Shown one piece after another: positions 1 through 57,630 of a stretch of DNA of 57,630 bases; within the stretch, counting starts at the first letter, position 1; every line of letters starts with the position of its first letter. The notes beneath the pieces were generated by a model. The model had not been told where the DNA came from. It made no database searches and saw nothing but the letters and a program-made list of their open reading frames with translations. Where the stretch lies: positions 1 to 57,630 of the IMG/VR virus record IMGVR_UViG_3300028045_000016; one strand, 5' to 3'. Made by a program: the position numbers and the translations under genes. Origin of the DNA: a virus.

Positions 1-1711
1 AGAGTCAAGAGCAATTGAATTTTGTGTCGATAGACAAACTTTGTCTGTAGTAAATGAAGAACTTACTATAAGCGATGGAAACACAGTAACCCTACCAACT
101 AATACCGGACCACAAGGACCTAAAGGAGACACCGGTGCTAAAGGTGATACGGGTAGTCGAGGACCAATAGGTTTGACAGGACCTGAAGGACCTGAAGGAC
201 CACAGGGTGACACCGGAGCAAAAGGAGATACCGGAGCACAAGGTCCAAGAGGATTGATAGGTGCTGATGGACCTGAAGGACCGCAAGGACCTCAGGGAGA
301 TGAGGGTGTTAAAGGAGACACAGGAAGCCAAGGAACTAAGGGTGACACAGGAAGCCAAGGTATTCAAGGACCTAAAGGAGATACAGGTGGTCAAGGTATT
401 CAAGGACCTAAAGGTGACACCGGAAGTCAAGGTCCACAGGGTGATATAGGTGACACAGGTGCTGCAGGAAAACAAGGGGATATTGGTCCTATTGGATTAA
501 CAGGACCGCAAGGTCCAAAAGGTGACACAGGTGGTCAAGGTATCCAAGGTCCTAAAGGAGATACCGGAGCAGCAGGTGCAAAGGGAGATACAGGTGCGGT
601 AGGACCTGAAGGACCGCAGGGTGCAAAAGGAAACACAGGTGCTCAAGGACCTCAAGGGGACATTGGTGACACGGGTGCACAAGGAAAGCAAGGAGACATT
701 GGACCTGAAGGACCGCAAGGAGCGAAAGGCTCTACGGGTTCTCAAGGACCTATTGGATTAACAGGACCTCAAGGAGCAAAAGGCGATACAGGAGCAGTTG
801 GAGGTGTAGGACCTGAAGGTCCTGCGGGAGCAAAAGGCGATACAGGTACTAAGGGTGATACAGGTTCTCAAGGACCCATTGGATTAACAGGACCTGCAGG
901 AGCGAAAGGTAATACAGGAGCACAAGGACCTCAAGGTGATATTGGAGATACAGGTGCTGCGGGAAAACAAGGAGACATTGGACCAACCGGACCTCAAGGT
1001 CCTGCCGGTGCAAAAGGTGCTGCAGGAACAAATGGTTCTGATGGAGCAACAGGACCTGAAGGACCTCAAGGACCGAAAGGAAGTACGGGTAGTACAGGTG
1101 GCATAGGTCCTCAAGGACCTGCCGGTGCAAAGGGAGACACGGGTGCAGTAGGTCCTCAAGGACCTGAAGGACCACAGGGTGCTAAAGGAACAGACGGAAC
1201 AAACGGTGCTGATGGAAAAAGTATAACAGGACCACAAGGTCCTGCCGGACCTGAAGGTCCAAAAGGTAGTACAGGAAACACCGGAGGAGTAGGACCACAA
1301 GGTCCTGCCGGAGCAAAAGGTAATACAGGTGCTGCCGGGACAAATGGTTCAGACGGAGCAACAGGACCACAAGGTCCTGAAGGTCCTGCCGGAGCAAAGG
1401 GTAATACAGGAAGTACAGGTCCTCAGGGTCCTGCCGGAGCAAAAGGTAGTACAGGAAGCACCGGACCACAAGGTCCTCAGGGAGCAACGGGTTCAAGGGG
1501 ACCTACAGGAGCAACGGGACCTACGGGACCTACGGGACCTCAAGGACCTGCAGGAAGTGATGGTGGTGGAGATATTTTTCTAAATGGAAAATCAACAACC
1601 ATAAAATCTCAAGAGTTCTTTACCGGAGGAAAGACACAATACTTACAGATTACTTTTGAAGATGGAAGCACAACTTGTATCCTTTTGCAAAATTGTGAAT
1701 TTGGTCGATAG
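1..1711 (+). CDS. Collagen-like tail fibre protein, 5' partial
   Basis: The frame is open from the first base (position 1 is the third base of a codon), so the true start lies outside the window; a TTG at 41 is not a convincing start. About 160 consecutive Gly-X-Y triplets, rich in GPQ, GPA, GAK and GDT, fill roughly positions 105-1565. A short non-collagenous tail of about 45 residues follows, containing two cysteines. Phage collagen-like repeats are known to form trimeric triple-helical rods in tail fibres, and the C-terminal part usually acts as the trimerising or receptor-binding tip; the tip role here is inferred. If the window is circular, this is the distal half of the fibre that begins at 56198. 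The - strand frames across the repeat are low-complexity shadows. Confidence 0.85.
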
Positions 1712-1719
1712 AAATTTCA

Positions 1720-1727
1720 TATCTTTG
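1720..1727 (+). promoter_or_regulatory. -7 promoter box, TATCTTTG
   Basis: TATCTTTG matches the Bacteroidota -7 consensus TAnnTTTG and is followed by TAA. It sits 29 nt before the ATG at 1757, between the fibre gene and the next gene. A TTTG at 1700-1703 could serve as a -33 element, but its spacing (16 nt) is short. Confidence 0.55.
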
Positions 1728-1756
1728 TAACTAATAATTAATTAAATATAAATCAA

Positions 1757-2011
1757 ATGGCAAAAAGTAAAAAACTAACAGAGCAAGAATTGACACAGGT
1801 TCAATCAATGTTGAACGCATTTAACCAATTGAAAATGCAATTAGGTGATGCAGTACTACAACAGACTTCAATCGTAGGAAAGATTGATGATTTAAAAGTA
1901 GAGTATGCAAAAGTAGAACTAGCACTTTCTGAAAAGTATGGTTCTGATTCACAAATTGATGTAAAGACAGGAGAGGTAAAAGCACTAGACAAGCTAGAAA
2001 AAGTAGAATAA
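1757..2011 (+). CDS. Small coiled-coil protein of the tail region
   Basis: This 84-residue protein of unknown function is rich in Leu, Gln, Lys and Glu. A heptad-like pattern over residues 8-60 suggests one long helix or coiled coil. It has its own -7 box upstream, an AAATCAA leader next to the ATG, and its stop overlaps the ATG of the following tail protein by one base (TAATG), which suggests translational coupling. It may be a small structural or chaperone-like partner of the adjacent fibre proteins; that is inferred from position only. Confidence 0.75.
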   Translation: MAKSKKLTEQELTQVQSMLNAFNQLKMQLGDAVLQQTSIVGKIDDLKVEYAKVELALSEKYGSDSQIDVKTGEVKALDKLEKVE

Positions 2012-3198
2012 TGGCAAGAATAAAGACTTATGCAATAGATGCATTACCAACATTAGATGATAAGGTCATAGGAACCAACGTAGATAATTCTTCGTTGACT
2101 ATGAACTATAAAATTGGAGACATTATTGCGTTAGTCCCCGGAGGAGGTTCTTCGGTTCAGTCATTAAATACATTAACAGGTGTGTTAAACTTAGTCGGAG
2201 CCGGAGGTATTAGTATTAGTACTTCCGGTGATGATATTATTATTACCGGTTCAGGTGGTAGTAGTGGACTTACTAGCATTAACACAACTGCTACAGGACC
2301 CAACGTAAACATTGAAGGTAAAGGAGGTTTGGTTGTTACCGAAGTTGGTAACACAATATTCCTAGATACAACAGGTGTTGGTGATTTCACACTAACAACA
2401 ACAGGAACTTCAGGAGCAGCAACCTTAGTTGGAGGTGTTTTAAATATACCTCAATACTCAGGTGGAGGTGGTAGTGGAATTACAAGTATCAATACTACTG
2501 CAACGGGACCCAATGTAAACTTTGAAGGTAAAGGTGGAATCATTGTTACTGAAGTAGGTAATACTGTATTTATAGATGATTCAGGAACTGATGAAGATGT
2601 CAAGTTTAAAATTGATGCATCAGATACTCAAGCAGGTTATTGGGCAGACAAAGTATTTCCGGGAGGAGGTATAACTAAAACCACATCAACTGATGCACAA
2701 GGGGTTAAAACAGTACAACTTAATCAATCTCTTCCTTCAATTGTAAACAGTATTAAGGTAGGTAGTTCTATTGCTATAGGAACATTTGAATTTACAGGTT
2801 CAGGAGTTACAATGACTACCGGTACTCCTAATGTAATTGATTTTGCAGGTGGTGGTGCTTCATTGCCTTATACAACTTATGTTGCAAGGTTCAATACTAT
2901 TGGTACTTCAGTTAGCGTAAACGAATTAGAAAATACTACAGGTGGTACATTTACTTGGCAGAGAGTAACAGGCTTATCAGGGGAGAATATAATTATTAGA
3001 TACTCGGGAGTTTTGACAAATGATACTTTAGTTTTATGTAATGGAACTGCAGGAGATAAAAACTCAAGACAACAAGTCTTCTACAAATCACAAGATGGCA
3101 ATCAAACAATTACTCTAGATATTCTAGATTTTAATTTTAATCCTTCATCTGCAGATGTTAATGATGGCAACTTTGAGTTAAGGATATATCCTAAATAA
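2011..3198 (+). CDS. Tail fibre/appendage protein
   Basis: This 395-residue, Gly/Ser/Thr-rich, beta-prone protein looks like a tail appendage. Its N-terminus (MARIKTYAIDALPTLDDKVI) closely resembles that of the 55440 protein, suggesting a shared virion-attachment module. Residues of about 90-125 and 160-195 form an internal repeat, each with ITSINTTATGPNVN-like and EGKGG..VTEVGNT segments. The C-terminal 120 residues look like a compact beta domain. Function is inferred from composition, the repeat and the fibre gene neighbourhood. Confidence 0.75.
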   Translation: MARIKTYAIDALPTLDDKVIGTNVDNSSLTMNYKIGDIIALVPGGGSSVQSLNTLTGVLNLVGAGGISISTSGDDIIITGSGGSSGLTSINTTATGPNVNIEGKGGLVVTEVGNTIFLDTTGVGDFTLTTTGTSGAATLVGGVLNIPQYSGGGGSGITSINTTATGPNVNFEGKGGIIVTEVGNTVFIDDSGTDEDVKFKIDASDTQAGYWADKVFPGGGITKTTSTDAQGVKTVQLNQSLPSIVNSIKVGSSIAIGTFEFTGSGVTMTTGTPNVIDFAGGGASLPYTTYVARFNTIGTSVSVNELENTTGGTFTWQRVTGLSGENIIIRYSGVLTNDTLVLCNGTAGDKNSRQQVFYKSQDGNQTITLDILDFNFNPSSADVNDGNFELRIYPK

Positions 3199-3204
3199 AT
3201 AACT

Positions 3205-3432
3205 ATGGACATTAGAAAGGTTTCAGTAGGACCTGATTATAAGTCAGGTGCAATGCATTATATTGTAGGGCAGTCTGTTTTGAATGGAAGTTATGTTATT
3301 CATTTGATTAAACTTAATGAGGTTCGTAGTTCAATATTAATATACATAGAGAGTAATGGAGAAATAGTATTGTGGAAAGAATTCACGAATGCTATGCCAA
3401 TATCTATAGAATATAATATAAACTTTTTATAA
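3205..3432 (+). CDS. Small protein of unknown function
   Basis: This is a 75-residue protein with alternating hydrophobic strands and no membrane segment or catalytic motif I recognise. It lies 6 nt after the fibre gene and overlaps the next ATG by one base (TAATG), so it belongs to the same late operon. Confidence 0.7.
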   Translation: MDIRKVSVGPDYKSGAMHYIVGQSVLNGSYVIHLIKLNEVRSSILIYIESNGEIVLWKEFTNAMPISIEYNINFL

Positions 3433-3614
3433 TGTCAGAGCAGGAAAGAAAAGAACTTGTAGAAAAAATAGAGGTTCTTAAAACCCAAAAAGAAGATACG
3501 TCTGATTGGATGGAGCAGATGGGTATTGCTGATGAGATTCACAATATTGAAATGAAATTAAATGGAGTCAAGCCAACTGATTCACATATAGACTGTATTG
3601 GTTGTGGCTCATAA
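3432..3614 (+). CDS. Small helical protein with C-terminal CIGCG motif
   Basis: The 60-residue product has a charged, helix-forming N-terminal half (residues 1-45) and ends in a CxxC pair (CIGCGS). The paired cysteines could bind a metal or form a disulfide. Function is unknown. It is coupled to the previous gene through TAATG. Confidence 0.65.
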   Translation: MSEQERKELVEKIEVLKTQKEDTSDWMEQMGIADEIHNIEMKLNGVKPTDSHIDCIGCGS

Positions 3615-3622
3615 ATTAAATT

Positions 3623-4186
3623 ATGAAATCACCATTTGCATTTATTACCAAACCTGTAAAAGGTAAAAGGTATAATAACACAAAAAATATTGGTGGGATA
3701 GACTTTATTGTAAGTACGTCTCAGGAAGATTTTAGATTTTCAAATCGAAAAGCAGAAGTAATAGAACTCCCCCTTGGATATAAAGGTCCAATAAAGGTGG
3801 GAGATTTTTTGTTAGTACACCATAATGTTTTCAAGTACTATAATGATATGAAAGGTAATCAGCAAAGTGGACGTAGCTACTTTAAAGATGACTTGTTCTT
3901 TGTTGAACCTGAGCAATTCTTTGCGTATCACAATGGTAAAAATTGGAATGCAGTAGATAGGTATTGTTTCATTAAACCTACAAAACCTGAAGATTCGTAT
4001 CTTTATAAAAACATTAAAGAAGAACCATTGGTTGGAATAGTTAAATACCCAAACAAATATTTAATTAGTCAAGGTGTTAACGAAGGAACCAAAGTTACTT
4101 TTAAACCTGATAGTGAATATGAGTTTAATATTGACGGGGAAAAGCTTTATAGAATGTATGACCATCAGATTACTATGAAACTATGA
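3623..4186 (+). CDS. Virion-region protein with a GroES-like C-terminal pattern
   Basis: The 187-residue protein has two parts. Residues 35-110 hold a GDFLLVHHNVFKYYND segment followed by a YFKDDLFF stretch. Residues of about 130-187 read like the second half of a chaperonin-10 fold: G-IVKYP, a Gly before a TKVTF strand, IDGEKLYRM and a last strand. In GroES the same order is Gly-Val-Val, VGD-x-V-x-F, VDGEEYLIM and a final strand. I infer a GroES-like beta-barrel, but no mobile loop is evident, so co-chaperonin activity is uncertain. The ATG of the next gene overlaps its end. Confidence 0.65.
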   Translation: MKSPFAFITKPVKGKRYNNTKNIGGIDFIVSTSQEDFRFSNRKAEVIELPLGYKGPIKVGDFLLVHHNVFKYYNDMKGNQQSGRSYFKDDLFFVEPEQFFAYHNGKNWNAVDRYCFIKPTKPEDSYLYKNIKEEPLVGIVKYPNKYLISQGVNEGTKVTFKPDSEYEFNIDGEKLYRMYDHQITMKL

Positions 4187-4755
4187 TATACATAAAAGAT
4201 AATTTTCTTAGTGAGTCTTCTTATATTCAATTAATGAATCACTTGAATAGTAATAAATTTAATGAGGTGGATACAGGAGAGAAGTCTTTTTGGGTTCAAC
4301 CAAGTAGTGAATCGTTTAATGAATTAGTTTCATTTGAGTTAGAGTTTATAGAGAGAAAGCCTGTAAAACCTTTGTTACAATTTTTTAGAGTATCGACTGA
4401 CAAGGTTGATACTGATTGGAGGATACACGCAGATACTATTATAAAAAATGAAAAACCCGATAGAGCAGTAGTTTTGTATTTATCAGAATCTAAATCAAAA
4501 GACTTACACGGTACTGCATTTTGGTCACATAAAAAAATGGGTGAATCAATGCCAACTGAAATATCAAACTTTGGGTTTGATGAAATGTTGAAAAATGATT
4601 CTAACAACTTAGATATGTGGGAGTTAAAAAGTGTTGTAGGATATAAACCAAATAGACTTATCTCTTACCCTGCTAATTATTTTCATAGTAAATATCCAAA
4701 CATTAGTTGGGAAGAGGGTAGAATAGTTTATGTAATGTTTTATAAAAATGAGTAA
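4183..4755 (+). CDS. 2OG-Fe(II) oxygenase-like protein
   Basis: The 190-residue protein carries the expected iron triad of the 2-oxoglutarate/Fe(II) dioxygenase superfamily: H82-x-D84 in RIHADT and H168 in NYFHSKYP, with R180 in the following strand (EEGRIVYVMFY) placed to bind 2-oxoglutarate. HGTAFW (109-114) lies in the core between them. The substrate is unknown. Phages often carry such genes as accessory hydroxylases. It overlaps the previous gene by 4 nt (ATGA) and sits directly before the terminase genes. Confidence 0.7.
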   Translation: MIYIKDNFLSESSYIQLMNHLNSNKFNEVDTGEKSFWVQPSSESFNELVSFELEFIERKPVKPLLQFFRVSTDKVDTDWRIHADTIIKNEKPDRAVVLYLSESKSKDLHGTAFWSHKKMGESMPTEISNFGFDEMLKNDSNNLDMWELKSVVGYKPNRLISYPANYFHSKYPNISWEEGRIVYVMFYKNE

Positions 4756-4912
4756 GTATATTTATTGGGAAGACGAATGGAATGAAGATATTCCATTAAA
4801 AAAAACAAAGCGTATTAGAAATGAAATCAAAAGAAATAAAATTAAGAATAATAGAAGCAGGTCACAGGGCAGTAGAGCAACTGATACAGGTAGCGAAGGA
4901 AGCGATTATTAA
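4748..4912 (+). CDS. Possible small overlapping gene
   Basis: ATG at 4748 overlaps the stop of the oxygenase gene and opens 54 codons (MSKYIYWEDEWNEDIPL at the start). The acidic/aromatic N-terminus is followed by a very basic stretch. The last 92 nt overlap the gene at 4821 in another frame, so only the first half is independent. The coupling-type start favours a real gene; the long overlap argues for caution. Confidence 0.4.
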   Translation: MSKYIYWEDEWNEDIPLKKTKRIRNEIKRNKIKNNRSRSQGSRATDTGSEGSDY

Positions 4913-5102
4913 GCACGACCCCGAGGATGACTTGTCGGCAGATAGATTAAAAAATGCAGCAGCGACAAAGAAGCTTTGTATTATGGATGCATTTGAAATA
5001 TTAAGCAGAATAGAATCAGAACAAGAAGCTATTGATTCTTTAGAAAACGGAGTAAGTAAAACACAAACTAAACAAGGATTTGCAGAGCGAAGGTCTAAAT
5101 AA
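4821..5102 (+). CDS. Putative small terminase subunit
   Basis: This 93-residue, mostly helical protein (helices near residues 5-30 and 38-70) lies immediately upstream of the large terminase gene, where DNA-recognising small terminase subunits are usually found. No helix-turn-helix can be named with certainty. Its 3' end overlaps the terminase frame by 23 nt. The assignment rests on size, helicity and position. Confidence 0.6.
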   Translation: MKSKEIKLRIIEAGHRAVEQLIQVAKEAIIKHDPEDDLSADRLKNAAATKKLCIMDAFEILSRIESEQEAIDSLENGVSKTQTKQGFAERRSK

Positions 5103-7308
5103 CTTATACATTAATCTTGAAGGCATTGTACCAAAAAATGTTTTAACGTCAAAGAACAGGGCGAGAACGTGGTTATATGGCTATAATGAGAAGTATGGCT
5201 TTATTGTTATATCTAAAACCGGACAGATTGAAAATGTTATTGAGATATCAGGACTTCGTATTGCACTACCTAAACCACCTAAGACAATAAACTCTAGGAG
5301 TAAAACAAAGTCCGAACAGTATTGGGAGCGTAACGAAATACCTAAAGCATTAAATAAAATAAACTCTATATTTCAATGGAATGAAATGTCTTCTGAATTT
5401 AAAGACAGATGGGTAGACTATGTAGAGACAGAGTTCGATAGAAGAGAACAAGGTTTATGGTTTATGTCTAATGGAGTACCTACCTATATTACAGGTGCAC
5501 ACTATATGTACCTTCAATGGACGAGCATAGATGTTGGGTACCCTGACTTCAGAGAAGCAAACAGAATATTGTATTTATATTGGGAAGCTTGTAAGGCTGA
5601 CAAAAGAAGCTTCGGTATGATTTATTTAAAGATAAGACGTTCAGGGTTTTCTTTTATGTCATCATCCGAATGTGTTAACACAGGTACATTAGCAAAAGAT
5701 TCTAGGGTAGGTATACTATCAAAGACAGGTTCTGATGCTAAGAAGATGTTTACAGATAAGGTTGTTCCAATTAATAGTAGGTTGCCATTTTTCTTCAAAC
5801 CAATTATGGATGGTATGGATAAGCCTAAAACAGAATTAGCTTTTAGAATACCTGCTGCTAAGATTACAAAGAAAAATATGTATGATACAACTGAAGATGA
5901 GTTGTATGGTTTGGATACAACAATTGATTGGAAAAATACAGACGACAATAGTTATGATGGTGAGAAATTATTATTATTAGTTCACGATGAAAGTGGTAAA
6001 TGGATAAAACCAAATAACATATTAAACAATTGGAGAGTAACAAAGACTTGTCTTCGATTAGGTAGTAAAGTTATTGGCAAATGTATGATGGGTTCTACGT
6101 CAAATGCTTTAGACAAAGGAGGTAGCAACTTTAAAAAATTATATACAGATTCTTATTCGGGAACACGAAATGCAAATGGTCAAACCAAAAGTGGAATGTA
6201 TTCACTTTTTATCCCAATGGAATGGAATATGGAGGGGTTTATAGATAGGTATGGAATGCCTGTTTTTAATACTCCTAAAAAACCTGTGCTAGGAATCGAC
6301 AATGAAATGATAAAACAGGGTGCTATTGATTATTGGGAAGCAGAAGTAGCTTCACTTAAACAAGACCCTGATGCATTGAATGAATATTATAGACAGTTCC
6401 CAAGAACTGAGTCTCACGCATTTAGAGATGAAAGCAAACAATCAATATTTAATCTCACAAAGATATACCAACAAATAGATTATAATGATTCATTAATCAT
6501 TCAGCAGCACGTTACTCGTGGAAATTTAAGTTGGCAGAATGGTGTAAAAGATTCTAAGGTAATTTTTTCCCCTGATAATAGAGGTAGATTTTATGTATCT
6601 TGGACTCCAAATGCATCGTTGCAAAATAATGTAATAGAAAAAAGAGGACTAAAATATCCGGGCAATAATCATATAGGTGCCTTTGGATGTGATAGTTATG
6701 ACATATCAGGTGTAGTTGGTGGTGGTGGTTCTAACGGAGCACTTCACGGTAAGACTATGTTTAATATGGATGAGGCACCAAGTAATGAATTCTTTTTAGA
6801 ATATGTAGCAAGACCACAGACTGCTGAGATATTTTTTGAAGATGTATTAAAAGCTTGTGTGTTTTATGGTATGCCAATATTGGTAGAGAATAATAAACCT
6901 AGATTGTTATATCATTTTAAAAACAGGGGGTACAGAAATTTCTGTATGAATAGACCTGACAAGATTTATACAAAGTTATCTAAAACAGAAAAGGAATTGG
7001 GAGGTATACCTAACTCTAGTGAGGATGTGAAACAAGCACACGCATCTGCAATAGAGTCTTATATTGAAAGCAGTATAGGGATGAAGGAAGATATGGAGAT
7101 GGGAGATATGGTTTTTATTAGGACCTTAGAGGATTGGGCAAAGTTCGATATTAGTAACAGAACTAAGTTTGATGCATCAATAAGTTCAGGGTTGGCTATT
7201 ATGGCAACGCAGAAACACCTCTATTTACCTGAGAAAAAAGTTTCAAAAATAAAGGTTAACTTTGCAAGGTATAGTAATAAGGGTAAATATAGCGAAATAA
7301 TTAGATGA
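5080..7308 (+). CDS. terL: Terminase large subunit (packaging ATPase/nuclease)
   Basis: The 742-residue packaging motor couples ATP hydrolysis to DNA translocation into the prohead and cuts the concatemer. The ATPase region has a KIRRSGFSFMSSSE segment at residues 184-197 in the Walker A place, without the usual GKS/T, and a Walker B LLLLVHDESG with D303-E304. The nuclease half begins near residue 528 with IGAFGCDSYDISG (D538, D541 as likely metal ligands). The R-R-x-G-F-S loop matches my memory of crAss-like terminases. There is no usable ATG near the N-terminus; TTG at 5080 is the best start because an in-frame stop lies at 5053. Its stop overlaps the portal ATG (ATGA). Confidence 0.9.
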   Translation: MQSEGLNNLYINLEGIVPKNVLTSKNRARTWLYGYNEKYGFIVISKTGQIENVIEISGLRIALPKPPKTINSRSKTKSEQYWERNEIPKALNKINSIFQWNEMSSEFKDRWVDYVETEFDRREQGLWFMSNGVPTYITGAHYMYLQWTSIDVGYPDFREANRILYLYWEACKADKRSFGMIYLKIRRSGFSFMSSSECVNTGTLAKDSRVGILSKTGSDAKKMFTDKVVPINSRLPFFFKPIMDGMDKPKTELAFRIPAAKITKKNMYDTTEDELYGLDTTIDWKNTDDNSYDGEKLLLLVHDESGKWIKPNNILNNWRVTKTCLRLGSKVIGKCMMGSTSNALDKGGSNFKKLYTDSYSGTRNANGQTKSGMYSLFIPMEWNMEGFIDRYGMPVFNTPKKPVLGIDNEMIKQGAIDYWEAEVASLKQDPDALNEYYRQFPRTESHAFRDESKQSIFNLTKIYQQIDYNDSLIIQQHVTRGNLSWQNGVKDSKVIFSPDNRGRFYVSWTPNASLQNNVIEKRGLKYPGNNHIGAFGCDSYDISGVVGGGGSNGALHGKTMFNMDEAPSNEFFLEYVARPQTAEIFFEDVLKACVFYGMPILVENNKPRLLYHFKNRGYRNFCMNRPDKIYTKLSKTEKELGGIPNSSEDVKQAHASAIESYIESSIGMKEDMEMGDMVFIRTLEDWAKFDISNRTKFDASISSGLAIMATQKHLYLPEKKVSKIKVNFARYSNKGKYSEIIR

Positions 7309-9740
7309 AAAACGTAAACATAAACATATCATCTACAGGGTTTCCAAGTCAATTTGTATCTGATTCAGAGAAAGAAACTGTCGAATTCGGGTTACAAATT
7401 GGTCAAGCTATTCAATATGAATGGTTCAAAAAGGATGGGAATCAATGTAGATATTATAATCAATGGAGGGATTTTAACCGTTTAAGATTATATGCAAGAG
7501 GAGAACAGTCCACAGGAAAATATAAAAACGAATTAGCAGTAGACGGAGATTTGTCTTATCTAAATTTAGATTGGACACCTGTACCCGTTCTACCTAAGTT
7601 CGTAGACATTGTAGTTAACGGGATGCAAGACCGTGAGTTTCACGTTAAGGCATATGCTCAAGATGCATTGTCTCAATCTAAGAGAAGTAAATATCAGCAA
7701 ATGGTAGAAGGGCAAATGGTAGCTAAACCTATGCTCGAAACTATACAAAAAAAGACAGGTGCTAATCCTTTTACCGTTGAACCTGATTCACTTCCAAACT
7801 CAGATGAAGAACTAAAACTTTATATGCAAATGAATTACAAACCTGCTATTGAAATAGCAGAGGAGGAAGCCATTAGCACTTTGTTTGAATCTAATAAATA
7901 TAACGATACTAGAAAAAGATTGGATTATGACTTAGCAGTTATAGGAATATCTTGTGCTAAACACGAGTTCTTACCCGGAGCAGGTGTTAAGGTTGATTAC
8001 GTTGACCCGGCTAATATTGTTTATAGCTATACAGAAGACCCACACTTTAAAGATTGTTTTTATTGGGGGGAAATTAAAACATTACCTATTACTGAATTAG
8101 TAAAGATAGACCCTACACTAGACAACAAAGACTTAGAGGAAATATCACAATACTCTCAGAGTTGGTATGACTATTATAATACTGCACAGTTTTATGAGAA
8201 TGATATATTCTATAAAGATACTGCCACAGTTATGTACTTTAATTACAAAACTACAAAGAAGGTAGTTTATAAAAGAAAAGTAAAAGACAACGGTAACGTT
8301 AGTATGATTGAAAAGGATGACCAATTCAATCCACCTGTTGAAATGCAGGAGGAACAAAACTTTGAAAAGGTATCTAAGACTATTGACGTTTGGTATGAAG
8401 GTGTTATGGTTATGGGAACCAACATAGTTTTGAAGTGGCAGTTGATGGAGAATATGGTTAGACCACAATCTGCAACTCAACACGCTATTCCTAATTATGT
8501 AGCAGTAGCACCAAGAATGTATAAAGGTGCCATTGAATCTTTAGTTAGAAGAATGATTCCTTTTGCTGATTTAATTCAGGTTACACACTTGAAGCTACAA
8601 CAAGTTATATCTAGAGTTGTACCTGATGGTGTATTCATAGATGCTGATGGATTAAATGAAGTGGACCTCGGGACAGGTAATGCTTATAATCCCGAAGATG
8701 CTTTAAGATTATATTTCCAAACAGGTTCTGTTATTGGTAGAAGTTATACTCAAGACGGAGATTACAACCAAGGAAGAGTACCTATTAAAGAACTTCAGTC
8801 AAGTTCAGGTGCATCAAAAACACAGATGTTAATTGCTAACTATAATCATTATCTAAATCAAATTAGATTAGTTACAGGATTAAATGAAGCAAGAGACGGT
8901 TCTATGCCGGACCCTAATTCTTTAGTTGGCTTACAGAAAATGGCAGCATTAAATTCTAATGTAGCGACTAGACATATCTTAGAAGGAAGCTTGTATATTT
9001 ATAGAAGTATTGCAGAGGCTTTAACATACAGGGTTGCAGATATTCTTCAGTATGCAGATTTTAAAGAAGAGTTCATAAATCAAATAGGAAAGTATAATGT
9101 ATCAATATTAAATGATATTGCAGATTTATATATTTATGACTTTGGTATATTCATTGAACTGTCTCCTGACGAAGAACAGAAGCAGCAGCTTGAACAGAAT
9201 ATTCAAATGGCTTTATCTAAGAGCGATATAAATCTTGAGGATGCTATTGATATTAGAGAAATAAAAAATATCAAACTTGCAAACCAATTACTAAAATTAA
9301 AAAGAATTGGTAAACAAGAAAGAGAAGAGAAGATGCAAATGTCTCAACAGGCAATGCAGTCTCAACAACTTATGCAGCAACAGAAGATGGCACAAGAAAC
9401 TGCTATGCAAAAACTGCAGATGGAGACTCGTGCTAAGATGGAATACCGTCAAGCTGATATTGCATTTGAAATAGAGAAAATGAAAAACGAAGCTATGCTA
9501 AAATCTCAATTGATGGACAAAGAGTTCGAGTTGAATATGCAGTTAGCTGAGTTAAACAATAGAGGGTTAAAAGATAGAGAGGTTGGAAAGGAAGATGCAA
9601 AGTCTAAAAGAATTAGCCAAGCAAATACAGAACAATCTAAAATGATTAACCAACGTAAAAATAATTTACCTCCGATTAATTTTGAATCAAACGAGGATAG
9701 TTTGGATGGGTTTGATTTCGCAGAATTCAATCCAAGATAG
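7305..9740 (+). CDS. Portal protein
   Basis: The 811-residue protein is the dodecameric ring at the packaging vertex. Its N-terminal region (about 90-110) has WTPVPVLPKFVDIVVNGM, a segment I associate with crAss-like portals. The C-terminal 170 residues (about 640-811) are rich in Gln, Met, Lys and Glu and form a long helix or coiled coil, as expected for a portal barrel or crown. It follows the terminase with a 4-nt overlap and precedes the scaffold and capsid genes. Length is in the range known for crAss-like portals. Confidence 0.9.
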   Translation: MKNVNINISSTGFPSQFVSDSEKETVEFGLQIGQAIQYEWFKKDGNQCRYYNQWRDFNRLRLYARGEQSTGKYKNELAVDGDLSYLNLDWTPVPVLPKFVDIVVNGMQDREFHVKAYAQDALSQSKRSKYQQMVEGQMVAKPMLETIQKKTGANPFTVEPDSLPNSDEELKLYMQMNYKPAIEIAEEEAISTLFESNKYNDTRKRLDYDLAVIGISCAKHEFLPGAGVKVDYVDPANIVYSYTEDPHFKDCFYWGEIKTLPITELVKIDPTLDNKDLEEISQYSQSWYDYYNTAQFYENDIFYKDTATVMYFNYKTTKKVVYKRKVKDNGNVSMIEKDDQFNPPVEMQEEQNFEKVSKTIDVWYEGVMVMGTNIVLKWQLMENMVRPQSATQHAIPNYVAVAPRMYKGAIESLVRRMIPFADLIQVTHLKLQQVISRVVPDGVFIDADGLNEVDLGTGNAYNPEDALRLYFQTGSVIGRSYTQDGDYNQGRVPIKELQSSSGASKTQMLIANYNHYLNQIRLVTGLNEARDGSMPDPNSLVGLQKMAALNSNVATRHILEGSLYIYRSIAEALTYRVADILQYADFKEEFINQIGKYNVSILNDIADLYIYDFGIFIELSPDEEQKQQLEQNIQMALSKSDINLEDAIDIREIKNIKLANQLLKLKRIGKQEREEKMQMSQQAMQSQQLMQQQKMAQETAMQKLQMETRAKMEYRQADIAFEIEKMKNEAMLKSQLMDKEFELNMQLAELNNRGLKDREVGKEDAKSKRISQANTEQSKMINQRKNNLPPINFESNEDSLDGFDFAEFNPR

Positions 9741-9767
9741 TTGTCTAAAACTATAATAATTTTTGTG

Positions 9768-9775
9768 TAACTTTG
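9768..9775 (+). promoter_or_regulatory. -7 promoter box, TAACTTTG
   Basis: TAACTTTG fits TAnnTTTG, and the 57-nt gap between portal and scaffold is otherwise empty. A TTG at 9741-9743 lies 24 nt upstream, slightly beyond the usual spacing. It could give extra transcription of scaffold and capsid genes. Confidence 0.5.
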
Positions 9776-9797
9776 TATAAATTAAATTTAATAAAAT

Positions 9798-10937
9798 ATG
9801 GAAATTAAAGTAAAAGCAGTTGACGGTGCTGACGAAAAGTCTGTACAACAAGTTGAGCAAGAACTTTTAGATAAGCACGAACAAAGTCTAGAAGCAGGAA
9901 CCGATTCAGTTGATACTCCTAAAGCGATTATTAAGGAAGAGGTTAAAGAAGAAGTGGTTGAAACCGTAAATGATGGTTTAGAAACAAAAGATAAAACTCA
10001 GTCCTCAGAGTTAAACGAGGAAGACGTTCTTTCATTTATTAAAAACAGATACGGAAGAGAGATTAATTCTCTTGATGATTTAAATCAAGTAAGAGAAGAA
10101 GAACCTCTCCCCGAAGATGTGGCTAAATACTTAAAGTATAAAAAAGATACAGGTCGTGGATTCAATGATTTTGCAAATCTGCAAAAGGATTATGAAGATA
10201 TGGAACCTAATAGATTGCTTAGAGAGTATCTCAAGGCAACGGAAAAAGGATTGGATGATGACGACATTAATGATTTAATGGAAGATTATTCTTATGATGA
10301 AGACCTCGATGACGAGAAGCAAATAAGAAAAATTAAGTTAGCCAAAAAGAAAACAATTGCGAAAGCAAAAGATTATTTTGTAGAACAACAAGAACAGTAT
10401 AAGGTCCCTCTCGAGTCGAGAAGGGAGTCAACCGGTTCCGATGAGAATACAGAAGAGTTAAATGCTTACCGTGATTATATAGCGAATGCTAAGACAGTTC
10501 AGGAACAACAATCTCGTTTGAAGGAGTTGTATGATAAAAAGACTAATGATGTTTTTAGTGAGTTCAAAGGTTTTGAGTTTACGTTAGAAGATAACAACAC
10601 AGTTTATTTTTCTCCCGGTGATGCTACTGAAATTATGAATCAGCAAAACAACCCACAGAATTTTGTTAAAAAATTCTTAGGTGAAAATGGTGAGTTAGTA
10701 GATGGAGTAGGTTACCACAGGTCACTAGCAATGGCGATGCATCCTGATAAGTTTGCAAAGTTTTTTTATGAGCAAGGCAAATCTGCTTCGGCAGATGCAA
10801 CTATGAAGAAGTTAAAAAATGTAAATATGACAACTCGTAGTACTCCTGAAATTACTAAAGCAAATAACGGTTTGCAAATAAAGTCTGTAACTCCTGCTTC
10901 AAGCAGAGGGTTAAAGATTAGGAATAGAAATAAATAA
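9798..10937 (+). CDS. Putative capsid scaffolding protein
   Basis: The 379-residue product is strongly acidic and helical through its first two thirds, with many Glu/Asp/Lys and few aromatics, then becomes basic at the C-terminus (SSRGLKIRNRNK). Acidic helical body plus basic C-terminal tail is typical of phage scaffolding proteins, which bind the capsid protein through the tail. Its place between portal and major capsid genes agrees. No protease triad is visible. Confidence 0.75.
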   Translation: MEIKVKAVDGADEKSVQQVEQELLDKHEQSLEAGTDSVDTPKAIIKEEVKEEVVETVNDGLETKDKTQSSELNEEDVLSFIKNRYGREINSLDDLNQVREEEPLPEDVAKYLKYKKDTGRGFNDFANLQKDYEDMEPNRLLREYLKATEKGLDDDDINDLMEDYSYDEDLDDEKQIRKIKLAKKKTIAKAKDYFVEQQEQYKVPLESRRESTGSDENTEELNAYRDYIANAKTVQEQQSRLKELYDKKTNDVFSEFKGFEFTLEDNNTVYFSPGDATEIMNQQNNPQNFVKKFLGENGELVDGVGYHRSLAMAMHPDKFAKFFYEQGKSASADATMKKLKNVNMTTRSTPEITKANNGLQIKSVTPASSRGLKIRNRNK

Positions 10938-10961
10938 TAACAAAACTAAAAAAAGAAAATT

Positions 10962-12395
10962 ATGAGTGTACAAAGCGTACCCGGATTTGATTTACAACCA
11001 TCAGCACAACAAGTGCCGGTTGCATCAAACTACATAACTAACTTTGATTTCTTGAATCAGTATCTTCCTGATACTTACGAAAAGGAATTTGAGCGTTATG
11101 GAAACAGAACAATCTCCTCATTCCTAAGAATGGTAGGAGCAGAAATGCCATCTAACTCTGACCTTATCAAATGGGCAGAACAAGGAAGATTGCATACTAA
11201 GTATACTGACTGTACAACTGCAGCAGTAATTAATGCTAAAGAAGCTACTTTTGCAGTAAACGATGCAGGTAACCCTGCTTTCGGTGCAAGTAACAGTATC
11301 GCTATTAGAAAAGGACAAACAGTAATGGTATCTGACAATGCAGGTGGTGGTTCCGTAAAAGGAATTGTAACTGATGTTGACTTAGCTAACTTTACTTTTG
11401 ACGTAGCATTTTACCCATTAGCAGGTATTCCTATTGCAGGAGCAGGTGCTAAGTTTACTGTGTTTATCTACGGTTCTGAATTTAAAAAAGGAACAGTAGG
11501 GATGGAAGGAAGCCTAGAAGCTGACGACCTAATCTTCGAGAACTCACCAATTATCATTAAAGATAAGTATGCAGTATCAGGTTCTGATATGGCACAAATC
11601 GGTTGGGTTGAAGTAACTACAGAGAACGGTGCTAACGGATACCTATGGTATTTGAAGTCTGAGCACGAAACTAGATTACGTTTTGACGATTATCTAGAGA
11701 CTGCAATGATTGAAGCAGTTCCTGCTGAAGCAGGTTCAGGTGCAGCAACCGGTGCTATTAACCCTGAGTACGGTAACAAAGGTTCTGAAGGAATCTTCTA
11801 TGTTGTTGGAAACAGAGGTAACGTATGGGCAGGTGGTTCACCAACGGCTCTAACACAATGGGATACTATTATCTCAAGACTTGATAAGCAAGGAGCAATT
11901 GAGGAAAACGTTGTATTTGTAGATAGAGATTTCTCTTTCGACATTGACGATATGCTTTCTCAGCAGTCTTCTAATGCAGCAGGTGGTGTATCTTACGGTC
12001 TTTTTGACAATGAAAAAGATATGGCATTGAACTTAGGATTTACAGGATTCCGTAGAGGTTACGATTTCTACAAGTCTGATTGGAAATACTTGAACGACCC
12101 AACAATGAGAGGTGGTCTTTCTGCAGCAGCAGGTTCAGGTAGAGTAAACGGATTGTTAGTACCTGCAGGTTCTACTTCAGTTTATGACCAAATCTTAGGA
12201 AAGAACGCTAAGAGACCATTCTTGCACGTTAGATATAGAGCTTCTGAAACAGAAGACAGACGTTACAAGACTTGGATTACAGGTTCAGCAGGTGGAGCAA
12301 GAACTTCTAGCTTAGATGCTATGGAGGTACACTTCTTATCTGAAAGAGCAGTATGTACTCTAGGTGCAAATAACTTTATGTTATTCCAATCGTAA
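10962..12395 (+). CDS. Major capsid protein
   Basis: The 477-residue shell protein is predicted to have the HK97 fold. The C-terminal third carries FLHVRYRASETEDRRYKTW followed by TGSAGGARTS and VHFLSERAV, which I recall as the signature of crAss-like major capsid proteins. Residues of about 85-175 are Gly/Ala/Val-rich and beta-prone and may be an inserted surface domain. The gene ends just before a strong terminator (12410-12438), fitting a highly transcribed gene insulated from its neighbours. Confidence 0.93.
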   Translation: MSVQSVPGFDLQPSAQQVPVASNYITNFDFLNQYLPDTYEKEFERYGNRTISSFLRMVGAEMPSNSDLIKWAEQGRLHTKYTDCTTAAVINAKEATFAVNDAGNPAFGASNSIAIRKGQTVMVSDNAGGGSVKGIVTDVDLANFTFDVAFYPLAGIPIAGAGAKFTVFIYGSEFKKGTVGMEGSLEADDLIFENSPIIIKDKYAVSGSDMAQIGWVEVTTENGANGYLWYLKSEHETRLRFDDYLETAMIEAVPAEAGSGAATGAINPEYGNKGSEGIFYVVGNRGNVWAGGSPTALTQWDTIISRLDKQGAIEENVVFVDRDFSFDIDDMLSQQSSNAAGGVSYGLFDNEKDMALNLGFTGFRRGYDFYKSDWKYLNDPTMRGGLSAAAGSGRVNGLLVPAGSTSVYDQILGKNAKRPFLHVRYRASETEDRRYKTWITGSAGGARTSSLDAMEVHFLSERAVCTLGANNFMLFQS

Positions 12396-12409
12396 GATTG
12401 ATTTTAATT

Positions 12410-12438
12410 GGGGGGAGACATTCTCCCCCCTTTTTTTT
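12410..12438 (+). terminator. Rho-independent terminator after the capsid gene
   Basis: A 9-bp stem GGGGGGAGA/TCTCCCCCC closes a 3-nt CAT loop and is followed by eight T residues. It starts 15 nt after the capsid stop codon. The next gene has no visible promoter of its own, so partial read-through is likely. Confidence 0.93.
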
Positions 12439-12461
12439 ACTTTAATTTAATTTTAAATACA

Positions 12462-13217
12462 ATGGCAAAACAAAAGAAACAAAAGTTTGTAGACAAAAGC
12501 TACAAGCTAACAAGAGGTGTAGCACCTTTATCCTATATGCTACCAACAAAACATTCTAAAAGATTTCAACTATTACATTTTGACGAGGATACGGGTACTA
12601 ACCGTGAACTCAGATATGCTCGTAATCAAAACTCCTGTTTTGTAGATGAGCAAGATAAGAATGTAGTATTAGAGCCTATCATTTTTGAAGATGGGTTTCT
12701 TTATGTAGAAAAAGCAAATCAGGTATTACAGAAATTCTTACACTATCATTCATTGAACGGCAAAGCGTTTGTTGAGATTGATGAAAGCAAAGATGCAACA
12801 GACGAGGTTGAAGTATTAATGATGGAAGCTGATGCTTTAGTGGAGGCTAAAACATTATCATTAGAACAACTAGAGAATGTATGTAGAGTATTGTTTGGTG
12901 TAGATACTTCTAAGGTGTCTACTGCAGAAATGAAACGTGATGTATTAGTGTATGCTAAAAACAATCCTAATGACTTCTTAGAGGTTATCGCTGACCCTGA
13001 CTTAAAACTTATGGGCACAGTACAAAGGTTGTTTGATAGTGGCTTTTTAAGTACAAGAAAAAGCAATAAAGAAGTATGGTATAGTACACCAACTAATAAA
13101 ACAAAAATGCTTAACGTACCATTTGGTGAAGAGCCTATAGATTCTGTATGTCAATACTTACAATCTGATGATGGCTTAGATGCCTTACAACATCTAGAAG
13201 CTTTGTTAGAAAAATAA
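12462..13217 (+). CDS. Virion-region protein of unknown function
   Basis: The 251-residue protein begins at ATG 12462; the frame extends upstream to 12408, but that part lies in the capsid terminator and is not credible. The N-terminus is very basic (MAKQKKQKFVDKSYKLTRG). The middle (about 100-190) is acidic and helical. It is bounded by two terminators and probably expressed by read-through from the capsid transcript. Similar genes follow the capsid gene in related phages as far as I recall, which suggests a minor head component. Confidence 0.75.
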   Translation: MAKQKKQKFVDKSYKLTRGVAPLSYMLPTKHSKRFQLLHFDEDTGTNRELRYARNQNSCFVDEQDKNVVLEPIIFEDGFLYVEKANQVLQKFLHYHSLNGKAFVEIDESKDATDEVEVLMMEADALVEAKTLSLEQLENVCRVLFGVDTSKVSTAEMKRDVLVYAKNNPNDFLEVIADPDLKLMGTVQRLFDSGFLSTRKSNKEVWYSTPTNKTKMLNVPFGEEPIDSVCQYLQSDDGLDALQHLEALLEK

Positions 13218-13242
13218 GACTCTAACACTAACTATATTAAGG

Positions 13243-13275
13243 GACCTCTTCAAAAACGAAGGGGTCTTTTTTTTT
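13243..13275 (+). terminator. Rho-independent terminator
   Basis: GACCTCTTC and GAAGGGGTC form a 9-bp stem with one G-T pair around an AAAAAC loop, followed by nine T residues. It closes the unit at 12462 and lies only 3 nt before the next promoter box. Confidence 0.9.
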
Positions 13276-13278
13276 CAT

Positions 13279-13286
13279 TATCTTTG
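13279..13286 (+). promoter_or_regulatory. -7 promoter box, TATCTTTG
   Basis: TATCTTTG followed by TAG sits directly behind a terminator and 17 nt before the ATG at 13304, so it can restart transcription for the tail genes. The 17-23 nt upstream hold the terminator's T-run and no TTG, so a -33 element is missing. Confidence 0.65.
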
Positions 13287-13303
13287 TAGCAAAAGAATTA
13301 CAG

Positions 13304-14257
13304 ATGATAAATTCAGTTAGACAAACGGTAATGTCCGTCCTGAATAAAAATAACTATGGATACATATCTCCATCTGACTTCAACTTGTTTGCTAAACAAG
13401 CACAGTTGGATTTGTTTGAGAATTATTTTTATGCGTACAACTATCAGATTAGCAAGGAGAATGCTCGTAAATCAGGAACGGGTTATGCCGATATTACAAA
13501 AGGTTTAGAAGAGGTTATTGATACTTTTTCAATTACAAGACCATTAACTATATCTAGTGGTAGTGAATATTTTTTACCTTCATTACTTACAACAAACGAT
13601 GACTATTACTTACTAAATAAAATACTAATAAATAATGAAGTAATATTTAGTGGAACAACTACGACTAACGTAGGTGGTGCCAATCAGATTATTGATACCA
13701 ATGCAGACTTTATAGCGTTGGGAGTTATGGTTGGAGATATAGTTGGAGTTGAAGTACAGGGATACTCTTACAACTTAGTTGTAACAAATGTAACGGTAAA
13801 TACTCTTACAGTAACACCGGGTGTTTTAAATACCTTTCCTTTAAATTATACCATATACCAACCTGACGAAAAAAAGGAAGCAGAGAAAGTTACTCATAGT
13901 AAAATAACTATGTTAAACAATTCGTTGCTTACAAAACCTAACTTGTCATATCCGGCATATACTCAAGAAGGATTGGTTGGACAGGCTTATCCAACAACAA
14001 TAAATAATCCGGGACAATTAATTTGTCAATACATACGATTCCCGTATATCCCTAGATGGACATACGTTACACTATCAAGTGGAGAACCTGCCTTCGATGA
14101 GGGAGCAGCAGACTATCAAGATTTTGAATTACCAAATGATGATGAGGTGAACTTAGTTAATAAAATACTTCAATACGCAGGAATGTCTATTAGAGAAGTT
14201 AGTACGGTTCAGTTTGCTCAGGCAGAAGAGAATGTATCTAACCAACAAGAAAAATAA
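13304..14257 (+). CDS. Ring/collar structural protein (crAss-like)
   Basis: The 317-residue protein starts MINSVRQTVMSVLNKNNYGY and continues with SPSDFNLFAKQAQLDLFE, a signature I associate with crAss-like ring proteins that stack below the portal. The middle part (about 110-180) is beta-rich with GTTTTN- and NTLTVTPG-type strands. It is the first gene after a terminator-promoter pair and precedes the tail tube-like protein, consistent with a neck role. Confidence 0.75.
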   Translation: MINSVRQTVMSVLNKNNYGYISPSDFNLFAKQAQLDLFENYFYAYNYQISKENARKSGTGYADITKGLEEVIDTFSITRPLTISSGSEYFLPSLLTTNDDYYLLNKILINNEVIFSGTTTTNVGGANQIIDTNADFIALGVMVGDIVGVEVQGYSYNLVVTNVTVNTLTVTPGVLNTFPLNYTIYQPDEKKEAEKVTHSKITMLNNSLLTKPNLSYPAYTQEGLVGQAYPTTINNPGQLICQYIRFPYIPRWTYVTLSSGEPAFDEGAADYQDFELPNDDEVNLVNKILQYAGMSIREVSTVQFAQAEENVSNQQEK

Positions 14258-14259
14258 TT

Positions 14260-15183
14260 ATGGCATATATTTCACAATATCAGTATTACGAAAACGGAGG
14301 AGCAAATCCGGAAGATGCCAATTGGGGGTCATATCAATATGTATCACTAGAGGACATCGTAAATAATTTTATGTTAATGTATACAGGAAATCATAGTCTT
14401 GTAAACAACGAAGAAAGATATAAAATTTTGTTTCACGCAAAGAGAGCAATACAAGAATTAAACTATGATGCATTTAAAGAAATAAAAATATTAGAGTTAA
14501 GTGTTTGTGACCAACTTCGATATGTATTACCATCTGACTATGTAAATTGGGTTCGTGTTTCTATTTATCAAAATGGTTTACTTAAACCACTTACAGAAAA
14601 TATTCAGACTAATTGGTCAGGTGCATACTTACAGGATAATGATTGCAGGATATTATTTGATATTGATGGAAACGCATTATCACCACAACAATCTACATTA
14701 GATTTTGATAGGATAAGAGGCACTAAGCAGTCAATATATTTAAACCAAAACTCAGAAATGTATGGCAAGTCAGGATACAACTGTGATGGTAATTGGTATT
14801 TTGAATATGGCATTGGTGCACGTTACGGACTTAATACAGAGACTGCAAATGCAAATCCTACATTTAAGATAAACCCTAAGGGTGGTGTAATAAATTTTAG
14901 TTCAGGAGTTTCAGGAGAGTTGATTGTCCTAGAATATGTTTCAGATGGTATGGAAAATGGTAACGACAGTTCTGTTAACGTAAACAAAATGTTTGAAGAA
15001 TTTATTTATGCTCACATAGAGTTTGCGATTCTTAATTCAAAGGTTGGTGTTCAGGAATATATTATTGCTAGAGCAAAGAAAAGAAAATCAGCATTACTAA
15101 GAAATGCTAAGATTAGAATAAGTAACATACACCCCGGTAGATTATTGATGAATATGAGGGGTAGAGACAAGTGGATTAAGTAA
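14260..15183 (+). CDS. Tail tubular/ring protein
   Basis: This 307-residue protein resembles the gp4/gp11-type tubular (ring) proteins of podoviruses. It has an N-terminal helical segment with HAKRAIQELNYDAFKEIK (about 64-81), then VLPSDYVNWVRVSIY (about 91-105), and a C-terminal helical region ending in a basic tail. The order helix, PSDY-V-W-V strand, beta domain and C-terminal helices fits that family. It joins ring protein and muzzle in the tail. The spacer to the preceding gene is 2 nt. Confidence 0.78.
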   Translation: MAYISQYQYYENGGANPEDANWGSYQYVSLEDIVNNFMLMYTGNHSLVNNEERYKILFHAKRAIQELNYDAFKEIKILELSVCDQLRYVLPSDYVNWVRVSIYQNGLLKPLTENIQTNWSGAYLQDNDCRILFDIDGNALSPQQSTLDFDRIRGTKQSIYLNQNSEMYGKSGYNCDGNWYFEYGIGARYGLNTETANANPTFKINPKGGVINFSSGVSGELIVLEYVSDGMENGNDSSVNVNKMFEEFIYAHIEFAILNSKVGVQEYIIARAKKRKSALLRNAKIRISNIHPGRLLMNMRGRDKWIK

Positions 15184-15184
15184 T

Positions 15185-18100
15185 ATGGCGAATACAACAA
15201 GAAACTTTACTCAAGGTAAAATGAATAAGATGGTTGACGAAAGACTCGTTCCAAACGGGGAATACGTTGATGCATTAAATATTCGTATGGGTTCTACAGA
15301 AGGCTCTGAGATTGGAGTTATAGAGAACTCAAAAGGGAACACACAATTAACTACGCTCAGGTTTAATGGAAACCCATTAAGTGAAGGTGCTAGATGTATT
15401 GGTGCTTATGAAGATGGTACTAATGAAACCATTTATTGGTTTGTACACGACCCAACATTTGAAAGTCCCGGTACACCTACAGGTATTGTAGATATGATTG
15501 TATCGTATGACGATAACAGTAATTCAATAACGTATCACGTTATTAGTGTTAATGATGGTGGTGGTGAAAAGACAACATTAAATTTTAATCCTGAATATCT
15601 TATAACAGGAGTAAACTTAGTTGACTCTAAACTATTATTTTTTACAGACAATTATAATGCTCCTAGAAAAATAAACACAGAATTTAATTACGGAGACCCT
15701 ATAGCAGGAGTTGATGGATTTTCTTATGATGAAATATTAGTTATAAAAAAACCACCGGCTACATCTCCGAATGTTAGGCTTATAAACTCTGCAGGAGACT
15801 CTACTTATATGGAGGACAGGTTCTTGTGTTTTGGCTATAGGTACAAGTATAGTGATGATGAGTACTCTGCAACATCTCAGTTTTCAACTGCAGCTTTTAC
15901 TCCCGGAGCGTTTGAGTTTTCTCCTGATAGTTACCTCAACGAGGGTATGGTTAATTTCACAAATACTGCAGAAGTAACTTTTAATTCAGGTGGTCCTTTA
16001 GTGAAAGGTGTTGATATACTCTTCAAAGACAACGATACAAACGTAGTTAAAATTATAGAAAAATTAGATAAAAAGAAAAATGCCTATAGTGATTTTCAAG
16101 ACTATAGCTTTACTTTTACTAATAGTAAAATATTTACAATACTTCCTGAAGCAGAAGTTCTAAGGCTTTATGACAATGTTCCTAGATACGCACAGGCTCA
16201 AACCATTATGGGTAACAGGCTTATGTTTGGTAACTATGTAGAAGGTTATGACCTTACAGACGATGACGGAAATCCAACTCGACTTACTTTCTTTACGAGT
16301 CAAACAAACGAATCAATTGGTATTGAAGATGTGGAGGATGGTGTTAAGGAAGTAAATTATTCAATAGGTCCTGCCAACAATTCTCAGGCAGGTTTTGAAA
16401 TAGACTTCGGTCAAGACATAGACTTAATTGCAGGTTCAGCTATACAGGTGACAATGAGATTTAATCATTCATCTTTTAATGGTACTGCACCTTTCCCTAT
16501 AGAAGAACAAGCTGATACAGAAATTGGATACATATTTAATGTTCAACAAAACTTTAATAGTATTTATGAATATTCTGTAAGTCAATCTTTTTTAGAACAA
16601 GTAGGTACGCTTAGTAATATTAAGCCATTGCAAGATGCTGCAGACCCTGAAAACAATTCTTGTAACGGTGGAACTTTTACAGATGTTTTTTACTGTTCAA
16701 TAAACGCAGCTTTAGATACTTTAGTTAAGAAGGACGGTGGTGTTAGTGCAACAGGTCCACAACCTATACAAGTTATATCTACTCCGGGAAGCAATGTAAT
16801 AACATTAGAATTACCTGCAGTAGAGTTTGTAGATGATATAGCATTACCAACACAATCTGTTTATGAGTATTATGAAATAATTTTTGGTGAAGTTAGCTTT
16901 GCTAAGATTGGAGTAGCAGAAAGCTTACACAGTAACAGAGGGTATGAAGTTGGTATGGTTTATATGGATGAGTTTAATAGAGCAACACCTGCTCTAGTGA
17001 GTCCAAACAACACAGAGCATTTCCCTTGTGGAATGTCTGAATTTAAAAACAGTATTCAGGTAACAATACCAACAACACAGACGGCACCAAGTTGGGCAAA
17101 AAAATATAAATTTGTAGTTAAGCCTGATAAAGAAAAGTATGAAACAATTTATACTAATATATTCTTTGAAGACCCTAATACATCAGCAGCTTATTTTTTA
17201 TTAGAAGGTGAAAACTCACAAAAAATTACTGAGGGACAGAGGCTGATAGTAAAAGCAGATACGAGAGGTGCTTTAAGTAGATGTGTAAACGCTACGGTTT
17301 TAGAGAAAGAATCTAAGACTGCAGACTTCTTAGAAATTCCTGTAGAAGGTGGAGAGTCAGATGAGTTTGTCCCACAACCTGCAGGAACTTATATGAAGAT
17401 GAATACCAACAAGTTTAATGCTGAAGTTGGTAAGGATGCAGTTGTAGATTTTGGTAGAAGAGATAAAACTGCAGATAGAAGAGACCACTATCCTTTGGTA
17501 CAATACCCTGTGAATTTAAATGTAGCAGACCCTAACATACCGGGTTCAACCCATACTGATTATGATATACCTGCAGGTTCTAGAATAGTAATTGATTTAT
17601 TTTTTGAAAGAAAAGGTAGGTCTGACGGTAACAATGCTTGTGAAAGAAGGACATATGAGTTGACAGAAACATATTCTTCAAGTAGCAGTTATGATAGTTT
17701 TTTAGATTGGTTTAATGGAGATAATATTGGAGACACATTAAACAATGGAGTTGCTTTTGCAGGAGATAATTCTTGTCCACCGAATAATGAGTATCTTTCT
17801 ACATTACTTGAAAGTGATTTAGGAAATTCACCGAGTGATATCCCTCAAAGTCTATGTAATAATTACTATCAGTTTTATAGAAATAATACTACTAACGAAT
17901 TATTGTTTTTAGTAAGAGGAACAAGAGCCTGTAGTAGAACAAAAAAACAAAGGTCATATGCTAGGGTAAAGATAACAGTATTTAGAGCAGAGAATACATT
18001 GGTTTTTGAAACACCACCTATTGATGCTTCTCCTGATATTTGGTATGAAGGTGCAGACTCTTATGATGTTGTATCTAAAGATGGAATATGTTCTTTTGAC

Positions 18101-19864
18101 GTAACCGTAGCTGCTGCAGAGCCATCACCAATTGGGTTTGATTATATTGATATGGAAGGTATACCTAGACAGTTTACTGTAGCACCGGGGACTACTGTTA
18201 ATTCAGTTTATGGAGAGTGTGGGTCAATGGCTTTTAGTCCTGCGACACCCCCTGTTTTTGGTGGAAGTATAACTATTGATTCTACTGCAGTTTCAAAAGG
18301 AAATCATATTACTGACATTACACCACAAACAGATTCTCAAGCAGGGGTAGTAAACCTTGGTATGTATAATTGTTTTTCGTTTGGAAACGGTGTAGAAAGT
18401 TATAAGATAAGAGACAGTATACTTGGAAGGCAATTAATATTTGGTAACAGAGTTACCTCTACTCAGGCAATAGATTATGCTGAGGTAAATAGATTTGCCG
18501 ATATAACGTATAGTGGTGTTTACAATGACGAATCCAATGTCAATAGATTAAATGAATTTAATGGAGGTCTTCTAAACTTTAAAGCTTTAGAGGAATCTTT
18601 TGGACCAATTCAAAAACTATTTGCTAGAGAGACAGACGTGCTTACTCTGCAAGAAGATAAAATATCTTATGTATTGTCGGGTAAAAACATACTGTCTGAT
18701 GCAGGTGTTGGTAGTTTGTTACAATCAGTACCCGAAGTTCTAGGTACTCAAGTTGCAAGAATTGAAGAGTTTGGAATAAGCCACAACCCTGAAAGCTTTG
18801 CTCAATGGGGTCCTGAAAAGTATTTTACTGATTCAAAAAGAGGTGTGGTATTAATGCTATCGGGAAGTAGTTATCAAAATGACCAACTTGCAGTTATATC
18901 AGCGATGGGTATGCGTACTTGGTTTAGAGATTTATTTCAAGTTCAAGTCAACACACAGAAGCTAGGAGGATACGACCCTTATATGAATGAATATGTTATT
19001 ACAGGAAATAATGAAAAGCTTCCTGTGATGCTAGATTGTATTGATTGTGGTATAACATCTCAATATAATTTAGATGAACAATTATCTCAATGTTATGACC
19101 TAGGTAATTCCGTGGGTAATGTTGAAATAACTTATGAGATTATAAACATAGTAGGAACTGTTAATCTTGTAGCAACCTATAATAATTTCTCTACTCAGAC
19201 AGGACCTGTTAGTACATCAGGAACTTTGGTAGTTCAAAAAACACTAGCAAACATTAGTGAAATGCAATTAGAAATTATACCAACCGGTAGTGTTGATATT
19301 GAATTCACAGTTAACTGTCCTCTACAAAATGAAATGACTGTTATAAATATTTGTGCCACATCTGATGTTAACTCCGATGATACTGTTCACAATGATTTCA
19401 ATTGGAATCAAAATGGATACTCATCACCTGTTAACTCTGTGCCTATCATATTTGGTTCGGCTAACACAAATCCTGTGGTAAGTTATTATGAAGTAAACTC
19501 AGGAGTTCAAGGAATTGGTAACATACCACCTAACGGAAGTGTTGTAACATTAGCGTTTAACAAATACAGTACAGACGATGCAACGTTTAATTTGAATTTA
19601 AATAAGTTTAGATTTTTACGAAGCGATACATTATACCCTAATACACCTGCAGCAGTTTCTCAGGCAATAGCAGCTTCTACAATAGCATCGCCTATTGACA
19701 GTAGTTTAGCACCTAATTATTACAAAGCTGAATTTACTGTATCAGGAAGTGGAGAGTATCTGTATGTTATTTATGATTATAGAACACCAACATTAATAGA
19801 CCTTTGTCAATCAGATAGTGTACAAGCTGCCTGTTGTGGATGTGATGAGGGACCACAAGTTTAA
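15185..19864 (+). CDS. Large tail stabilisation/muzzle protein
   Basis: At 1559 residues this is the second-largest product. The start (FTQGKMNKMVDERLVPNGEY, then VDALNIRMGS) is the signature I recall for crAss-like stabilisation (muzzle) proteins, which form the distal tail hub. The body is a succession of beta-rich domains. Residues of about 1145-1290 hold a conserved-looking segment (QKLFARETDVLTLQEDKISY, TDSKRGVVLMLSG). The C-terminus is Cys-rich (AACCGCDEG). Two further muzzle-like genes follow at 9- and 12-nt spacing, suggesting one complex. Confidence 0.82.
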   Translation: MANTTRNFTQGKMNKMVDERLVPNGEYVDALNIRMGSTEGSEIGVIENSKGNTQLTTLRFNGNPLSEGARCIGAYEDGTNETIYWFVHDPTFESPGTPTGIVDMIVSYDDNSNSITYHVISVNDGGGEKTTLNFNPEYLITGVNLVDSKLLFFTDNYNAPRKINTEFNYGDPIAGVDGFSYDEILVIKKPPATSPNVRLINSAGDSTYMEDRFLCFGYRYKYSDDEYSATSQFSTAAFTPGAFEFSPDSYLNEGMVNFTNTAEVTFNSGGPLVKGVDILFKDNDTNVVKIIEKLDKKKNAYSDFQDYSFTFTNSKIFTILPEAEVLRLYDNVPRYAQAQTIMGNRLMFGNYVEGYDLTDDDGNPTRLTFFTSQTNESIGIEDVEDGVKEVNYSIGPANNSQAGFEIDFGQDIDLIAGSAIQVTMRFNHSSFNGTAPFPIEEQADTEIGYIFNVQQNFNSIYEYSVSQSFLEQVGTLSNIKPLQDAADPENNSCNGGTFTDVFYCSINAALDTLVKKDGGVSATGPQPIQVISTPGSNVITLELPAVEFVDDIALPTQSVYEYYEIIFGEVSFAKIGVAESLHSNRGYEVGMVYMDEFNRATPALVSPNNTEHFPCGMSEFKNSIQVTIPTTQTAPSWAKKYKFVVKPDKEKYETIYTNIFFEDPNTSAAYFLLEGENSQKITEGQRLIVKADTRGALSRCVNATVLEKESKTADFLEIPVEGGESDEFVPQPAGTYMKMNTNKFNAEVGKDAVVDFGRRDKTADRRDHYPLVQYPVNLNVADPNIPGSTHTDYDIPAGSRIVIDLFFERKGRSDGNNACERRTYELTETYSSSSSYDSFLDWFNGDNIGDTLNNGVAFAGDNSCPPNNEYLSTLLESDLGNSPSDIPQSLCNNYYQFYRNNTTNELLFLVRGTRACSRTKKQRSYARVKITVFRAENTLVFETPPIDASPDIWYEGADSYDVVSKDGICSFDVTVAAAEPSPIGFDYIDMEGIPRQFTVAPGTTVNSVYGECGSMAFSPATPPVFGGSITIDSTAVSKGNHITDITPQTDSQAGVVNLGMYNCFSFGNGVESYKIRDSILGRQLIFGNRVTSTQAIDYAEVNRFADITYSGVYNDESNVNRLNEFNGGLLNFKALEESFGPIQKLFARETDVLTLQEDKISYVLSGKNILSDAGVGSLLQSVPEVLGTQVARIEEFGISHNPESFAQWGPEKYFTDSKRGVVLMLSGSSYQNDQLAVISAMGMRTWFRDLFQVQVNTQKLGGYDPYMNEYVITGNNEKLPVMLDCIDCGITSQYNLDEQLSQCYDLGNSVGNVEITYEIINIVGTVNLVATYNNFSTQTGPVSTSGTLVVQKTLANISEMQLEIIPTGSVDIEFTVNCPLQNEMTVINICATSDVNSDDTVHNDFNWNQNGYSSPVNSVPIIFGSANTNPVVSYYEVNSGVQGIGNIPPNGSVVTLAFNKYSTDDATFNLNLNKFRFLRSDTLYPNTPAAVSQAIAASTIASPIDSSLAPNYYKAEFTVSGSGEYLYVIYDYRTPTLIDLCQSDSVQAACCGCDEGPQV

Positions 19865-19873
19865 AATTAAATT

Positions 19874-21031
19874 ATGCCAAATTATTATATTGACGGAACG
19901 AATTTAAATAATGCAGTAGCAGTTTACTCTGACCCTGCATTAACTCAATGTGCACCTGCAGGATTTTATTCTGATGGTGTAATAGCTAGAGAACAAGTAT
20001 TAGCAGGTTCGGTATGTAATTTATTACCACCTCAAGCTTGTCCTTCTTGTGCAACACCTTGTGGAGATAGTATTGCAGCTTCTACAAGTGATGCAGGTGT
20101 TTATTATTTAGATATGGATTTAGGTGGAACTACAACAGACACGGGTGCTATTGTTGTACTGTTTGACCCTAGGAGTTTCCCTGATGGAATCGAAGCTACT
20201 TATGATGGAGTTGTGTACAACACACTATCATCGCCTGTATATGGATTACTACAAGGGACTGCAGGTTTACCAACCTATGTTGGTTCTACGGCAGGAGACT
20301 GTGGAATTTCAGGGTCAACATATAATTTAGCAGTTAATCAATATGTTGGAACAGGGTTTCAACCTACAGGAAATACTGAAAGTGTTTTTGTTAATCCGGG
20401 TTCTGTTCAAGTTACTGCTCAATTACCGGGTGATAATATTATGGTTATACCTAAACCAAACCAAAGTCCAACAACTATAAACTTTAAGTTTATAGGTCCT
20501 TGTGGTGGGACAGTATTTGACCTTGCAGTAGATTGCCCTGCTGCTATTCCTTCTATGATTTCTAGTGGACCAAAAAACACAAGTGCCTTAGCTTGTGCTG
20601 CCTTACTTGATAATGTTTTATATCACGTTCCTGTAGTTAATAGAACCGTACAAAACGTAATAGAAATTAATGACTATGTTTTTGTAGATGAGAATGGAGC
20701 GACACCTGCTAATTTAGGTTGGTATCAACATTCTTCAGGATATGTTTTTGAAGTTGGACCATCGGGTGTTGTTATTGCAAAACAAACTAATTGTGGAACC
20801 ATTACAGTAGATGATTGTAACGGAGGTGGACTATACACAATGAATGATAGATTTGGAACTAATGTTACAGGAGAGGTTATTGAGTATAAGAGAATAAACC
20901 AAGTAACAGGAGTGTTAGAGAGTGGTATCTATTGTGGTACAATTCAAAGCACAGGAACAGGGGTTACAACAAACGCAATGCAATATAATTTCTTAGACCG
21001 TGATTGTGGAGATACAACTCATTGTCCTTAA
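19874..21031 (+). CDS. Cys-rich tail hub-associated structural protein
   Basis: The 385-residue beta-rich protein has about 17 cysteines, including ACPSCATPCGD near residues 55-65 and a C-terminal RDCGDTTHC. Such density in a virion protein suggests disulfides in the mature particle or metal binding. It lies 9 nt after the muzzle gene, whose own C-terminus is also Cys-rich, so the two may be partners. The biochemical role is unknown. Confidence 0.68.
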   Translation: MPNYYIDGTNLNNAVAVYSDPALTQCAPAGFYSDGVIAREQVLAGSVCNLLPPQACPSCATPCGDSIAASTSDAGVYYLDMDLGGTTTDTGAIVVLFDPRSFPDGIEATYDGVVYNTLSSPVYGLLQGTAGLPTYVGSTAGDCGISGSTYNLAVNQYVGTGFQPTGNTESVFVNPGSVQVTAQLPGDNIMVIPKPNQSPTTINFKFIGPCGGTVFDLAVDCPAAIPSMISSGPKNTSALACAALLDNVLYHVPVVNRTVQNVIEINDYVFVDENGATPANLGWYQHSSGYVFEVGPSGVVIAKQTNCGTITVDDCNGGGLYTMNDRFGTNVTGEVIEYKRINQVTGVLESGIYCGTIQSTGTGVTTNAMQYNFLDRDCGDTTHCP

Positions 21032-21043
21032 TAAAAATAAAAT

Positions 21044-21880
21044 ATGAGCAACCAAGTAATAGAAAATAAAAATTACACACTAAGCTATGATAGTGGTGTA
21101 AAAGGATTTCCTTCCTTTTATTCTTACGACCCTGAGTGGATGTTAGGAATGAATAATTTCTTTTATACGTTTAAAGGGGGTAACCTTTACCGTCATAACG
21201 TGAACGAGAGTAGAAACGAATATTATGGAACAAGGTATCCTTCTGTCGTTCAGTCAGTATTTAATGAGAACCCATTAGACAATAAACTTTTTAAGACAAT
21301 AAATCTTGAAGGTGATGACTCTTGGGATACATTGATATTTAGTGACCAACAAAACACAGGTTTTATTGAGGGTGGGCAACTAACTGCAGACAACTATTAC
21401 GAGACAAAAGAAGGTGCTCAATTTGCATTTATAAGAAACTCAGGTCAATCGTTTACTTCAAGTGCTAATAGTAATCAGTTTCCTTTACGCTCTTTAAATG
21501 GTATAGCAACTAGCAACGATATTGTTATTGGTGGAGGTAATACCACTACTGTTAATTTTCCAACATCTATTTTTATTGGTGGAATAATTAGTATCGGTGA
21601 TATGTTATATTTTACCGACAACGGGGTGCCAAAACTAATAGGCAGGGTTACTAGTATAGATGTAGATTTACCGGCAGGTATTAATAGAATTGTTACACAA
21701 AACAATATACCAACATCTCAAACTCCGGGACCAAGTGAATACATTTTATATTTAAAAAATTCCGTAGCAGAATCTCACGGTATTTTGGGACACTATGCAG
21801 TTTTTACTTTAACAAACTACAATGCTAATAAAACAGAGTTGTTTGCAGTTGAGAGTGAAGTAATGAAATCATACCCATAA
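21044..21880 (+). CDS. Structural protein of the muzzle cluster (crAss-like)
   Basis: The 278-residue product has a N-terminal NYTLSYDSGVKGFPSFYSY (about 10-28) and GGNLYRHN (about 48-55), which I recall from crAss-like tail structural proteins that follow the muzzle gene. A beta-rich C-terminal half (about 160-230) ends in NYNANKTELFAVESEVMKSYP. It closes the structural set 15185-21880; the next gene has its own promoter box. Confidence 0.7.
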   Translation: MSNQVIENKNYTLSYDSGVKGFPSFYSYDPEWMLGMNNFFYTFKGGNLYRHNVNESRNEYYGTRYPSVVQSVFNENPLDNKLFKTINLEGDDSWDTLIFSDQQNTGFIEGGQLTADNYYETKEGAQFAFIRNSGQSFTSSANSNQFPLRSLNGIATSNDIVIGGGNTTTVNFPTSIFIGGIISIGDMLYFTDNGVPKLIGRVTSIDVDLPAGINRIVTQNNIPTSQTPGPSEYILYLKNSVAESHGILGHYAVFTLTNYNANKTELFAVESEVMKSYP

Positions 21881-21886
21881 TTTTAG

Positions 21887-21894
21887 TATCTTTG
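21887..21894 (+). promoter_or_regulatory. -7 promoter box, TATCTTTG, close to start codon
   Basis: TATCTTTG plus TAA lies only 9 nt before the ATG at 21904, so a transcript from here would have a leader of just a few bases. No TTG is present at 17-23 nt upstream. Confidence 0.5.
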
Positions 21895-21903
21895 TAATGT
21901 ATA

Positions 21904-22317
21904 ATGACTTTTGACGTAAGACCACTTAACTTAGAAGATTACGACATCTATTTGAAAAAATGGTGGAGTGATTGGGGTTGGCAAACACCAACTAGAGATT
22001 TCCTTCCTGACAATGGCAAGGGTGGTATGATGATATTAGATGAAGACGGCACACCTATTTGTGCAGGATTTGTTTATATGACTAATTCTAAAGTAGCTTG
22101 GGTTGATTGGATTATATCAAATAAAGAATATAGAAAGAAGCCTGAAAGAACTAATGCTTTAGGTTTATTAATAGAGACTTTAACTAACTTATGTAAGAAT
22201 TTAGATGCTAAGTACTGTTATGCTTTAATAAAACACAAAGCTTTACAATCTACTTATGAAAAGGTAGGGTATCAAAAGGCAGATTCGTACTCACAAGAAA
22301 TGATAAAAATATTATAA
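21904..22317 (+). CDS. GNAT-family N-acetyltransferase
   Basis: The 137-residue protein has the GNAT layout: N-terminal DVRPLNLEDYD, a central strand with AGFVYM and AWVDWIISNKEYRKK (about 55-85; the place where the acetyl-CoA pyrophosphate loop begins), then helix and YEKVGYQKAD near the C-terminus. Such enzymes move an acetyl group from acetyl-CoA to an amine; the substrate is unknown. It stands between tail hub and internal virion genes. The usual Q/RxxGxG/A loop is degenerate (here KPERTNALG). It may modify a virion protein or a host target. Confidence 0.72.
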   Translation: MTFDVRPLNLEDYDIYLKKWWSDWGWQTPTRDFLPDNGKGGMMILDEDGTPICAGFVYMTNSKVAWVDWIISNKEYRKKPERTNALGLLIETLTNLCKNLDAKYCYALIKHKALQSTYEKVGYQKADSYSQEMIKIL

Positions 22318-22318
22318 T

Positions 22319-23143
22319 ATGGCAGTAGCAACGGCAGCAATTGGGGGTTTAGTTATCGCAGGTGCAAGTGCAGGGATGTCCTTTTCACAAGCTTCTAAAC
22401 AAAGAAAACTTCAGGCACAAGCTGAACAAGATGCAGCAGCAGCAATGCAAGAGGCTAGAAAAAAATTAGATGTAAACTTCGCAGAAAATATGTCCATTAA
22501 AAAGGAGGCATATGATTTAGAAAGAGAAGCATTGCTAAGTGCAGGTGCACAAGCAACGAATGCAGGTATGGAAAGTGAACGAGGCTCTGCAGCTACTGCA
22601 GGTAGAATCTATGCTGCACAACAACAAGGTCAGGCAGGTGTTCGAGGAGCAATGGCTGATGAAATGACAAATATTGAAAACGCTATTATAGAAGAGGACG
22701 GAAGACTAAGAGACTTAGATGTGGCTTTAGACTTAGAAGAAGTAGCAGGTAACCAACAGAAAGCTGCAGATGCACAAGCTAGAGCAGAAGCTGCAAAACA
22801 ACAGGGTATTCAATCTACAGTTGCTGCTGCTCAAGCAGGGATGCAATTAGTACCATTATACTCACAGAATATGTCGGCACAAAAAGCTGCAGTAGGTGGT
22901 ATGTCGCTAGACTCACAAGAGTTTCAAGATTTTGGAAATGTTATGGGTAAAAATGGTGGTGTATCTAAAAGTATGGGAGCAGCAGGGAGTGATGGCTTTA
23001 CTAATTTAGATTTAGGTGCAGTTGGTAATATGAGTAACAAACAGTTTAGACAGTTCAAAAGGGAACTAAGTCCTGAACAACAACGAATGTTGTTTCAAAA
23101 CTCACAATACATAAACGCATACAACAATCCTTTTAAAATTTAG
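22319..23143 (+). CDS. Internal virion protein, gp14-like
   Basis: The 274-residue protein starts with a hydrophobic Ala/Gly-rich segment (about 2-22), then has a long Ala/Gln/Glu-rich helix (about 25-180) and a short C-terminal domain. This matches small internal core/ejection proteins of podoviruses such as T7 gp14, which insert in the outer membrane at infection. It is the first of three genes in the gp14-gp15-gp16 order. Function is inferred from architecture and order. Confidence 0.7.
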   Translation: MAVATAAIGGLVIAGASAGMSFSQASKQRKLQAQAEQDAAAAMQEARKKLDVNFAENMSIKKEAYDLEREALLSAGAQATNAGMESERGSAATAGRIYAAQQQGQAGVRGAMADEMTNIENAIIEEDGRLRDLDVALDLEEVAGNQQKAADAQARAEAAKQQGIQSTVAAAQAGMQLVPLYSQNMSAQKAAVGGMSLDSQEFQDFGNVMGKNGGVSKSMGAAGSDGFTNLDLGAVGNMSNKQFRQFKRELSPEQQRMLFQNSQYINAYNNPFKI

Positions 23144-23149
23144 AAAAAT

Positions 23150-25117
23150 ATGACTGCATATAAGTACGTTGAAAGGAAAGCAGAAGACCAAATAAATTGG
23201 GCAGAGGTAGGCAAGAATTTTTCAAATACACTACAAGAAGAAGTTCGTGTAAGACAAGAAAAAAAGGCTGCAATAGATGAAGCTTCAAGAGAATATCAAA
23301 GAGTTCTAGACAATACTCCTCAAGGGGAGTTTGGTTTAGCAAACACATTTGCATTAGACGGTGCTGCAAAACTTCAGAAACAAGCCTTAATGCAGAACAC
23401 TTTACTAAAGAGTGGTCAGCTTGACCCAAGAAGATATACCATTATGCAACAAAACCTTGTTGATGGTACAGACCAAATGTTTAGTCTAGCTGAAACATAT
23501 CAATCAGAGTATCAGAGAAAAATGAAACTGATGGCAGATGGTACTCCACCGGGTGAAAAACTTTCAGGACTTGAGGCAAACCTAATGGCATCTGTAGAGG
23601 GTTTAGGTAACTTAGAAAATCACGAGATGACCATAGACCCTAACACGGGTATGATAGGTGTAGGTAGATATAACTCAGATGGTGTACTAACTAATTCAAC
23701 TACTGCATTCGCATTAAAAAATAGATTAAAATCAAATACAAAAGAATTTGATATGGTCGGTGCTAGTGAGAAGTGGTTAAAGACATTAGGAACAAATAAG
23801 ACTGCTGAGTTTAAGAATTTAGGAAATAAACTTACTGCAGATGTTCTTTTAAAGATTAGCGACATTACTGCAAAGGTATCTCCCTCAGGGAATATGAGTG
23901 ATTTAAGTGATGAAGCATTAGCAGAAATGGCTGCAGCAACGGGTGTGGATATAGCAGACTTAAAAACTCTAACCCTGTACAAAGAGGCACAAATGAATTA
24001 TGTTAAGTCACAACTATCTCCTGATGCAAGTGGGACAAACGCAGCTTCTATGTTGTTTGACCACGTTGGAGGATATGATACATATATCATAGGTGAAGGA
24101 GACAATACTCAAGAGGCTTGGGATAAATTGTCTGAAGATGACAAGAAGAATAAGATTTTAGTTAAAACAAAAAACGGTAATCCTGAATTTGTTCTTAGCG
24201 ATGCTCAGGTTGAAGTTGCAGAGAGAGCATTCCAATCTCAAATAGATATTGGTTTAGATTACTCAGAAGAAGAAGAAGCAGTATACAGACAAAGAGAAGG
24301 TAAGAAAGATGGGTATGCACCTGATTATGTTAACAAGAATAACAAGGCTGATGAAGAGAAGAGAAACGATGTTAGTCAATGGATGAATATACGTTCCGAG
24401 CAAGACCCTGTTAAACGTAAAGTATTAGTAAACGCTATACTTCAAGACCCTAAAAGTATTCAGGCAGGACTTAAAGATATAAGATTTGCAACAAATGCAG
24501 CAGGTGAAACCACATTAGAAGTCGAGTATGCAAATTCTCAATTAAACAGAACAGGAGAAAATGCAATTATTGTTTCAGAAAAAGGTAAGGTTCCTACTCA
24601 AGAACAATGGGCACTAGCCGGTGTATCTATACACGGTGTATCTGACCCTACTAAAATAATGAATGCAGCCGGTGGATATAGTGTTGATGCAGATGATTTC
24701 GATTCTAAATATAAAGACCCAACAGGAATTGGTGCCAAGAAAGATGACCAACCATTAACACCTAGTCAGGCAGTTGACCTTGCATACAAAACTATGCAGC
24801 AACAGTTTGTATCACAAAACATCAAAGGATTATCTGATGATGATGTCCAAGCACCTGCATTAGCTAAGATTGGAAAGCCTTATGGAATTGTTGTAACAGA
24901 CGGTGTGAATACTGTTACAATTACTAAGCCGGGTCAAGAACCTAAGAAGTTCCCTCAGGATTCTATAGAAGCAATGATGACTTATATGTTAACAGATATA
25001 AATTCAGGACTAGCACAAAAGGCTGCTAATAAGAAAAATAAAAGAACCATTCAACAGATTATGACTGAGGATGGTGTAGATAGAGTGGAGGCAACAAAAA
25101 GATTTAAAGCACAATAA
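23150..25117 (+). CDS. Internal virion protein, gp15-like
   Basis: This is a 655-residue, mostly helical, soluble-looking protein with no membrane segment. It begins MTAYKYVERKAEDQINWAEV and has long charged helices throughout. Position between a gp14-like and a giant terminal protein, and a size near that of T7 gp15 (747 residues), suggest an ejection protein of the periplasmic tunnel. It is not recognised by motif. Confidence 0.65.
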   Translation: MTAYKYVERKAEDQINWAEVGKNFSNTLQEEVRVRQEKKAAIDEASREYQRVLDNTPQGEFGLANTFALDGAAKLQKQALMQNTLLKSGQLDPRRYTIMQQNLVDGTDQMFSLAETYQSEYQRKMKLMADGTPPGEKLSGLEANLMASVEGLGNLENHEMTIDPNTGMIGVGRYNSDGVLTNSTTAFALKNRLKSNTKEFDMVGASEKWLKTLGTNKTAEFKNLGNKLTADVLLKISDITAKVSPSGNMSDLSDEALAEMAAATGVDIADLKTLTLYKEAQMNYVKSQLSPDASGTNAASMLFDHVGGYDTYIIGEGDNTQEAWDKLSEDDKKNKILVKTKNGNPEFVLSDAQVEVAERAFQSQIDIGLDYSEEEEAVYRQREGKKDGYAPDYVNKNNKADEEKRNDVSQWMNIRSEQDPVKRKVLVNAILQDPKSIQAGLKDIRFATNAAGETTLEVEYANSQLNRTGENAIIVSEKGKVPTQEQWALAGVSIHGVSDPTKIMNAAGGYSVDADDFDSKYKDPTGIGAKKDDQPLTPSQAVDLAYKTMQQQFVSQNIKGLSDDDVQAPALAKIGKPYGIVVTDGVNTVTITKPGQEPKKFPQDSIEAMMTYMLTDINSGLAQKAANKKNKRTIQQIMTEDGVDRVEATKRFKAQ

Positions 25118-25119
25118 GT

Positions 25120-28100
25120 ATGAATGACGATTTGTATTCAATAATGATGGAAGGTGCCTTTGCCGATAGAGCAGAGTTCGATGCCTACGTTGGACAGTCA
25201 ACACCCGAAGAAATATATGAACTTGTAATGGAGGGTGCCTTTGCAAACTTTGAAGAGTTTAATGAATTATACTTTAAGGACGGGCAGGTTGATGAGAAAG
25301 TTGAAGACGTAAAAAAAAAAGACGAATCTCAAAACCCATTTGCTTCATCAGAAGAAGTGGTTCTCCCAAGTATGCCGGGTGGTACTGTGGATTCTTCAGA
25401 GTCAGAATCTTCATCGGATACTCCCGAAGAACTTGACCTTACAAAAGACAACTACGAGCAACCTGTAAATGAGGATATAAACCTAACAGATGCTTCTGTA
25501 GAGGACCCATTTTCAGAGTCAGTTAACAATGTAATAAACCCCGACCTATTAACGGATACTGAGGAATCAGTAATTCCTAAGATGAAAAATTATTTTTCTC
25601 AGTACGGTTTTACTTTTAAAACTGCAGACTATCTAGGTGATGGTATGAATATAGAAGCTGAGAATGGTAACAAGCTTTATGTAAATCTAGATAGAGCAAG
25701 TGATTTCTTTTCTATATCTGATTCTCAAGAAGATTCTGCAAAAGAACTTCAAGCTTTTTTAAGAGACAACAGAAGAGAAAACGAGGAGATTTTAAATCAA
25801 GCAGGTGTTGTAGTAGAGAATCAAAGAAAAGCTTACAACGAAAAAGAAATTCTTGAAACCGTAAAGAACTTCAACAAACAGGCACAGGGTTTTGAAAATC
25901 GTGTAAAGGAGTATGCATTGTACAAGAACAAACTTGACAAGTACTATGAGGTTAAACTTTCCAACGTAACAAAAGAGCAGCTAGAAAACGATGAAGTTTT
26001 AAGAGCAAACTACGAGCAATGGAATAAACTTAATGAAAGAGCAACAGAAATGCTATCTGATTTAAGAGTAGAAGATGAAAACTTTCAGATTCAAGGGCAG
26101 CAATTAGACAGAATGGCAGGTGAGTATTTAGAGATGCGACAGGATATGGGTTCATATTCAGGTGGTTTCTACAATGCATTGTTGGATGGTAGTGCTAGGA
26201 TAAGTGCAGGAGTAATGGATGCCTTGATTGATGGAACTACATACGCATTACCTAATGCAGGAATGTCCGAGAAGGAATATAAAAATGAGATTGCTAGAGT
26301 TGCCTTAGAGAACGGAGACTTTCCTTCAGGAAACTATAGAGAGACTATACCAAAAGAAGACATTGACGAGAACGGAATGGTTACTTTGAAAGACCCTGAG
26401 TTGGGTACGGATAAGAAAGTTAGTGTTAGTTTATTCCCTAGTGTTTTTGATTTAAGCAAAGACGAAATGGTTGAAATCCTTGGAGGAGATACCAATGATT
26501 GGAAGTTTGTTGGCAACGCAATAAACATTGCTTTAGCTACGGGAGTACCCGGACCCGGTGGTGCTAGGATACCCGTTTCCCCTGTCGGTGATATAACACC
26601 TAAGTCTGCATATGATAAGGCACATTCAAAAGTTTTAGACCTTGCGAGAAAAGGATTAAAATATGAGGAAGGATATGACCAAGCTAAGTCAAAAGATATG
26701 CAAGGTGGTAGGTACAGAAATTCATATTCAAGTACTGCTACAAACGCAGATACTTCATTGGGTATGCTTGAGGCTACTCGTGATGGTTTACGAGAAGTTG
26801 CAGGTGTAAAGCAAACAACAAAGGAATGGTCTGACTTAGAGAAGCAAAGCTTTTGGGGTGGTGCCTTACTTGGTGTTACAGAATCTTTACCGGCAATGCT
26901 TGGTGGTAGTAGTCCTGTAGGTTGGGCACAACGTACTGCTCAGATGTACTCTCAGGTTACAGACCACGTTAATGAAGAGATGGAAAAAGATGCTGCCTTC
27001 GATATGATTTCTGAAGCAGAAAAGCAATCAGTAAAAATACCAATTGGTGTAGCAGTAGGAACACTAGAAGCTATTGGACTTAGAAACGTACTAAGACAAA
27101 AAGGTTTCTTAAACGGTGTGATTGGTAGAGCAATGGCTAGGTCTAACAGTAAGACAACTGCAAAGACATTCTCTGAAATGATAAGACAAGATGTTTCTAG
27201 TATGATTGCTAGAGGTGGTCTTGTTATTACAGGAGCAGGTGCTGCAGAATACGAAACAGGTTTCTTACAAGAGGCTGCAGAACTTACAATAAAAGATATC
27301 TATAATGATTCCAAGGAGAAGGAAATGTTTAAGACTCCTGATACTTGGCAAGATTGGATTAGAAGAGTTAACCGTGCAGGTTTGCAGGAAGCAGTAGGTG
27401 GATTTGTATTGGGAGCACCAAGAGCAATGGCTACTGCCGTAAGTGGATTAGAGGTACAGAGTCTAGATGATAGGGTTTTTAAAATGTTTGAGCAAGTTAG
27501 TAAGGACCCTAACTATATGAATATGTACGTCACAAAATTGAAGCAACGTATTGCTGATACTAAGGATGCTACTACAAAGAAAGAAGCACAAGAAGAATTA
27601 GATTTAGTAAGACAACTTCAAGGTGCACTTGAACAGATTCCAAAGGAGTATAATACAAAACAAAAGAAAGAAGCTATACAGTTAATCTTCCAAAAGAATA
27701 AGTTGGACAATGAGATTCAATCTGAAGATAAAATTTTATCTAAGCCTAAGCAGGAATTGTTAAACAAAGTAAACGATAGACTTGCTGCTATTGTTGGAGA
27801 GGTGGTTATAGAACAACAACAGGGAAGAGTTAACGAACAAAAAATTCAAGACTTTGAAGATGGAACTACTGAAGTTCAGAACACTACACAAGTTACTCCT
27901 GAAGAGCAGAATGATATTGATGAATTCTTTAACGAGGAAAATGATAACTCTGATGTAAGGGCAGACAACCTTTCTATAAACAGAAACAATAAGGGTGGTA
28001 AAAATAAAAACCCATTTAGAAACGATGTTATTAGGATAGCAGAGTTAGGAGCCAAGGCAATAGCTAAGGTCTTACCTGATGTTAAAATAGTAATGCACGA

Positions 28101-31100
28101 AGACAACGAGCAGTTTTTAAAGTATGCAAAACTTGGTCAAGGTAGGGCAGAGTATAATCCGGACAACAAAACCATTCACGTTAACCTATCTTCTGCTAAA
28201 AAAACAACAGTACCTCACGAGATTTTTCACGCAGTACTGATGGACAAAATTAAAAGCGACCCTGCTATTGCGAAAGCTGCAGAGACTATGCTTATGTCTG
28301 TAAGAAAAGTAATGCCAAAGGGTAGTGAACTTAGTGAGCGTATTGAGAGATTCGCTAAAGGTTATGAAGGTGATATAGTTCAGAATGAAGAGAGACTTGC
28401 CGAGTTGATTGGTATACTATCTTCAGAATATAGAACCTTAACTAAGCCACAAAAAAACATTGTAGTTGATTTCTTAAAAACTATTGCAAGAACTTTAGGT
28501 ATAGAAAAAGTATTAGCTAAGTATGGTGTTGATGTTTCTTCAAGTGAATTCGGTAAAACCGATGCAGACATTGTAGACCTTCTTAATGCTATATCAACTA
28601 AGACTAGAAAGGGTGAAGCTTTGAATCAATCAGATATTCAAGCTTTAGAAACCATAAGTAAAGAACAAGAACAACAAGAACAACAAGAAGAAGAGCAAGG
28701 TTCAGAGGGTGAAGTTGGAACCCTACAATTTCCTAGACAACAAATAGAAATAATAGACTCGCCTAAAGTTCAAAACGACCCAAGACCTTGGGTTAAAGAA
28801 CTTGTTCAGGATGTGGATGTTTATACTCTAGATGGCAGAAACTTTGTGACTAATATGTACGACTATACTAACGCAGGTTTAACTGAGTTGGGTAATGGGT
28901 ACAGTATAAATCTTTTAGGTGGACGTAATTACGTTCCAATCATTATGAACAAAACGGGCAGAAAGTTAGGTGACGTATCTAACCTTGCTGCTTTCAATAC
29001 AAAGTCTCAAGCTGAAGGGTTTATTAGAAACGCAACAGAAGGTAAGGCAGATTTGTTTGCTCCACATTCCGGTACCTTAAACGGGTCTTGGCAATTTCAG
29101 CAACACATTTTTGAATCGTTAGTTGATTTAGTTCTTGATGAAAAAATACTTAGTAAGAAAAAACTTATTGATGCATTTAATAGTGGACTTCAATCTAAAG
29201 AAGGAAAGAGTGCGTTAGAAAAATTCAATAATAAAAACAACAGTAGATTAAAAAATCTAAATAGTTTTAAAGGAGACCCAAAAGCATTGGTTACTTTATT
29301 AGATATTGAAAACAATTATTCTCCTGACCTTAGAAAAATATTAAACCAAAAGATTGCATCTGATAAAACATTTCAGAAAGCAATTGGTGTAAAGAATCTA
29401 AACGAGTTTCATAGTAGAATGACCGACCCCTTAAACAAGGGAGTTGTTGGTGGTGAGATTATGTCCTTCGTTGAATTTGACCCGACAACATTTGAGGTTG
29501 CTAAAACGAATCCTAAAGATGTAGACCATCACCCATCATTTGGTTGGGTAGTTAAGGCTAAGATTAAAAAGATAATGCAGCCAAGCAAGTTCTTTAAATC
29601 TTACGATGTAACAGATACCTATACTAAATACAACACAGATGAGACGGTGGTATCAAGAAAAGCAGAACCTAATTTTGCTAAGTCAAATGTAACATCAAGT
29701 GCAGGTGCAATACCTAAGGTAGCTACTGTAAACAGAAAGCAAAGTAGTAGACAACAGAAAATAGACAAGGCATTGTCTAAGGCTTCAGGTACTACGCAAG
29801 TAGCAACAACCACAGGTAGCTATGTAAAAGCTGCAAACATTCTAAATAACCTAGAGATAAAAGGTGAGGTGTTAGACTTTGGTGCAGGTCTTGGACTTGG
29901 AACAGATGCAATGTCAAAGACATTAGGAAGTAAGGTTGATTCGTATGAAATAAATCCTGAAAGATGGAAGGGTAACAAGCCTGTAACATACACCAAGGTT
30001 GAAGACATAAATAAAAAATACGATGCTATTGTATCCCTGAATGTACTGAACGTTGTGCCTAAAGGGATTAGAGATGGTATTGTACAAGACATCTACACTA
30101 ATTTAAAACCGGGTGGTACTGCAGTTATTAGTACTAGAGGATTCAAGGGAGATATTAATAGTGCAAAAAACTTTGAGTTAGGTCCTGAAGAAAAAAGTTA
30201 TATCATCAAAAGAAAAAAAGATGGTGGTATTGTAGACGTATATCAAAAAGGATTTGACGGTAACGAACTCGTTGAATACATTCAAGATATATTAGGAGAC
30301 AAAGTAAAGGTTGCAAAGAAAGGTGGCTTTGGAAGTAGAGGTGTTATTGTACAGAAGCTTGATGGTGCTAAACCAAAAGGCAGACAACAAAAATCTATTG
30401 AAGAAATTGCAAGGTACTATCAAATGAATACTCAAGGGTTCTTCCCTAAGGGTGTTGACTTATATCGAGTAAAGAAATTACTCCCTCCCGGATATAGCGT
30501 TAAGCAATCTAAGTTTGACCAATATGGTAGAGGAGGTTCTTATTACTTAGTAAACTCTAGAGGATATAAGATTAATCCATACAAGAATAAAGGTAGACAA
30601 CAAAAAGAAATCGAAGATTATATTTTAGAGGCTAGGTCTAATAACTTTAAGGAAGGTCAGATAAAAGATTTCCTTATTAGAACAAAAAAGTTTCCTGCTA
30701 AATTAGTTAATCAGATGATGGAGATTGATGCAGACTTGTTTGAATCATTACCTAAAAGCTTTGGTAACATAGAGGGTGGGCAACAAGCAGGTATAAAACT
30801 ATATCAAAAGATTGAAGCTTACAAACAAAAGCTTACTAAGAATAACAAGAGAAGAAAAAACAAATTAACTCAACAAGAGATAGTTGATAAGACTATAGAG
30901 TTCTTAGAGCAGCAGCCTGAGTATATTGCCGAAGGTGATACATACACAGTTGGTAGTAAAAAGAAAGGAACTCAAGTTACAAAAACAAGAAAGGGTCTAT
31001 CCCTTCAACAGGCTCAGATGTTATCAGACTTACAGTCTTCGATAGATATTAGACCATCTCAGAATATGGGTGTTAAGTTAGCAAAAGCAAGACTGTTTTT

Positions 31101-34100
31101 AAGACAAGCCAAGAAGGGTGCAAGAGATTTACAGGCAGTAAAAACTCAGGTAAGAAACTTTATTCGTAAGTCTTTACCTAAAGAGATATACGATACTAAA
31201 GAAGTAATGGCTTTAATTAATGAAGTTACTGCTGCAGATACTTCCAATATAGATAACGTTATGGAAAGGGTTACAGAATTTGTAATCAAAACCAATGTTA
31301 AATCTTTGAAGAGAAAGATATCTCAAATCCTAAACGGAAAATATACTGAGGTTGTAAATAATAGAAAGAGACCAAAGAAAATTACAAGTGAAATTCTAAA
31401 AAGAATTGAATTTATTAAGAGCAATCTTCTTTCTGAGAAAGCTACACCTGAGGATATTGCAGAAGCAAACTTAGTTTTGTTGGCTAGATTTGATGAGTTG
31501 ATGGGTAAGCTTCAACAGACGGTAGCCGAGCAAGAAGAGATGGTTGATATTCAACTAGCTATGCAGTACAACAATGCACTAGGAATGGATAATGGTAACT
31601 CTCAAAAGGTTACTGAGTTAGATGGTGTTGCTAATACCTTAACGGAGTTAGTTAAATACGGTAGGTCTTTATTGAAAGAGGAACTATTAAAAATGCATCA
31701 GTATTACAACAAACAATTTGAGGAAGGGTACGAAGCCATAACAGAAACGAGGGTGGATATGACGGACCCTGATGCAAAGAGTGAATTGAATAACGTAAAG
31801 AGAAACCGTAAGTCAGACAGAAGAAAAAAGGAAGCGACTCGTGGTGTACTTAGAACATTCTTTAGTACTACCAAGAAGGGTATCTTTAATTTCATTGCCT
31901 CAGCAGAAGCATTAGATGGATTAATGATGAGGTTGGACAAACTTCCGGGTGAAATGTTTGGAGGAAGATTAAATGAAATGTTTACCGAAAGGATAGATGC
32001 ATCTTCTAGAATGTTTAAAGGAAGAATGTTATTAAACGAAACTGTAGTTCAAGATTTTCTTTTAGAAACTTATGGAAAAGGTTGGAAGAAAAAGTCAAGA
32101 GAGCACAGGGTAAGAGTAGACCACAACATACAGATAACTGATGGGGTTATGCTACCTGCTATGAGTCAAAACCAATTGGCTTACTTGTACAATATGTATA
32201 AGAATCCTGCTAACTTAGATTCATTTGCGAACCCTGAAATGTATGGTGTTGAGGTCATCAACAAGGAAGACTCAGCAAAAGAAAAGAACAGAAAGAAAAA
32301 AGAGAACAGAGCCAATGCAAGGAGAGTTATGTCTGAGATAGAATCAAAGATAGATGACGATGTTAAGACAGTTGCAGATTGGCAAGTAGAGGTTTTATAT
32401 CCTTCATTGTATAGTCACTATAATAAAACTTATAAGAAGCTTTATAGAACTGACTTGCCTTGGAATAACTACTACGCAGGTACCATCTACAGAGAAGGTA
32501 TTGCTGAGACAGAAACCGATGTAATGAATATCGTTGGTGCAGGTAATGTAATGAGAACTGCAGTTGGTGCTACTGCAACCAAGACTAGAATCAATAGTAC
32601 GCTACCAATAAGAGATATGGATATGATGGATGTGCTTAACACATACATTAATGAAATGGAATATGTAGCTGCCTATGGAGAAACAGTTAGGGATATGGAT
32701 AAGTTCTTTAAGAACAAGTATGTAAAGGATGCTATCATAGATATACACGGAGAAAATATCTACGGGTTTGTTAAAGATATGATAGAGAAGATTGCGACTA
32801 GAGGTACACAAACAGGATTGAAAGCTTCGGTAATAAACGGAATGAATAATGTTTTCATTTTGTCAAGACTTGCATTAAGTCCTGTGATTGCTATCAAGCA
32901 GCTTACGTCTACGTTTACTTATATGAATGATATAGGTCCTATCAATTGGTTGAAGTATGCAGCAAAGAATAAAACTCAACAACTAAAAGTTTGGAAAGAG
33001 GTTACTGCTAATTCTGTTTATATGCAAGACAGAAATAACCAAAGTATAATGAGAGCCATTGAAACCTACACGGATACTCAGATGAAAGAATTTATTCCTA
33101 GACCTGCAAAGGATTGGGCATTAAACTTTATGATGTATACTACAAAGTGGGGTGATAGAAATGCAATTATGTTAGGTGGTTTACCAAACTATTCTTACTA
33201 TAAGGCACAAGCTATTAAAGATGGAAAGAGTGAGCAGGAGGCAATTGATATTGCTATAAGAAAGTTTGAGAGAGATACAAAAAGAACTCAGCAATCTTCA
33301 GACCTTCAGGATAAAGATTTCTTACAGACAGGTGACCCAATAACTAGAGCATTAAATATGTTCTTGACAACACCAAAACAATATCTAAGAAAAGAAATTA
33401 TTGCGACAAGAGAACTGTATAGAATGGTTTCTAAGATGGATACTAAAGCAGGTAAAGGAACTCTAACTCAGAACCTAAGAACATTTGTAACGTATCATAT
33501 TTTTATGCCTGTGTTATTTCAATATGTATCTATGGGACTACCGGGATTACTTAGAGGCTTTAGAGACGATGATGATGAAGACCTAATAAGAGCAGCAGTC
33601 ATTGGTAACTTGAACGCTTTGTTCTTACTAGGAGAAGTTGTTACAATGGCAGGTGATTATTTAACGGACAAGCCTTGGGCAGGGAGTCAGTCAAAATCTG
33701 TAGGTGTGTTACAAATAGCAGGAAGCATTACTAGAAAGTTGGCAGCAGCAAGTAACACTAAGGACCCACAGAAAAGAGCAGATAACTTTATGAAAGTTTA
33801 TCTTGAGTTGGCTACCATAACAGGATTACCTGCACCAACAATTGCAAAGTTCTTTGACAACTACTCTAAGCTTGATGAAGGTGACCCGGGTGAAATGATA
33901 CTAAGGCTTTTGAATTACTCTAAGTATACAATAGAAGGTAGTAATAAATCAAAACGAAGTTCTACATCAAAAGTTAACTCGTCAGAAAAATATCTAAAGG
34001 ATTTAGAAAAAGCTGATAAAGAATTTTTGAAAGAACAAAAAGGTGAAAGTAAAAAGAAATCAGGCTTTGGTACAGGTGGCTTCGGTGGAGGTGGCTTTGG

Positions 34101-34134
34101 TACAGGTGGCTTCGGTGATGGAGGGTTTGATTAG
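25120..34134 (+). CDS. Giant multidomain internal virion (polyvalent) protein
   Basis: The 3004-residue protein is the largest in the window. Residues 9-23 and 37-51 are a duplicated MEGAFA-type acidic motif. A zincin motif HEIFH lies at 1033-1037, with a downstream Glu in ERLAELIG as possible third ligand. Around 1583-1750 is a class I methyltransferase-like domain (VLDFGAGLGLG glycine loop, then VSLNVLNVVP). Long helical regions follow (about 1900-2200), then a hydrophobic part (about 2650-2950) and a Gly-Phe-rich tail (about 2980-3004). By position it matches the gp16-type ejection protein; the enzymatic domains suggest it delivers activities into the cell. It ends convergently with the - strand block. 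Confidence 0.8.
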   Translation: MNDDLYSIMMEGAFADRAEFDAYVGQSTPEEIYELVMEGAFANFEEFNELYFKDGQVDEKVEDVKKKDESQNPFASSEEVVLPSMPGGTVDSSESESSSDTPEELDLTKDNYEQPVNEDINLTDASVEDPFSESVNNVINPDLLTDTEESVIPKMKNYFSQYGFTFKTADYLGDGMNIEAENGNKLYVNLDRASDFFSISDSQEDSAKELQAFLRDNRRENEEILNQAGVVVENQRKAYNEKEILETVKNFNKQAQGFENRVKEYALYKNKLDKYYEVKLSNVTKEQLENDEVLRANYEQWNKLNERATEMLSDLRVEDENFQIQGQQLDRMAGEYLEMRQDMGSYSGGFYNALLDGSARISAGVMDALIDGTTYALPNAGMSEKEYKNEIARVALENGDFPSGNYRETIPKEDIDENGMVTLKDPELGTDKKVSVSLFPSVFDLSKDEMVEILGGDTNDWKFVGNAINIALATGVPGPGGARIPVSPVGDITPKSAYDKAHSKVLDLARKGLKYEEGYDQAKSKDMQGGRYRNSYSSTATNADTSLGMLEATRDGLREVAGVKQTTKEWSDLEKQSFWGGALLGVTESLPAMLGGSSPVGWAQRTAQMYSQVTDHVNEEMEKDAAFDMISEAEKQSVKIPIGVAVGTLEAIGLRNVLRQKGFLNGVIGRAMARSNSKTTAKTFSEMIRQDVSSMIARGGLVITGAGAAEYETGFLQEAAELTIKDIYNDSKEKEMFKTPDTWQDWIRRVNRAGLQEAVGGFVLGAPRAMATAVSGLEVQSLDDRVFKMFEQVSKDPNYMNMYVTKLKQRIADTKDATTKKEAQEELDLVRQLQGALEQIPKEYNTKQKKEAIQLIFQKNKLDNEIQSEDKILSKPKQELLNKVNDRLAAIVGEVVIEQQQGRVNEQKIQDFEDGTTEVQNTTQVTPEEQNDIDEFFNEENDNSDVRADNLSINRNNKGGKNKNPFRNDVIRIAELGAKAIAKVLPDVKIVMHEDNEQFLKYAKLGQGRAEYNPDNKTIHVNLSSAKKTTVPHEIFHAVLMDKIKSDPAIAKAAETMLMSVRKVMPKGSELSERIERFAKGYEGDIVQNEERLAELIGILSSEYRTLTKPQKNIVVDFLKTIARTLGIEKVLAKYGVDVSSSEFGKTDADIVDLLNAISTKTRKGEALNQSDIQALETISKEQEQQEQQEEEQGSEGEVGTLQFPRQQIEIIDSPKVQNDPRPWVKELVQDVDVYTLDGRNFVTNMYDYTNAGLTELGNGYSINLLGGRNYVPIIMNKTGRKLGDVSNLAAFNTKSQAEGFIRNATEGKADLFAPHSGTLNGSWQFQQHIFESLVDLVLDEKILSKKKLIDAFNSGLQSKEGKSALEKFNNKNNSRLKNLNSFKGDPKALVTLLDIENNYSPDLRKILNQKIASDKTFQKAIGVKNLNEFHSRMTDPLNKGVVGGEIMSFVEFDPTTFEVAKTNPKDVDHHPSFGWVVKAKIKKIMQPSKFFKSYDVTDTYTKYNTDETVVSRKAEPNFAKSNVTSSAGAIPKVATVNRKQSSRQQKIDKALSKASGTTQVATTTGSYVKAANILNNLEIKGEVLDFGAGLGLGTDAMSKTLGSKVDSYEINPERWKGNKPVTYTKVEDINKKYDAIVSLNVLNVVPKGIRDGIVQDIYTNLKPGGTAVISTRGFKGDINSAKNFELGPEEKSYIIKRKKDGGIVDVYQKGFDGNELVEYIQDILGDKVKVAKKGGFGSRGVIVQKLDGAKPKGRQQKSIEEIARYYQMNTQGFFPKGVDLYRVKKLLPPGYSVKQSKFDQYGRGGSYYLVNSRGYKINPYKNKGRQQKEIEDYILEARSNNFKEGQIKDFLIRTKKFPAKLVNQMMEIDADLFESLPKSFGNIEGGQQAGIKLYQKIEAYKQKLTKNNKRRKNKLTQQEIVDKTIEFLEQQPEYIAEGDTYTVGSKKKGTQVTKTRKGLSLQQAQMLSDLQSSIDIRPSQNMGVKLAKARLFLRQAKKGARDLQAVKTQVRNFIRKSLPKEIYDTKEVMALINEVTAADTSNIDNVMERVTEFVIKTNVKSLKRKISQILNGKYTEVVNNRKRPKKITSEILKRIEFIKSNLLSEKATPEDIAEANLVLLARFDELMGKLQQTVAEQEEMVDIQLAMQYNNALGMDNGNSQKVTELDGVANTLTELVKYGRSLLKEELLKMHQYYNKQFEEGYEAITETRVDMTDPDAKSELNNVKRNRKSDRRKKEATRGVLRTFFSTTKKGIFNFIASAEALDGLMMRLDKLPGEMFGGRLNEMFTERIDASSRMFKGRMLLNETVVQDFLLETYGKGWKKKSREHRVRVDHNIQITDGVMLPAMSQNQLAYLYNMYKNPANLDSFANPEMYGVEVINKEDSAKEKNRKKKENRANARRVMSEIESKIDDDVKTVADWQVEVLYPSLYSHYNKTYKKLYRTDLPWNNYYAGTIYREGIAETETDVMNIVGAGNVMRTAVGATATKTRINSTLPIRDMDMMDVLNTYINEMEYVAAYGETVRDMDKFFKNKYVKDAIIDIHGENIYGFVKDMIEKIATRGTQTGLKASVINGMNNVFILSRLALSPVIAIKQLTSTFTYMNDIGPINWLKYAAKNKTQQLKVWKEVTANSVYMQDRNNQSIMRAIETYTDTQMKEFIPRPAKDWALNFMMYTTKWGDRNAIMLGGLPNYSYYKAQAIKDGKSEQEAIDIAIRKFERDTKRTQQSSDLQDKDFLQTGDPITRALNMFLTTPKQYLRKEIIATRELYRMVSKMDTKAGKGTLTQNLRTFVTYHIFMPVLFQYVSMGLPGLLRGFRDDDDEDLIRAAVIGNLNALFLLGEVVTMAGDYLTDKPWAGSQSKSVGVLQIAGSITRKLAAASNTKDPQKRADNFMKVYLELATITGLPAPTIAKFFDNYSKLDEGDPGEMILRLLNYSKYTIEGSNKSKRSSTSKVNSSEKYLKDLEKADKEFLKEQKGESKKKSGFGTGGFGGGGFGTGGFGDGGFD

Positions 34135-34547
34135 AAAGGAAGTTCAGAAGCAAGGGTGATAAGATTTATCCCCTTGCTCACATCTAACATCCCTATTTCT
34201 TTTGAAATGTTTTCTCTTTTTGAGAAGTCAGTTTGTTTTGGTAGTTCTTTTTCAACCCATTCAATCACTTGGTCTTTCAAATAAAAACCCCAAACACCTT
34301 TAGGTGTGGAGTTTATATAAACAGGATTAGGTTTAAGCATTAAGGAATCATACTTACCTCTCTCGATAATTAAAGTATCATAGTGCTTTCGCCTACACTT
34401 TAATTCTATATGCACATTATACATCTTAGAGTACCCATCATACCTATCTGTTTTAGTAGGGGGTGGTGTCAAGTCGCACACAAAGTGCTCTTTAATAAAT
34501 TCAAATAATTGTTTCTCTGTTGCAAATTGACTGTACTCATATGTCAT
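34131..34547 (-). CDS. Putative small PD-(D/E)XK nuclease
   Basis: The 138-residue protein contains DRYDGYSKMYNVHIELKCR (about 34-52). The Asp (D34/D37), then a strand and E48-x-K50 match the PD-(D/E)XK metal-binding pattern of resolvase or restriction-like nucleases. Length fits a Holliday-junction-resolvase-sized enzyme. It is the last gene of the early block; its stop overlaps the stop of the giant virion gene on the other strand (34131-34134). It could resolve recombination intermediates before packaging, but the activity is inferred only. Confidence 0.6.
   Translation of the reverse strand: MTYEYSQFATEKQLFEFIKEHFVCDLTPPPTKTDRYDGYSKMYNVHIELKCRRKHYDTLIIERGKYDSLMLKPNPVYINSTPKGVWGFYLKDQVIEWVEKELPKQTDFSKRENISKEIGMLDVSKGINLITLASELPF
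34149..34178. other. Strong hairpin at the convergent gene ends
   Basis: AGCAAGGG and CCCTTGCT pair over 8 bp, and a further 5 bp (GATAA/TTATC) continue the stem after one bulged T, leaving a GAT loop. It lies 14 nt after the + stop and inside the - gene. No T-run follows on either strand, so it is not a standard terminator, but it could stall polymerase or protect the 3' end of the + transcript. Confidence 0.6.
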
Positions 34548-34731
34548 CCTCTGTTGAATCTAAAATGTCTTTTAGGGAGGACATCAAATGTTTTATTTCT
34601 TTTTTTAAAGTAGGAAAGTCTCTATCTATTAAGGACTCATATATTTCAGAAGTGGAGTCGTGAATATTATCCATCAGGTAATTGATGTGAGCAATACGTT
34701 CTTTATCATACGCTGACGGGTCTTGTGACAT
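34537..34731 (-). CDS. Small acidic helical protein
   Basis: This 64-residue protein is rich in Asp, Glu, Ser and Leu and is predicted fully helical. It has no recognised motif. It overlaps the downstream nuclease gene by 11 nt, so the two are probably co-translated. Confidence 0.65.
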   Translation of the reverse strand: MSQDPSAYDKERIAHINYLMDNIHDSTSEIYESLIDRDFPTLKKEIKHLMSSLKDILDSTEDDI

Positions 34732-34734
34732 TTG

Positions 34735-34989
34735 CTATAGAGGTTCTTTTCTGTTCTTTTGGTCCATTGTTTGGAGGAATAAAACCCCCATATTGAAATT
34801 AATTGATTTGATTGCAGTATAGATTTTACGAGAAGTCTTCTTTACTTCTTCTCTTTCTTTTCTTGTTGAGTCTGTACCTAGGTTACAATACATAGAGCAG
34901 TCCATAAACAAAAGCTTATCCATTTTTCTTTTGTCGGACCAAGTCTTATAGTTAATTACCTTCTCAATTTCTGTGACTGTATATACCAT
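34735..34989 (-). CDS. Small protein of unknown function
   Basis: The 84-residue product is basic and helical, with two cysteines (MDCSMYCNLG). No family is recognised. It overlaps the upstream DnaA-like gene by 26 nt, in line with the compact early operon. Confidence 0.65.
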   Translation of the reverse strand: MVYTVTEIEKVINYKTWSDKRKMDKLLFMDCSMYCNLGTDSTRKEREEVKKTSRKIYTAIKSINFNMGVLFLQTMDQKNRKEPL

Positions 34990-35527
34990 TGTACATTTGA
35001 TTTATCTTTAAGAGTACTCTGTCTTCTGTCCCGGGTCTTGTACGTTGCTCGATGCATTTAAATATATCATCAAACTTCTTAGACCTCTTGCCCTGTTCTG
35101 AGAGATTCTTCTTACAAAGTTCTAGTTCCGAAGATACTAATTCGTTTTTAATTCTCAAAGAAATTAATTCTTTTTTTAGTTCAACTTCTGATAGATAATA
35201 TATTGGGTCATACTCTCTATTAAACTCAGACTTTATTCTTTCATAACTGTTTCTGAATTGTACATCTGACTTAACATATCCATCAAAAGATTTGAAGTAA
35301 TGTAGTATTGTAGCGTGGTGCATCACCATTGACCTAGAGATTACACTACAACCATACCCGGCATCCCTTAATATGATAGCGTAAATCATCTTAGCATTTA
35401 CAATATGTTGAATCCTGCTCTTATCTTTTTGTACATCTACACCTGTTAGTGTTTTAATAATTTCCTGAAGATGTAAGAACTGTTTATCCTTCAGGTATAG
35501 TACATTCATTCTCTCCTGCTTGTCCAT
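34964..35527 (-). CDS. DnaA domain IV-like DNA-binding protein
   Basis: Residues 20-80 resemble the C-terminal DNA-binding domain of the replication initiator DnaA: an alpha-helical region, then a segment (VMHHATILHYFK, 68-79) that corresponds to the DHTTVLHAxRK box-recognition helix of DnaA. There is no AAA+ ATPase domain; the remaining residues are charged and helical. It may recognise DnaA-box-like sites in the phage origin or act as a regulator. A second, shorter protein of the same kind is encoded at 43153. Confidence 0.7.
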   Translation of the reverse strand: MDKQERMNVLYLKDKQFLHLQEIIKTLTGVDVQKDKSRIQHIVNAKMIYAIILRDAGYGCSVISRSMVMHHATILHYFKSFDGYVKSDVQFRNSYERIKSEFNREYDPIYYLSEVELKKELISLRIKNELVSSELELCKKNLSEQGKRSKKFDDIFKCIEQRTRPGTEDRVLLKINQMYNGIYSHRN

Positions 35528-35861
35528 TTAAATATGATTTAATTGATTTCTTTTGATTTATAAAGTCTAGGTATTCGTCTACCTCAATTTCATTTAAGTC
35601 TATAAGTATTGTATTGTGTCCCTCTTCGTTTAAATATTCTATCCTAAAGAACAAAGGTTCAGCATCATCTCTATTGGTATTGATTACTCCGGCAACTTCT
35701 TGAGACCATCCACTTTGTTTTGGAAGTTCTGATAGTATAAGTATAGCTTGTCCAACAATTAAACTTGCCTCGTCTATAGTATACAATCCTAGTTGTTGAT
35801 AGAACCAATCATCTATTTCGTACTCTAATTTATCCTCTAAATATTTCAGTTGTAAATCCAT
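35484..35861 (-). CDS. Protein of unknown function
   Basis: The 125-residue acidic protein contains a helix-rich N-terminal half and an ILIDLNEIEVDEYLDFI segment near residues 85-101. No known family is recognised. It overlaps genes on both sides (44 nt downstream, 32 nt upstream), typical of this operon. Confidence 0.65.
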   Translation of the reverse strand: MDLQLKYLEDKLEYEIDDWFYQQLGLYTIDEASLIVGQAILILSELPKQSGWSQEVAGVINTNRDDAEPLFFRIEYLNEEGHNTILIDLNEIEVDEYLDFINQKKSIKSYLNGQAGENECTIPEG

Positions 35862-36069
35862 ATTTCTCTAACTCTTTTAATCTATATTTTTGTAGTTCAG
35901 AGACCCTTCCTTTAGGGGTCTTAACTTCGCTGAAGATTACATTAGAGTTCGGAGGTATAGCGAGTAGGTCAGGGATACCATTCTTATTTGTCTTAACTAA
36001 TTTTAATACATAATATCCTTCTGCTTCTAACTGTTTTATTCTTTTAGCTTGTATCTGTTGTTCGGTCAT
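35830..36069 (-). CDS. VRR-NUC domain nuclease
   Basis: The 79-residue protein is essentially one VRR-NUC domain (a PD-(D/E)XK nuclease family). Residues GIPDLLAI (D34) and VIFSEVKTPKG (E48, K50) give the catalytic D...E-x-K, and SELQ (58-61) supplies the usual conserved Gln. Phage stand-alone VRR-NUC proteins act as structure-specific endonucleases in replication and recombination. It overlaps the next genes on both sides. Confidence 0.85.
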   Translation of the reverse strand: MTEQQIQAKRIKQLEAEGYYVLKLVKTNKNGIPDLLAIPPNSNVIFSEVKTPKGRVSELQKYRLKELEKYGFTTEIFRG

Positions 36070-36248
36070 CCGTTTTGTCTATAGTCTTCAAAGAAGCCAA
36101 TGGCTACTATGAGGTTCATACTTATTGATGATGCAACTTCTATTGCCTCGTGATAGTTGTGAATGGATAGGTGTATGTGACCTACAATCCAAAAAGGGAT
36201 AGCTAGGTTTTGACTTATCCAAACTACCAAGAACCTAATGAATCTCAT
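36066..36248 (-). CDS. Small membrane protein
   Basis: The 60-residue protein has a hydrophobic segment at about 2-25 and another at about 38-53, so one or two membrane passes. Function is unknown. It overlaps the VRR-NUC gene by 4 nt. A TATATTTG box with a TTG 22 nt upstream lies 5 nt before its ATG (36253-36260 on the - strand), but the leader would be almost absent. Confidence 0.55.
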   Translation of the reverse strand: MRFIRFLVVWISQNLAIPFWIVGHIHLSIHNYHEAIEVASSISMNLIVAIGFFEDYRQNG

Positions 36249-36261
36249 AAGACAAATATAA

Positions 36262-36675
36262 TTAATCTTTCTTTATAGTATACAACTCATCCTGCTCATA
36301 ATAGTATAACATTAACTCTTTATCATTAGCAGAACCCGGTCTTGGTTTTCTCCCACCAATGGTAGCTTCTGCAATAAGGTTCTTTGTGTTACCGTAGATT
36401 AACCCATCATAACAATCCCATATTACAATTGATTGCTCACCTTTATCTACAAGCTTAACCATTTTTCTAGCAGCAACAGGTAGTGGATACGCATCTATCA
36501 TTGCTCTATTCCTTCCTTTAACTTCAACATAACATACCTTACCATCCCTTGTTACTTTGTAGTCTACATCATACCTGTCTAACTTCTTCCACTTTGCAAG
36601 AAACTTTTTACAGAACAATGCTATAGCTAAATGTTCTCTTTCTAAATCTTCTTTAGTTTCAAATCTCTTACTCAT
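36262..36675 (-). CDS. Putative PD-(D/E)XK nuclease
   Basis: The 137-residue protein has YDVDYKV (D36/D38) followed by CYVEVKGRNR (E51-x-K53), the core D...E-x-K pattern of PD-(D/E)XK nucleases, with IVIWDCYDGLIYG forming a later strand. It sits directly downstream of the SF2 helicase gene and overlaps it by 4 nt, suggesting a helicase-nuclease pair in replication or repair. Confidence 0.65.
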   Translation of the reverse strand: MSKRFETKEDLEREHLAIALFCKKFLAKWKKLDRYDVDYKVTRDGKVCYVEVKGRNRAMIDAYPLPVAARKMVKLVDKGEQSIVIWDCYDGLIYGNTKNLIAEATIGGRKPRPGSANDKELMLYYYEQDELYTIKKD

Positions 36676-38144
36676 AATGTTTGTTTAAAATGATTAACCG
36701 TGAAGTCCTTCTTCTTTGATACGGCTTTATAGATGTCGTTTTCAATTCCACCTTTTGCAAAAATCCAATAGATATCAGACTCTAATCTTTCCTTAGTTGT
36801 CATCCTATCTCTTGATTGCCAATAGCTTGTTGCACTAAAGTCTATGTTGTAGTATACAAGTGCCTCTGCCTTTCGTAAGGATATACCCTCACGACCTGAT
36901 ACAATTTGTAACGCTATAGACTTACCGGTGTTATCAAAGTCTTCAAGTTCTGTACACAGTTGGTCACCGTATATTTTTTTTAAAGCGTTTAGTTCTTCTT
37001 TAAATTTATAAAAGATTCCAATCTTTACATCTCCAAAGTTGTCGTGTATGTATTGAGCCTTACTGTAATCTATAATTTTAGAGTTACCTGATTCAAACTT
37101 AACGGTTCCTGAATATAATTGATGAAGCTTCATCATTAGTTTTACAGGGGTATCTGCTAATATGGTTTCATCCTTACCCTCTATCACTAGATTTCTTTTT
37201 AACTGAGCCGTAAGCTTGTATGTAATCGGCTCAACATCTACCTCAAGGATATGCTCACGAGTATCAACCTTAAACCCTGCTTGTTTCTGAGAGAAAGATA
37301 TTGTGTAAGGCTTCATACTTTCAAGTATCGTAGGTAGTCCATCCGTGTAATCGTTTATGTAAAGAGAATTGATTTTTCTTTGCTTAACATTTACATACTG
37401 TTTAGAAAACTTATAAAAGTTTACAAAAGATTTAAATGGATTTCCTTCTATCCCATAAACCTGATGAAACATTTGACTGTATGATTCAGGTGTTGGGGTT
37501 CCTGATAGTAAAATTACATTGGGGTTCTTAGATAAAGACAACAATTGTTTTACTTGCTTGGCTCTCTTGCTTGGTTTAGGAAACGCACCCATACTGTGAG
37601 CCTCATCAAGTATAACTAAATCAAAAACACCTTCTACCTTGTGCAATGATTCATAGTTTATAACTACAATATCGAAGTCAGGTTTTAAAGCTAGGTAATC
37701 ATTCTGAATACTGCTTATTGCTTTCTTCTTGGTTACAAATAACACATTCTTTTTATTCATTAGCCTTCCAATTCCTAAACTCGTTAAGGTTTTTCCGGTC
37801 CTAACTTCCATTGTTAAATAAAGGAATCCGTGCTTAGTAAGGATGTGTGAGCCTTCAACAATTATTTTATTTTGGTAATCTCTAAATGTAATCTGTGATG
37901 GGTCTTTCATTTTTTCTTTATAATATTTTAAACTTTGAATCGCCCTGTCGTCCACCTCTTGTATGACATCATACTTTCTTACCTCTATAAACTTTGCGTT
38001 CTTACCTCTACCTACCTTTTGTTTTGTGGTTTTAAAAACAATATCGTGAAGAAGTTTTGATTGGTTATACATCATCTCATCCGAGAACCCGGTGATTCTA
38101 GTCATTACTGATGGGTGTCTAGGTATGTTTTTATGGCTATACAT
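36672..38144 (-). CDS. SF2 DEAD/DEAH-type helicase
   Basis: The 490-residue protein is a superfamily 2 helicase. Walker A is MEVRTGKT (K118), motif II is DEAH at 180-183, motif III is SGTPTP near 217, and motifs V/VI are recognisable in QIVSGREGISL and QSRDRM near the C-terminus. The layout resembles SNF2/UvsW-like phage helicases, which remodel forks or branched DNA. The ATG at 38144 overlaps the previous small gene by 40 nt. Confidence 0.88.
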   Translation of the reverse strand: MYSHKNIPRHPSVMTRITGFSDEMMYNQSKLLHDIVFKTTKQKVGRGKNAKFIEVRKYDVIQEVDDRAIQSLKYYKEKMKDPSQITFRDYQNKIIVEGSHILTKHGFLYLTMEVRTGKTLTSLGIGRLMNKKNVLFVTKKKAISSIQNDYLALKPDFDIVVINYESLHKVEGVFDLVILDEAHSMGAFPKPSKRAKQVKQLLSLSKNPNVILLSGTPTPESYSQMFHQVYGIEGNPFKSFVNFYKFSKQYVNVKQRKINSLYINDYTDGLPTILESMKPYTISFSQKQAGFKVDTREHILEVDVEPITYKLTAQLKRNLVIEGKDETILADTPVKLMMKLHQLYSGTVKFESGNSKIIDYSKAQYIHDNFGDVKIGIFYKFKEELNALKKIYGDQLCTELEDFDNTGKSIALQIVSGREGISLRKAEALVYYNIDFSATSYWQSRDRMTTKERLESDIYWIFAKGGIENDIYKAVSKKKDFTVNHFKQTL

Positions 38145-38338
38145 TTTTCAAAATCTTCTACCTCGGAGAAGTAGGTTAATAAATTTTCTAAATCTGTTCT
38201 TGTTGGTACTCGCTTCAATGCGTTATGAGCAAACACAACAACGTCACCTTCATCCTGATGTATCTCATCTATATCATATCCTAAAATAATAACACGAAAT
38301 GAGTTGACATAGGCTTTGTCTAGTTGTTCTTCTGTCAT
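38105..38338 (-). CDS. Small protein of unknown function
   Basis: The 77-residue acidic protein has no recognised motif; residues 40-75 form two likely helices. It lies between primase-helicase (4-nt overlap) and SF2 helicase (40-nt overlap), so it may be a small accessory factor of one of them. Confidence 0.65.
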   Translation of the reverse strand: MTEEQLDKAYVNSFRVIILGYDIDEIHQDEGDVVVFAHNALKRVPTRTDLENLLTYFSEVEDFEKCIAIKTYLDTHQ

Positions 38339-40752
38339 AGTTCAAGGTTCTGTTGTACCTCACCTTCAGTCTTAGGTCTGATTCTAAACCATCTACCACT
38401 ATTATCTCTGCCCTCTTCAGGTTTCAATCCGGTTAAGTGTGTGCCATAAGAGTGCAACCATCTATAGAATCTTGTGCGACTGATTGTCATCTTAGCTTTT
38501 GGTCCATAGTCAGGATACTCTCCAATGAAATCAAAGTAAAGGTCCTGCATCGGGAGTCTTGCATTAACTCTAAGGCTTTCATTTTTCTTGTGACCATCTA
38601 CTAACCCAACCCATTCAATAAAATCGTGAGATGTTTCTGCAGACAGTTGTCTGATTTGTAGGTTAACAAACTGACTCTTAACTAAACCTGTGTTTAAATA
38701 ATCCTGTAAACAAGTAGTCATAAAATTATCAAACAAACACCATTCATCCTCGTTCCATTCAGCAAAGAAATGTTTTCCAAACTCATCCATTGGTGTGAAT
38801 GTTTTGGTATAGTACTGATGTAATTCTATCTCCCACTTTCTACGAGCAAACGAATTACCTGAACCCTTGATAGCATAGTTAGTTGTTATTCCAATCTTAG
38901 GTGACTTACTAAAAGGAATCTTAATAGCATCCTTATTCTTCTTCTCTAAGGTTAAACCCTCAGTCACAACACTAAACAATCTTTCAAAATCAAAATGTTT
39001 TTTAACATCATCGAAGCAAAGTATTTGTGTATCTGCTGATACTAACTGATAGGGAAATGATTTCTCAAAAGCAAAAGCTTTACCGTCAATCACAACAACC
39101 TTCTTCATTTGTGATAGTGCATTCATAAACAAACCTTTACCTGTACCACCTTCAGGGTTGTCAGATATTACCTCATCGTTTAATATAACTGCAGGACAAT
39201 AGCTTAAATTTTTATAACCGTGCATTAAGAATCCTATCGTAGATTCTAAAGTCTTAACTCTTTCCTCGTTGTTGTTGCAAATGTTTCCAATGAACCTTGA
39301 GTAATCACATTGATGCTCATCACAAATCCTAAACTTTCGTGGGATGATGTGGTCCTTCCAAACGTATCCACCTAAATCTAAATAGTCAATTGGTTCAATA
39401 GTACCCTTTGATATTTTTACTGCACAGTTTTGATAGTATAAATATGCAGAGTCTTTAGTGTCCTCTATGAAGTAAATATCTATAGTTGATAGTAGAGTAA
39501 GGAACTCTTCTCTAAAGTATCTAACGTGGTCTGCAAAGTGATTGTAGATACTTAAATCATCTATGTCTTGCAGGTAGTTTAATATAAAATCTTTTATTTC
39601 TTTCTCTGAGGTATGGTCTATTAAGTTATTAGTAACCTTAACGAACACATAATTCCGGCTACCTTCAGGACAGTACTTATAAAATCCATTCTCTTCTAGG
39701 AATTTTTTAAATGAGAAGTGAACAATCTTTATTGTACCCTTATCATTCTTCTCCCAAAACATTTGCTTTGCCTGTTCCTTTTCAATCTTATTTATAACAG
39801 ATGTAATTGCTTCGCCATCAATCCCTGCCTCTGTTAATTGGTGACGGATTTCTTTTTTTGATACACCTCTTCTTATCTTATCTTTAATTAACTGTACTCT
39901 CTCATCATCTTCATAGTACTTGGTATTAAAGTTTGTTGTATTAGCGTATGCTGATTCAATTGTTCTTGTGATTTCTGATTGAGGAAAACCTTTAGTCTCA
40001 TATTGGTTTAAGATATACCCTGCTAATGATTTGCTTATTCCATAATCATTAAAAGCCATAGCTAAAACAAAACAGTTTTGGTTTCTCTGACCCTCAGTCA
40101 TTGGATACTTTTTAGTCCACCACTTTACTAGAATGTCTACTACCTTATTCTCATCGGTGATTGGTATCGTTGGTGCATCTTGATAGGAATTCATTTCCTG
40201 ATATTCCTTTTCAGATATTGTATCCCATAGTTGTGAGTTTGGATTCACATAAAGTAATGGGTCATACGATTCATAACAAACCCTTGAAACATTCTTACAC
40301 ATCTTATCAAAGTAAGGTGAGTCAAAATATTTTTCTAATGCATTGAAGTAACTAATATGATTATCATTATTGGCAGGTATCTTAACCAAAACCTTTAAGC
40401 CATTACCTGATGGTGATATAAATACTGAATAAATATATTGGTCCTTGGTAAGTTTTTCTTTGTGCTCAAGAAGTAACTTTGTTTTTTCATACCCATCAAA
40501 GTCTAAGCAAATAATTCCTGAGTGCTCAACTAATGCTGAGTCTTTTCTTTTATTAAATACCCCGGAGAAACATAATGCAGGTAGCTTTTTCTTTAATTCA
40601 TTTCTCTCGGTCTTGTCCTTTGTGCTTCTTATATTCTTAACTAATTTCTTTGAAGCACCATCCTTGATTCTATCTAGGATTACATCCACCTCTCTATGAA
40701 ATGGAGTGTCTGTTTCTTTTATATTCTGAAAGATTGTAACCTTTGGTGTCAT
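38335..40752 (-). CDS. Primase-helicase (VirE/BT4734-like N-terminus plus SF3 helicase)
   Basis: The 805-residue replication protein combines two parts. Residues 1-180 form a BT4734/VirE_N-like domain with ICLDFDG (D84, D86), typical of AEP-type primases. Residues of about 200-280 look like a primase C-terminal helical domain (GQRNQNCFVLAMAFNDYG). From about 500 is an SF3/D5-like helicase: Walker A PEGGTGKG with K539, Walker B ILCFDDV, then an ITTNYAI sensor. The P-loop has Gly after Lys in place of Ser/Thr. No DNA polymerase is recognised nearby, so it probably recruits the host replisome. R1 repeats lie immediately upstream of the ATG. Confidence 0.88.
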   Translation of the reverse strand: MTPKVTIFQNIKETDTPFHREVDVILDRIKDGASKKLVKNIRSTKDKTERNELKKKLPALCFSGVFNKRKDSALVEHSGIICLDFDGYEKTKLLLEHKEKLTKDQYIYSVFISPSGNGLKVLVKIPANNDNHISYFNALEKYFDSPYFDKMCKNVSRVCYESYDPLLYVNPNSQLWDTISEKEYQEMNSYQDAPTIPITDENKVVDILVKWWTKKYPMTEGQRNQNCFVLAMAFNDYGISKSLAGYILNQYETKGFPQSEITRTIESAYANTTNFNTKYYEDDERVQLIKDKIRRGVSKKEIRHQLTEAGIDGEAITSVINKIEKEQAKQMFWEKNDKGTIKIVHFSFKKFLEENGFYKYCPEGSRNYVFVKVTNNLIDHTSEKEIKDFILNYLQDIDDLSIYNHFADHVRYFREEFLTLLSTIDIYFIEDTKDSAYLYYQNCAVKISKGTIEPIDYLDLGGYVWKDHIIPRKFRICDEHQCDYSRFIGNICNNNEERVKTLESTIGFLMHGYKNLSYCPAVILNDEVISDNPEGGTGKGLFMNALSQMKKVVVIDGKAFAFEKSFPYQLVSADTQILCFDDVKKHFDFERLFSVVTEGLTLEKKNKDAIKIPFSKSPKIGITTNYAIKGSGNSFARRKWEIELHQYYTKTFTPMDEFGKHFFAEWNEDEWCLFDNFMTTCLQDYLNTGLVKSQFVNLQIRQLSAETSHDFIEWVGLVDGHKKNESLRVNARLPMQDLYFDFIGEYPDYGPKAKMTISRTRFYRWLHSYGTHLTGLKPEEGRDNSGRWFRIRPKTEGEVQQNLEL

Positions 40753-40756
40753 AACT

Positions 40757-40830
40757 GTGTTGATTTTGTGTTGATTTAATTTTCCTAAGTGATTGATTCT
40801 CAGGACTTGTGTTGATAATGTTGATTTTTT
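40757..40830. repeat. R1: tandem GTGTTGATT repeat element
   Basis: GTGTTGATT occurs at 40757 and 40768 (11-nt period), GTGTTGATA at 40809 and TGTTGATT at 40819. The same four units recur with exactly the same offsets (0, 11, 52, 62) in R2 at 49119-49192, and the sequence between them is also partly conserved (TAAGTnATTGAT). It lies between the primase promoter and ATG. It may be an iteron-type origin or a regulator-binding site. Confidence 0.75.
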
Positions 40831-40860
40831 CTTCTCGTATTAAGGAAGAATAGTAAGTTG

Positions 40861-40891
40861 TAAAGATAATTAAAAGTATAGATATCCACAA
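40861..40891 (-). promoter_or_regulatory. Promoter for the primase-helicase gene
   Basis: On the - strand a TTG (40889-40891) lies 20 nt before TATCTTTA (40861-40868), one base from the TAnnTTTG consensus. It follows a terminator and gives a leader of about 100 nt that contains R1. A near DnaA-box sequence ATATCCACA (40882-40890) overlaps the -33 side. Confidence 0.55.
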
Positions 40892-40914
40892 CATTTTCAA
40901 CATCTATTGGGTAG

Positions 40915-40940
40915 AAAAAAGGGGGAAATTAATCCCCCTT
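40915..40940 (-). terminator. Rho-independent terminator after the SSB-like gene
   Basis: On the - strand AAGGGGG/CCCCCTT form a 7-bp stem around ATTAATTT, followed by a T-run. It starts 22 nt after the SSB-like stop codon and separates that operon from the primase unit. Confidence 0.88.
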
Positions 40941-40961
40941 GATTGCTACTAATCTGTGGTT

Positions 40962-41231
40962 CTAGAATGGTAGGTCCACCTCTTCCTTAGAAGCTTCCTG
41001 CTTAGGAGCATTGTCCTGTTTAGGTTTAGCTTCCCAAGTATCTAACTCGCAATAGTAGTTACCTCCTTTTGCACGTTTGATGTCTAGGTTTACCCATCCA
41101 TTCTTAGCATTTGCTTTCAAGAAAGCAATACCTTCATCCACTTTAATTGATTGCTTCCCTACTACAAATTCAGGAGCGTTGTCATTTCTCTTAAAAGAGA
41201 AACCGTCTGCAAAGATTTTTTCTTCTGCCAT
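40962..41231 (-). CDS. Single-stranded DNA-binding protein, SSB-like tail
   Basis: The 89-residue protein ends in an acidic tail with the tip EEVDLPF (83-89), matching the Asp-Leu/Ile-Pro-Phe tip by which bacterial SSB recruits partner proteins. The body (about 10-70) is beta-prone with aromatic residues (FSFKRND, GWVNLDIKRA, YYCELDTWEA), like a very small OB fold. Its place between annealing/exonuclease genes and primase agrees. Shorter than host SSB (about 110-180 residues). A structured 120-nt leader precedes it. Confidence 0.75.
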   Translation of the reverse strand: MAEEKIFADGFSFKRNDNAPEFVVGKQSIKVDEGIAFLKANAKNGWVNLDIKRAKGGNYYCELDTWEAKPKQDNAPKQEASKEEVDLPF

Positions 41232-41277
41232 TTTTAATTGATTTTAATTGTGTGTTCCAAGTGATTAATAATTCCAA

Positions 41278-41341
41278 TGATAAGTTCGTCCTTATCATCT
41301 CGGGTAGCACAGTTGATTGGAACTTCCAACCACATTACCCG
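41278..41341 (-). promoter_or_regulatory. Structured leader of the SSB-like gene, two stem-loops
   Basis: The gap between the exonuclease and SSB-like genes contains a 7-bp hairpin TGATAAG/CTTATCA (41278-41297) with a 6-nt loop, and a larger one with CGGGTA/TACCCG (41301-41341) enclosing the palindrome TTGGAACTTCCAA (41317-41329). No promoter box or T-run is evident. It may control SSB expression at the RNA level or be an operator. Confidence 0.5.
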
Positions 41342-41354
41342 GCACTTTTTTCTT

Positions 41355-42077
41355 TTAAAGAGTTTCTTCAATATAGTATTCATTGATATCATATTTAGGA
41401 TTCTCACTAAAGAAATTCTTATAAACCTCTATGGCTCTAATAACTTTCTGTTCTCCCCTGTCTACAAATTCTTGTGACGGTTTGAATATTCCAAGCTGCT
41501 TACTTGTTTTATCTACCACATAAAATACTAATGGCTTACCGAAAAGCTTTTGATAAATGAAACATTGACTGTCATAATTATATTTACGAGCCGACCACTT
41601 GAACTCAGAAATTGAACCACTTGTTTTTAAATCAATAAGTTTATCAGGACAAACAATATCTGCTTTGCCTTTCCAAGTTATGCCGTGTATCTCTGCTATT
41701 GCAGGTACCTCATACTCACAACCCTTCTCTCTGATTCCTTCAAAGAATGGTAGGTTTCCCATCATTGCCTGAACACAATCTCTAATCTCTTGTCCTTCCT
41801 TCTCAAGCATAATGATTCCATTGACTGCCTGTTCTTTATAAGCCTTGGTGTTTCTTGAAGATACGTCTACAAAGTTAGTCTCTGCAGCTTTCTCCGGCTC
41901 AAGTATTAACTGATGAAAATATCTACCCTTATGAAAGTTAACGTTATCATCTTGAGGTTTTCTAAATTGAGTTGGATTACTTAGAAGAGTTCCAATGTCT
42001 GAGTTAGAAAGATACTGCTTTCCAAATGCTCCGTAATATTCAGAGTCATCTCTTAGTTTGTTTAGTATATCCTTCAT
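41355..42077 (-). CDS. PD-(D/E)XK exonuclease (RecE/YqaJ-like)
   Basis: The 240-residue protein shows the exonuclease family pattern: FHQLILEPE near residues 54-62, GKADIV (D140), LIDLKTSGS (D149, K151) and YDSQCFIYQKLFG with Q171 and Y175. These are the catalytic and helix motifs of phage RecE/DUF3799-like 5'-3' exonucleases. It directly follows an annealing protein gene with a one-base overlap, making a classical exonuclease-annealase recombination pair. Confidence 0.85.
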   Translation of the reverse strand: MKDILNKLRDDSEYYGAFGKQYLSNSDIGTLLSNPTQFRKPQDDNVNFHKGRYFHQLILEPEKAAETNFVDVSSRNTKAYKEQAVNGIIMLEKEGQEIRDCVQAMMGNLPFFEGIREKGCEYEVPAIAEIHGITWKGKADIVCPDKLIDLKTSGSISEFKWSARKYNYDSQCFIYQKLFGKPLVFYVVDKTSKQLGIFKPSQEFVDRGEQKVIRAIEVYKNFFSENPKYDINEYYIEETL

Positions 42078-42751
42078 TACTTTATAAGGTTTTTAATTTC
42101 ATTCTTTACACTAGCACTCAAAGAATACTTAGTACCTATCTTATCACAAAGCTTCTTGAATCCTAGTGCTTTGTTTTCTTTACAGAAATTAGCCATTGCA
42201 TCCCACTTATCATCACCAACTTTTAGTATTGGTTTAGTACTTCCCTTTACCGGTGTTGTAGTAACCTTTGGCTTTACCTTGGCAACCTCTTCATCCATAG
42301 GCATATCCTCACCTGCATAAATATAAATCCCCATACCAAACATCGCTAGGTTCTTTACTAAACATCTCATTAATGTTTTATTAATATCAAAAGATGTTGC
42401 TGCAGCTACCTGCTTCTCACCATATCTTGTGGTGTAAGAGTAAGGAACTTTTCTCATTGCTTGATTCTTACTATCCATTACCGGCAACCACATTGAAAGT
42501 GTCTCGCCTTCGATAGTTACATTAGTCTCACACATAAACCCTAGCATCTCATCGTATACATAAGGATTCCCGTGCTCATCTTTTACTATCTCGTATGTAG
42601 CATCCGGACAAACCTTTTTAGTTTCTGCCCAAGCATATGCCCAAGATAAATAAGTTAGATTGTTTTTCTTTTCAATGTACTTGTTTACATTGACTGATGA
42701 AAGCTTCTCAAATGTTGTAAGCTTTGTTTTAGTTTGCGTTTTTGTCGCCAT
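42077..42751 (-). CDS. Single-strand annealing recombinase (DUF1071/Sak3-like)
   Basis: The 224-residue protein contains VNKYIEKKNNLTYLSWAYAW (22-41), then ETNVTIEGETLSMWLPVMD and TSFDINKTLMRCLVKNLAMF, the signature of DUF1071 phage annealing proteins. A Lys/Thr/Pro-rich linker precedes a short C-terminal helical domain (about 178-224). It anneals resected ends produced by the adjacent exonuclease. The ATG is preceded by an AAATCAA leader. Confidence 0.87.
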   Translation of the reverse strand: MATKTQTKTKLTTFEKLSSVNVNKYIEKKNNLTYLSWAYAWAETKKVCPDATYEIVKDEHGNPYVYDEMLGFMCETNVTIEGETLSMWLPVMDSKNQAMRKVPYSYTTRYGEKQVAAATSFDINKTLMRCLVKNLAMFGMGIYIYAGEDMPMDEEVAKVKPKVTTTPVKGSTKPILKVGDDKWDAMANFCKENKALGFKKLCDKIGTKYSLSASVKNEIKNLIK

Positions 42752-43163
42752 AATTATTTGATTTTAATTGATTAAATTTTTTATTGATTTCACTATACTG
42801 ATTCATTACCCTAGTCCGTTGACTCTTTAGTAAGGAAATTTGTTTAGATGATTTGTTACCGTTCATATGCTTCTGAATCCTTTGTTCTATCATCAGTAGT
42901 TTTGTACGGTAGTTAGACAAAGCTAAGACATAAACTCCACTTCTCCAACCTTTTTCTCTGAAAACATTTAACTCATCTAGTGTTAGGGGTTTGTAGTAAT
43001 CTCCTCCGGACATTGTGTTTAACATCTCAATCCGTTTTGATTCACTATCTTTTACAATCTTAATCCCATACACTAACCTTGATAAATATCCTTCACCATC
43101 TAGAGATATTGCATAGTCATCTTCCAATGACTGCTCAAATATTTCTTCTAAACTAAACTTCAC
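42729..43163 (-). CDS. Protein of unknown function, GTG start
   Basis: The 144-residue protein is acidic at the N-terminus and basic and helical at the C-terminus (residues 90-144), which could bind nucleic acid. No ATG is available near the start; GTG at 43163 is chosen. It overlaps the DnaA-like gene upstream by 11 nt and the annealing gene downstream by 23 nt. Confidence 0.65.
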   Translation of the reverse strand: MKFSLEEIFEQSLEDDYAISLDGEGYLSRLVYGIKIVKDSESKRIEMLNTMSGGDYYKPLTLDELNVFREKGWRSGVYVLALSNYRTKLLMIEQRIQKHMNGNKSSKQISLLKSQRTRVMNQYSEINKKFNQLKSNNYGDKNAN

Positions 43164-43449
43164 TTAAAATACTTTCTATAGTCTCGTTCCAATCTGCATC
43201 ATCCTCAACTTTCTTTTTTACTTGAGCAATGCCGTGATGAATTGAACTGTGGTTAATGTTGTATCCGTTTTCAGCCATATACTCTTGGATGTAAACTAAT
43301 CTCATTGGTCTTTGTGAACAGAGAAAATAAAGAAGATGCCTTGCATCTACAATATCTCTTCGCTTAGTCTTAGTAAATAGTGATTCACTATCTAGGTTAA
43401 ACAGGTAACATACCTTGCTCACATACTGATTAAAAATTTTCGTCTTCAC
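43153..43449 (-). CDS. DnaA C-terminal domain protein
   Basis: The 98-residue protein is nearly a stand-alone DnaA domain IV. Residues 28-44 (TKRRDIVDARHLLYFLC) match the basic loop and long helix of DnaA (RSRxxxARQxAMYL), and NHSSIHHGIAQV (66-77) matches the DnaA-box-binding DHTTVLHAxxK motif. There is no ATPase domain. GTG at 43449 is the start, preceded by AAAATCAAAATCAA. It may bind origin DNA together with or against host DnaA. Confidence 0.87.
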   Translation of the reverse strand: MKTKIFNQYVSKVCYLFNLDSESLFTKTKRRDIVDARHLLYFLCSQRPMRLVYIQEYMAENGYNINHSSIHHGIAQVKKKVEDDADWNETIESILSEV

Positions 43450-43633
43450 TTGATTTTGATTTTACTCTTCTTGCTCCAAAGATTTCTCCCCAAGCTTCAA
43501 AGATTTCGTTTAGTACTTCAGAATTTTGTTGGCTATGATACTCAGCAACCTGATAAGTATCGTCAAGGAAATCACCTAAAGTTTGTGAGTCCTCTTCCCT
43601 CTGTTCAATGAACATTTCTTTTGATTTTGACAT
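43430..43633 (-). CDS. Small acidic protein of unknown function
   Basis: The 67-residue protein is rich in Glu, Ser and Gln with no recognised motif. It is the first gene after a tandem promoter region and overlaps the DnaA-like gene by 20 nt, so it heads the replication/recombination operon. Confidence 0.65.
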   Translation of the reverse strand: MSKSKEMFIEQREEDSQTLGDFLDDTYQVAEYHSQQNSEVLNEIFEAWGEIFGARRVKSKSSEDENF

Positions 43634-43658
43634 ATGATTTAATTTAATTGATTGAATG

Positions 43659-43689
43659 CAAATTTAAACTATTTAGAATTGTTTTCCAA
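43659..43689 (-). promoter_or_regulatory. Early promoter, TTG-N20-TAAATTTG
   Basis: On the - strand TTG (43687-43689) lies 20 nt before TAAATTTG (43659-43666), 25 nt upstream of the ATG at 43633. Both boxes and the spacing match the Bacteroidota consensus. A second TAAATTTG (43687-43694), carrying the TTAGAC extension, overlaps the stop codon of the upstream gene. Confidence 0.72.
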
Positions 43690-43691
43690 AT

Positions 43692-43982
43692 TTAGTCTAA
43701 CTTTTTTTTAAATTCTTTTAACTCTTCCTTCTTGACTTGGACCCTGTAAAGTATCAGGTATCCAATTAAATCAAGAACAGTATCTTCTGTTTTATCATTG
43801 ATACCTACGGTCTTTATCCTGCTTAGTTTATCATCTATCCTTGCAAGGATTCCTTCCTTAGGTGATAGCTTAGAAAAGATTTTAGGTGGCTCGTTGGCAG
43901 TATCTCCATAAGCTTTATTCTTTTCTATTAAAAGCATTACAACTTCTCTGCCTACTTCTTTTATAATATCTTCTGTCTTCAT
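43692..43982 (-). CDS. DUF1599-like nucleotide-related protein
   Basis: The 96-residue protein resembles the DUF1599 (nucleotide modification-associated) family: NKAYGDTANEPPKIFSK (about 21-37) and ILARIDDKLSRIKTVG followed by EDTVLDLIGYLILYRV. These small MazG-like helical proteins are thought to act on nucleotides or modified-nucleotide metabolism. Identity rests on recalled pattern. It overlaps the upstream gene by 4 nt. Confidence 0.75.
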   Translation of the reverse strand: MKTEDIIKEVGREVVMLLIEKNKAYGDTANEPPKIFSKLSPKEGILARIDDKLSRIKTVGINDKTEDTVLDLIGYLILYRVQVKKEELKEFKKKLD

Positions 43983-44335
43983 TCTGAATCAAATATAATT
44001 GAACACATAAATTTTTCTAATGCAGCTAAAGATTTAAGTTGCTTGATGTTGTTTGCATCGTTGTCCCAATAGTGTTTGTCACCAATGACTTGAATATACA
44101 TACCTCCTAGATAAGTATAAACTTCTGTGCATTCCGGATGTACTTCGGGTGGGTTGGCAAATCTAAATAAGAACTCTTCCTTAGTTAGTCTTGCTCTTGT
44201 TTTTCTATAGTGCTTGGCACCATAAGATTTGTTGTCGATTGCCTGTTGAAGCTTTTGAATCTCCAACTTGTGGTCCTGCGAGGTATCATACTTTAACTCA
44301 AGTAGATGCTCTCTTTGTATGTAATTATAATTCAT
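43979..44335 (-). CDS. Protein of unknown function
   Basis: The 118-residue basic protein has a helical N-terminal part (about 8-50) and a beta-prone YTYLGGMYIQVIGDKHYW segment near residues 75-92. No family is recognised. It is followed by the DUF1599-like gene with a 4-nt overlap. Confidence 0.65.
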   Translation of the reverse strand: MNYNYIQREHLLELKYDTSQDHKLEIQKLQQAIDNKSYGAKHYRKTRARLTKEEFLFRFANPPEVHPECTEVYTYLGGMYIQVIGDKHYWDNDANNIKQLKSLAALEKFMCSIIFDSE

Positions 44336-44381
44336 TTAAAGTTATTTAATTTGTACTAAAATAATAAATTTATTGGACATT

Positions 44382-44633
44382 TTAAAATTTTATATCTGTT
44401 ACTTTAACGTACCAATATCCTGCAATACATTTTTTCTCTGCCTTATTGAACCAAGGTTCACCTTGTATCCAATGTGGTTTGCCCTCTTCGGGTTGCTCTA
44501 ATGCAGTCATTAACATTTGCAGTCCGGACATAACTCCTTCGTGCTCTGATTTGGAATGGCTATCGTTTACCCATTCATCATCGCTCATTATTTCATCAGC
44601 GATTTTTCTAATTTTTGACAGTTCTATTTTCAT
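44382..44633 (-). CDS. Small protein of unknown function
   Basis: The frame extends to 44699, but ATG 44633 overlaps the TGA of the preceding gene (ATGA) and is the better start, giving 83 residues. The N-terminal half is helical and acidic (KIRKIADEIMSDDEW). The C-terminal part holds HWIQGEPWFNKAEKKC and WYVKVTDIKF. No known function. Confidence 0.65.
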   Translation of the reverse strand: MKIELSKIRKIADEIMSDDEWVNDSHSKSEHEGVMSGLQMLMTALEQPEEGKPHWIQGEPWFNKAEKKCIAGYWYVKVTDIKF

Positions 44634-44788
44634 AACATTTCTTTTTTTAATTTTTCTCTGTGGTCGCATAACAAATTCATAGCGAATTGTCTTGACCAAT
44701 TCTCATTGGCTATTGCTTCGTTGACCTCAGCCATATTCATTTTACTAATTGATTCGATAGTGTATACCGGTCCTTGACTATATCTCAT
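44630..44788 (-). CDS. Small protein of unknown function
   Basis: ATG 44788 opens 52 codons (MRYSQGPVYTIESISKMNMA at the start) ending at 44630. The product is helical with a basic C-terminus (DHREKLKKEML). Its stop overlaps the ATG of the next gene (ATGA), and its start overlaps the previous gene by 11 nt, which supports a real coupled gene. Confidence 0.62.
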   Translation of the reverse strand: MRYSQGPVYTIESISKMNMAEVNEAIANENWSRQFAMNLLCDHREKLKKEML

Positions 44789-44969
44789 TTTTATCTTTCT
44801 TTAAATCTATAATTGTTATTGGAACATACATAGCTAGAACCCCTACAATAAACATAAGGGTTGCTACTGATTTGTCTCCATCTAGATAGCTAATGTATGC
44901 TGCCCTCCAAGTGTTGATACAGATGAACGCTGCAAATAAAATAATAAATACTCTTTGAATTTTTTTCAT
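44778..44969 (-). CDS. Small two-pass membrane protein
   Basis: The 63-residue protein has hydrophobic segments at about 6-22 and 38-57 and basic ends, so it probably spans the membrane twice. No known family is recognised. It could be a superinfection- or early membrane-modifying protein, but only topology is visible. Confidence 0.65.
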   Translation of the reverse strand: MKKIQRVFIILFAAFICINTWRAAYISYLDGDKSVATLMFIVGVLAMYVPITIIDLKKDKNEI

Positions 44970-45074
44970 TGGATATGATTTAGATTAATAATATTTTTTA
45001 CCACCAAAACCCGACCACTATTTCAAGGTCAGGTGAGGTGAGATGCCTAGCACATCTTTCTAATTAATAATTAT

Positions 45075-45242
45075 CTAGGTTACTATGTAAACTTCATCTA
45101 AGAAGTATCCTTTGGTTCTACAGATATAGGATATAAAATTATCCATATGCTTTTGGTCTTTGAACTCCTTGGTTAGGGTCCAAAGAGATTTACCTTTGCC
45201 GTAGTTTATTTTGCCGGTCTCAAATTGTAGTGTTGCTTTCAT
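45075..45242 (-). CDS. Small protein of unknown function
   Basis: ATG 45242 opens 55 codons (MKATLQFETGKINYGKGKSL first). It is preceded by a promoter box 18 nt upstream and an A-rich leader. The sequence is balanced and contains WTLTKEFKDQKHMDNF, so it reads as a genuine protein. No motif is known. Confidence 0.62.
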   Translation of the reverse strand: MKATLQFETGKINYGKGKSLWTLTKEFKDQKHMDNFISYICRTKGYFLDEVYIVT

Positions 45243-45260
45243 ATTTTTTTAATTAAAGTA

Positions 45261-45291
45261 CAAATATAGTCTAAATAATTTATAATTCCAA
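45261..45291 (-). promoter_or_regulatory. Early promoter, TTG-N20-TATATTTG
   Basis: On the - strand TTG (45289-45291) is 20 nt before TATATTTG (45261-45268), directly upstream of the 45242 start. The -7 box carries the TTAGAC extension seen at two other sites. Confidence 0.72.
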
Positions 45292-45834
45292 ATCTATTTT
45301 ATTCATCTTGTCTTCTATCTTCAGCCAATAGCCTAGCGTTGCTTTCTTTTTATGACCTCTGCCACCCCCATTCCATTTTCTAGCTACAGTCTCACAGAAC
45401 TCCATAAATGTTATGCCTATGCAACAGTACTCTTCTTCAGCCATTATATCAAACATATCAATTGACTTTTGTCTATCCCATCTATCTTCTAGAGTAAACC
45501 TTAAATCAGATTTATGCTTTCTTAAAACCCTGTTTACTTCTCTAACCATAATCGGTCTGATTTGTAAAACTCCTACTGCATTTTCTTTACGATTGTATGC
45601 CGAGTCTTGACCTCTGCTTTCTACCCATATTGTAGACTCTACAAAGTCCTGCCAATCTAACTCTCTGTATTCAATCACAGGGATGGTATCCTTAGTTGGC
45701 TCTATAGAATCTATGACTTGTTCTATGATTTCTTTCTGCTCTCTCACAGGGGTATGGTCCTTCAGTCCGAAAGCCATACCAATCCCTAGAGTCACAGGGA
45801 CTCCAAGGATTAGTTTTGCTATAGTTGTTTTCAT
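45280..45834 (-). CDS. Lytic transglycosylase-like protein with signal/anchor
   Basis: The 184-residue protein starts with a hydrophobic segment (about 4-23) likely to be a signal or anchor. Then WVESRGQDS (E72 as probable catalytic Glu), AVGVLQIRPIMV (86-97; the G-x-x-Q motif) and KWNGGGRG match goose-lysozyme/SLT-like transglycosylases that cut peptidoglycan glycan strands. It lies in the early - strand block, not the lysis cassette, so it may act early on the cell wall or be exported. It is separated from the upstream gene by 5 nt. Confidence 0.78.
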   Translation of the reverse strand: MKTTIAKLILGVPVTLGIGMAFGLKDHTPVREQKEIIEQVIDSIEPTKDTIPVIEYRELDWQDFVESTIWVESRGQDSAYNRKENAVGVLQIRPIMVREVNRVLRKHKSDLRFTLEDRWDRQKSIDMFDIMAEEEYCCIGITFMEFCETVARKWNGGGRGHKKKATLGYWLKIEDKMNKIDLEL

Positions 45835-45839
45835 ATATT

Positions 45840-46946
45840 TTATTTTTGTTTGTTAAATCTATCTGCCCAATTACTCCAATTAGAATAAGAAACTGCCTGT
45901 TCATCTTGCACCTTTGTTAACGTCAATGGCTCTTTGTTATTCCAAGTACTTATATCAAAGAATAATTTACTACCGGCTTTAAACGTAACAACCATCTTTC
46001 TGTTGGTGGTGGTGTACCGAGCCTTACCCTGTGTTATGGTCGCATTCGGGTATGCTTCTTTAATTAACTCTGATTGCTTATTGAACGCAGCTTCGTGCTC
46101 CATCCAAAGATTAAAACTGATTCGACAATTAGCGTTTCTCTCTTCAACCTTTTTAAGCATTCCTGCAGGTGTTAGTGCTCGGTTTGAACCTACAATGGTA
46201 TAAGACTCATACTTGTGCTCATTAGCTTTTTTAGATGGTGTTAACCAACGGCTTTTAAGATGTGGTGTTGTATCCTCATAATTAGATTCAGATGAAACAA
46301 AATCTACATACTTAATTTTTAGATTGCTTACTAATACTGAAATGCTAAAGGTATACTTCCTTCCATCTATGATTTGAGATTGGTATCTATCATATTCCTC
46401 GTGCTTTATTTTAACATTTTCATTGTCCATAAATCCGGCTCCAATAAACTTGGTCCAAGACTCAGTTACTAAAATGTTATTGGCATCTTCAGATACTTTT
46501 ATTTTATCCAATGCAGCGATATCTATTTTATCTCCTAGCTTTTCTTGTAGTTCTATAAATGCATCGCAGGTCTCTCCGTTTGGACTATAGTTATAATACA
46601 TATCCTGCTGAGGTAATGCTGATTCAATCCAACCAATCAACCTAGTGATTTGGCTTTCTGATTGCCATCCTAGAACATTGTTGTCGGTAGCGAATTCACC
46701 AACAAAAAATCTAGTTGATATCTCTTGTCTTTCGTCTTGGGTATCTTCCCATATCGCAACCTCAAAAGAAAGATATCTTCTGCGATTGTCAACCTTGTAG
46801 TAATCTCTTCCTACCGATGAGTAGAAACTTTCACCGGCAACTACTGATAGTTCGTACTTACCGATTTTTAATAATCCTTGTACACCTTCAGAGTTTCTGT
46901 GTTTCTTGAAAGTGATTGAGTCGAAGTTAAAAATTTGATTTTTCAT
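45840..46946 (-). CDS. Protein of unknown function, 368 residues
   Basis: I do not recognise a family. The protein is soluble, rich in charged and aromatic residues, with an N-terminal beta-rich part (about 1-90) and a C-terminal part containing AYPNATITQGKARYTTTNRK. ATG 46946 is preceded by AAATCAA. It lies between the ArdC-like gene group and the transglycosylase in the promoter-proximal end of the early block, where host-takeover proteins are common; that is only positional. Confidence 0.7.
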   Translation of the reverse strand: MKNQIFNFDSITFKKHRNSEGVQGLLKIGKYELSVVAGESFYSSVGRDYYKVDNRRRYLSFEVAIWEDTQDERQEISTRFFVGEFATDNNVLGWQSESQITRLIGWIESALPQQDMYYNYSPNGETCDAFIELQEKLGDKIDIAALDKIKVSEDANNILVTESWTKFIGAGFMDNENVKIKHEEYDRYQSQIIDGRKYTFSISVLVSNLKIKYVDFVSSESNYEDTTPHLKSRWLTPSKKANEHKYESYTIVGSNRALTPAGMLKKVEERNANCRISFNLWMEHEAAFNKQSELIKEAYPNATITQGKARYTTTNRKMVVTFKAGSKLFFDISTWNNKEPLTLTKVQDEQAVSYSNWSNWADRFNKQK

Positions 46947-46975
46947 TTGATTTGATATTTATATTAATAATTTAG

Positions 46976-47239
46976 TTAAACGTATTTTACTACTTGTGTA
47001 TAGATTGGTCTCTTCGTTAAAACGATTCTTATTTGGTCATCTACATCAACGATAAATTGTTCGTCAGCCGTTGTACCGGTGTTTAAGATATTAGATGTAT
47101 CCAAGTCTAGTTTTTTAATCCAATGCTCTCTGATGTAAGCTAATGACTCTAAGGCTTTTTTCTTGTTTGTGAAATTGATATTCTCAAAGCAATAACCACT
47201 TGTCAAATTGAATCCGTGTAAGTTGTAAATGTATTTCAT
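46976..47239 (-). CDS. Small protein of unknown function
   Basis: The frame could start at GTG 47269, but ATG 47239, preceded by ATATCAA, is more likely (87 residues, MKYIYNLHGFNLTSGYCFEN). It has a helical middle and beta-prone C-terminus. No motif is known. Confidence 0.65.
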   Translation of the reverse strand: MKYIYNLHGFNLTSGYCFENINFTNKKKALESLAYIREHWIKKLDLDTSNILNTGTTADEQFIVDVDDQIRIVLTKRPIYTQVVKYV

Positions 47240-47327
47240 TTGATATGAATTTAAATTAGGCAATATCACCTACCACCAAATCCCCACATCGTTTCTGATG
47301 TGAGGTTGGTAGCTGAGGTTGGTTTTA

Positions 47328-48263
47328 TTATTCCTGCAGGTAGGCAACTACTTTTGTAGCTTGTTGCATCGCATAAACACATTCCTGTGGTTTATCTGAT
47401 AGGTTCTTGCACCATCCTTTGATATAGGCTTGGCTATTACCACCACCATCTTTTGGATTCAATCCTAACAACCCAACCAAGTACCAAGATGATATCTCAG
47501 CAACTAACTCTTCCTTAGCATAAGAATTGTCACCCCAAAAAGAAATCTCAGTCATAGACTTTCTATTCAATCTTGACTTGTGACCGGTGCTATGTGCCAA
47601 CTCGTGAAACAATGTCTTGTAGTAGCTATCAGCATCAATGAACGTTTCTAACATTGGCATATTCACAATGTCTTTTGATGGTGAGTAAAATGCTGAGTTT
47701 TCTCTGTGGGTTATCTTGAACCCGTTTTGCTTAGATACATAGTTACTTACTAATTCCTCAGCAACTTGGTTAGGTTCGTTAACTACATCAGATACAACCT
47801 CGTCTTTCACCATTGGTGAGATGCCTTCTGTTTGTGATACATTGAACACCTTGTAAAATCTTACAGAGAAAGTCTTTCTGTATCTATCTTTCCCGTCAGC
47901 CATTTTCTCACTTGGATTGATTCTAGCAATCATATTGGCAGGTACAAATTTACCGGTTTGATTGTCGAAGTAACCTATCTGCCAAAAGTATACTTCAGTA
48001 GATTTGCTACCCTTTAAAACTTTACCACCTGCAGCACTAATCTGTTTGAACGTCATCCATTGGTTGTGTTCCCAATCCATTTCACGCATTACACAATTCA
48101 ATAAAAAGATATTGAACCCGTTGTAGTATCTCTTGGTTTGTAGGTTGAATGGTGCATTCTCATTGCCACCTTTCCAAGGCTTGAACCATTGCATTCCTTC
48201 TTTCTCTAATCCCTTGATAACTAGGTCGTTAATTCTAGCAAATACGTCATTTTGATTTTTCAT
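47328..48263 (-). CDS. ArdC-like antirestriction protein with zincin domain
   Basis: The 311-residue protein has the ArdC N-terminal ssDNA-binding pattern: GMQWFKPWKGG (23-33), RYYNGFNIFLL (45-55) and TFKQISAAGGKVLKGSKSTEV. The C-terminal metallopeptidase-like domain has HELAHSTGH (H220, E221, H224) and a downstream EELVAE. ArdC-type proteins protect incoming DNA from restriction; phage and plasmid copies are known. It is the first gene of the early block and has a strong promoter, consistent with immediate expression after entry. Confidence 0.88.
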   Translation of the reverse strand: MKNQNDVFARINDLVIKGLEKEGMQWFKPWKGGNENAPFNLQTKRYYNGFNIFLLNCVMREMDWEHNQWMTFKQISAAGGKVLKGSKSTEVYFWQIGYFDNQTGKFVPANMIARINPSEKMADGKDRYRKTFSVRFYKVFNVSQTEGISPMVKDEVVSDVVNEPNQVAEELVSNYVSKQNGFKITHRENSAFYSPSKDIVNMPMLETFIDADSYYKTLFHELAHSTGHKSRLNRKSMTEISFWGDNSYAKEELVAEISSWYLVGLLGLNPKDGGGNSQAYIKGWCKNLSDKPQECVYAMQQATKVVAYLQE

Positions 48264-48302
48264 CTCGTTTAATTTAAGTTTATATAATTATTAATTAGAT
48301 TA

Positions 48303-48332
48303 CAAATTTAGTCTAAATCTTTTAATAAACAA
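48303..48332 (-). promoter_or_regulatory. Early promoter, TTG-N19-TAAATTTG
   Basis: On the - strand TTG (48330-48332) is 19 nt before TAAATTTG (48303-48310), 39 nt upstream of the ArdC-like ATG. This is the best full match to the Bacteroidota promoter in the window and carries the TTAGAC extension. Confidence 0.8.
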
Positions 48333-48485
48333 CTATAATTTTCATTTTATTTCACAATTAGTTTTAACTCGCTGAAGTTCAGTAAGTTACACGGGTCTAA
48401 ATTACGTTCTTTTGTTTAGCCTATAAAACAACCCGTCAGAGGCTACCCCTTACCTCTCTTTATTTCAATATACTTTACCCCTTGT

Positions 48486-48511
48486 GGGGGTGGGGTGGGG
48501 TCATACAGGGG
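48486..48511 (+). other. G-quadruplex motif
   Basis: Four G-runs of 5, 4, 4 and 4 bases are separated by loops of T, T and seven bases (TCATACA). Short loops and four tetrads predict a very stable parallel quadruplex. It lies in the divergent intergenic region. Confidence 0.8.
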
Positions 48512-48572
48512 ATATGTGGACGGATGGAAGGATAACAGGTACACAGGACCGGTGGTCCGGGGTTTAATGTAG

Positions 48573-48704
48573 ATGGCAGCAGGTCAATATGGAAAGTCAA
48601 ATAAAAACCTAGAAAATCCTGCAGGGAAATTCAAAATCAAAGGGGTCCCCAATCAAAAAAAATCGGTTTCCTTTTTTGCAAAACGTAGGCAGCACCCTAT
48701 ATAA
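48573..48704 (+). CDS. Possible small basic protein
   Basis: ATG 48573 opens 43 codons starting MAAGQYGKSNKNLENPAGKF, with a basic end (FFAKRRQH). Composition resembles the basic mini-proteins at 51790-53496. No -7 box was found upstream, so the call is tentative. Confidence 0.38.
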   Translation: MAAGQYGKSNKNLENPAGKFKIKGVPNQKKSVSFFAKRRQHPI

Positions 48705-48738
48705 CCTTTTGGTTACATATATCTAATAAAAATTTTTG

Positions 48739-48746
48739 TATCTTTG
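48739..48746 (+). promoter_or_regulatory. -7 promoter box, TATCTTTG
   Basis: TATCTTTG followed by TCT lies 17 nt before the ATG at 48764. No clear TTG is found at the usual spacing. Confidence 0.62.
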
Positions 48747-48763
48747 TCTTAAACACAAACGAT

Positions 48764-48958
48764 ATGAAAGCAAAGTTTCAAAGTATGGGTGGACTAACCG
48801 TAAAGGATGGTAGACTCATTAACGATAGACCCAACGGTATTACAGGTATTGCACAAGCTGCACAATTAAAGAAGTCATCATATAGAGCCAAGAAGGTAGA
48901 TATGATGGCAGACGGTATTGAGTTAGCTGAAGGCAGAAAGAACTTCTACAGAATGTAG
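48764..48958 (+). CDS. Small basic protein, single-gene unit
   Basis: The 64-residue protein is basic and helix-prone (GIAQAAQLKKSSYRAKKVDM in the middle), with no recognised motif. It has its own promoter box and a strong terminator, so it forms a monocistronic unit at the boundary between early and late blocks. A small DNA- or RNA-binding regulator is a reasonable guess from charge and position only. Confidence 0.68.
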   Translation: MKAKFQSMGGLTVKDGRLINDRPNGITGIAQAAQLKKSSYRAKKVDMMADGIELAEGRKNFYRM

Positions 48959-48989
48959 TTGATTTTGATTTGATTGATTGATAGGAAGG

Positions 48990-49020
48990 AGAGGAGCATA
49001 ATATGTTCCTCTTTTTTTTT
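48990..49020 (+). terminator. Rho-independent terminator
   Basis: AGAGGAGCAT and ATGTTCCTCT pair over 10 bp (one G-T) around an AAT loop, followed by nine T residues. It ends the unit at 48764 and shields the tRNA on the other strand. Confidence 0.92.
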
Positions 49021-49021
49021 G

Positions 49022-49095
49022 TACCCCCTTCAGGACTCGAACCTGAAACCTACACATTAGAAGTGTGTTGCTCTATCCAATTGAGCTAAGAGGGC
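49022..49095 (-). tRNA. tRNA-Arg (anticodon UCU)
   Basis: The 74-nt - strand sequence folds as a tRNA: acceptor GCCCTCT/AGGGGGT with two G-T pairs, D arm GCTC...GAGC, anticodon stem ACACA/TGTGT with loop CTTCTAA (anticodon TCT, 49059-49061), and T arm TCAGG/CCTGA with TTCGAGT. The discriminator base is A and CCA is not encoded. It reads AGA, the dominant Arg codon of this phage. Confidence 0.95.
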
Positions 49096-49118
49096 AAGTG
49101 TTATCTTTTAATATATCC

Positions 49119-49192
49119 GTGTTGATTCTGTGTTGATTTTAAAAAGGTAAGTTATTGATAATCAGTAGTTGTGTTAATTATGTTGATTTTAA
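49119..49192. repeat. R2: tandem GTGTTGATT repeat element
   Basis: GTGTTGATT at 49119 and 49130, GTGTTAATT at 49171 and TGTTGATT at 49181 repeat R1 (40757-40830) with identical offsets; about three quarters of aligned bases agree without gaps. It lies upstream of the tRNA on the - strand and of the groEL promoter on +. Confidence 0.75.
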
Positions 49193-49328
49193 ATCCAAAA
49201 CACTAAGGGTTAATATTTAATCTACCTGTTATATCTACTACTACTATAAGGCGATGTAATAAACAACATATCAATTTAGACGAAAGTTATACATTAGCTT
49301 TTACTGAGGCTAAGATAAATATAATTAG

Positions 49329-49336
49329 TATCTTTG
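49329..49336 (+). promoter_or_regulatory. -7 promoter box of the chaperonin operon, TATCTTTG
   Basis: TATCTTTG plus TC lies 23 nt before the groEL ATG; no TTG at 17-23 nt. The 136 nt between R2 and this box hold only a CTA-triplet run and AT-rich sequence. Confidence 0.62.
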
Positions 49337-49359
49337 TCAAAACTTTAATTTAATATATT

Positions 49360-50943
49360 ATGTCAGAACTAGGATACACCCCTAAGAATCTATTGTTCGA
49401 CCAAGAGGGCAGACTAAAGCTTTCTAACGGAATCGAGAAAATAGCTAAAGCAGTTAAGTCAACTTTAGGTCCGGCAGGACAAACAGTATTAATTGAATCT
49501 CCACAACACACCCACGGAATCACAGTAACTAAGGACGGAGTAACAGTAGCTAAGTCTATTGCTTTGCTCGACCCTACTGAACATCTTGCCGTAAGAATTA
49601 TGCAAGAAGCTGCAGAAAAGACTGCAACAAGTGCAGGTGACGGAACAACAACTGCTATTGTTTTAACTGAAGCTTTAATAAAAGCAGGGAACAGACTTAT
49701 AAAAAATAACAAGACACAAGTCTTGAGGGACCTTGCTAGTGATACCAACTTAATTGTTTCTAACCTGAAGGCTAAAGCCAAGCAAGTTTCTAATAAGATG
49801 TTAGCTGACGTAGCATCCATATCTGCAAACAACGACAAAGATTTAGGTGATATTATATCAGAGGTGTATACCAAAGTAGGAAAGCACGGAATCGTTGCAG
49901 TTGATAAGTCAGAGACTTCAGAAACATATTATGATTATACTAATGGATTGAAAGTAGACAGAGGATACCAATCTCCATTATTCGTAAACAATCAAAAGAA
50001 AGATGAATGTATCTTAGAGGATGTACATATTTTAGTTAGTGATGCATCAATTGACAACATTCTTAATATTGAAAATATATTAAAGCCTGTTATACAGGAA
50101 GGTAAGAAATTACTAATCATTGCTCCAACCTCAACCAACGTAGTTAATACTTTAGCTGCTAACGTTATGAAAAACGGATTAAAGATTTGTACGGTACCCC
50201 CACCAAACTTTGGATATAAGCAACACGAACTTATGCAAGACATTGCTATTAGTGTTAACGCTACATACTTTAGTGAAAAGACGGGAGACGATTTAAGCTT
50301 GATGACAGTAAACGATTTGGGTCACGCTGCCAAGGTGATAGTTGGTCGTGACTCAACGGTCATCATTAAAGATAACGAAGAGGATTCTCAGCTTGGGATG
50401 TCTGAGCGTATAAAAGAATTACAGGAGGCTCATAAAAATGCTACTAAGAAACAAGACAAAGAATTTATTTTAAGCAGGATTGCCTCATTGAAAGGTGGTG
50501 TAGGGGTCATCTTTGTTGGTGGTAACACAGACCTTGAGCAGAAAGAATTGTATGACCGTGTTGATGATGCAGTATGTGCAGTACGTTCTGCACTAGAAGA
50601 GGGCATTGTTACCGGAGGTGGTCTTGCTTTATTTAGTGAGAGTTGTAATCTAGATGATTCAACAGTATCAAGTCAAATCTTAAAGGAAGCATTAAAGGCT
50701 CCTATAAACCAAATCATATCAAATGCAGGTTTGGACCCTGAGGAAATAACAGGAGAAAATTTAGTATCGGGTGACTATGGGTATGATGTAAAGAATGGTG
50801 TGTATGGAGATATGTATGATATGGGTATTATAGACCCATTGAAAGTTACAAGGTCTGCATTACAAAACGCAGTATCTGTAGCAACAACGATTTTATCAAC
50901 TAACGCTATTGTAACAATGGCAAGAACATACGAAGACAAATGA
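49360..50943 (+). CDS. groEL: Phage chaperonin GroEL (Hsp60)
   Basis: The 527-residue product is a full-length group I chaperonin subunit that folds proteins in the cytoplasm using ATP. Conserved residues are present: TKDGVTVAKS with D59 (E. coli D52), AGDGTTTA with D94 (E. coli D87), and VDDAVCAVRSALEEG with D403 (E. coli D398), followed by TGGGLAL. Equatorial, intermediate and apical regions are all present. The C-terminal GGM tail of host GroEL is absent (it ends ARTYEDK). It stands first in its operon, followed by a membrane microprotein (ATGA overlap) and groES, the reverse of the usual groES-groEL order. It may fold phage capsid or giant tail proteins. Confidence 0.96.
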   Translation: MSELGYTPKNLLFDQEGRLKLSNGIEKIAKAVKSTLGPAGQTVLIESPQHTHGITVTKDGVTVAKSIALLDPTEHLAVRIMQEAAEKTATSAGDGTTTAIVLTEALIKAGNRLIKNNKTQVLRDLASDTNLIVSNLKAKAKQVSNKMLADVASISANNDKDLGDIISEVYTKVGKHGIVAVDKSETSETYYDYTNGLKVDRGYQSPLFVNNQKKDECILEDVHILVSDASIDNILNIENILKPVIQEGKKLLIIAPTSTNVVNTLAANVMKNGLKICTVPPPNFGYKQHELMQDIAISVNATYFSEKTGDDLSLMTVNDLGHAAKVIVGRDSTVIIKDNEEDSQLGMSERIKELQEAHKNATKKQDKEFILSRIASLKGGVGVIFVGGNTDLEQKELYDRVDDAVCAVRSALEEGIVTGGGLALFSESCNLDDSTVSSQILKEALKAPINQIISNAGLDPEEITGENLVSGDYGYDVKNGVYGDMYDMGIIDPLKVTRSALQNAVSVATTILSTNAIVTMARTYEDK

Positions 50944-51041
50944 TAGTAGATGTGATTATAGGAGTAGTGGTAGTAGGTATAGTGTTTGGTGGATTGGTTT
51001 GGAAAATGATTCAAGAAGACAAAAACAAATACGGTGATTAA
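50940..51041 (+). CDS. Single-pass membrane microprotein
   Basis: ATG 50940 overlaps the groEL stop (ATGA) and opens 33 codons. Residues 2-22 are a continuous hydrophobic stretch (IVDVIIGVVVVGIVFGGLVW), followed by a charged tail (KMIQEDKNKYGD). One membrane pass is clear. Translational coupling to groEL and position before groES suggest a genuine gene; its role is unknown. Confidence 0.6.
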   Translation: MIVDVIIGVVVVGIVFGGLVWKMIQEDKNKYGD

Positions 51042-51057
51042 AAAAGAATGGCTCTTT

Positions 51058-51342
51058 ATGGACAAGGCTGAAAAACAAAACACAATGAAACCAATAGGTA
51101 AGTATATTTTAATAAACCCAATCACAGAAGAAATAAAAACCGAGTCAGGTATTTTACTATCTGCTGATGATGTTCAGAACATCAGGTATAGAAAAGCAAG
51201 TGTTGTAGTACCGGGTACAGATGTAGAAAATATTTCTACAGACGATGTAATCTATTATGATTCAAGAGCAGGTTACACAATGATGATTAAAGACAATATG
51301 TATACAGTTATTACTGAGAGGGATGTTGTTGTTGTCGAATAG
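51058..51342 (+). CDS. groES: Co-chaperonin GroES (Hsp10)
   Basis: The frame reaches a GTG at 51034, but ATG 51058 (94 residues) or 51085 (85 residues, MKPIGKYILINP) is more natural for GroES; 51058 is given. The protein shows the chaperonin-10 order: N-terminal strand, mobile loop KTESGILLSADD with the hydrophobic tripeptide ILL (IVL in E. coli) that docks on GroEL, VPGTDV, a DDVIYYDS strand and a C-terminal TVITERDVVVV. It should cap the GroEL encoded just upstream. Its 3' end overlaps the convergent regulator gene by 32 nt. Confidence 0.9.
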   Translation: MDKAEKQNTMKPIGKYILINPITEEIKTESGILLSADDVQNIRYRKASVVVPGTDVENISTDDVIYYDSRAGYTMMIKDNMYTVITERDVVVVE

Positions 51343-51739
51343 ACTTGTTTAATTTTTTTATATAATTCCTATACACCTTATCGTTATAGGAAACATTTTT
51401 CAGAAATAGAGGGTTAGAAGATGCACTTTCAGGTATCTCTTGACCCTCTAGTTTTTTATAGATAGAAGTAATTACTCGTTGAGCCTTGTATGATAATTGG
51501 TATACTGCTCTACGATTTCCCTTTCGTTTCCTAAAAGATTCTATCCAACCTTCCTTTCTTAGATTCTCAAATCTATTTTTATCCCAACTTACTAACTCAT
51601 TAAACTCATCAAAGTCGTTCTTGTCAAAATATTTTTCCGTATGTAAGAACAATAAGATGTCTAAGTCTGCTTGGCTTAAACCATACTTCGCTTTAATGAA
51701 GTATCGAATTACTCTCCAATATTTAAGGTAATCAGGCAT
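51311..51739 (-). CDS. Winged-helix (MarR-like) transcription regulator
   Basis: The 142-residue protein looks like a winged helix: GLSQADLDILLFLHTEKYF (20-38), a second helix LVSWDKNRFENLRKEGWIES as recognition region, and RAVYQLSYKAQRVITSIYKKL as wing and dimer helix. I recall similar proteins in flavobacterial phages. It is the only - strand gene in the late block, reads against groES and diverges from the basic-protein operon, sharing a palindromic promoter region with it. It probably regulates one or both flanking operons. Confidence 0.72.
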   Translation of the reverse strand: MPDYLKYWRVIRYFIKAKYGLSQADLDILLFLHTEKYFDKNDFDEFNELVSWDKNRFENLRKEGWIESFRKRKGNRRAVYQLSYKAQRVITSIYKKLEGQEIPESASSNPLFLKNVSYNDKVYRNYIKKLNKSIRQQQHPSQ

Positions 51740-51753
51740 TCAATTAAATTTAA

Positions 51754-51772
51754 TATCTTTGTATCAAAGATA
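51754..51772. promoter_or_regulatory. Palindrome of two opposed -7 boxes
   Basis: TATCTTTG-TAT-CAAAGATA is a perfect 19-bp palindrome. The left half is the -7 box for the rightward gene at 51790, the right half that for the leftward regulator at 51739. It could also be an operator for the regulator itself. Confidence 0.72.
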
Positions 51773-51789
51773 ATAATAAATTACATCAT

Positions 51790-52068
51790 ATGAGTTGTGC
51801 AGGATTAAAAGGACAGGAATTAAAAGACTGTCAAGCTAAGTCTAAAAAAAGAAAAGGTGGTTATGAAGATGGTAGTGCTACCAAGAATACAACCGTAGAC
51901 CTTAATTCAATTAACTTTGCAAACAAGGATGTAGTTACTTGGGAAAAGAAAAAAGGTGGTGAAAGAAAAACATCATCAGGTGGTAACCTAGCATTTGGTG
52001 GAGCAAGTTTGAAAGGCTCAAAGATGAGATTACATAGAAAGAAAAACAATAGAAGTAAAAGAGCGTAA
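51790..52068 (+). CDS. Small very basic protein with N-terminal MSC motif
   Basis: The 92-residue protein is Lys/Arg-rich and Gly/Ser-rich. Its start, MSCAGLKGQELKDC, has cysteines at 3 and 14 and is paralogous to the start of the 52588 protein. The C-terminus is strongly basic (RLHRKKNNRSKRA). It could bind DNA or coat the genome in the virion. It is the first gene of a basic-protein operon. Confidence 0.7.
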   Translation: MSCAGLKGQELKDCQAKSKKRKGGYEDGSATKNTTVDLNSINFANKDVVTWEKKKGGERKTSSGGNLAFGGASLKGSKMRLHRKKNNRSKRA

Positions 52069-52086
52069 AGCAAAAAGATAAACGAT

Positions 52087-52218
52087 ATGGCAAAACTACA
52101 AGAGTATTTTACACAAGCTAACAAATCAATGAAGGGTAAACCTGAAAAGCAGGGACTTCCTTCAAATCAGCAGATTGCAAATAGTGTGTATAAAAAGTGT
52201 GGCAAGAAAAAGAAATAG
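52087..52218 (+). CDS. Small basic protein, 43 residues
   Basis: ATG 52087 opens 43 codons (MAKLQEYFTQANKSMKGKPE first, ending KKCGKKKK). It fills the gap between two basic genes in the same operon with an ACGAT-type A-rich leader and 3 nt before the next ATG. No motif beyond the basic Cys-Gly tail. Confidence 0.62.
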   Translation: MAKLQEYFTQANKSMKGKPEKQGLPSNQQIANSVYKKCGKKKK

Positions 52219-52221
52219 ACT

Positions 52222-52584
52222 ATGCCTAAAGATGCTTGTTATAAAAAGGTAATGAGGAGTTACGGCAAGTGGTCGGCTCGTGCTGCACAAGCAACTGCTA
52301 AGTGCAGAAAGAAAAAAGGAAAGGTTAGAAAAACTAAAGCAGGTTCTAACTTAAAGAGATGGGGGGAAGAAAAATGGATAGACACCCGTACTAACAAACC
52401 TTGTGGTACAGGAGGTAAGAGTGAATATTGTAGACCATCTAGACGAGTTTCTCGAAAGACACCCGTTACCAAAAAAGAAATGTCAGCTTCTACTTTAAGA
52501 AAAAAACAATCTGAAAAAGCGAGGATTGGTAAACAAGGAGCAGGAGGAAGAAAAGTTAAATCAGTTAGAAGAAAAAGAAAATAA
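52222..52584 (+). CDS. Basic protein, DUF5872-like
   Basis: The 120-residue protein has two motifs. KDACYKKVMRSYGKWSARAA and KCRKKKG (3-35) match the small Cys-Lys-Tyr-Trp-Ala module seen in phages and giant viruses. NLKRWGEEKWIDT, KPCG and EYCRPSRRVSRKTPV (44-81) match the DUF5872 pattern as I recall it. It is very basic at the C-terminus. Likely a virion or nucleic-acid-binding protein; no enzymatic motif. Confidence 0.75.
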   Translation: MPKDACYKKVMRSYGKWSARAAQATAKCRKKKGKVRKTKAGSNLKRWGEEKWIDTRTNKPCGTGGKSEYCRPSRRVSRKTPVTKKEMSASTLRKKQSEKARIGKQGAGGRKVKSVRRKRK

Positions 52585-52587
52585 GAT

Positions 52588-52872
52588 ATGAGTTGTAAAG
52601 GATTATCAGGAAGAAAACTAAAAAAATGTATGAAGGCTTATGTGAAGCAATCGACAAGGCAGTTCCCTACATTTAATCAAGCTACAGATACTGTAAGTAC
52701 TACAATCGCTTCTAACTCTGTAAATGGTGTAAGGTTTATGAGAGAAAAAACTCGCAATCCTAAAATAAAAAAAGAATTAAAAAATTCTATTTCAACACCT
52801 CTGCTTGTAAAAGCAAATGATAAAAACGATAGACATCCTTATAAATTAAAAACACATAGAAAAAAGAAGTAG
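52588..52872 (+). CDS. Small very basic protein with N-terminal MSC motif
   Basis: The 94-residue protein begins MSCKGLSGRKLKKC, with cysteines at 3 and 14 as in the 51790 protein. The rest is basic with a Thr/Ser-rich centre and ends HPYKLKTHRKKK. It is 1 nt from the next gene, and the two MSC proteins look like paralogues. Confidence 0.68.
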   Translation: MSCKGLSGRKLKKCMKAYVKQSTRQFPTFNQATDTVSTTIASNSVNGVRFMREKTRNPKIKKELKNSISTPLLVKANDKNDRHPYKLKTHRKKK

Positions 52873-52873
52873 T

Positions 52874-53206
52874 ATGTCCAAGAAGAAAATAGGAGATGGC
52901 AAGACTATAGTTACAACTGCTACTATAAAGAAAGTAAAGAACGAGAATAGTAGTCGTAAAAGTAGAGCAACCTTTGAATCAGACAACAGGATATCAAAGA
53001 AGGTAACTAAGAACGATAAAGTAAAAAGAAAATCTGCCACCCTTCAAGATGATGGTAGTTTGGTTATCGCAACAAATAGTTCTTCTAATCCTGCAGGGAG
53101 AACAAGAACAATAAGAAATAAAAAACGAGCAGCAAAAAAATTAGCTAATATGACTGAAAGGTTTAATAAGCAGCAAAATCGTTTTAATAAAAGAGCAGAA
53201 TCATAA
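52874..53206 (+). CDS. Lys/Arg-rich protein of unknown function
   Basis: The 110-residue protein consists largely of Lys, Arg, Asn, Ser and Thr, with an Arg-rich stretch (GRTRTIRNKKRAAKKLANM). It is probably disordered and nucleic-acid-binding. It ends TAATG with the next gene. Confidence 0.68.
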   Translation: MSKKKIGDGKTIVTTATIKKVKNENSSRKSRATFESDNRISKKVTKNDKVKRKSATLQDDGSLVIATNSSSNPAGRTRTIRNKKRAAKKLANMTERFNKQQNRFNKRAES

Positions 53207-53496
53207 TGGCTGATAAGAGCAAAATGAAATGTAATGTCGTAAGAAGAAGCGACAGAGCAGGAAAAAAGAAAATGGTTAAAGCTTGTGCAGGTGGAAAAGA
53301 AAAGCTAATCCACTTTGGTGCAAAGGGTTACGGTCATAATTATTCTGCTGCTGCTAGAAAATCATTTAAGGCTCGTCATAAGTGTGGAACTGCTAAGTCT
53401 AAATTGACTGCTAGGTATTGGTCCTGCAAGAAACTATGGGCAGGTTCAGGGGGTAGTACAAAATCATCCCCTAAAAATAGACAAGGAAAATATTAG
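53206..53496 (+). CDS. Basic Cys-containing phage protein
   Basis: The 96-residue protein has a conserved-looking core: FGAKGYGHNYSAAARKSFKA, then RHKCGTAKSKLTARYWSCKK (about 55-75) with paired cysteines. I recall this core from other phages of marine origin, without known function. It closes the basic-protein cluster. Confidence 0.72.
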   Translation: MADKSKMKCNVVRRSDRAGKKKMVKACAGGKEKLIHFGAKGYGHNYSAAARKSFKARHKCGTAKSKLTARYWSCKKLWAGSGGSTKSSPKNRQGKY

Positions 53497-53504
53497 TATA
53501 TTTG
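53497..53504 (+). promoter_or_regulatory. -7 promoter box, TATATTTG
   Basis: TATATTTG plus TAA starts 1 nt after the stop of the basic cluster and 22 nt before the ATG at 53519. No TTG is visible upstream. Confidence 0.55.
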
Positions 53505-53518
53505 TAAAAAATAAAGTT

Positions 53519-53659
53519 ATGGGTAAACTCTTTGTGAGAATTGGATTGTGGATGCAATCAGTATGGTGTAAGTTTCAATGTCAATGGAATTGGTTAGTCT
53601 CTAAACTAATGTTTAGTGTTGCTACCTGCCCTAACAAATTATGTACTTGTAAAAAATAA
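53519..53659 (+). CDS. Small Trp/Cys-rich protein, 46 residues
   Basis: ATG 53519 encodes 46 residues (MGKLFVRIGLWMQSVWCKFQ first). It has four Trp and four or more Cys, an amphipathic N-terminal half, and ends with TCPNKLCTCKK-like residues (CPNKLCTC). It has a promoter box just upstream. Function is unknown; it could be membrane-associated. Confidence 0.58.
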   Translation: MGKLFVRIGLWMQSVWCKFQCQWNWLVSKLMFSVATCPNKLCTCKK

Positions 53660-53665
53660 AATCAA

Positions 53666-53821
53666 ATGAAATCAAAAGGACTAGGAGATACAGTAGAAAA
53701 AATAACTAAAGCAACAGGAATCAAAGCAGTCGTTGAGGCAGGAGCAAAAATCTTAAACAAAGATTGTGGTTGTTCAGAAAGGAAGGCTATGTTAAACAAC
53801 AAGTTTCCTTATAAAAAATAA
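53666..53821 (+). CDS. Small conserved-looking protein, 51 residues
   Basis: ATG 53666 encodes 51 residues (MKSKGLGDTVEKITKATGIK first) with a C-terminal KDCGCSERKAMLN and FPYKK. I recall similar KGLGDTIEKITKATGIK proteins next to structural genes in flavobacterial phages. The AAATCAA leader precedes the ATG. Function is unknown. Confidence 0.68.
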   Translation: MKSKGLGDTVEKITKATGIKAVVEAGAKILNKDCGCSERKAMLNNKFPYKK

Positions 53822-53827
53822 AAGATT

Positions 53828-54319
53828 ATGGCACAAAATATTATTCAAGGTAGACTCGCAGTAGAAGCATACCTTTCAGACAACGCAAACATTCCTTTCC
53901 CTGCAGTAAATGCGAAGGGAGATGTTTCAGAAACGAAGGTTAACTACTTGGTTGACAACTCGGGAACTTTCAAAGTAAGCAGAGCAAGAACAGGTGATAT
54001 CGTTTATAATGTAACTTTGGGAACCTCAGCTACAGTTATTGATGTTGAAGCCGAGACCGATTTACTATTGAATGACAATATCTTTACTGCAGTTGGACAA
54101 GAATATATTGTGTATAGTGCGAGTTCTGTAGATGATTTACAAAATGCAAACAATGGTTGTGTTTTATATGTAGGTTCTACAGGCGATTTAGAGGTAACAC
54201 CTTTAGGTCAAGATAGTCCTATTGTATTTAAGTCAGTTCCTGTAGGGTTTTTCCCGGTACAGGTAATTAAAGTATGGGTAAAGAACACTACTGCATCAGA
54301 AATCATAGCACTTTGGTAA
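53828..54319 (+). CDS. Putative head decoration/structural protein
   Basis: The 163-residue beta-rich protein contains DLQNANNGCVLYVGSTGDLE and GFFPVQVIKVWVKNTTASEI in its C-terminal half, a pattern I associate with small conserved virion (decoration-type) proteins of marine phages. There is no membrane segment. It lies between the basic-protein cluster and the lysis cassette. Confidence 0.72.
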   Translation: MAQNIIQGRLAVEAYLSDNANIPFPAVNAKGDVSETKVNYLVDNSGTFKVSRARTGDIVYNVTLGTSATVIDVEAETDLLLNDNIFTAVGQEYIVYSASSVDDLQNANNGCVLYVGSTGDLEVTPLGQDSPIVFKSVPVGFFPVQVIKVWVKNTTASEIIALW

Positions 54320-54350
54320 TGAAAATAACAATAGGCATAACAATAAAGAT

Positions 54351-54428
54351 ATGAAGAATTATTGGGTACATACCACCACATTTGGAGACCTAGAGATTAT
54401 TTATAAATTAATAAATAAAGATGAATAA
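54351..54428 (+). CDS. Possible 25-residue peptide
   Basis: ATG 54351 opens 25 codons (MKNYWVHTTTFGDLEIIYKL first) that end over the next ATG (overlap 8 nt). It fills the only gap before the lysis genes. The length makes it tentative. Confidence 0.3.
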   Translation: MKNYWVHTTTFGDLEIIYKLINKDE

Positions 54429-54603
54429 TTGGATGGCAGACATTAAAATGTACCTATTAAACATAGGCACCCTTGCGATATCAATGTCGCAAATAGATAT
54501 GATATTAAAAATCACTTTGCTTTGTTTGTCGGTGGGGTACACGGCACAACGTTGGTACTTGCTAGACAAGGAACGCAGAAAGAATAATGAGAACGATAAG
54601 TAA
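54421..54603 (+). CDS. Small membrane protein of the lysis cassette
   Basis: The 60-residue protein has hydrophobic segments at about 10-25 and 28-42 and a charged C-terminus (KERRKNNENDK). It overlaps the amidase gene by 17 nt, so it may be a pinholin/antiholin or spanin-like partner. One or two passes are possible. Confidence 0.62.
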   Translation: MNNWMADIKMYLLNIGTLAISMSQIDMILKITLLCLSVGYTAQRWYLLDKERRKNNENDK

Positions 54604-54997
54604 AATAATTATTCATTGTTCGGCTACTAGAGAGGGACAGGATATAACTTTAGACACCATAAGAAAATGGCACGTTGATGGTAGGGGATGGTCAGACATC
54701 GGTTACCATTTTTTGGTTATGCTAGATGGTAGTGTAAAAGTTGGAAGACCAATCGTTAGAGGTGGTGCTCACACAAAAGGAGAAAACAAATTTTCAATAG
54801 GAGTTTGTTATGTGGGTGGAGTAGATGAAGACCTTTGTCCAAAAGACACTAGAACAGATAGTCAAAAATTATCTTTAAAAAATTTAATGGTAACGTTAAA
54901 GGAAATATATCCTGAAGCAACCATACACGGACATAGAGATTTTTCCTCAAAGGCTTGTCCAAGTTTTGATGCAACAAAAGAATACAAACATATATGA
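54587..54997 (+). CDS. N-acetylmuramoyl-L-alanine amidase (T7 lysozyme-like endolysin)
   Basis: The 136-residue enzyme is an Amidase_2 family endolysin. All catalytic residues of T7 lysozyme can be placed: H10 (IIHCSAT), Y40 (GYHF), H116 (HGHRDF), K122 and C124 (SKACPSFD), with the same K-C and H-K spacing as in T7 (H122, K128, C130). It cleaves the bond between muramic acid and L-alanine. There is no signal peptide, so the holin releases it. It overlaps both neighbours. Confidence 0.92.
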   Translation: MRTISKIIIHCSATREGQDITLDTIRKWHVDGRGWSDIGYHFLVMLDGSVKVGRPIVRGGAHTKGENKFSIGVCYVGGVDEDLCPKDTRTDSQKLSLKNLMVTLKEIYPEATIHGHRDFSSKACPSFDATKEYKHI

Positions 54998-55389
54998 AAA
55001 AAATAATTGAATGGTTCGGGGGTAGTGTAGTAAAAGATTTAATGTCAGGTCTTGATAAACTATTTACATCAAAGGAGGAAAAAATTCTAGCTGAGAATGC
55101 TATAAAACAAATTCTTATTCAAAAGCAATTAGAGTTGCAGAAAATGCAAACTGAAATCATAGTTACGGAAGCAAAAGGTAATTGGCTTCAAAGAAGTTGG
55201 AGACCTATCTTAATGTTAGCTTTTGGTTTTATAGTTATTTATGTAAAGTTCATAGCACCATTATTTGATTTAAGAATTCCGGAGTTAGAAAATGAATTTT
55301 GGAATCTACTACAAATAGGTATTGGTGGTTATGTTATAGGTAGAAGTGGGGAAAAAATGGTACGGTCATACTCAGAGTCTAAAAAATAA
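54994..55389 (+). CDS. Holin, 3TM-type family
   Basis: The 131-residue protein matches the Holin_3TMs pattern: an N-terminal amphipathic helix, a basic coiled region (KQLELQKMQTEIIVTEAKGN), the conserved NWLQRSWRPILML followed by a hydrophobic segment (about 67-87), and a second near 108-117 (IGIGGYVIGRSGEK). It permeabilises the inner membrane to let the amidase out. It overlaps the amidase gene by 4 nt. Confidence 0.85.
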   Translation: MKKIIEWFGGSVVKDLMSGLDKLFTSKEEKILAENAIKQILIQKQLELQKMQTEIIVTEAKGNWLQRSWRPILMLAFGFIVIYVKFIAPLFDLRIPELENEFWNLLQIGIGGYVIGRSGEKMVRSYSESKK

Positions 55390-55407
55390 ACCGTCAAATA
55401 ATTTCAG

Positions 55408-55415
55408 TACCTTTG
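55408..55415 (+). promoter_or_regulatory. -7 promoter box, TACCTTTG
   Basis: TACCTTTG plus TAA lies 24 nt before the ATG at 55440. No TTG at 17-23 nt upstream. Confidence 0.6.
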
Positions 55416-55439
55416 TAATTATAAAAATGATTTCCATTA

Positions 55440-56177
55440 ATGGCTAGAATTATAACATATCCAATAGACTCGCAAGTAACAGGTGGAGATAAAGTCATAG
55501 GTACTGATTCTCAAACTTCGTTTACAAAGAATTTTTCTGTAAGCGATATTGTAGATTATATTAATATATCTTCTTCAGTAGATTCACAAACACTAAGATA
55601 TAGATTTCAAGTATTAACAGTAGCTAAACCTGATTTAGAAAAGGGTACAATATCTTTTGACCCACCGGTAGGTGATACCTATCCCTTCGATTCAGTATCT
55701 GATTTTGTTATAAGTGATTATAGTTTAAAGTATGTGAGTCAAGGAAAGTTAACTGATATTTCTAGTTTTTATAATAGTCTTATTGGTTCTCGTGTTTTAA
55801 TTACAAACACAAAAGATATTAGTGAGTTTGGTGTATATGATTGGGATTCATCATCTCCTTATAAACCAACACCTAACTATCACAACATAGGGTTAACTAA
55901 AATCTATGGTGCAGGTAGTTTAAAAAAGGATGAAGAATATTTTATATCTTTGTTGTCGTGGAATTCTTCTGTAATTGGAGGAGATAAAACCTTTGTGTTT
56001 ACACAAGGAACCCCTCTTCCTCAATGGGATATTGTACACAACCTAAATAAGTTTCCATCCGTAAGTGTGGTAAACTCATTTAAGGAAGAAGTATTTGGAA
56101 AAGTAGATTATATAAACAAAAATAGAGTAACTGTAACATTTGCAGCACCCTTCTCAGGTCAAGCGTACTGTAACTAA
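55440..56177 (+). CDS. Tail fibre/appendage protein
   Basis: The 245-residue protein begins MARIITYPIDSQVTGGDKVI, resembling the 2011 protein, which suggests the same virion docking site. The C-terminal 60 residues (WDIVHNLNKFPSVSVVNSFK, then FAAPFSGQAYCN) match a small beta domain common at the end of flavobacterial tail proteins. It lies between lysis cassette and main fibre gene. Confidence 0.78.
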   Translation: MARIITYPIDSQVTGGDKVIGTDSQTSFTKNFSVSDIVDYINISSSVDSQTLRYRFQVLTVAKPDLEKGTISFDPPVGDTYPFDSVSDFVISDYSLKYVSQGKLTDISSFYNSLIGSRVLITNTKDISEFGVYDWDSSSPYKPTPNYHNIGLTKIYGAGSLKKDEEYFISLLSWNSSVIGGDKTFVFTQGTPLPQWDIVHNLNKFPSVSVVNSFKEEVFGKVDYINKNRVTVTFAAPFSGQAYCN

Positions 56178-56197
56178 ATTAAAAAAAAACAAAAATT

Positions 56198-57630
56198 ATG
56201 GCAATAAAGTATTTAGATGCGATTGACTTAACGGGATTAGAAATCCAAAATGTCCTCGCACAGAGCAATCCGGGTAATCCGGCAACGGCATTAGGCGAAG
56301 GACAATTCTTTTTCGACTCAACTGCGAAGACATTAAAGTATTATAACGGTACTGCTTGGGTAGAACTTGATGGACAAGGTGGCGTAACAGGAATTGTAGC
56401 AGGTAAAGGTATTACTGTATCTAATCCAACAGGGTCAGTTACGGTTGGTGCTGATTATTCAAGTGCAACAAACATTATTCTTTCTGCAACAAATGCAGCA
56501 GGTACTCCTGTTCCTCCGGAAGCACAGATTATCTACAACGAAAAGTCTGTAGTAAAGTATGCTCAGGTTCAAGATTTACCTTTTACTGCTAACCTAGGTA
56601 CAGTAACAAGTGTAGGTGTATCAAATGCAGCAGGAACTTTTGTAACTGTAGGTTCGTCAGGTGGAACAACTCCTGCAATCTCAGCAAACTTAAACGCAAC
56701 AGGAACTGCAAGTGCAACTACTTACCTAAGAGGTGATAACAGTTGGGCAACTATTCCTTCAGGATTCGCAGGATTCGATATTAGTGATGGAAAATCTCCA
56801 TTCTCTGTAGCTTCAGGAAACGTAGTTTTATTCTCATCTTCAACATTAGACATTGCTACAAGTACTGCTTTAACTGTTGATATTGAATTACCTGTTACAG
56901 GAATTACTGCAGGTGCTTATACCTCAGCAGATATTACGGTAGATGCTCAAGGTAGAGTAACTAAAGTTAGCGATGGTGGTGCAGGAACAATGAGTTCATT
57001 CACACTAACATCAGATAGTGGTACAGACCAAATAGTAACTGACGGACAGACACTTAATATAAGTGGTGGTACTGCATTGTCAGGTGTAGTTGGTGCTACA
57101 GATAAAGTGACTATTAATCACGATGCCTTTGGAACTGCAGGAACATATGCATATCCTTCACAGGTAGTTACAAACGCAACCGGTCACATCACCTCTATTA
57201 CTGCAGGTAGTGCTCCGGGAACAATGAGTTCGTTTACTATTGAAGCTGACTCAGGAACTGCTGAATCAATTAGCAATGGAAACTCAATAAACTTTGCCGG
57301 TGGTGAAGGTATTGTTACTGATGTAGCAGCTACAGATACTATTAATATTGTACTTGACCTTTCGGAACTTCCTACAAAAACTGCAAAGGTAGACCCTAAG
57401 ACAGATTACTTAGTTGGCTTGTTTGATAAAGGAGCAGACCAAAACAAGGTTATTATTAATGACCTTGGTCTTAGTCTTTGGGGAGCACCTACCGTGGATT
57501 TAAGTATGGCATCTAACAAAATTACTGATGTTACTAATCCAACGGCAGCACAGGATGCAGCAACTAAGAACTATGTAGATACAACATTCGCAGGTTCAGG
57601 AGCATTAATCTACCAAGGTGGATACGATGC
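56198..57630 (+). CDS. Large tail fibre protein, 3' partial
   Basis: ATG 56198 opens a frame that stays open to the window end (477 full codons plus two bases). The N-terminus (MAIKYLDAIDLTGLEIQNVL) looks like a virion-attachment domain, followed by an FFFDSTAKTLKYYNGTAWVE segment typical of phage fibres, then Gly/Ala/Thr-rich beta repeats, twice with a PGTMSSFT-/GTMSSFT-type start, and DVTNPTAAQDAATKNYVDT near the end. Joined to position 1 it would continue in frame into the collagen-like protein, giving a fibre of about 1047 residues. Confidence 0.87.
   Translation, partial: MAIKYLDAIDLTGLEIQNVLAQSNPGNPATALGEGQFFFDSTAKTLKYYNGTAWVELDGQGGVTGIVAGKGITVSNPTGSVTVGADYSSATNIILSATNAAGTPVPPEAQIIYNEKSVVKYAQVQDLPFTANLGTVTSVGVSNAAGTFVTVGSSGGTTPAISANLNATGTASATTYLRGDNSWATIPSGFAGFDISDGKSPFSVASGNVVLFSSSTLDIATSTALTVDIELPVTGITAGAYTSADITVDAQGRVTKVSDGGAGTMSSFTLTSDSGTDQIVTDGQTLNISGGTALSGVVGATDKVTINHDAFGTAGTYAYPSQVVTNATGHITSITAGSAPGTMSSFTIEADSGTAESISNGNSINFAGGEGIVTDVAATDTINIVLDLSELPTKTAKVDPKTDYLVGLFDKGADQNKVIINDLGLSLWGAPTVDLSMASNKITDVTNPTAAQDAATKNYVDTTFAGSGALIYQGGYD

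Follow-up and report, generated by a model that had tools for sequence, protein, structure and literature searches.

The window, a 57,630-nucleotide stretch that makes up IMG/VR virus record IMGVR_UViG_3300028045_000016, encodes an intact groEL gene followed by an intact groES gene, and the pair is a core feature of the phage group to which the record belongs. Both genes are conserved and, judging by their substitution ratios, are under purifying selection, which bears out the claim of the preliminary description that a complete GroEL/GroES pair is phage-borne. Phage GroEL/GroES pairs are already known, and the distinctive part of the window pair is a structural remodelling that extends across its clade. 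We think it likely that the two proteins form a private folding cage for virion proteins.

Distribution and origin of the phage pair

The record that carries groEL and groES is a virus record with terminase, portal, and capsid-like genes. It probably represents an almost complete genome that is circularly permuted, because its end halves join as one frame and match neighboring stretches of a related contig. Specifically, positions 56198-57630 joined to 1-1711 give a single open frame of 1047 aa with collagen-like repeats, and neighboring stretches of the related contig (L323) match both end halves, with about 730 bases extra between them.

Relatives of the pair are numerous. When IMG/VR was scanned with the window GroEL, at least 452 contigs were found to encode relatives, and the best 80 of these at least 452 had GroEL identities of 63-83%. 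Of these 80 viral loci, which had been selected by GroEL, 77 have groES downstream of groEL and on its strand, and groEL preceded groES in every examined pair of the window lineage. The gap between the genes ranged from -44 to about 1000 nt across relatives. To avoid the bias of selection by groEL, related contigs were chosen by their terminase or capsid-like gene and then scored for both chaperonin genes. Both were present in 10 of 10 contigs of at least 54 kb and in several contigs of 34-53 kb, and they were jointly absent from the remaining selected contigs, which measure 39-51 kb and may be incomplete. We conclude that groEL and groES are core to the phage group because both were found in contigs picked by terminase or capsid.

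The preliminary description considered such a pair unusual. Instead, the pair is core in its lineage, is annotated both in Elemovirus and in MW202828, and has precedents in the literature. Some phages encode both GroEL and GroES (PMC7185714), both proteins are encoded by Maribacter phage Panino (PMC11590407), and there are Flavobacteriaceae phages with GroEL (PMC5332604). MW202828.1 (Podoviridae sp. ctfjg026, from Manatee Spring) has an annotated groeL and an annotated chaperonin 10 kd subunit, and it resembles the window in its groEL-then-groES order, its convergent neighbor (annotated as a repressor), its genome layout, its roofless GroES, and its groove residues. Its GroEL is only 60% identical, however, its chaperonin genes overlap, and it has no such intergenic ORF. 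Elemovirus, comprising the isolated Flavobacterium phages elemoA-F (~60 kb), is also annotated with groEL directly followed by groES and also has a short GroES roof and no GGM tail, but its GroEL is 40% identical, retains host-like residues at R231 and L234, and sits on a long branch. Finally, Callevirus phi38:1/Calle, Immutovirus, and Bacteroides phage DAC20 have a phage GroEL with a nearby Cpn10 gene, but their order is groES first and they fall outside the window clade.

In a maximum-likelihood tree of 102 GroELs, the window GroEL belongs to a phage-only clade: a 53-row core that includes the window has a support of 100, a long stem, and zero cellular rows. Elemovirus joins this core at weaker support (80) and over long branches. 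Every Bacteroidota genome locus examined had the order groES-groEL, most with a GGM-like tail, and the window lineage and Elemovirus have the order groEL-groES and no tail. The reversed, groEL-first order remarked on in the preliminary description is indeed the opposite of every host locus sampled. According to PMC9611531, Marine et al. 2017, a study of virioplankton chaperonins, linked gene order to GroEL phylogeny. Moreover, when 84,980 species genomes of bacteria and archaea were scanned, eleven relatives of the window GroEL were returned, and no bacterial chromosome held a near relative. Of the eleven, one, with 36% identity, was a true cellular GroEL. The other ten lay on small contigs that had been binned into MAGs from scattered phyla, and wherever such a contig was complete enough for a judgment, it had the phage gene order. 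The preliminary description had proposed a GroEL phylogeny and had named near-identity to a host genome as a sign of assembly error. The tree placed no cellular row within the core, and the nearest cellular GroEL was the distant one just described, with phage genes flanking the window pair.

An assembly chimera or a recently captured host operon might be imagined, as homologous genes exist in nearly all sampled bacteria, but we give that explanation next to no probability. The number of viral contigs with relatives, the conservation of phage genes on either side of the pair, the gene order, the phage-only clade, and the scattered MAG-binned contigs that make up the closest bacterial-genome matches all count against it. 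Contamination by host DNA or chimerism was ruled out by the related viral contigs, the flanking phage genes, the clade, and the genome scan, and the same sequence comparisons exclude a recent acquisition of the pair from a host. The phage lineage is probably old and composed of podovirus-like phages of ~57-65 kb with Bacteroidota hosts.

Intact proteins with an altered lid, groove, and ring interface

The groEL product matches Cpn60_TCP1 over its whole length (Pfam PF00118, E 4e-55) and chaperonin groEL in PHROG (E 1e-131). An AF2 monomer model (pLDDT 84) found PDB matches exclusively to GroEL/Hsp60, over ~525 residues and with ~37% identity to GroEL, and the Pfam match and the model together indicate that the three-domain, full-length Cpn60 fold is present. 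The preliminary description had reported a full-length GroEL with ATPase residues D59, D94, and D403; the ORF is intact, and the residues align correctly with D52, D87, and D398 of E. coli. The ATP/Mg site is complete (T35, G37, P38, K58, D59, D94, G95, T96-98, D403, and D492). Core ATP-site residues are invariant in 54 of 54 phage GroELs, with variation limited to E. coli positions 33 (one sequence), 415, 454, and 479-481. The hinges and an intra-ring pair of the R197-E386 type are also kept. groEL evolves at a dN/dS ratio of about 0.1 and groES at ratios that mostly stay below 0.25, values that indicate strong purifying selection on both. Chance is ruled out for the two genes because of the E values, the full length, and the dN/dS of about 0.1.

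The listed groES ORF opens at GTG 51034, and the start taken in the earlier reading was too early. Starts at 51034 or 51058 were rejected, as relatives begin at the position of ATG 51085 (MKPIGKYILI), which homology also favors, and nearly all relatives have a GroES of 85 residues starting MK(P/A)I. The Cpn10 match exceeds the Pfam cut-off (E 6e-11). A Cpn10 beta-barrel is supported by Pfam PF00166, by an AF2 monomer model (pLDDT 91.6), and by the PDB matches of that model, which are Cpn10/GroES, with T4 gp31 (1g31) ranking 32. The mobile loop with an ILL tripeptide noted previously was found (KTESGILLS), and mobile loops of the SG(L/I)xLS type are nearly clade-wide.

Absent from the preliminary description were the loss of the GroES roof, the replacement of the lid-binding groove, and the loss of inter-ring salt bridges. 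The roof beta-hairpin is a usual GroES feature that is also missing from gp31, and it is absent from the window GroES, in which the model shows a roof segment without strands. That segment is 11 residues long in the window and in 93 of 94 phage-locus sequences; by comparison, the T4 gp31 segment has 13 residues, that of E. coli has 20, and those of 31 Bacteroidota have 15-20, and certain host GroES proteins are also short-roofed (15 residues). T4 gp31 is itself a phage co-chaperonin without roof loops that serves the folding of ~56 kDa gp23 (PMC6318259). Unlike the window GroES, gp31 is longer and acts on host GroEL, as T4 has no GroEL of its own. We note that the roof segment is also missing from the GroES of Bacteroides phage DAC20 (L104), a groES-first locus outside the clade, perhaps through an independent loss. 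The missing GGM tail was described correctly. The tail is a common rather than a defining feature of group I, and 6-14 residues extend beyond E. coli position 521 in phage GroELs versus 18-33 in cells.

In helices H and I, which bind lid and substrate, replacements (R231L, L234E, E238K, A241I, V263A, and V264A) are fixed across 52-53 of 54 phages. Unless the groove has been rebuilt, L234E should lower its affinity for the lid. Both inter-ring salt bridges occur together in 1 of 54 phages versus 31 of 33 cells, and, as with the roof, tail, and groove, this is a clade-level change in which shared ancestry makes the counts nonindependent and the evolutionary events few. A second (pairwise) alignment method gave the same result, and variability at the inter-ring columns exceeds that of equatorial columns drawn at random (P 0.003). 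In the window GroEL, the right-site pair is clearly lost (N450/D459), and a left-site bridge is still possible between R112 and D432/D433. The loss of bridges suggests, at the level of sequence, that a second ring is weak or absent, though a double ring may be held through other contacts. For mtHsp60, missing inter-ring bridges are described as in keeping with its failure to form a stable double ring (PMC5575113). mtHsp60, also without the bridges, belongs to group I.

Gene neighborhood

Features in and around the chaperonin locus, and the candidate client, with positions in the window
Feature	Position	Strand	Description
Virion structural (capsid-like) protein	10962..12395	+	477 aa, 51.8 kDa; phrog_13704, E 3e-99
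ArdC-like anti-restriction protein	47328-48263	-	ArdcN and zincin-like metallopeptidase domain
64-aa ORF	48764..48958	+	Upstream of groEL; conserved
tRNA-Arg (tct)	49021-49095	-	Just upstream of groEL
TAnnTTTG element, TATCTTTG	49329..49336	+	31 nt upstream of groEL; Bacteroidota-type -7 promoter
groEL	49360..50943	+	527 aa, 56.8 kDa; phage-clade group I chaperonin
33-aa membrane-like ORF	50940..51041	+	In the groEL-groES gap; not conserved
groES	51085..51342	+	85 aa; roof hairpin absent; mobile loop KTESGILLS; Pfam PF00166, E 6e-11
Convergent neighbor gene	51311..51739	-	142 aa; overlaps groES 3' end; possible winged-helix regulator

The element upstream of groEL conforms to TAnnTTTG, which we take to be the Bacteroidota -7 consensus. 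Of 89 related loci, 77 have the element in the 150 nt that precede groEL, mostly at a distance of 24-37 nt, and controls over the 89 loci gave 11 by shuffling and 14 on the minus strand. Its presence supports a Bacteroidota host for the window phage and suggests that groEL opens its own transcription unit. A scan for sigma-70 promoters and terminators gave a signal not above that of shuffles, and a search for repeats around groEL and groES found nothing meaningful.

The preliminary description pointed to a microprotein between the genes. The ORF is present, but the slot it occupies varies: in the nearest relative (L004, with a GroEL identity of 83%) the gap holds an ORF of no relation to it, and relatives in general have unrelated small ORFs or none, on which ground a role for the 33-aa product as a chaperonin component was rejected. 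The gap is a hot spot where small ORFs of unrelated kinds turn up between fixed flanking genes (L004, L010, L021, L044, L053, and others), and the ORFs include zinc-finger-like and membrane-like kinds. On the far side of groES, a homologue of the 142-aa neighbor adjoins groES in 91 loci and is on the opposite strand in 90. The neighbor has a weak PHROG match to a transcriptional regulator (E 0.0016), and it may serve groEL and groES as an antisense or regulatory partner. Upstream, the 64-aa ORF has homologues in 78 loci, on the same strand as groEL, and gave neither a PHROG match nor a known family. The tRNA-Arg gene was the only tRNA or Rfam family found in the search for RNA elements.

A probable dedicated folding cage and its alternatives

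What follows is our inference on how the phage chaperonin assembles, how large its cage is, how many rings it has, whether the pairing is private, and when and on which client it acts. An ATP-hydrolyzing ring of group I GroEL is predicted to bind its own phage GroES as a lid, and together they would build, in the course of infection, a cage in which phage proteins fold. A roofless lid, like that of T4 gp31, on a tail-less ring should leave a chamber that is larger or open at the top. The clade-specific residues of the helix H/I groove would make the phage GroEL and GroES probable private partners, and with the inter-ring bridges lost, the cage is possibly a single ring. The preliminary description offered the 3004- and 1559-residue virion proteins as clients. 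Their masses are 338 kDa and 172 kDa, far above the capacity of a GroEL-type cage, and they were rejected as clients that could not be enclosed whole. The capsid-like protein of 52 kDa would fit a GroEL-type cage and is the better and most plausible candidate.

The pair could instead be a canonical double-ring GroEL/GroES, interchangeable with that of the host, that merely boosts the chaperonin supply during infection. The retained ATP site, hinges, and intra-ring pair, a fold that matches bacterial GroEL, and the one inter-ring pair still possible in the window GroEL would all be compatible with a supply role. The lid-binding residues, however, are replaced and fixed, both inter-ring bridges are kept in a single phage GroEL of the 54, and the roof and tail are both missing. 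Moreover, hosts own groES-groEL already, and supply alone leaves the fixed divergence unexplained, such that we regard simple supplementation as unlikely. Less probable still is a nonencapsulating holdase or GroES-independent folder like the chaperonins of phages EL, OBP, and AR9. Those proteins are, like the window protein, phage GroEL homologues, they have single-ring states, and they act without a co-chaperonin (PMC5934643, PMC9598537); the L234E replacement also falls within the lid-binding groove. They differ from the window protein, however, in being far more divergent, in needing no GroES, and in belonging to giant phages. EL-GroEL has an identity of ~22% (PMC7185714) versus ~37% for the window GroEL, which is in a different clade from EL. 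High divergence and the lack of a groES gene, the hallmarks of the EL/OBP/AR9 type, were not found here; instead groES adjoins groEL, is under strong purifying selection, and has a conserved mobile loop.

The private cage for virion proteins remains our preferred reading, and a narrower form of it concerns ring number. Perhaps the phage protein is a GroES-dependent chaperonin that needs only one heptameric ring, capped by a private lid without a roof, the loss of the bridges and the rewiring of the groove having coevolved for lid release, a proposal that we hold tentatively and think somewhat doubtful. Single-ring E. coli GroEL has been made functional through weakened lid binding (PMC5575113), and the groove replacements, taken together with bridge loss, would fit the need of a single ring for a weaker lid.

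The biochemically studied phage chaperonins that we found in the literature (EL, OBP, and AR9) are GroES independent, and our literature search returned no report of a roofless lid, a rewired groove, and missing inter-ring bridges in one phage system. The lineage described here offers hundreds of natural two-part variants in which the roof, tail, groove, and ring-ring contacts have changed together. It is suited to testing lid release from a single ring and enlargement of the cage for capsid proteins via loss of roof and tail. The pair also places a chaperonin among the core genes of a phage group that is widespread. Were the single-ring proposal true, a lid would be freed without a second ring by the core chaperonin pair of hundreds of Bacteroidota podophages.
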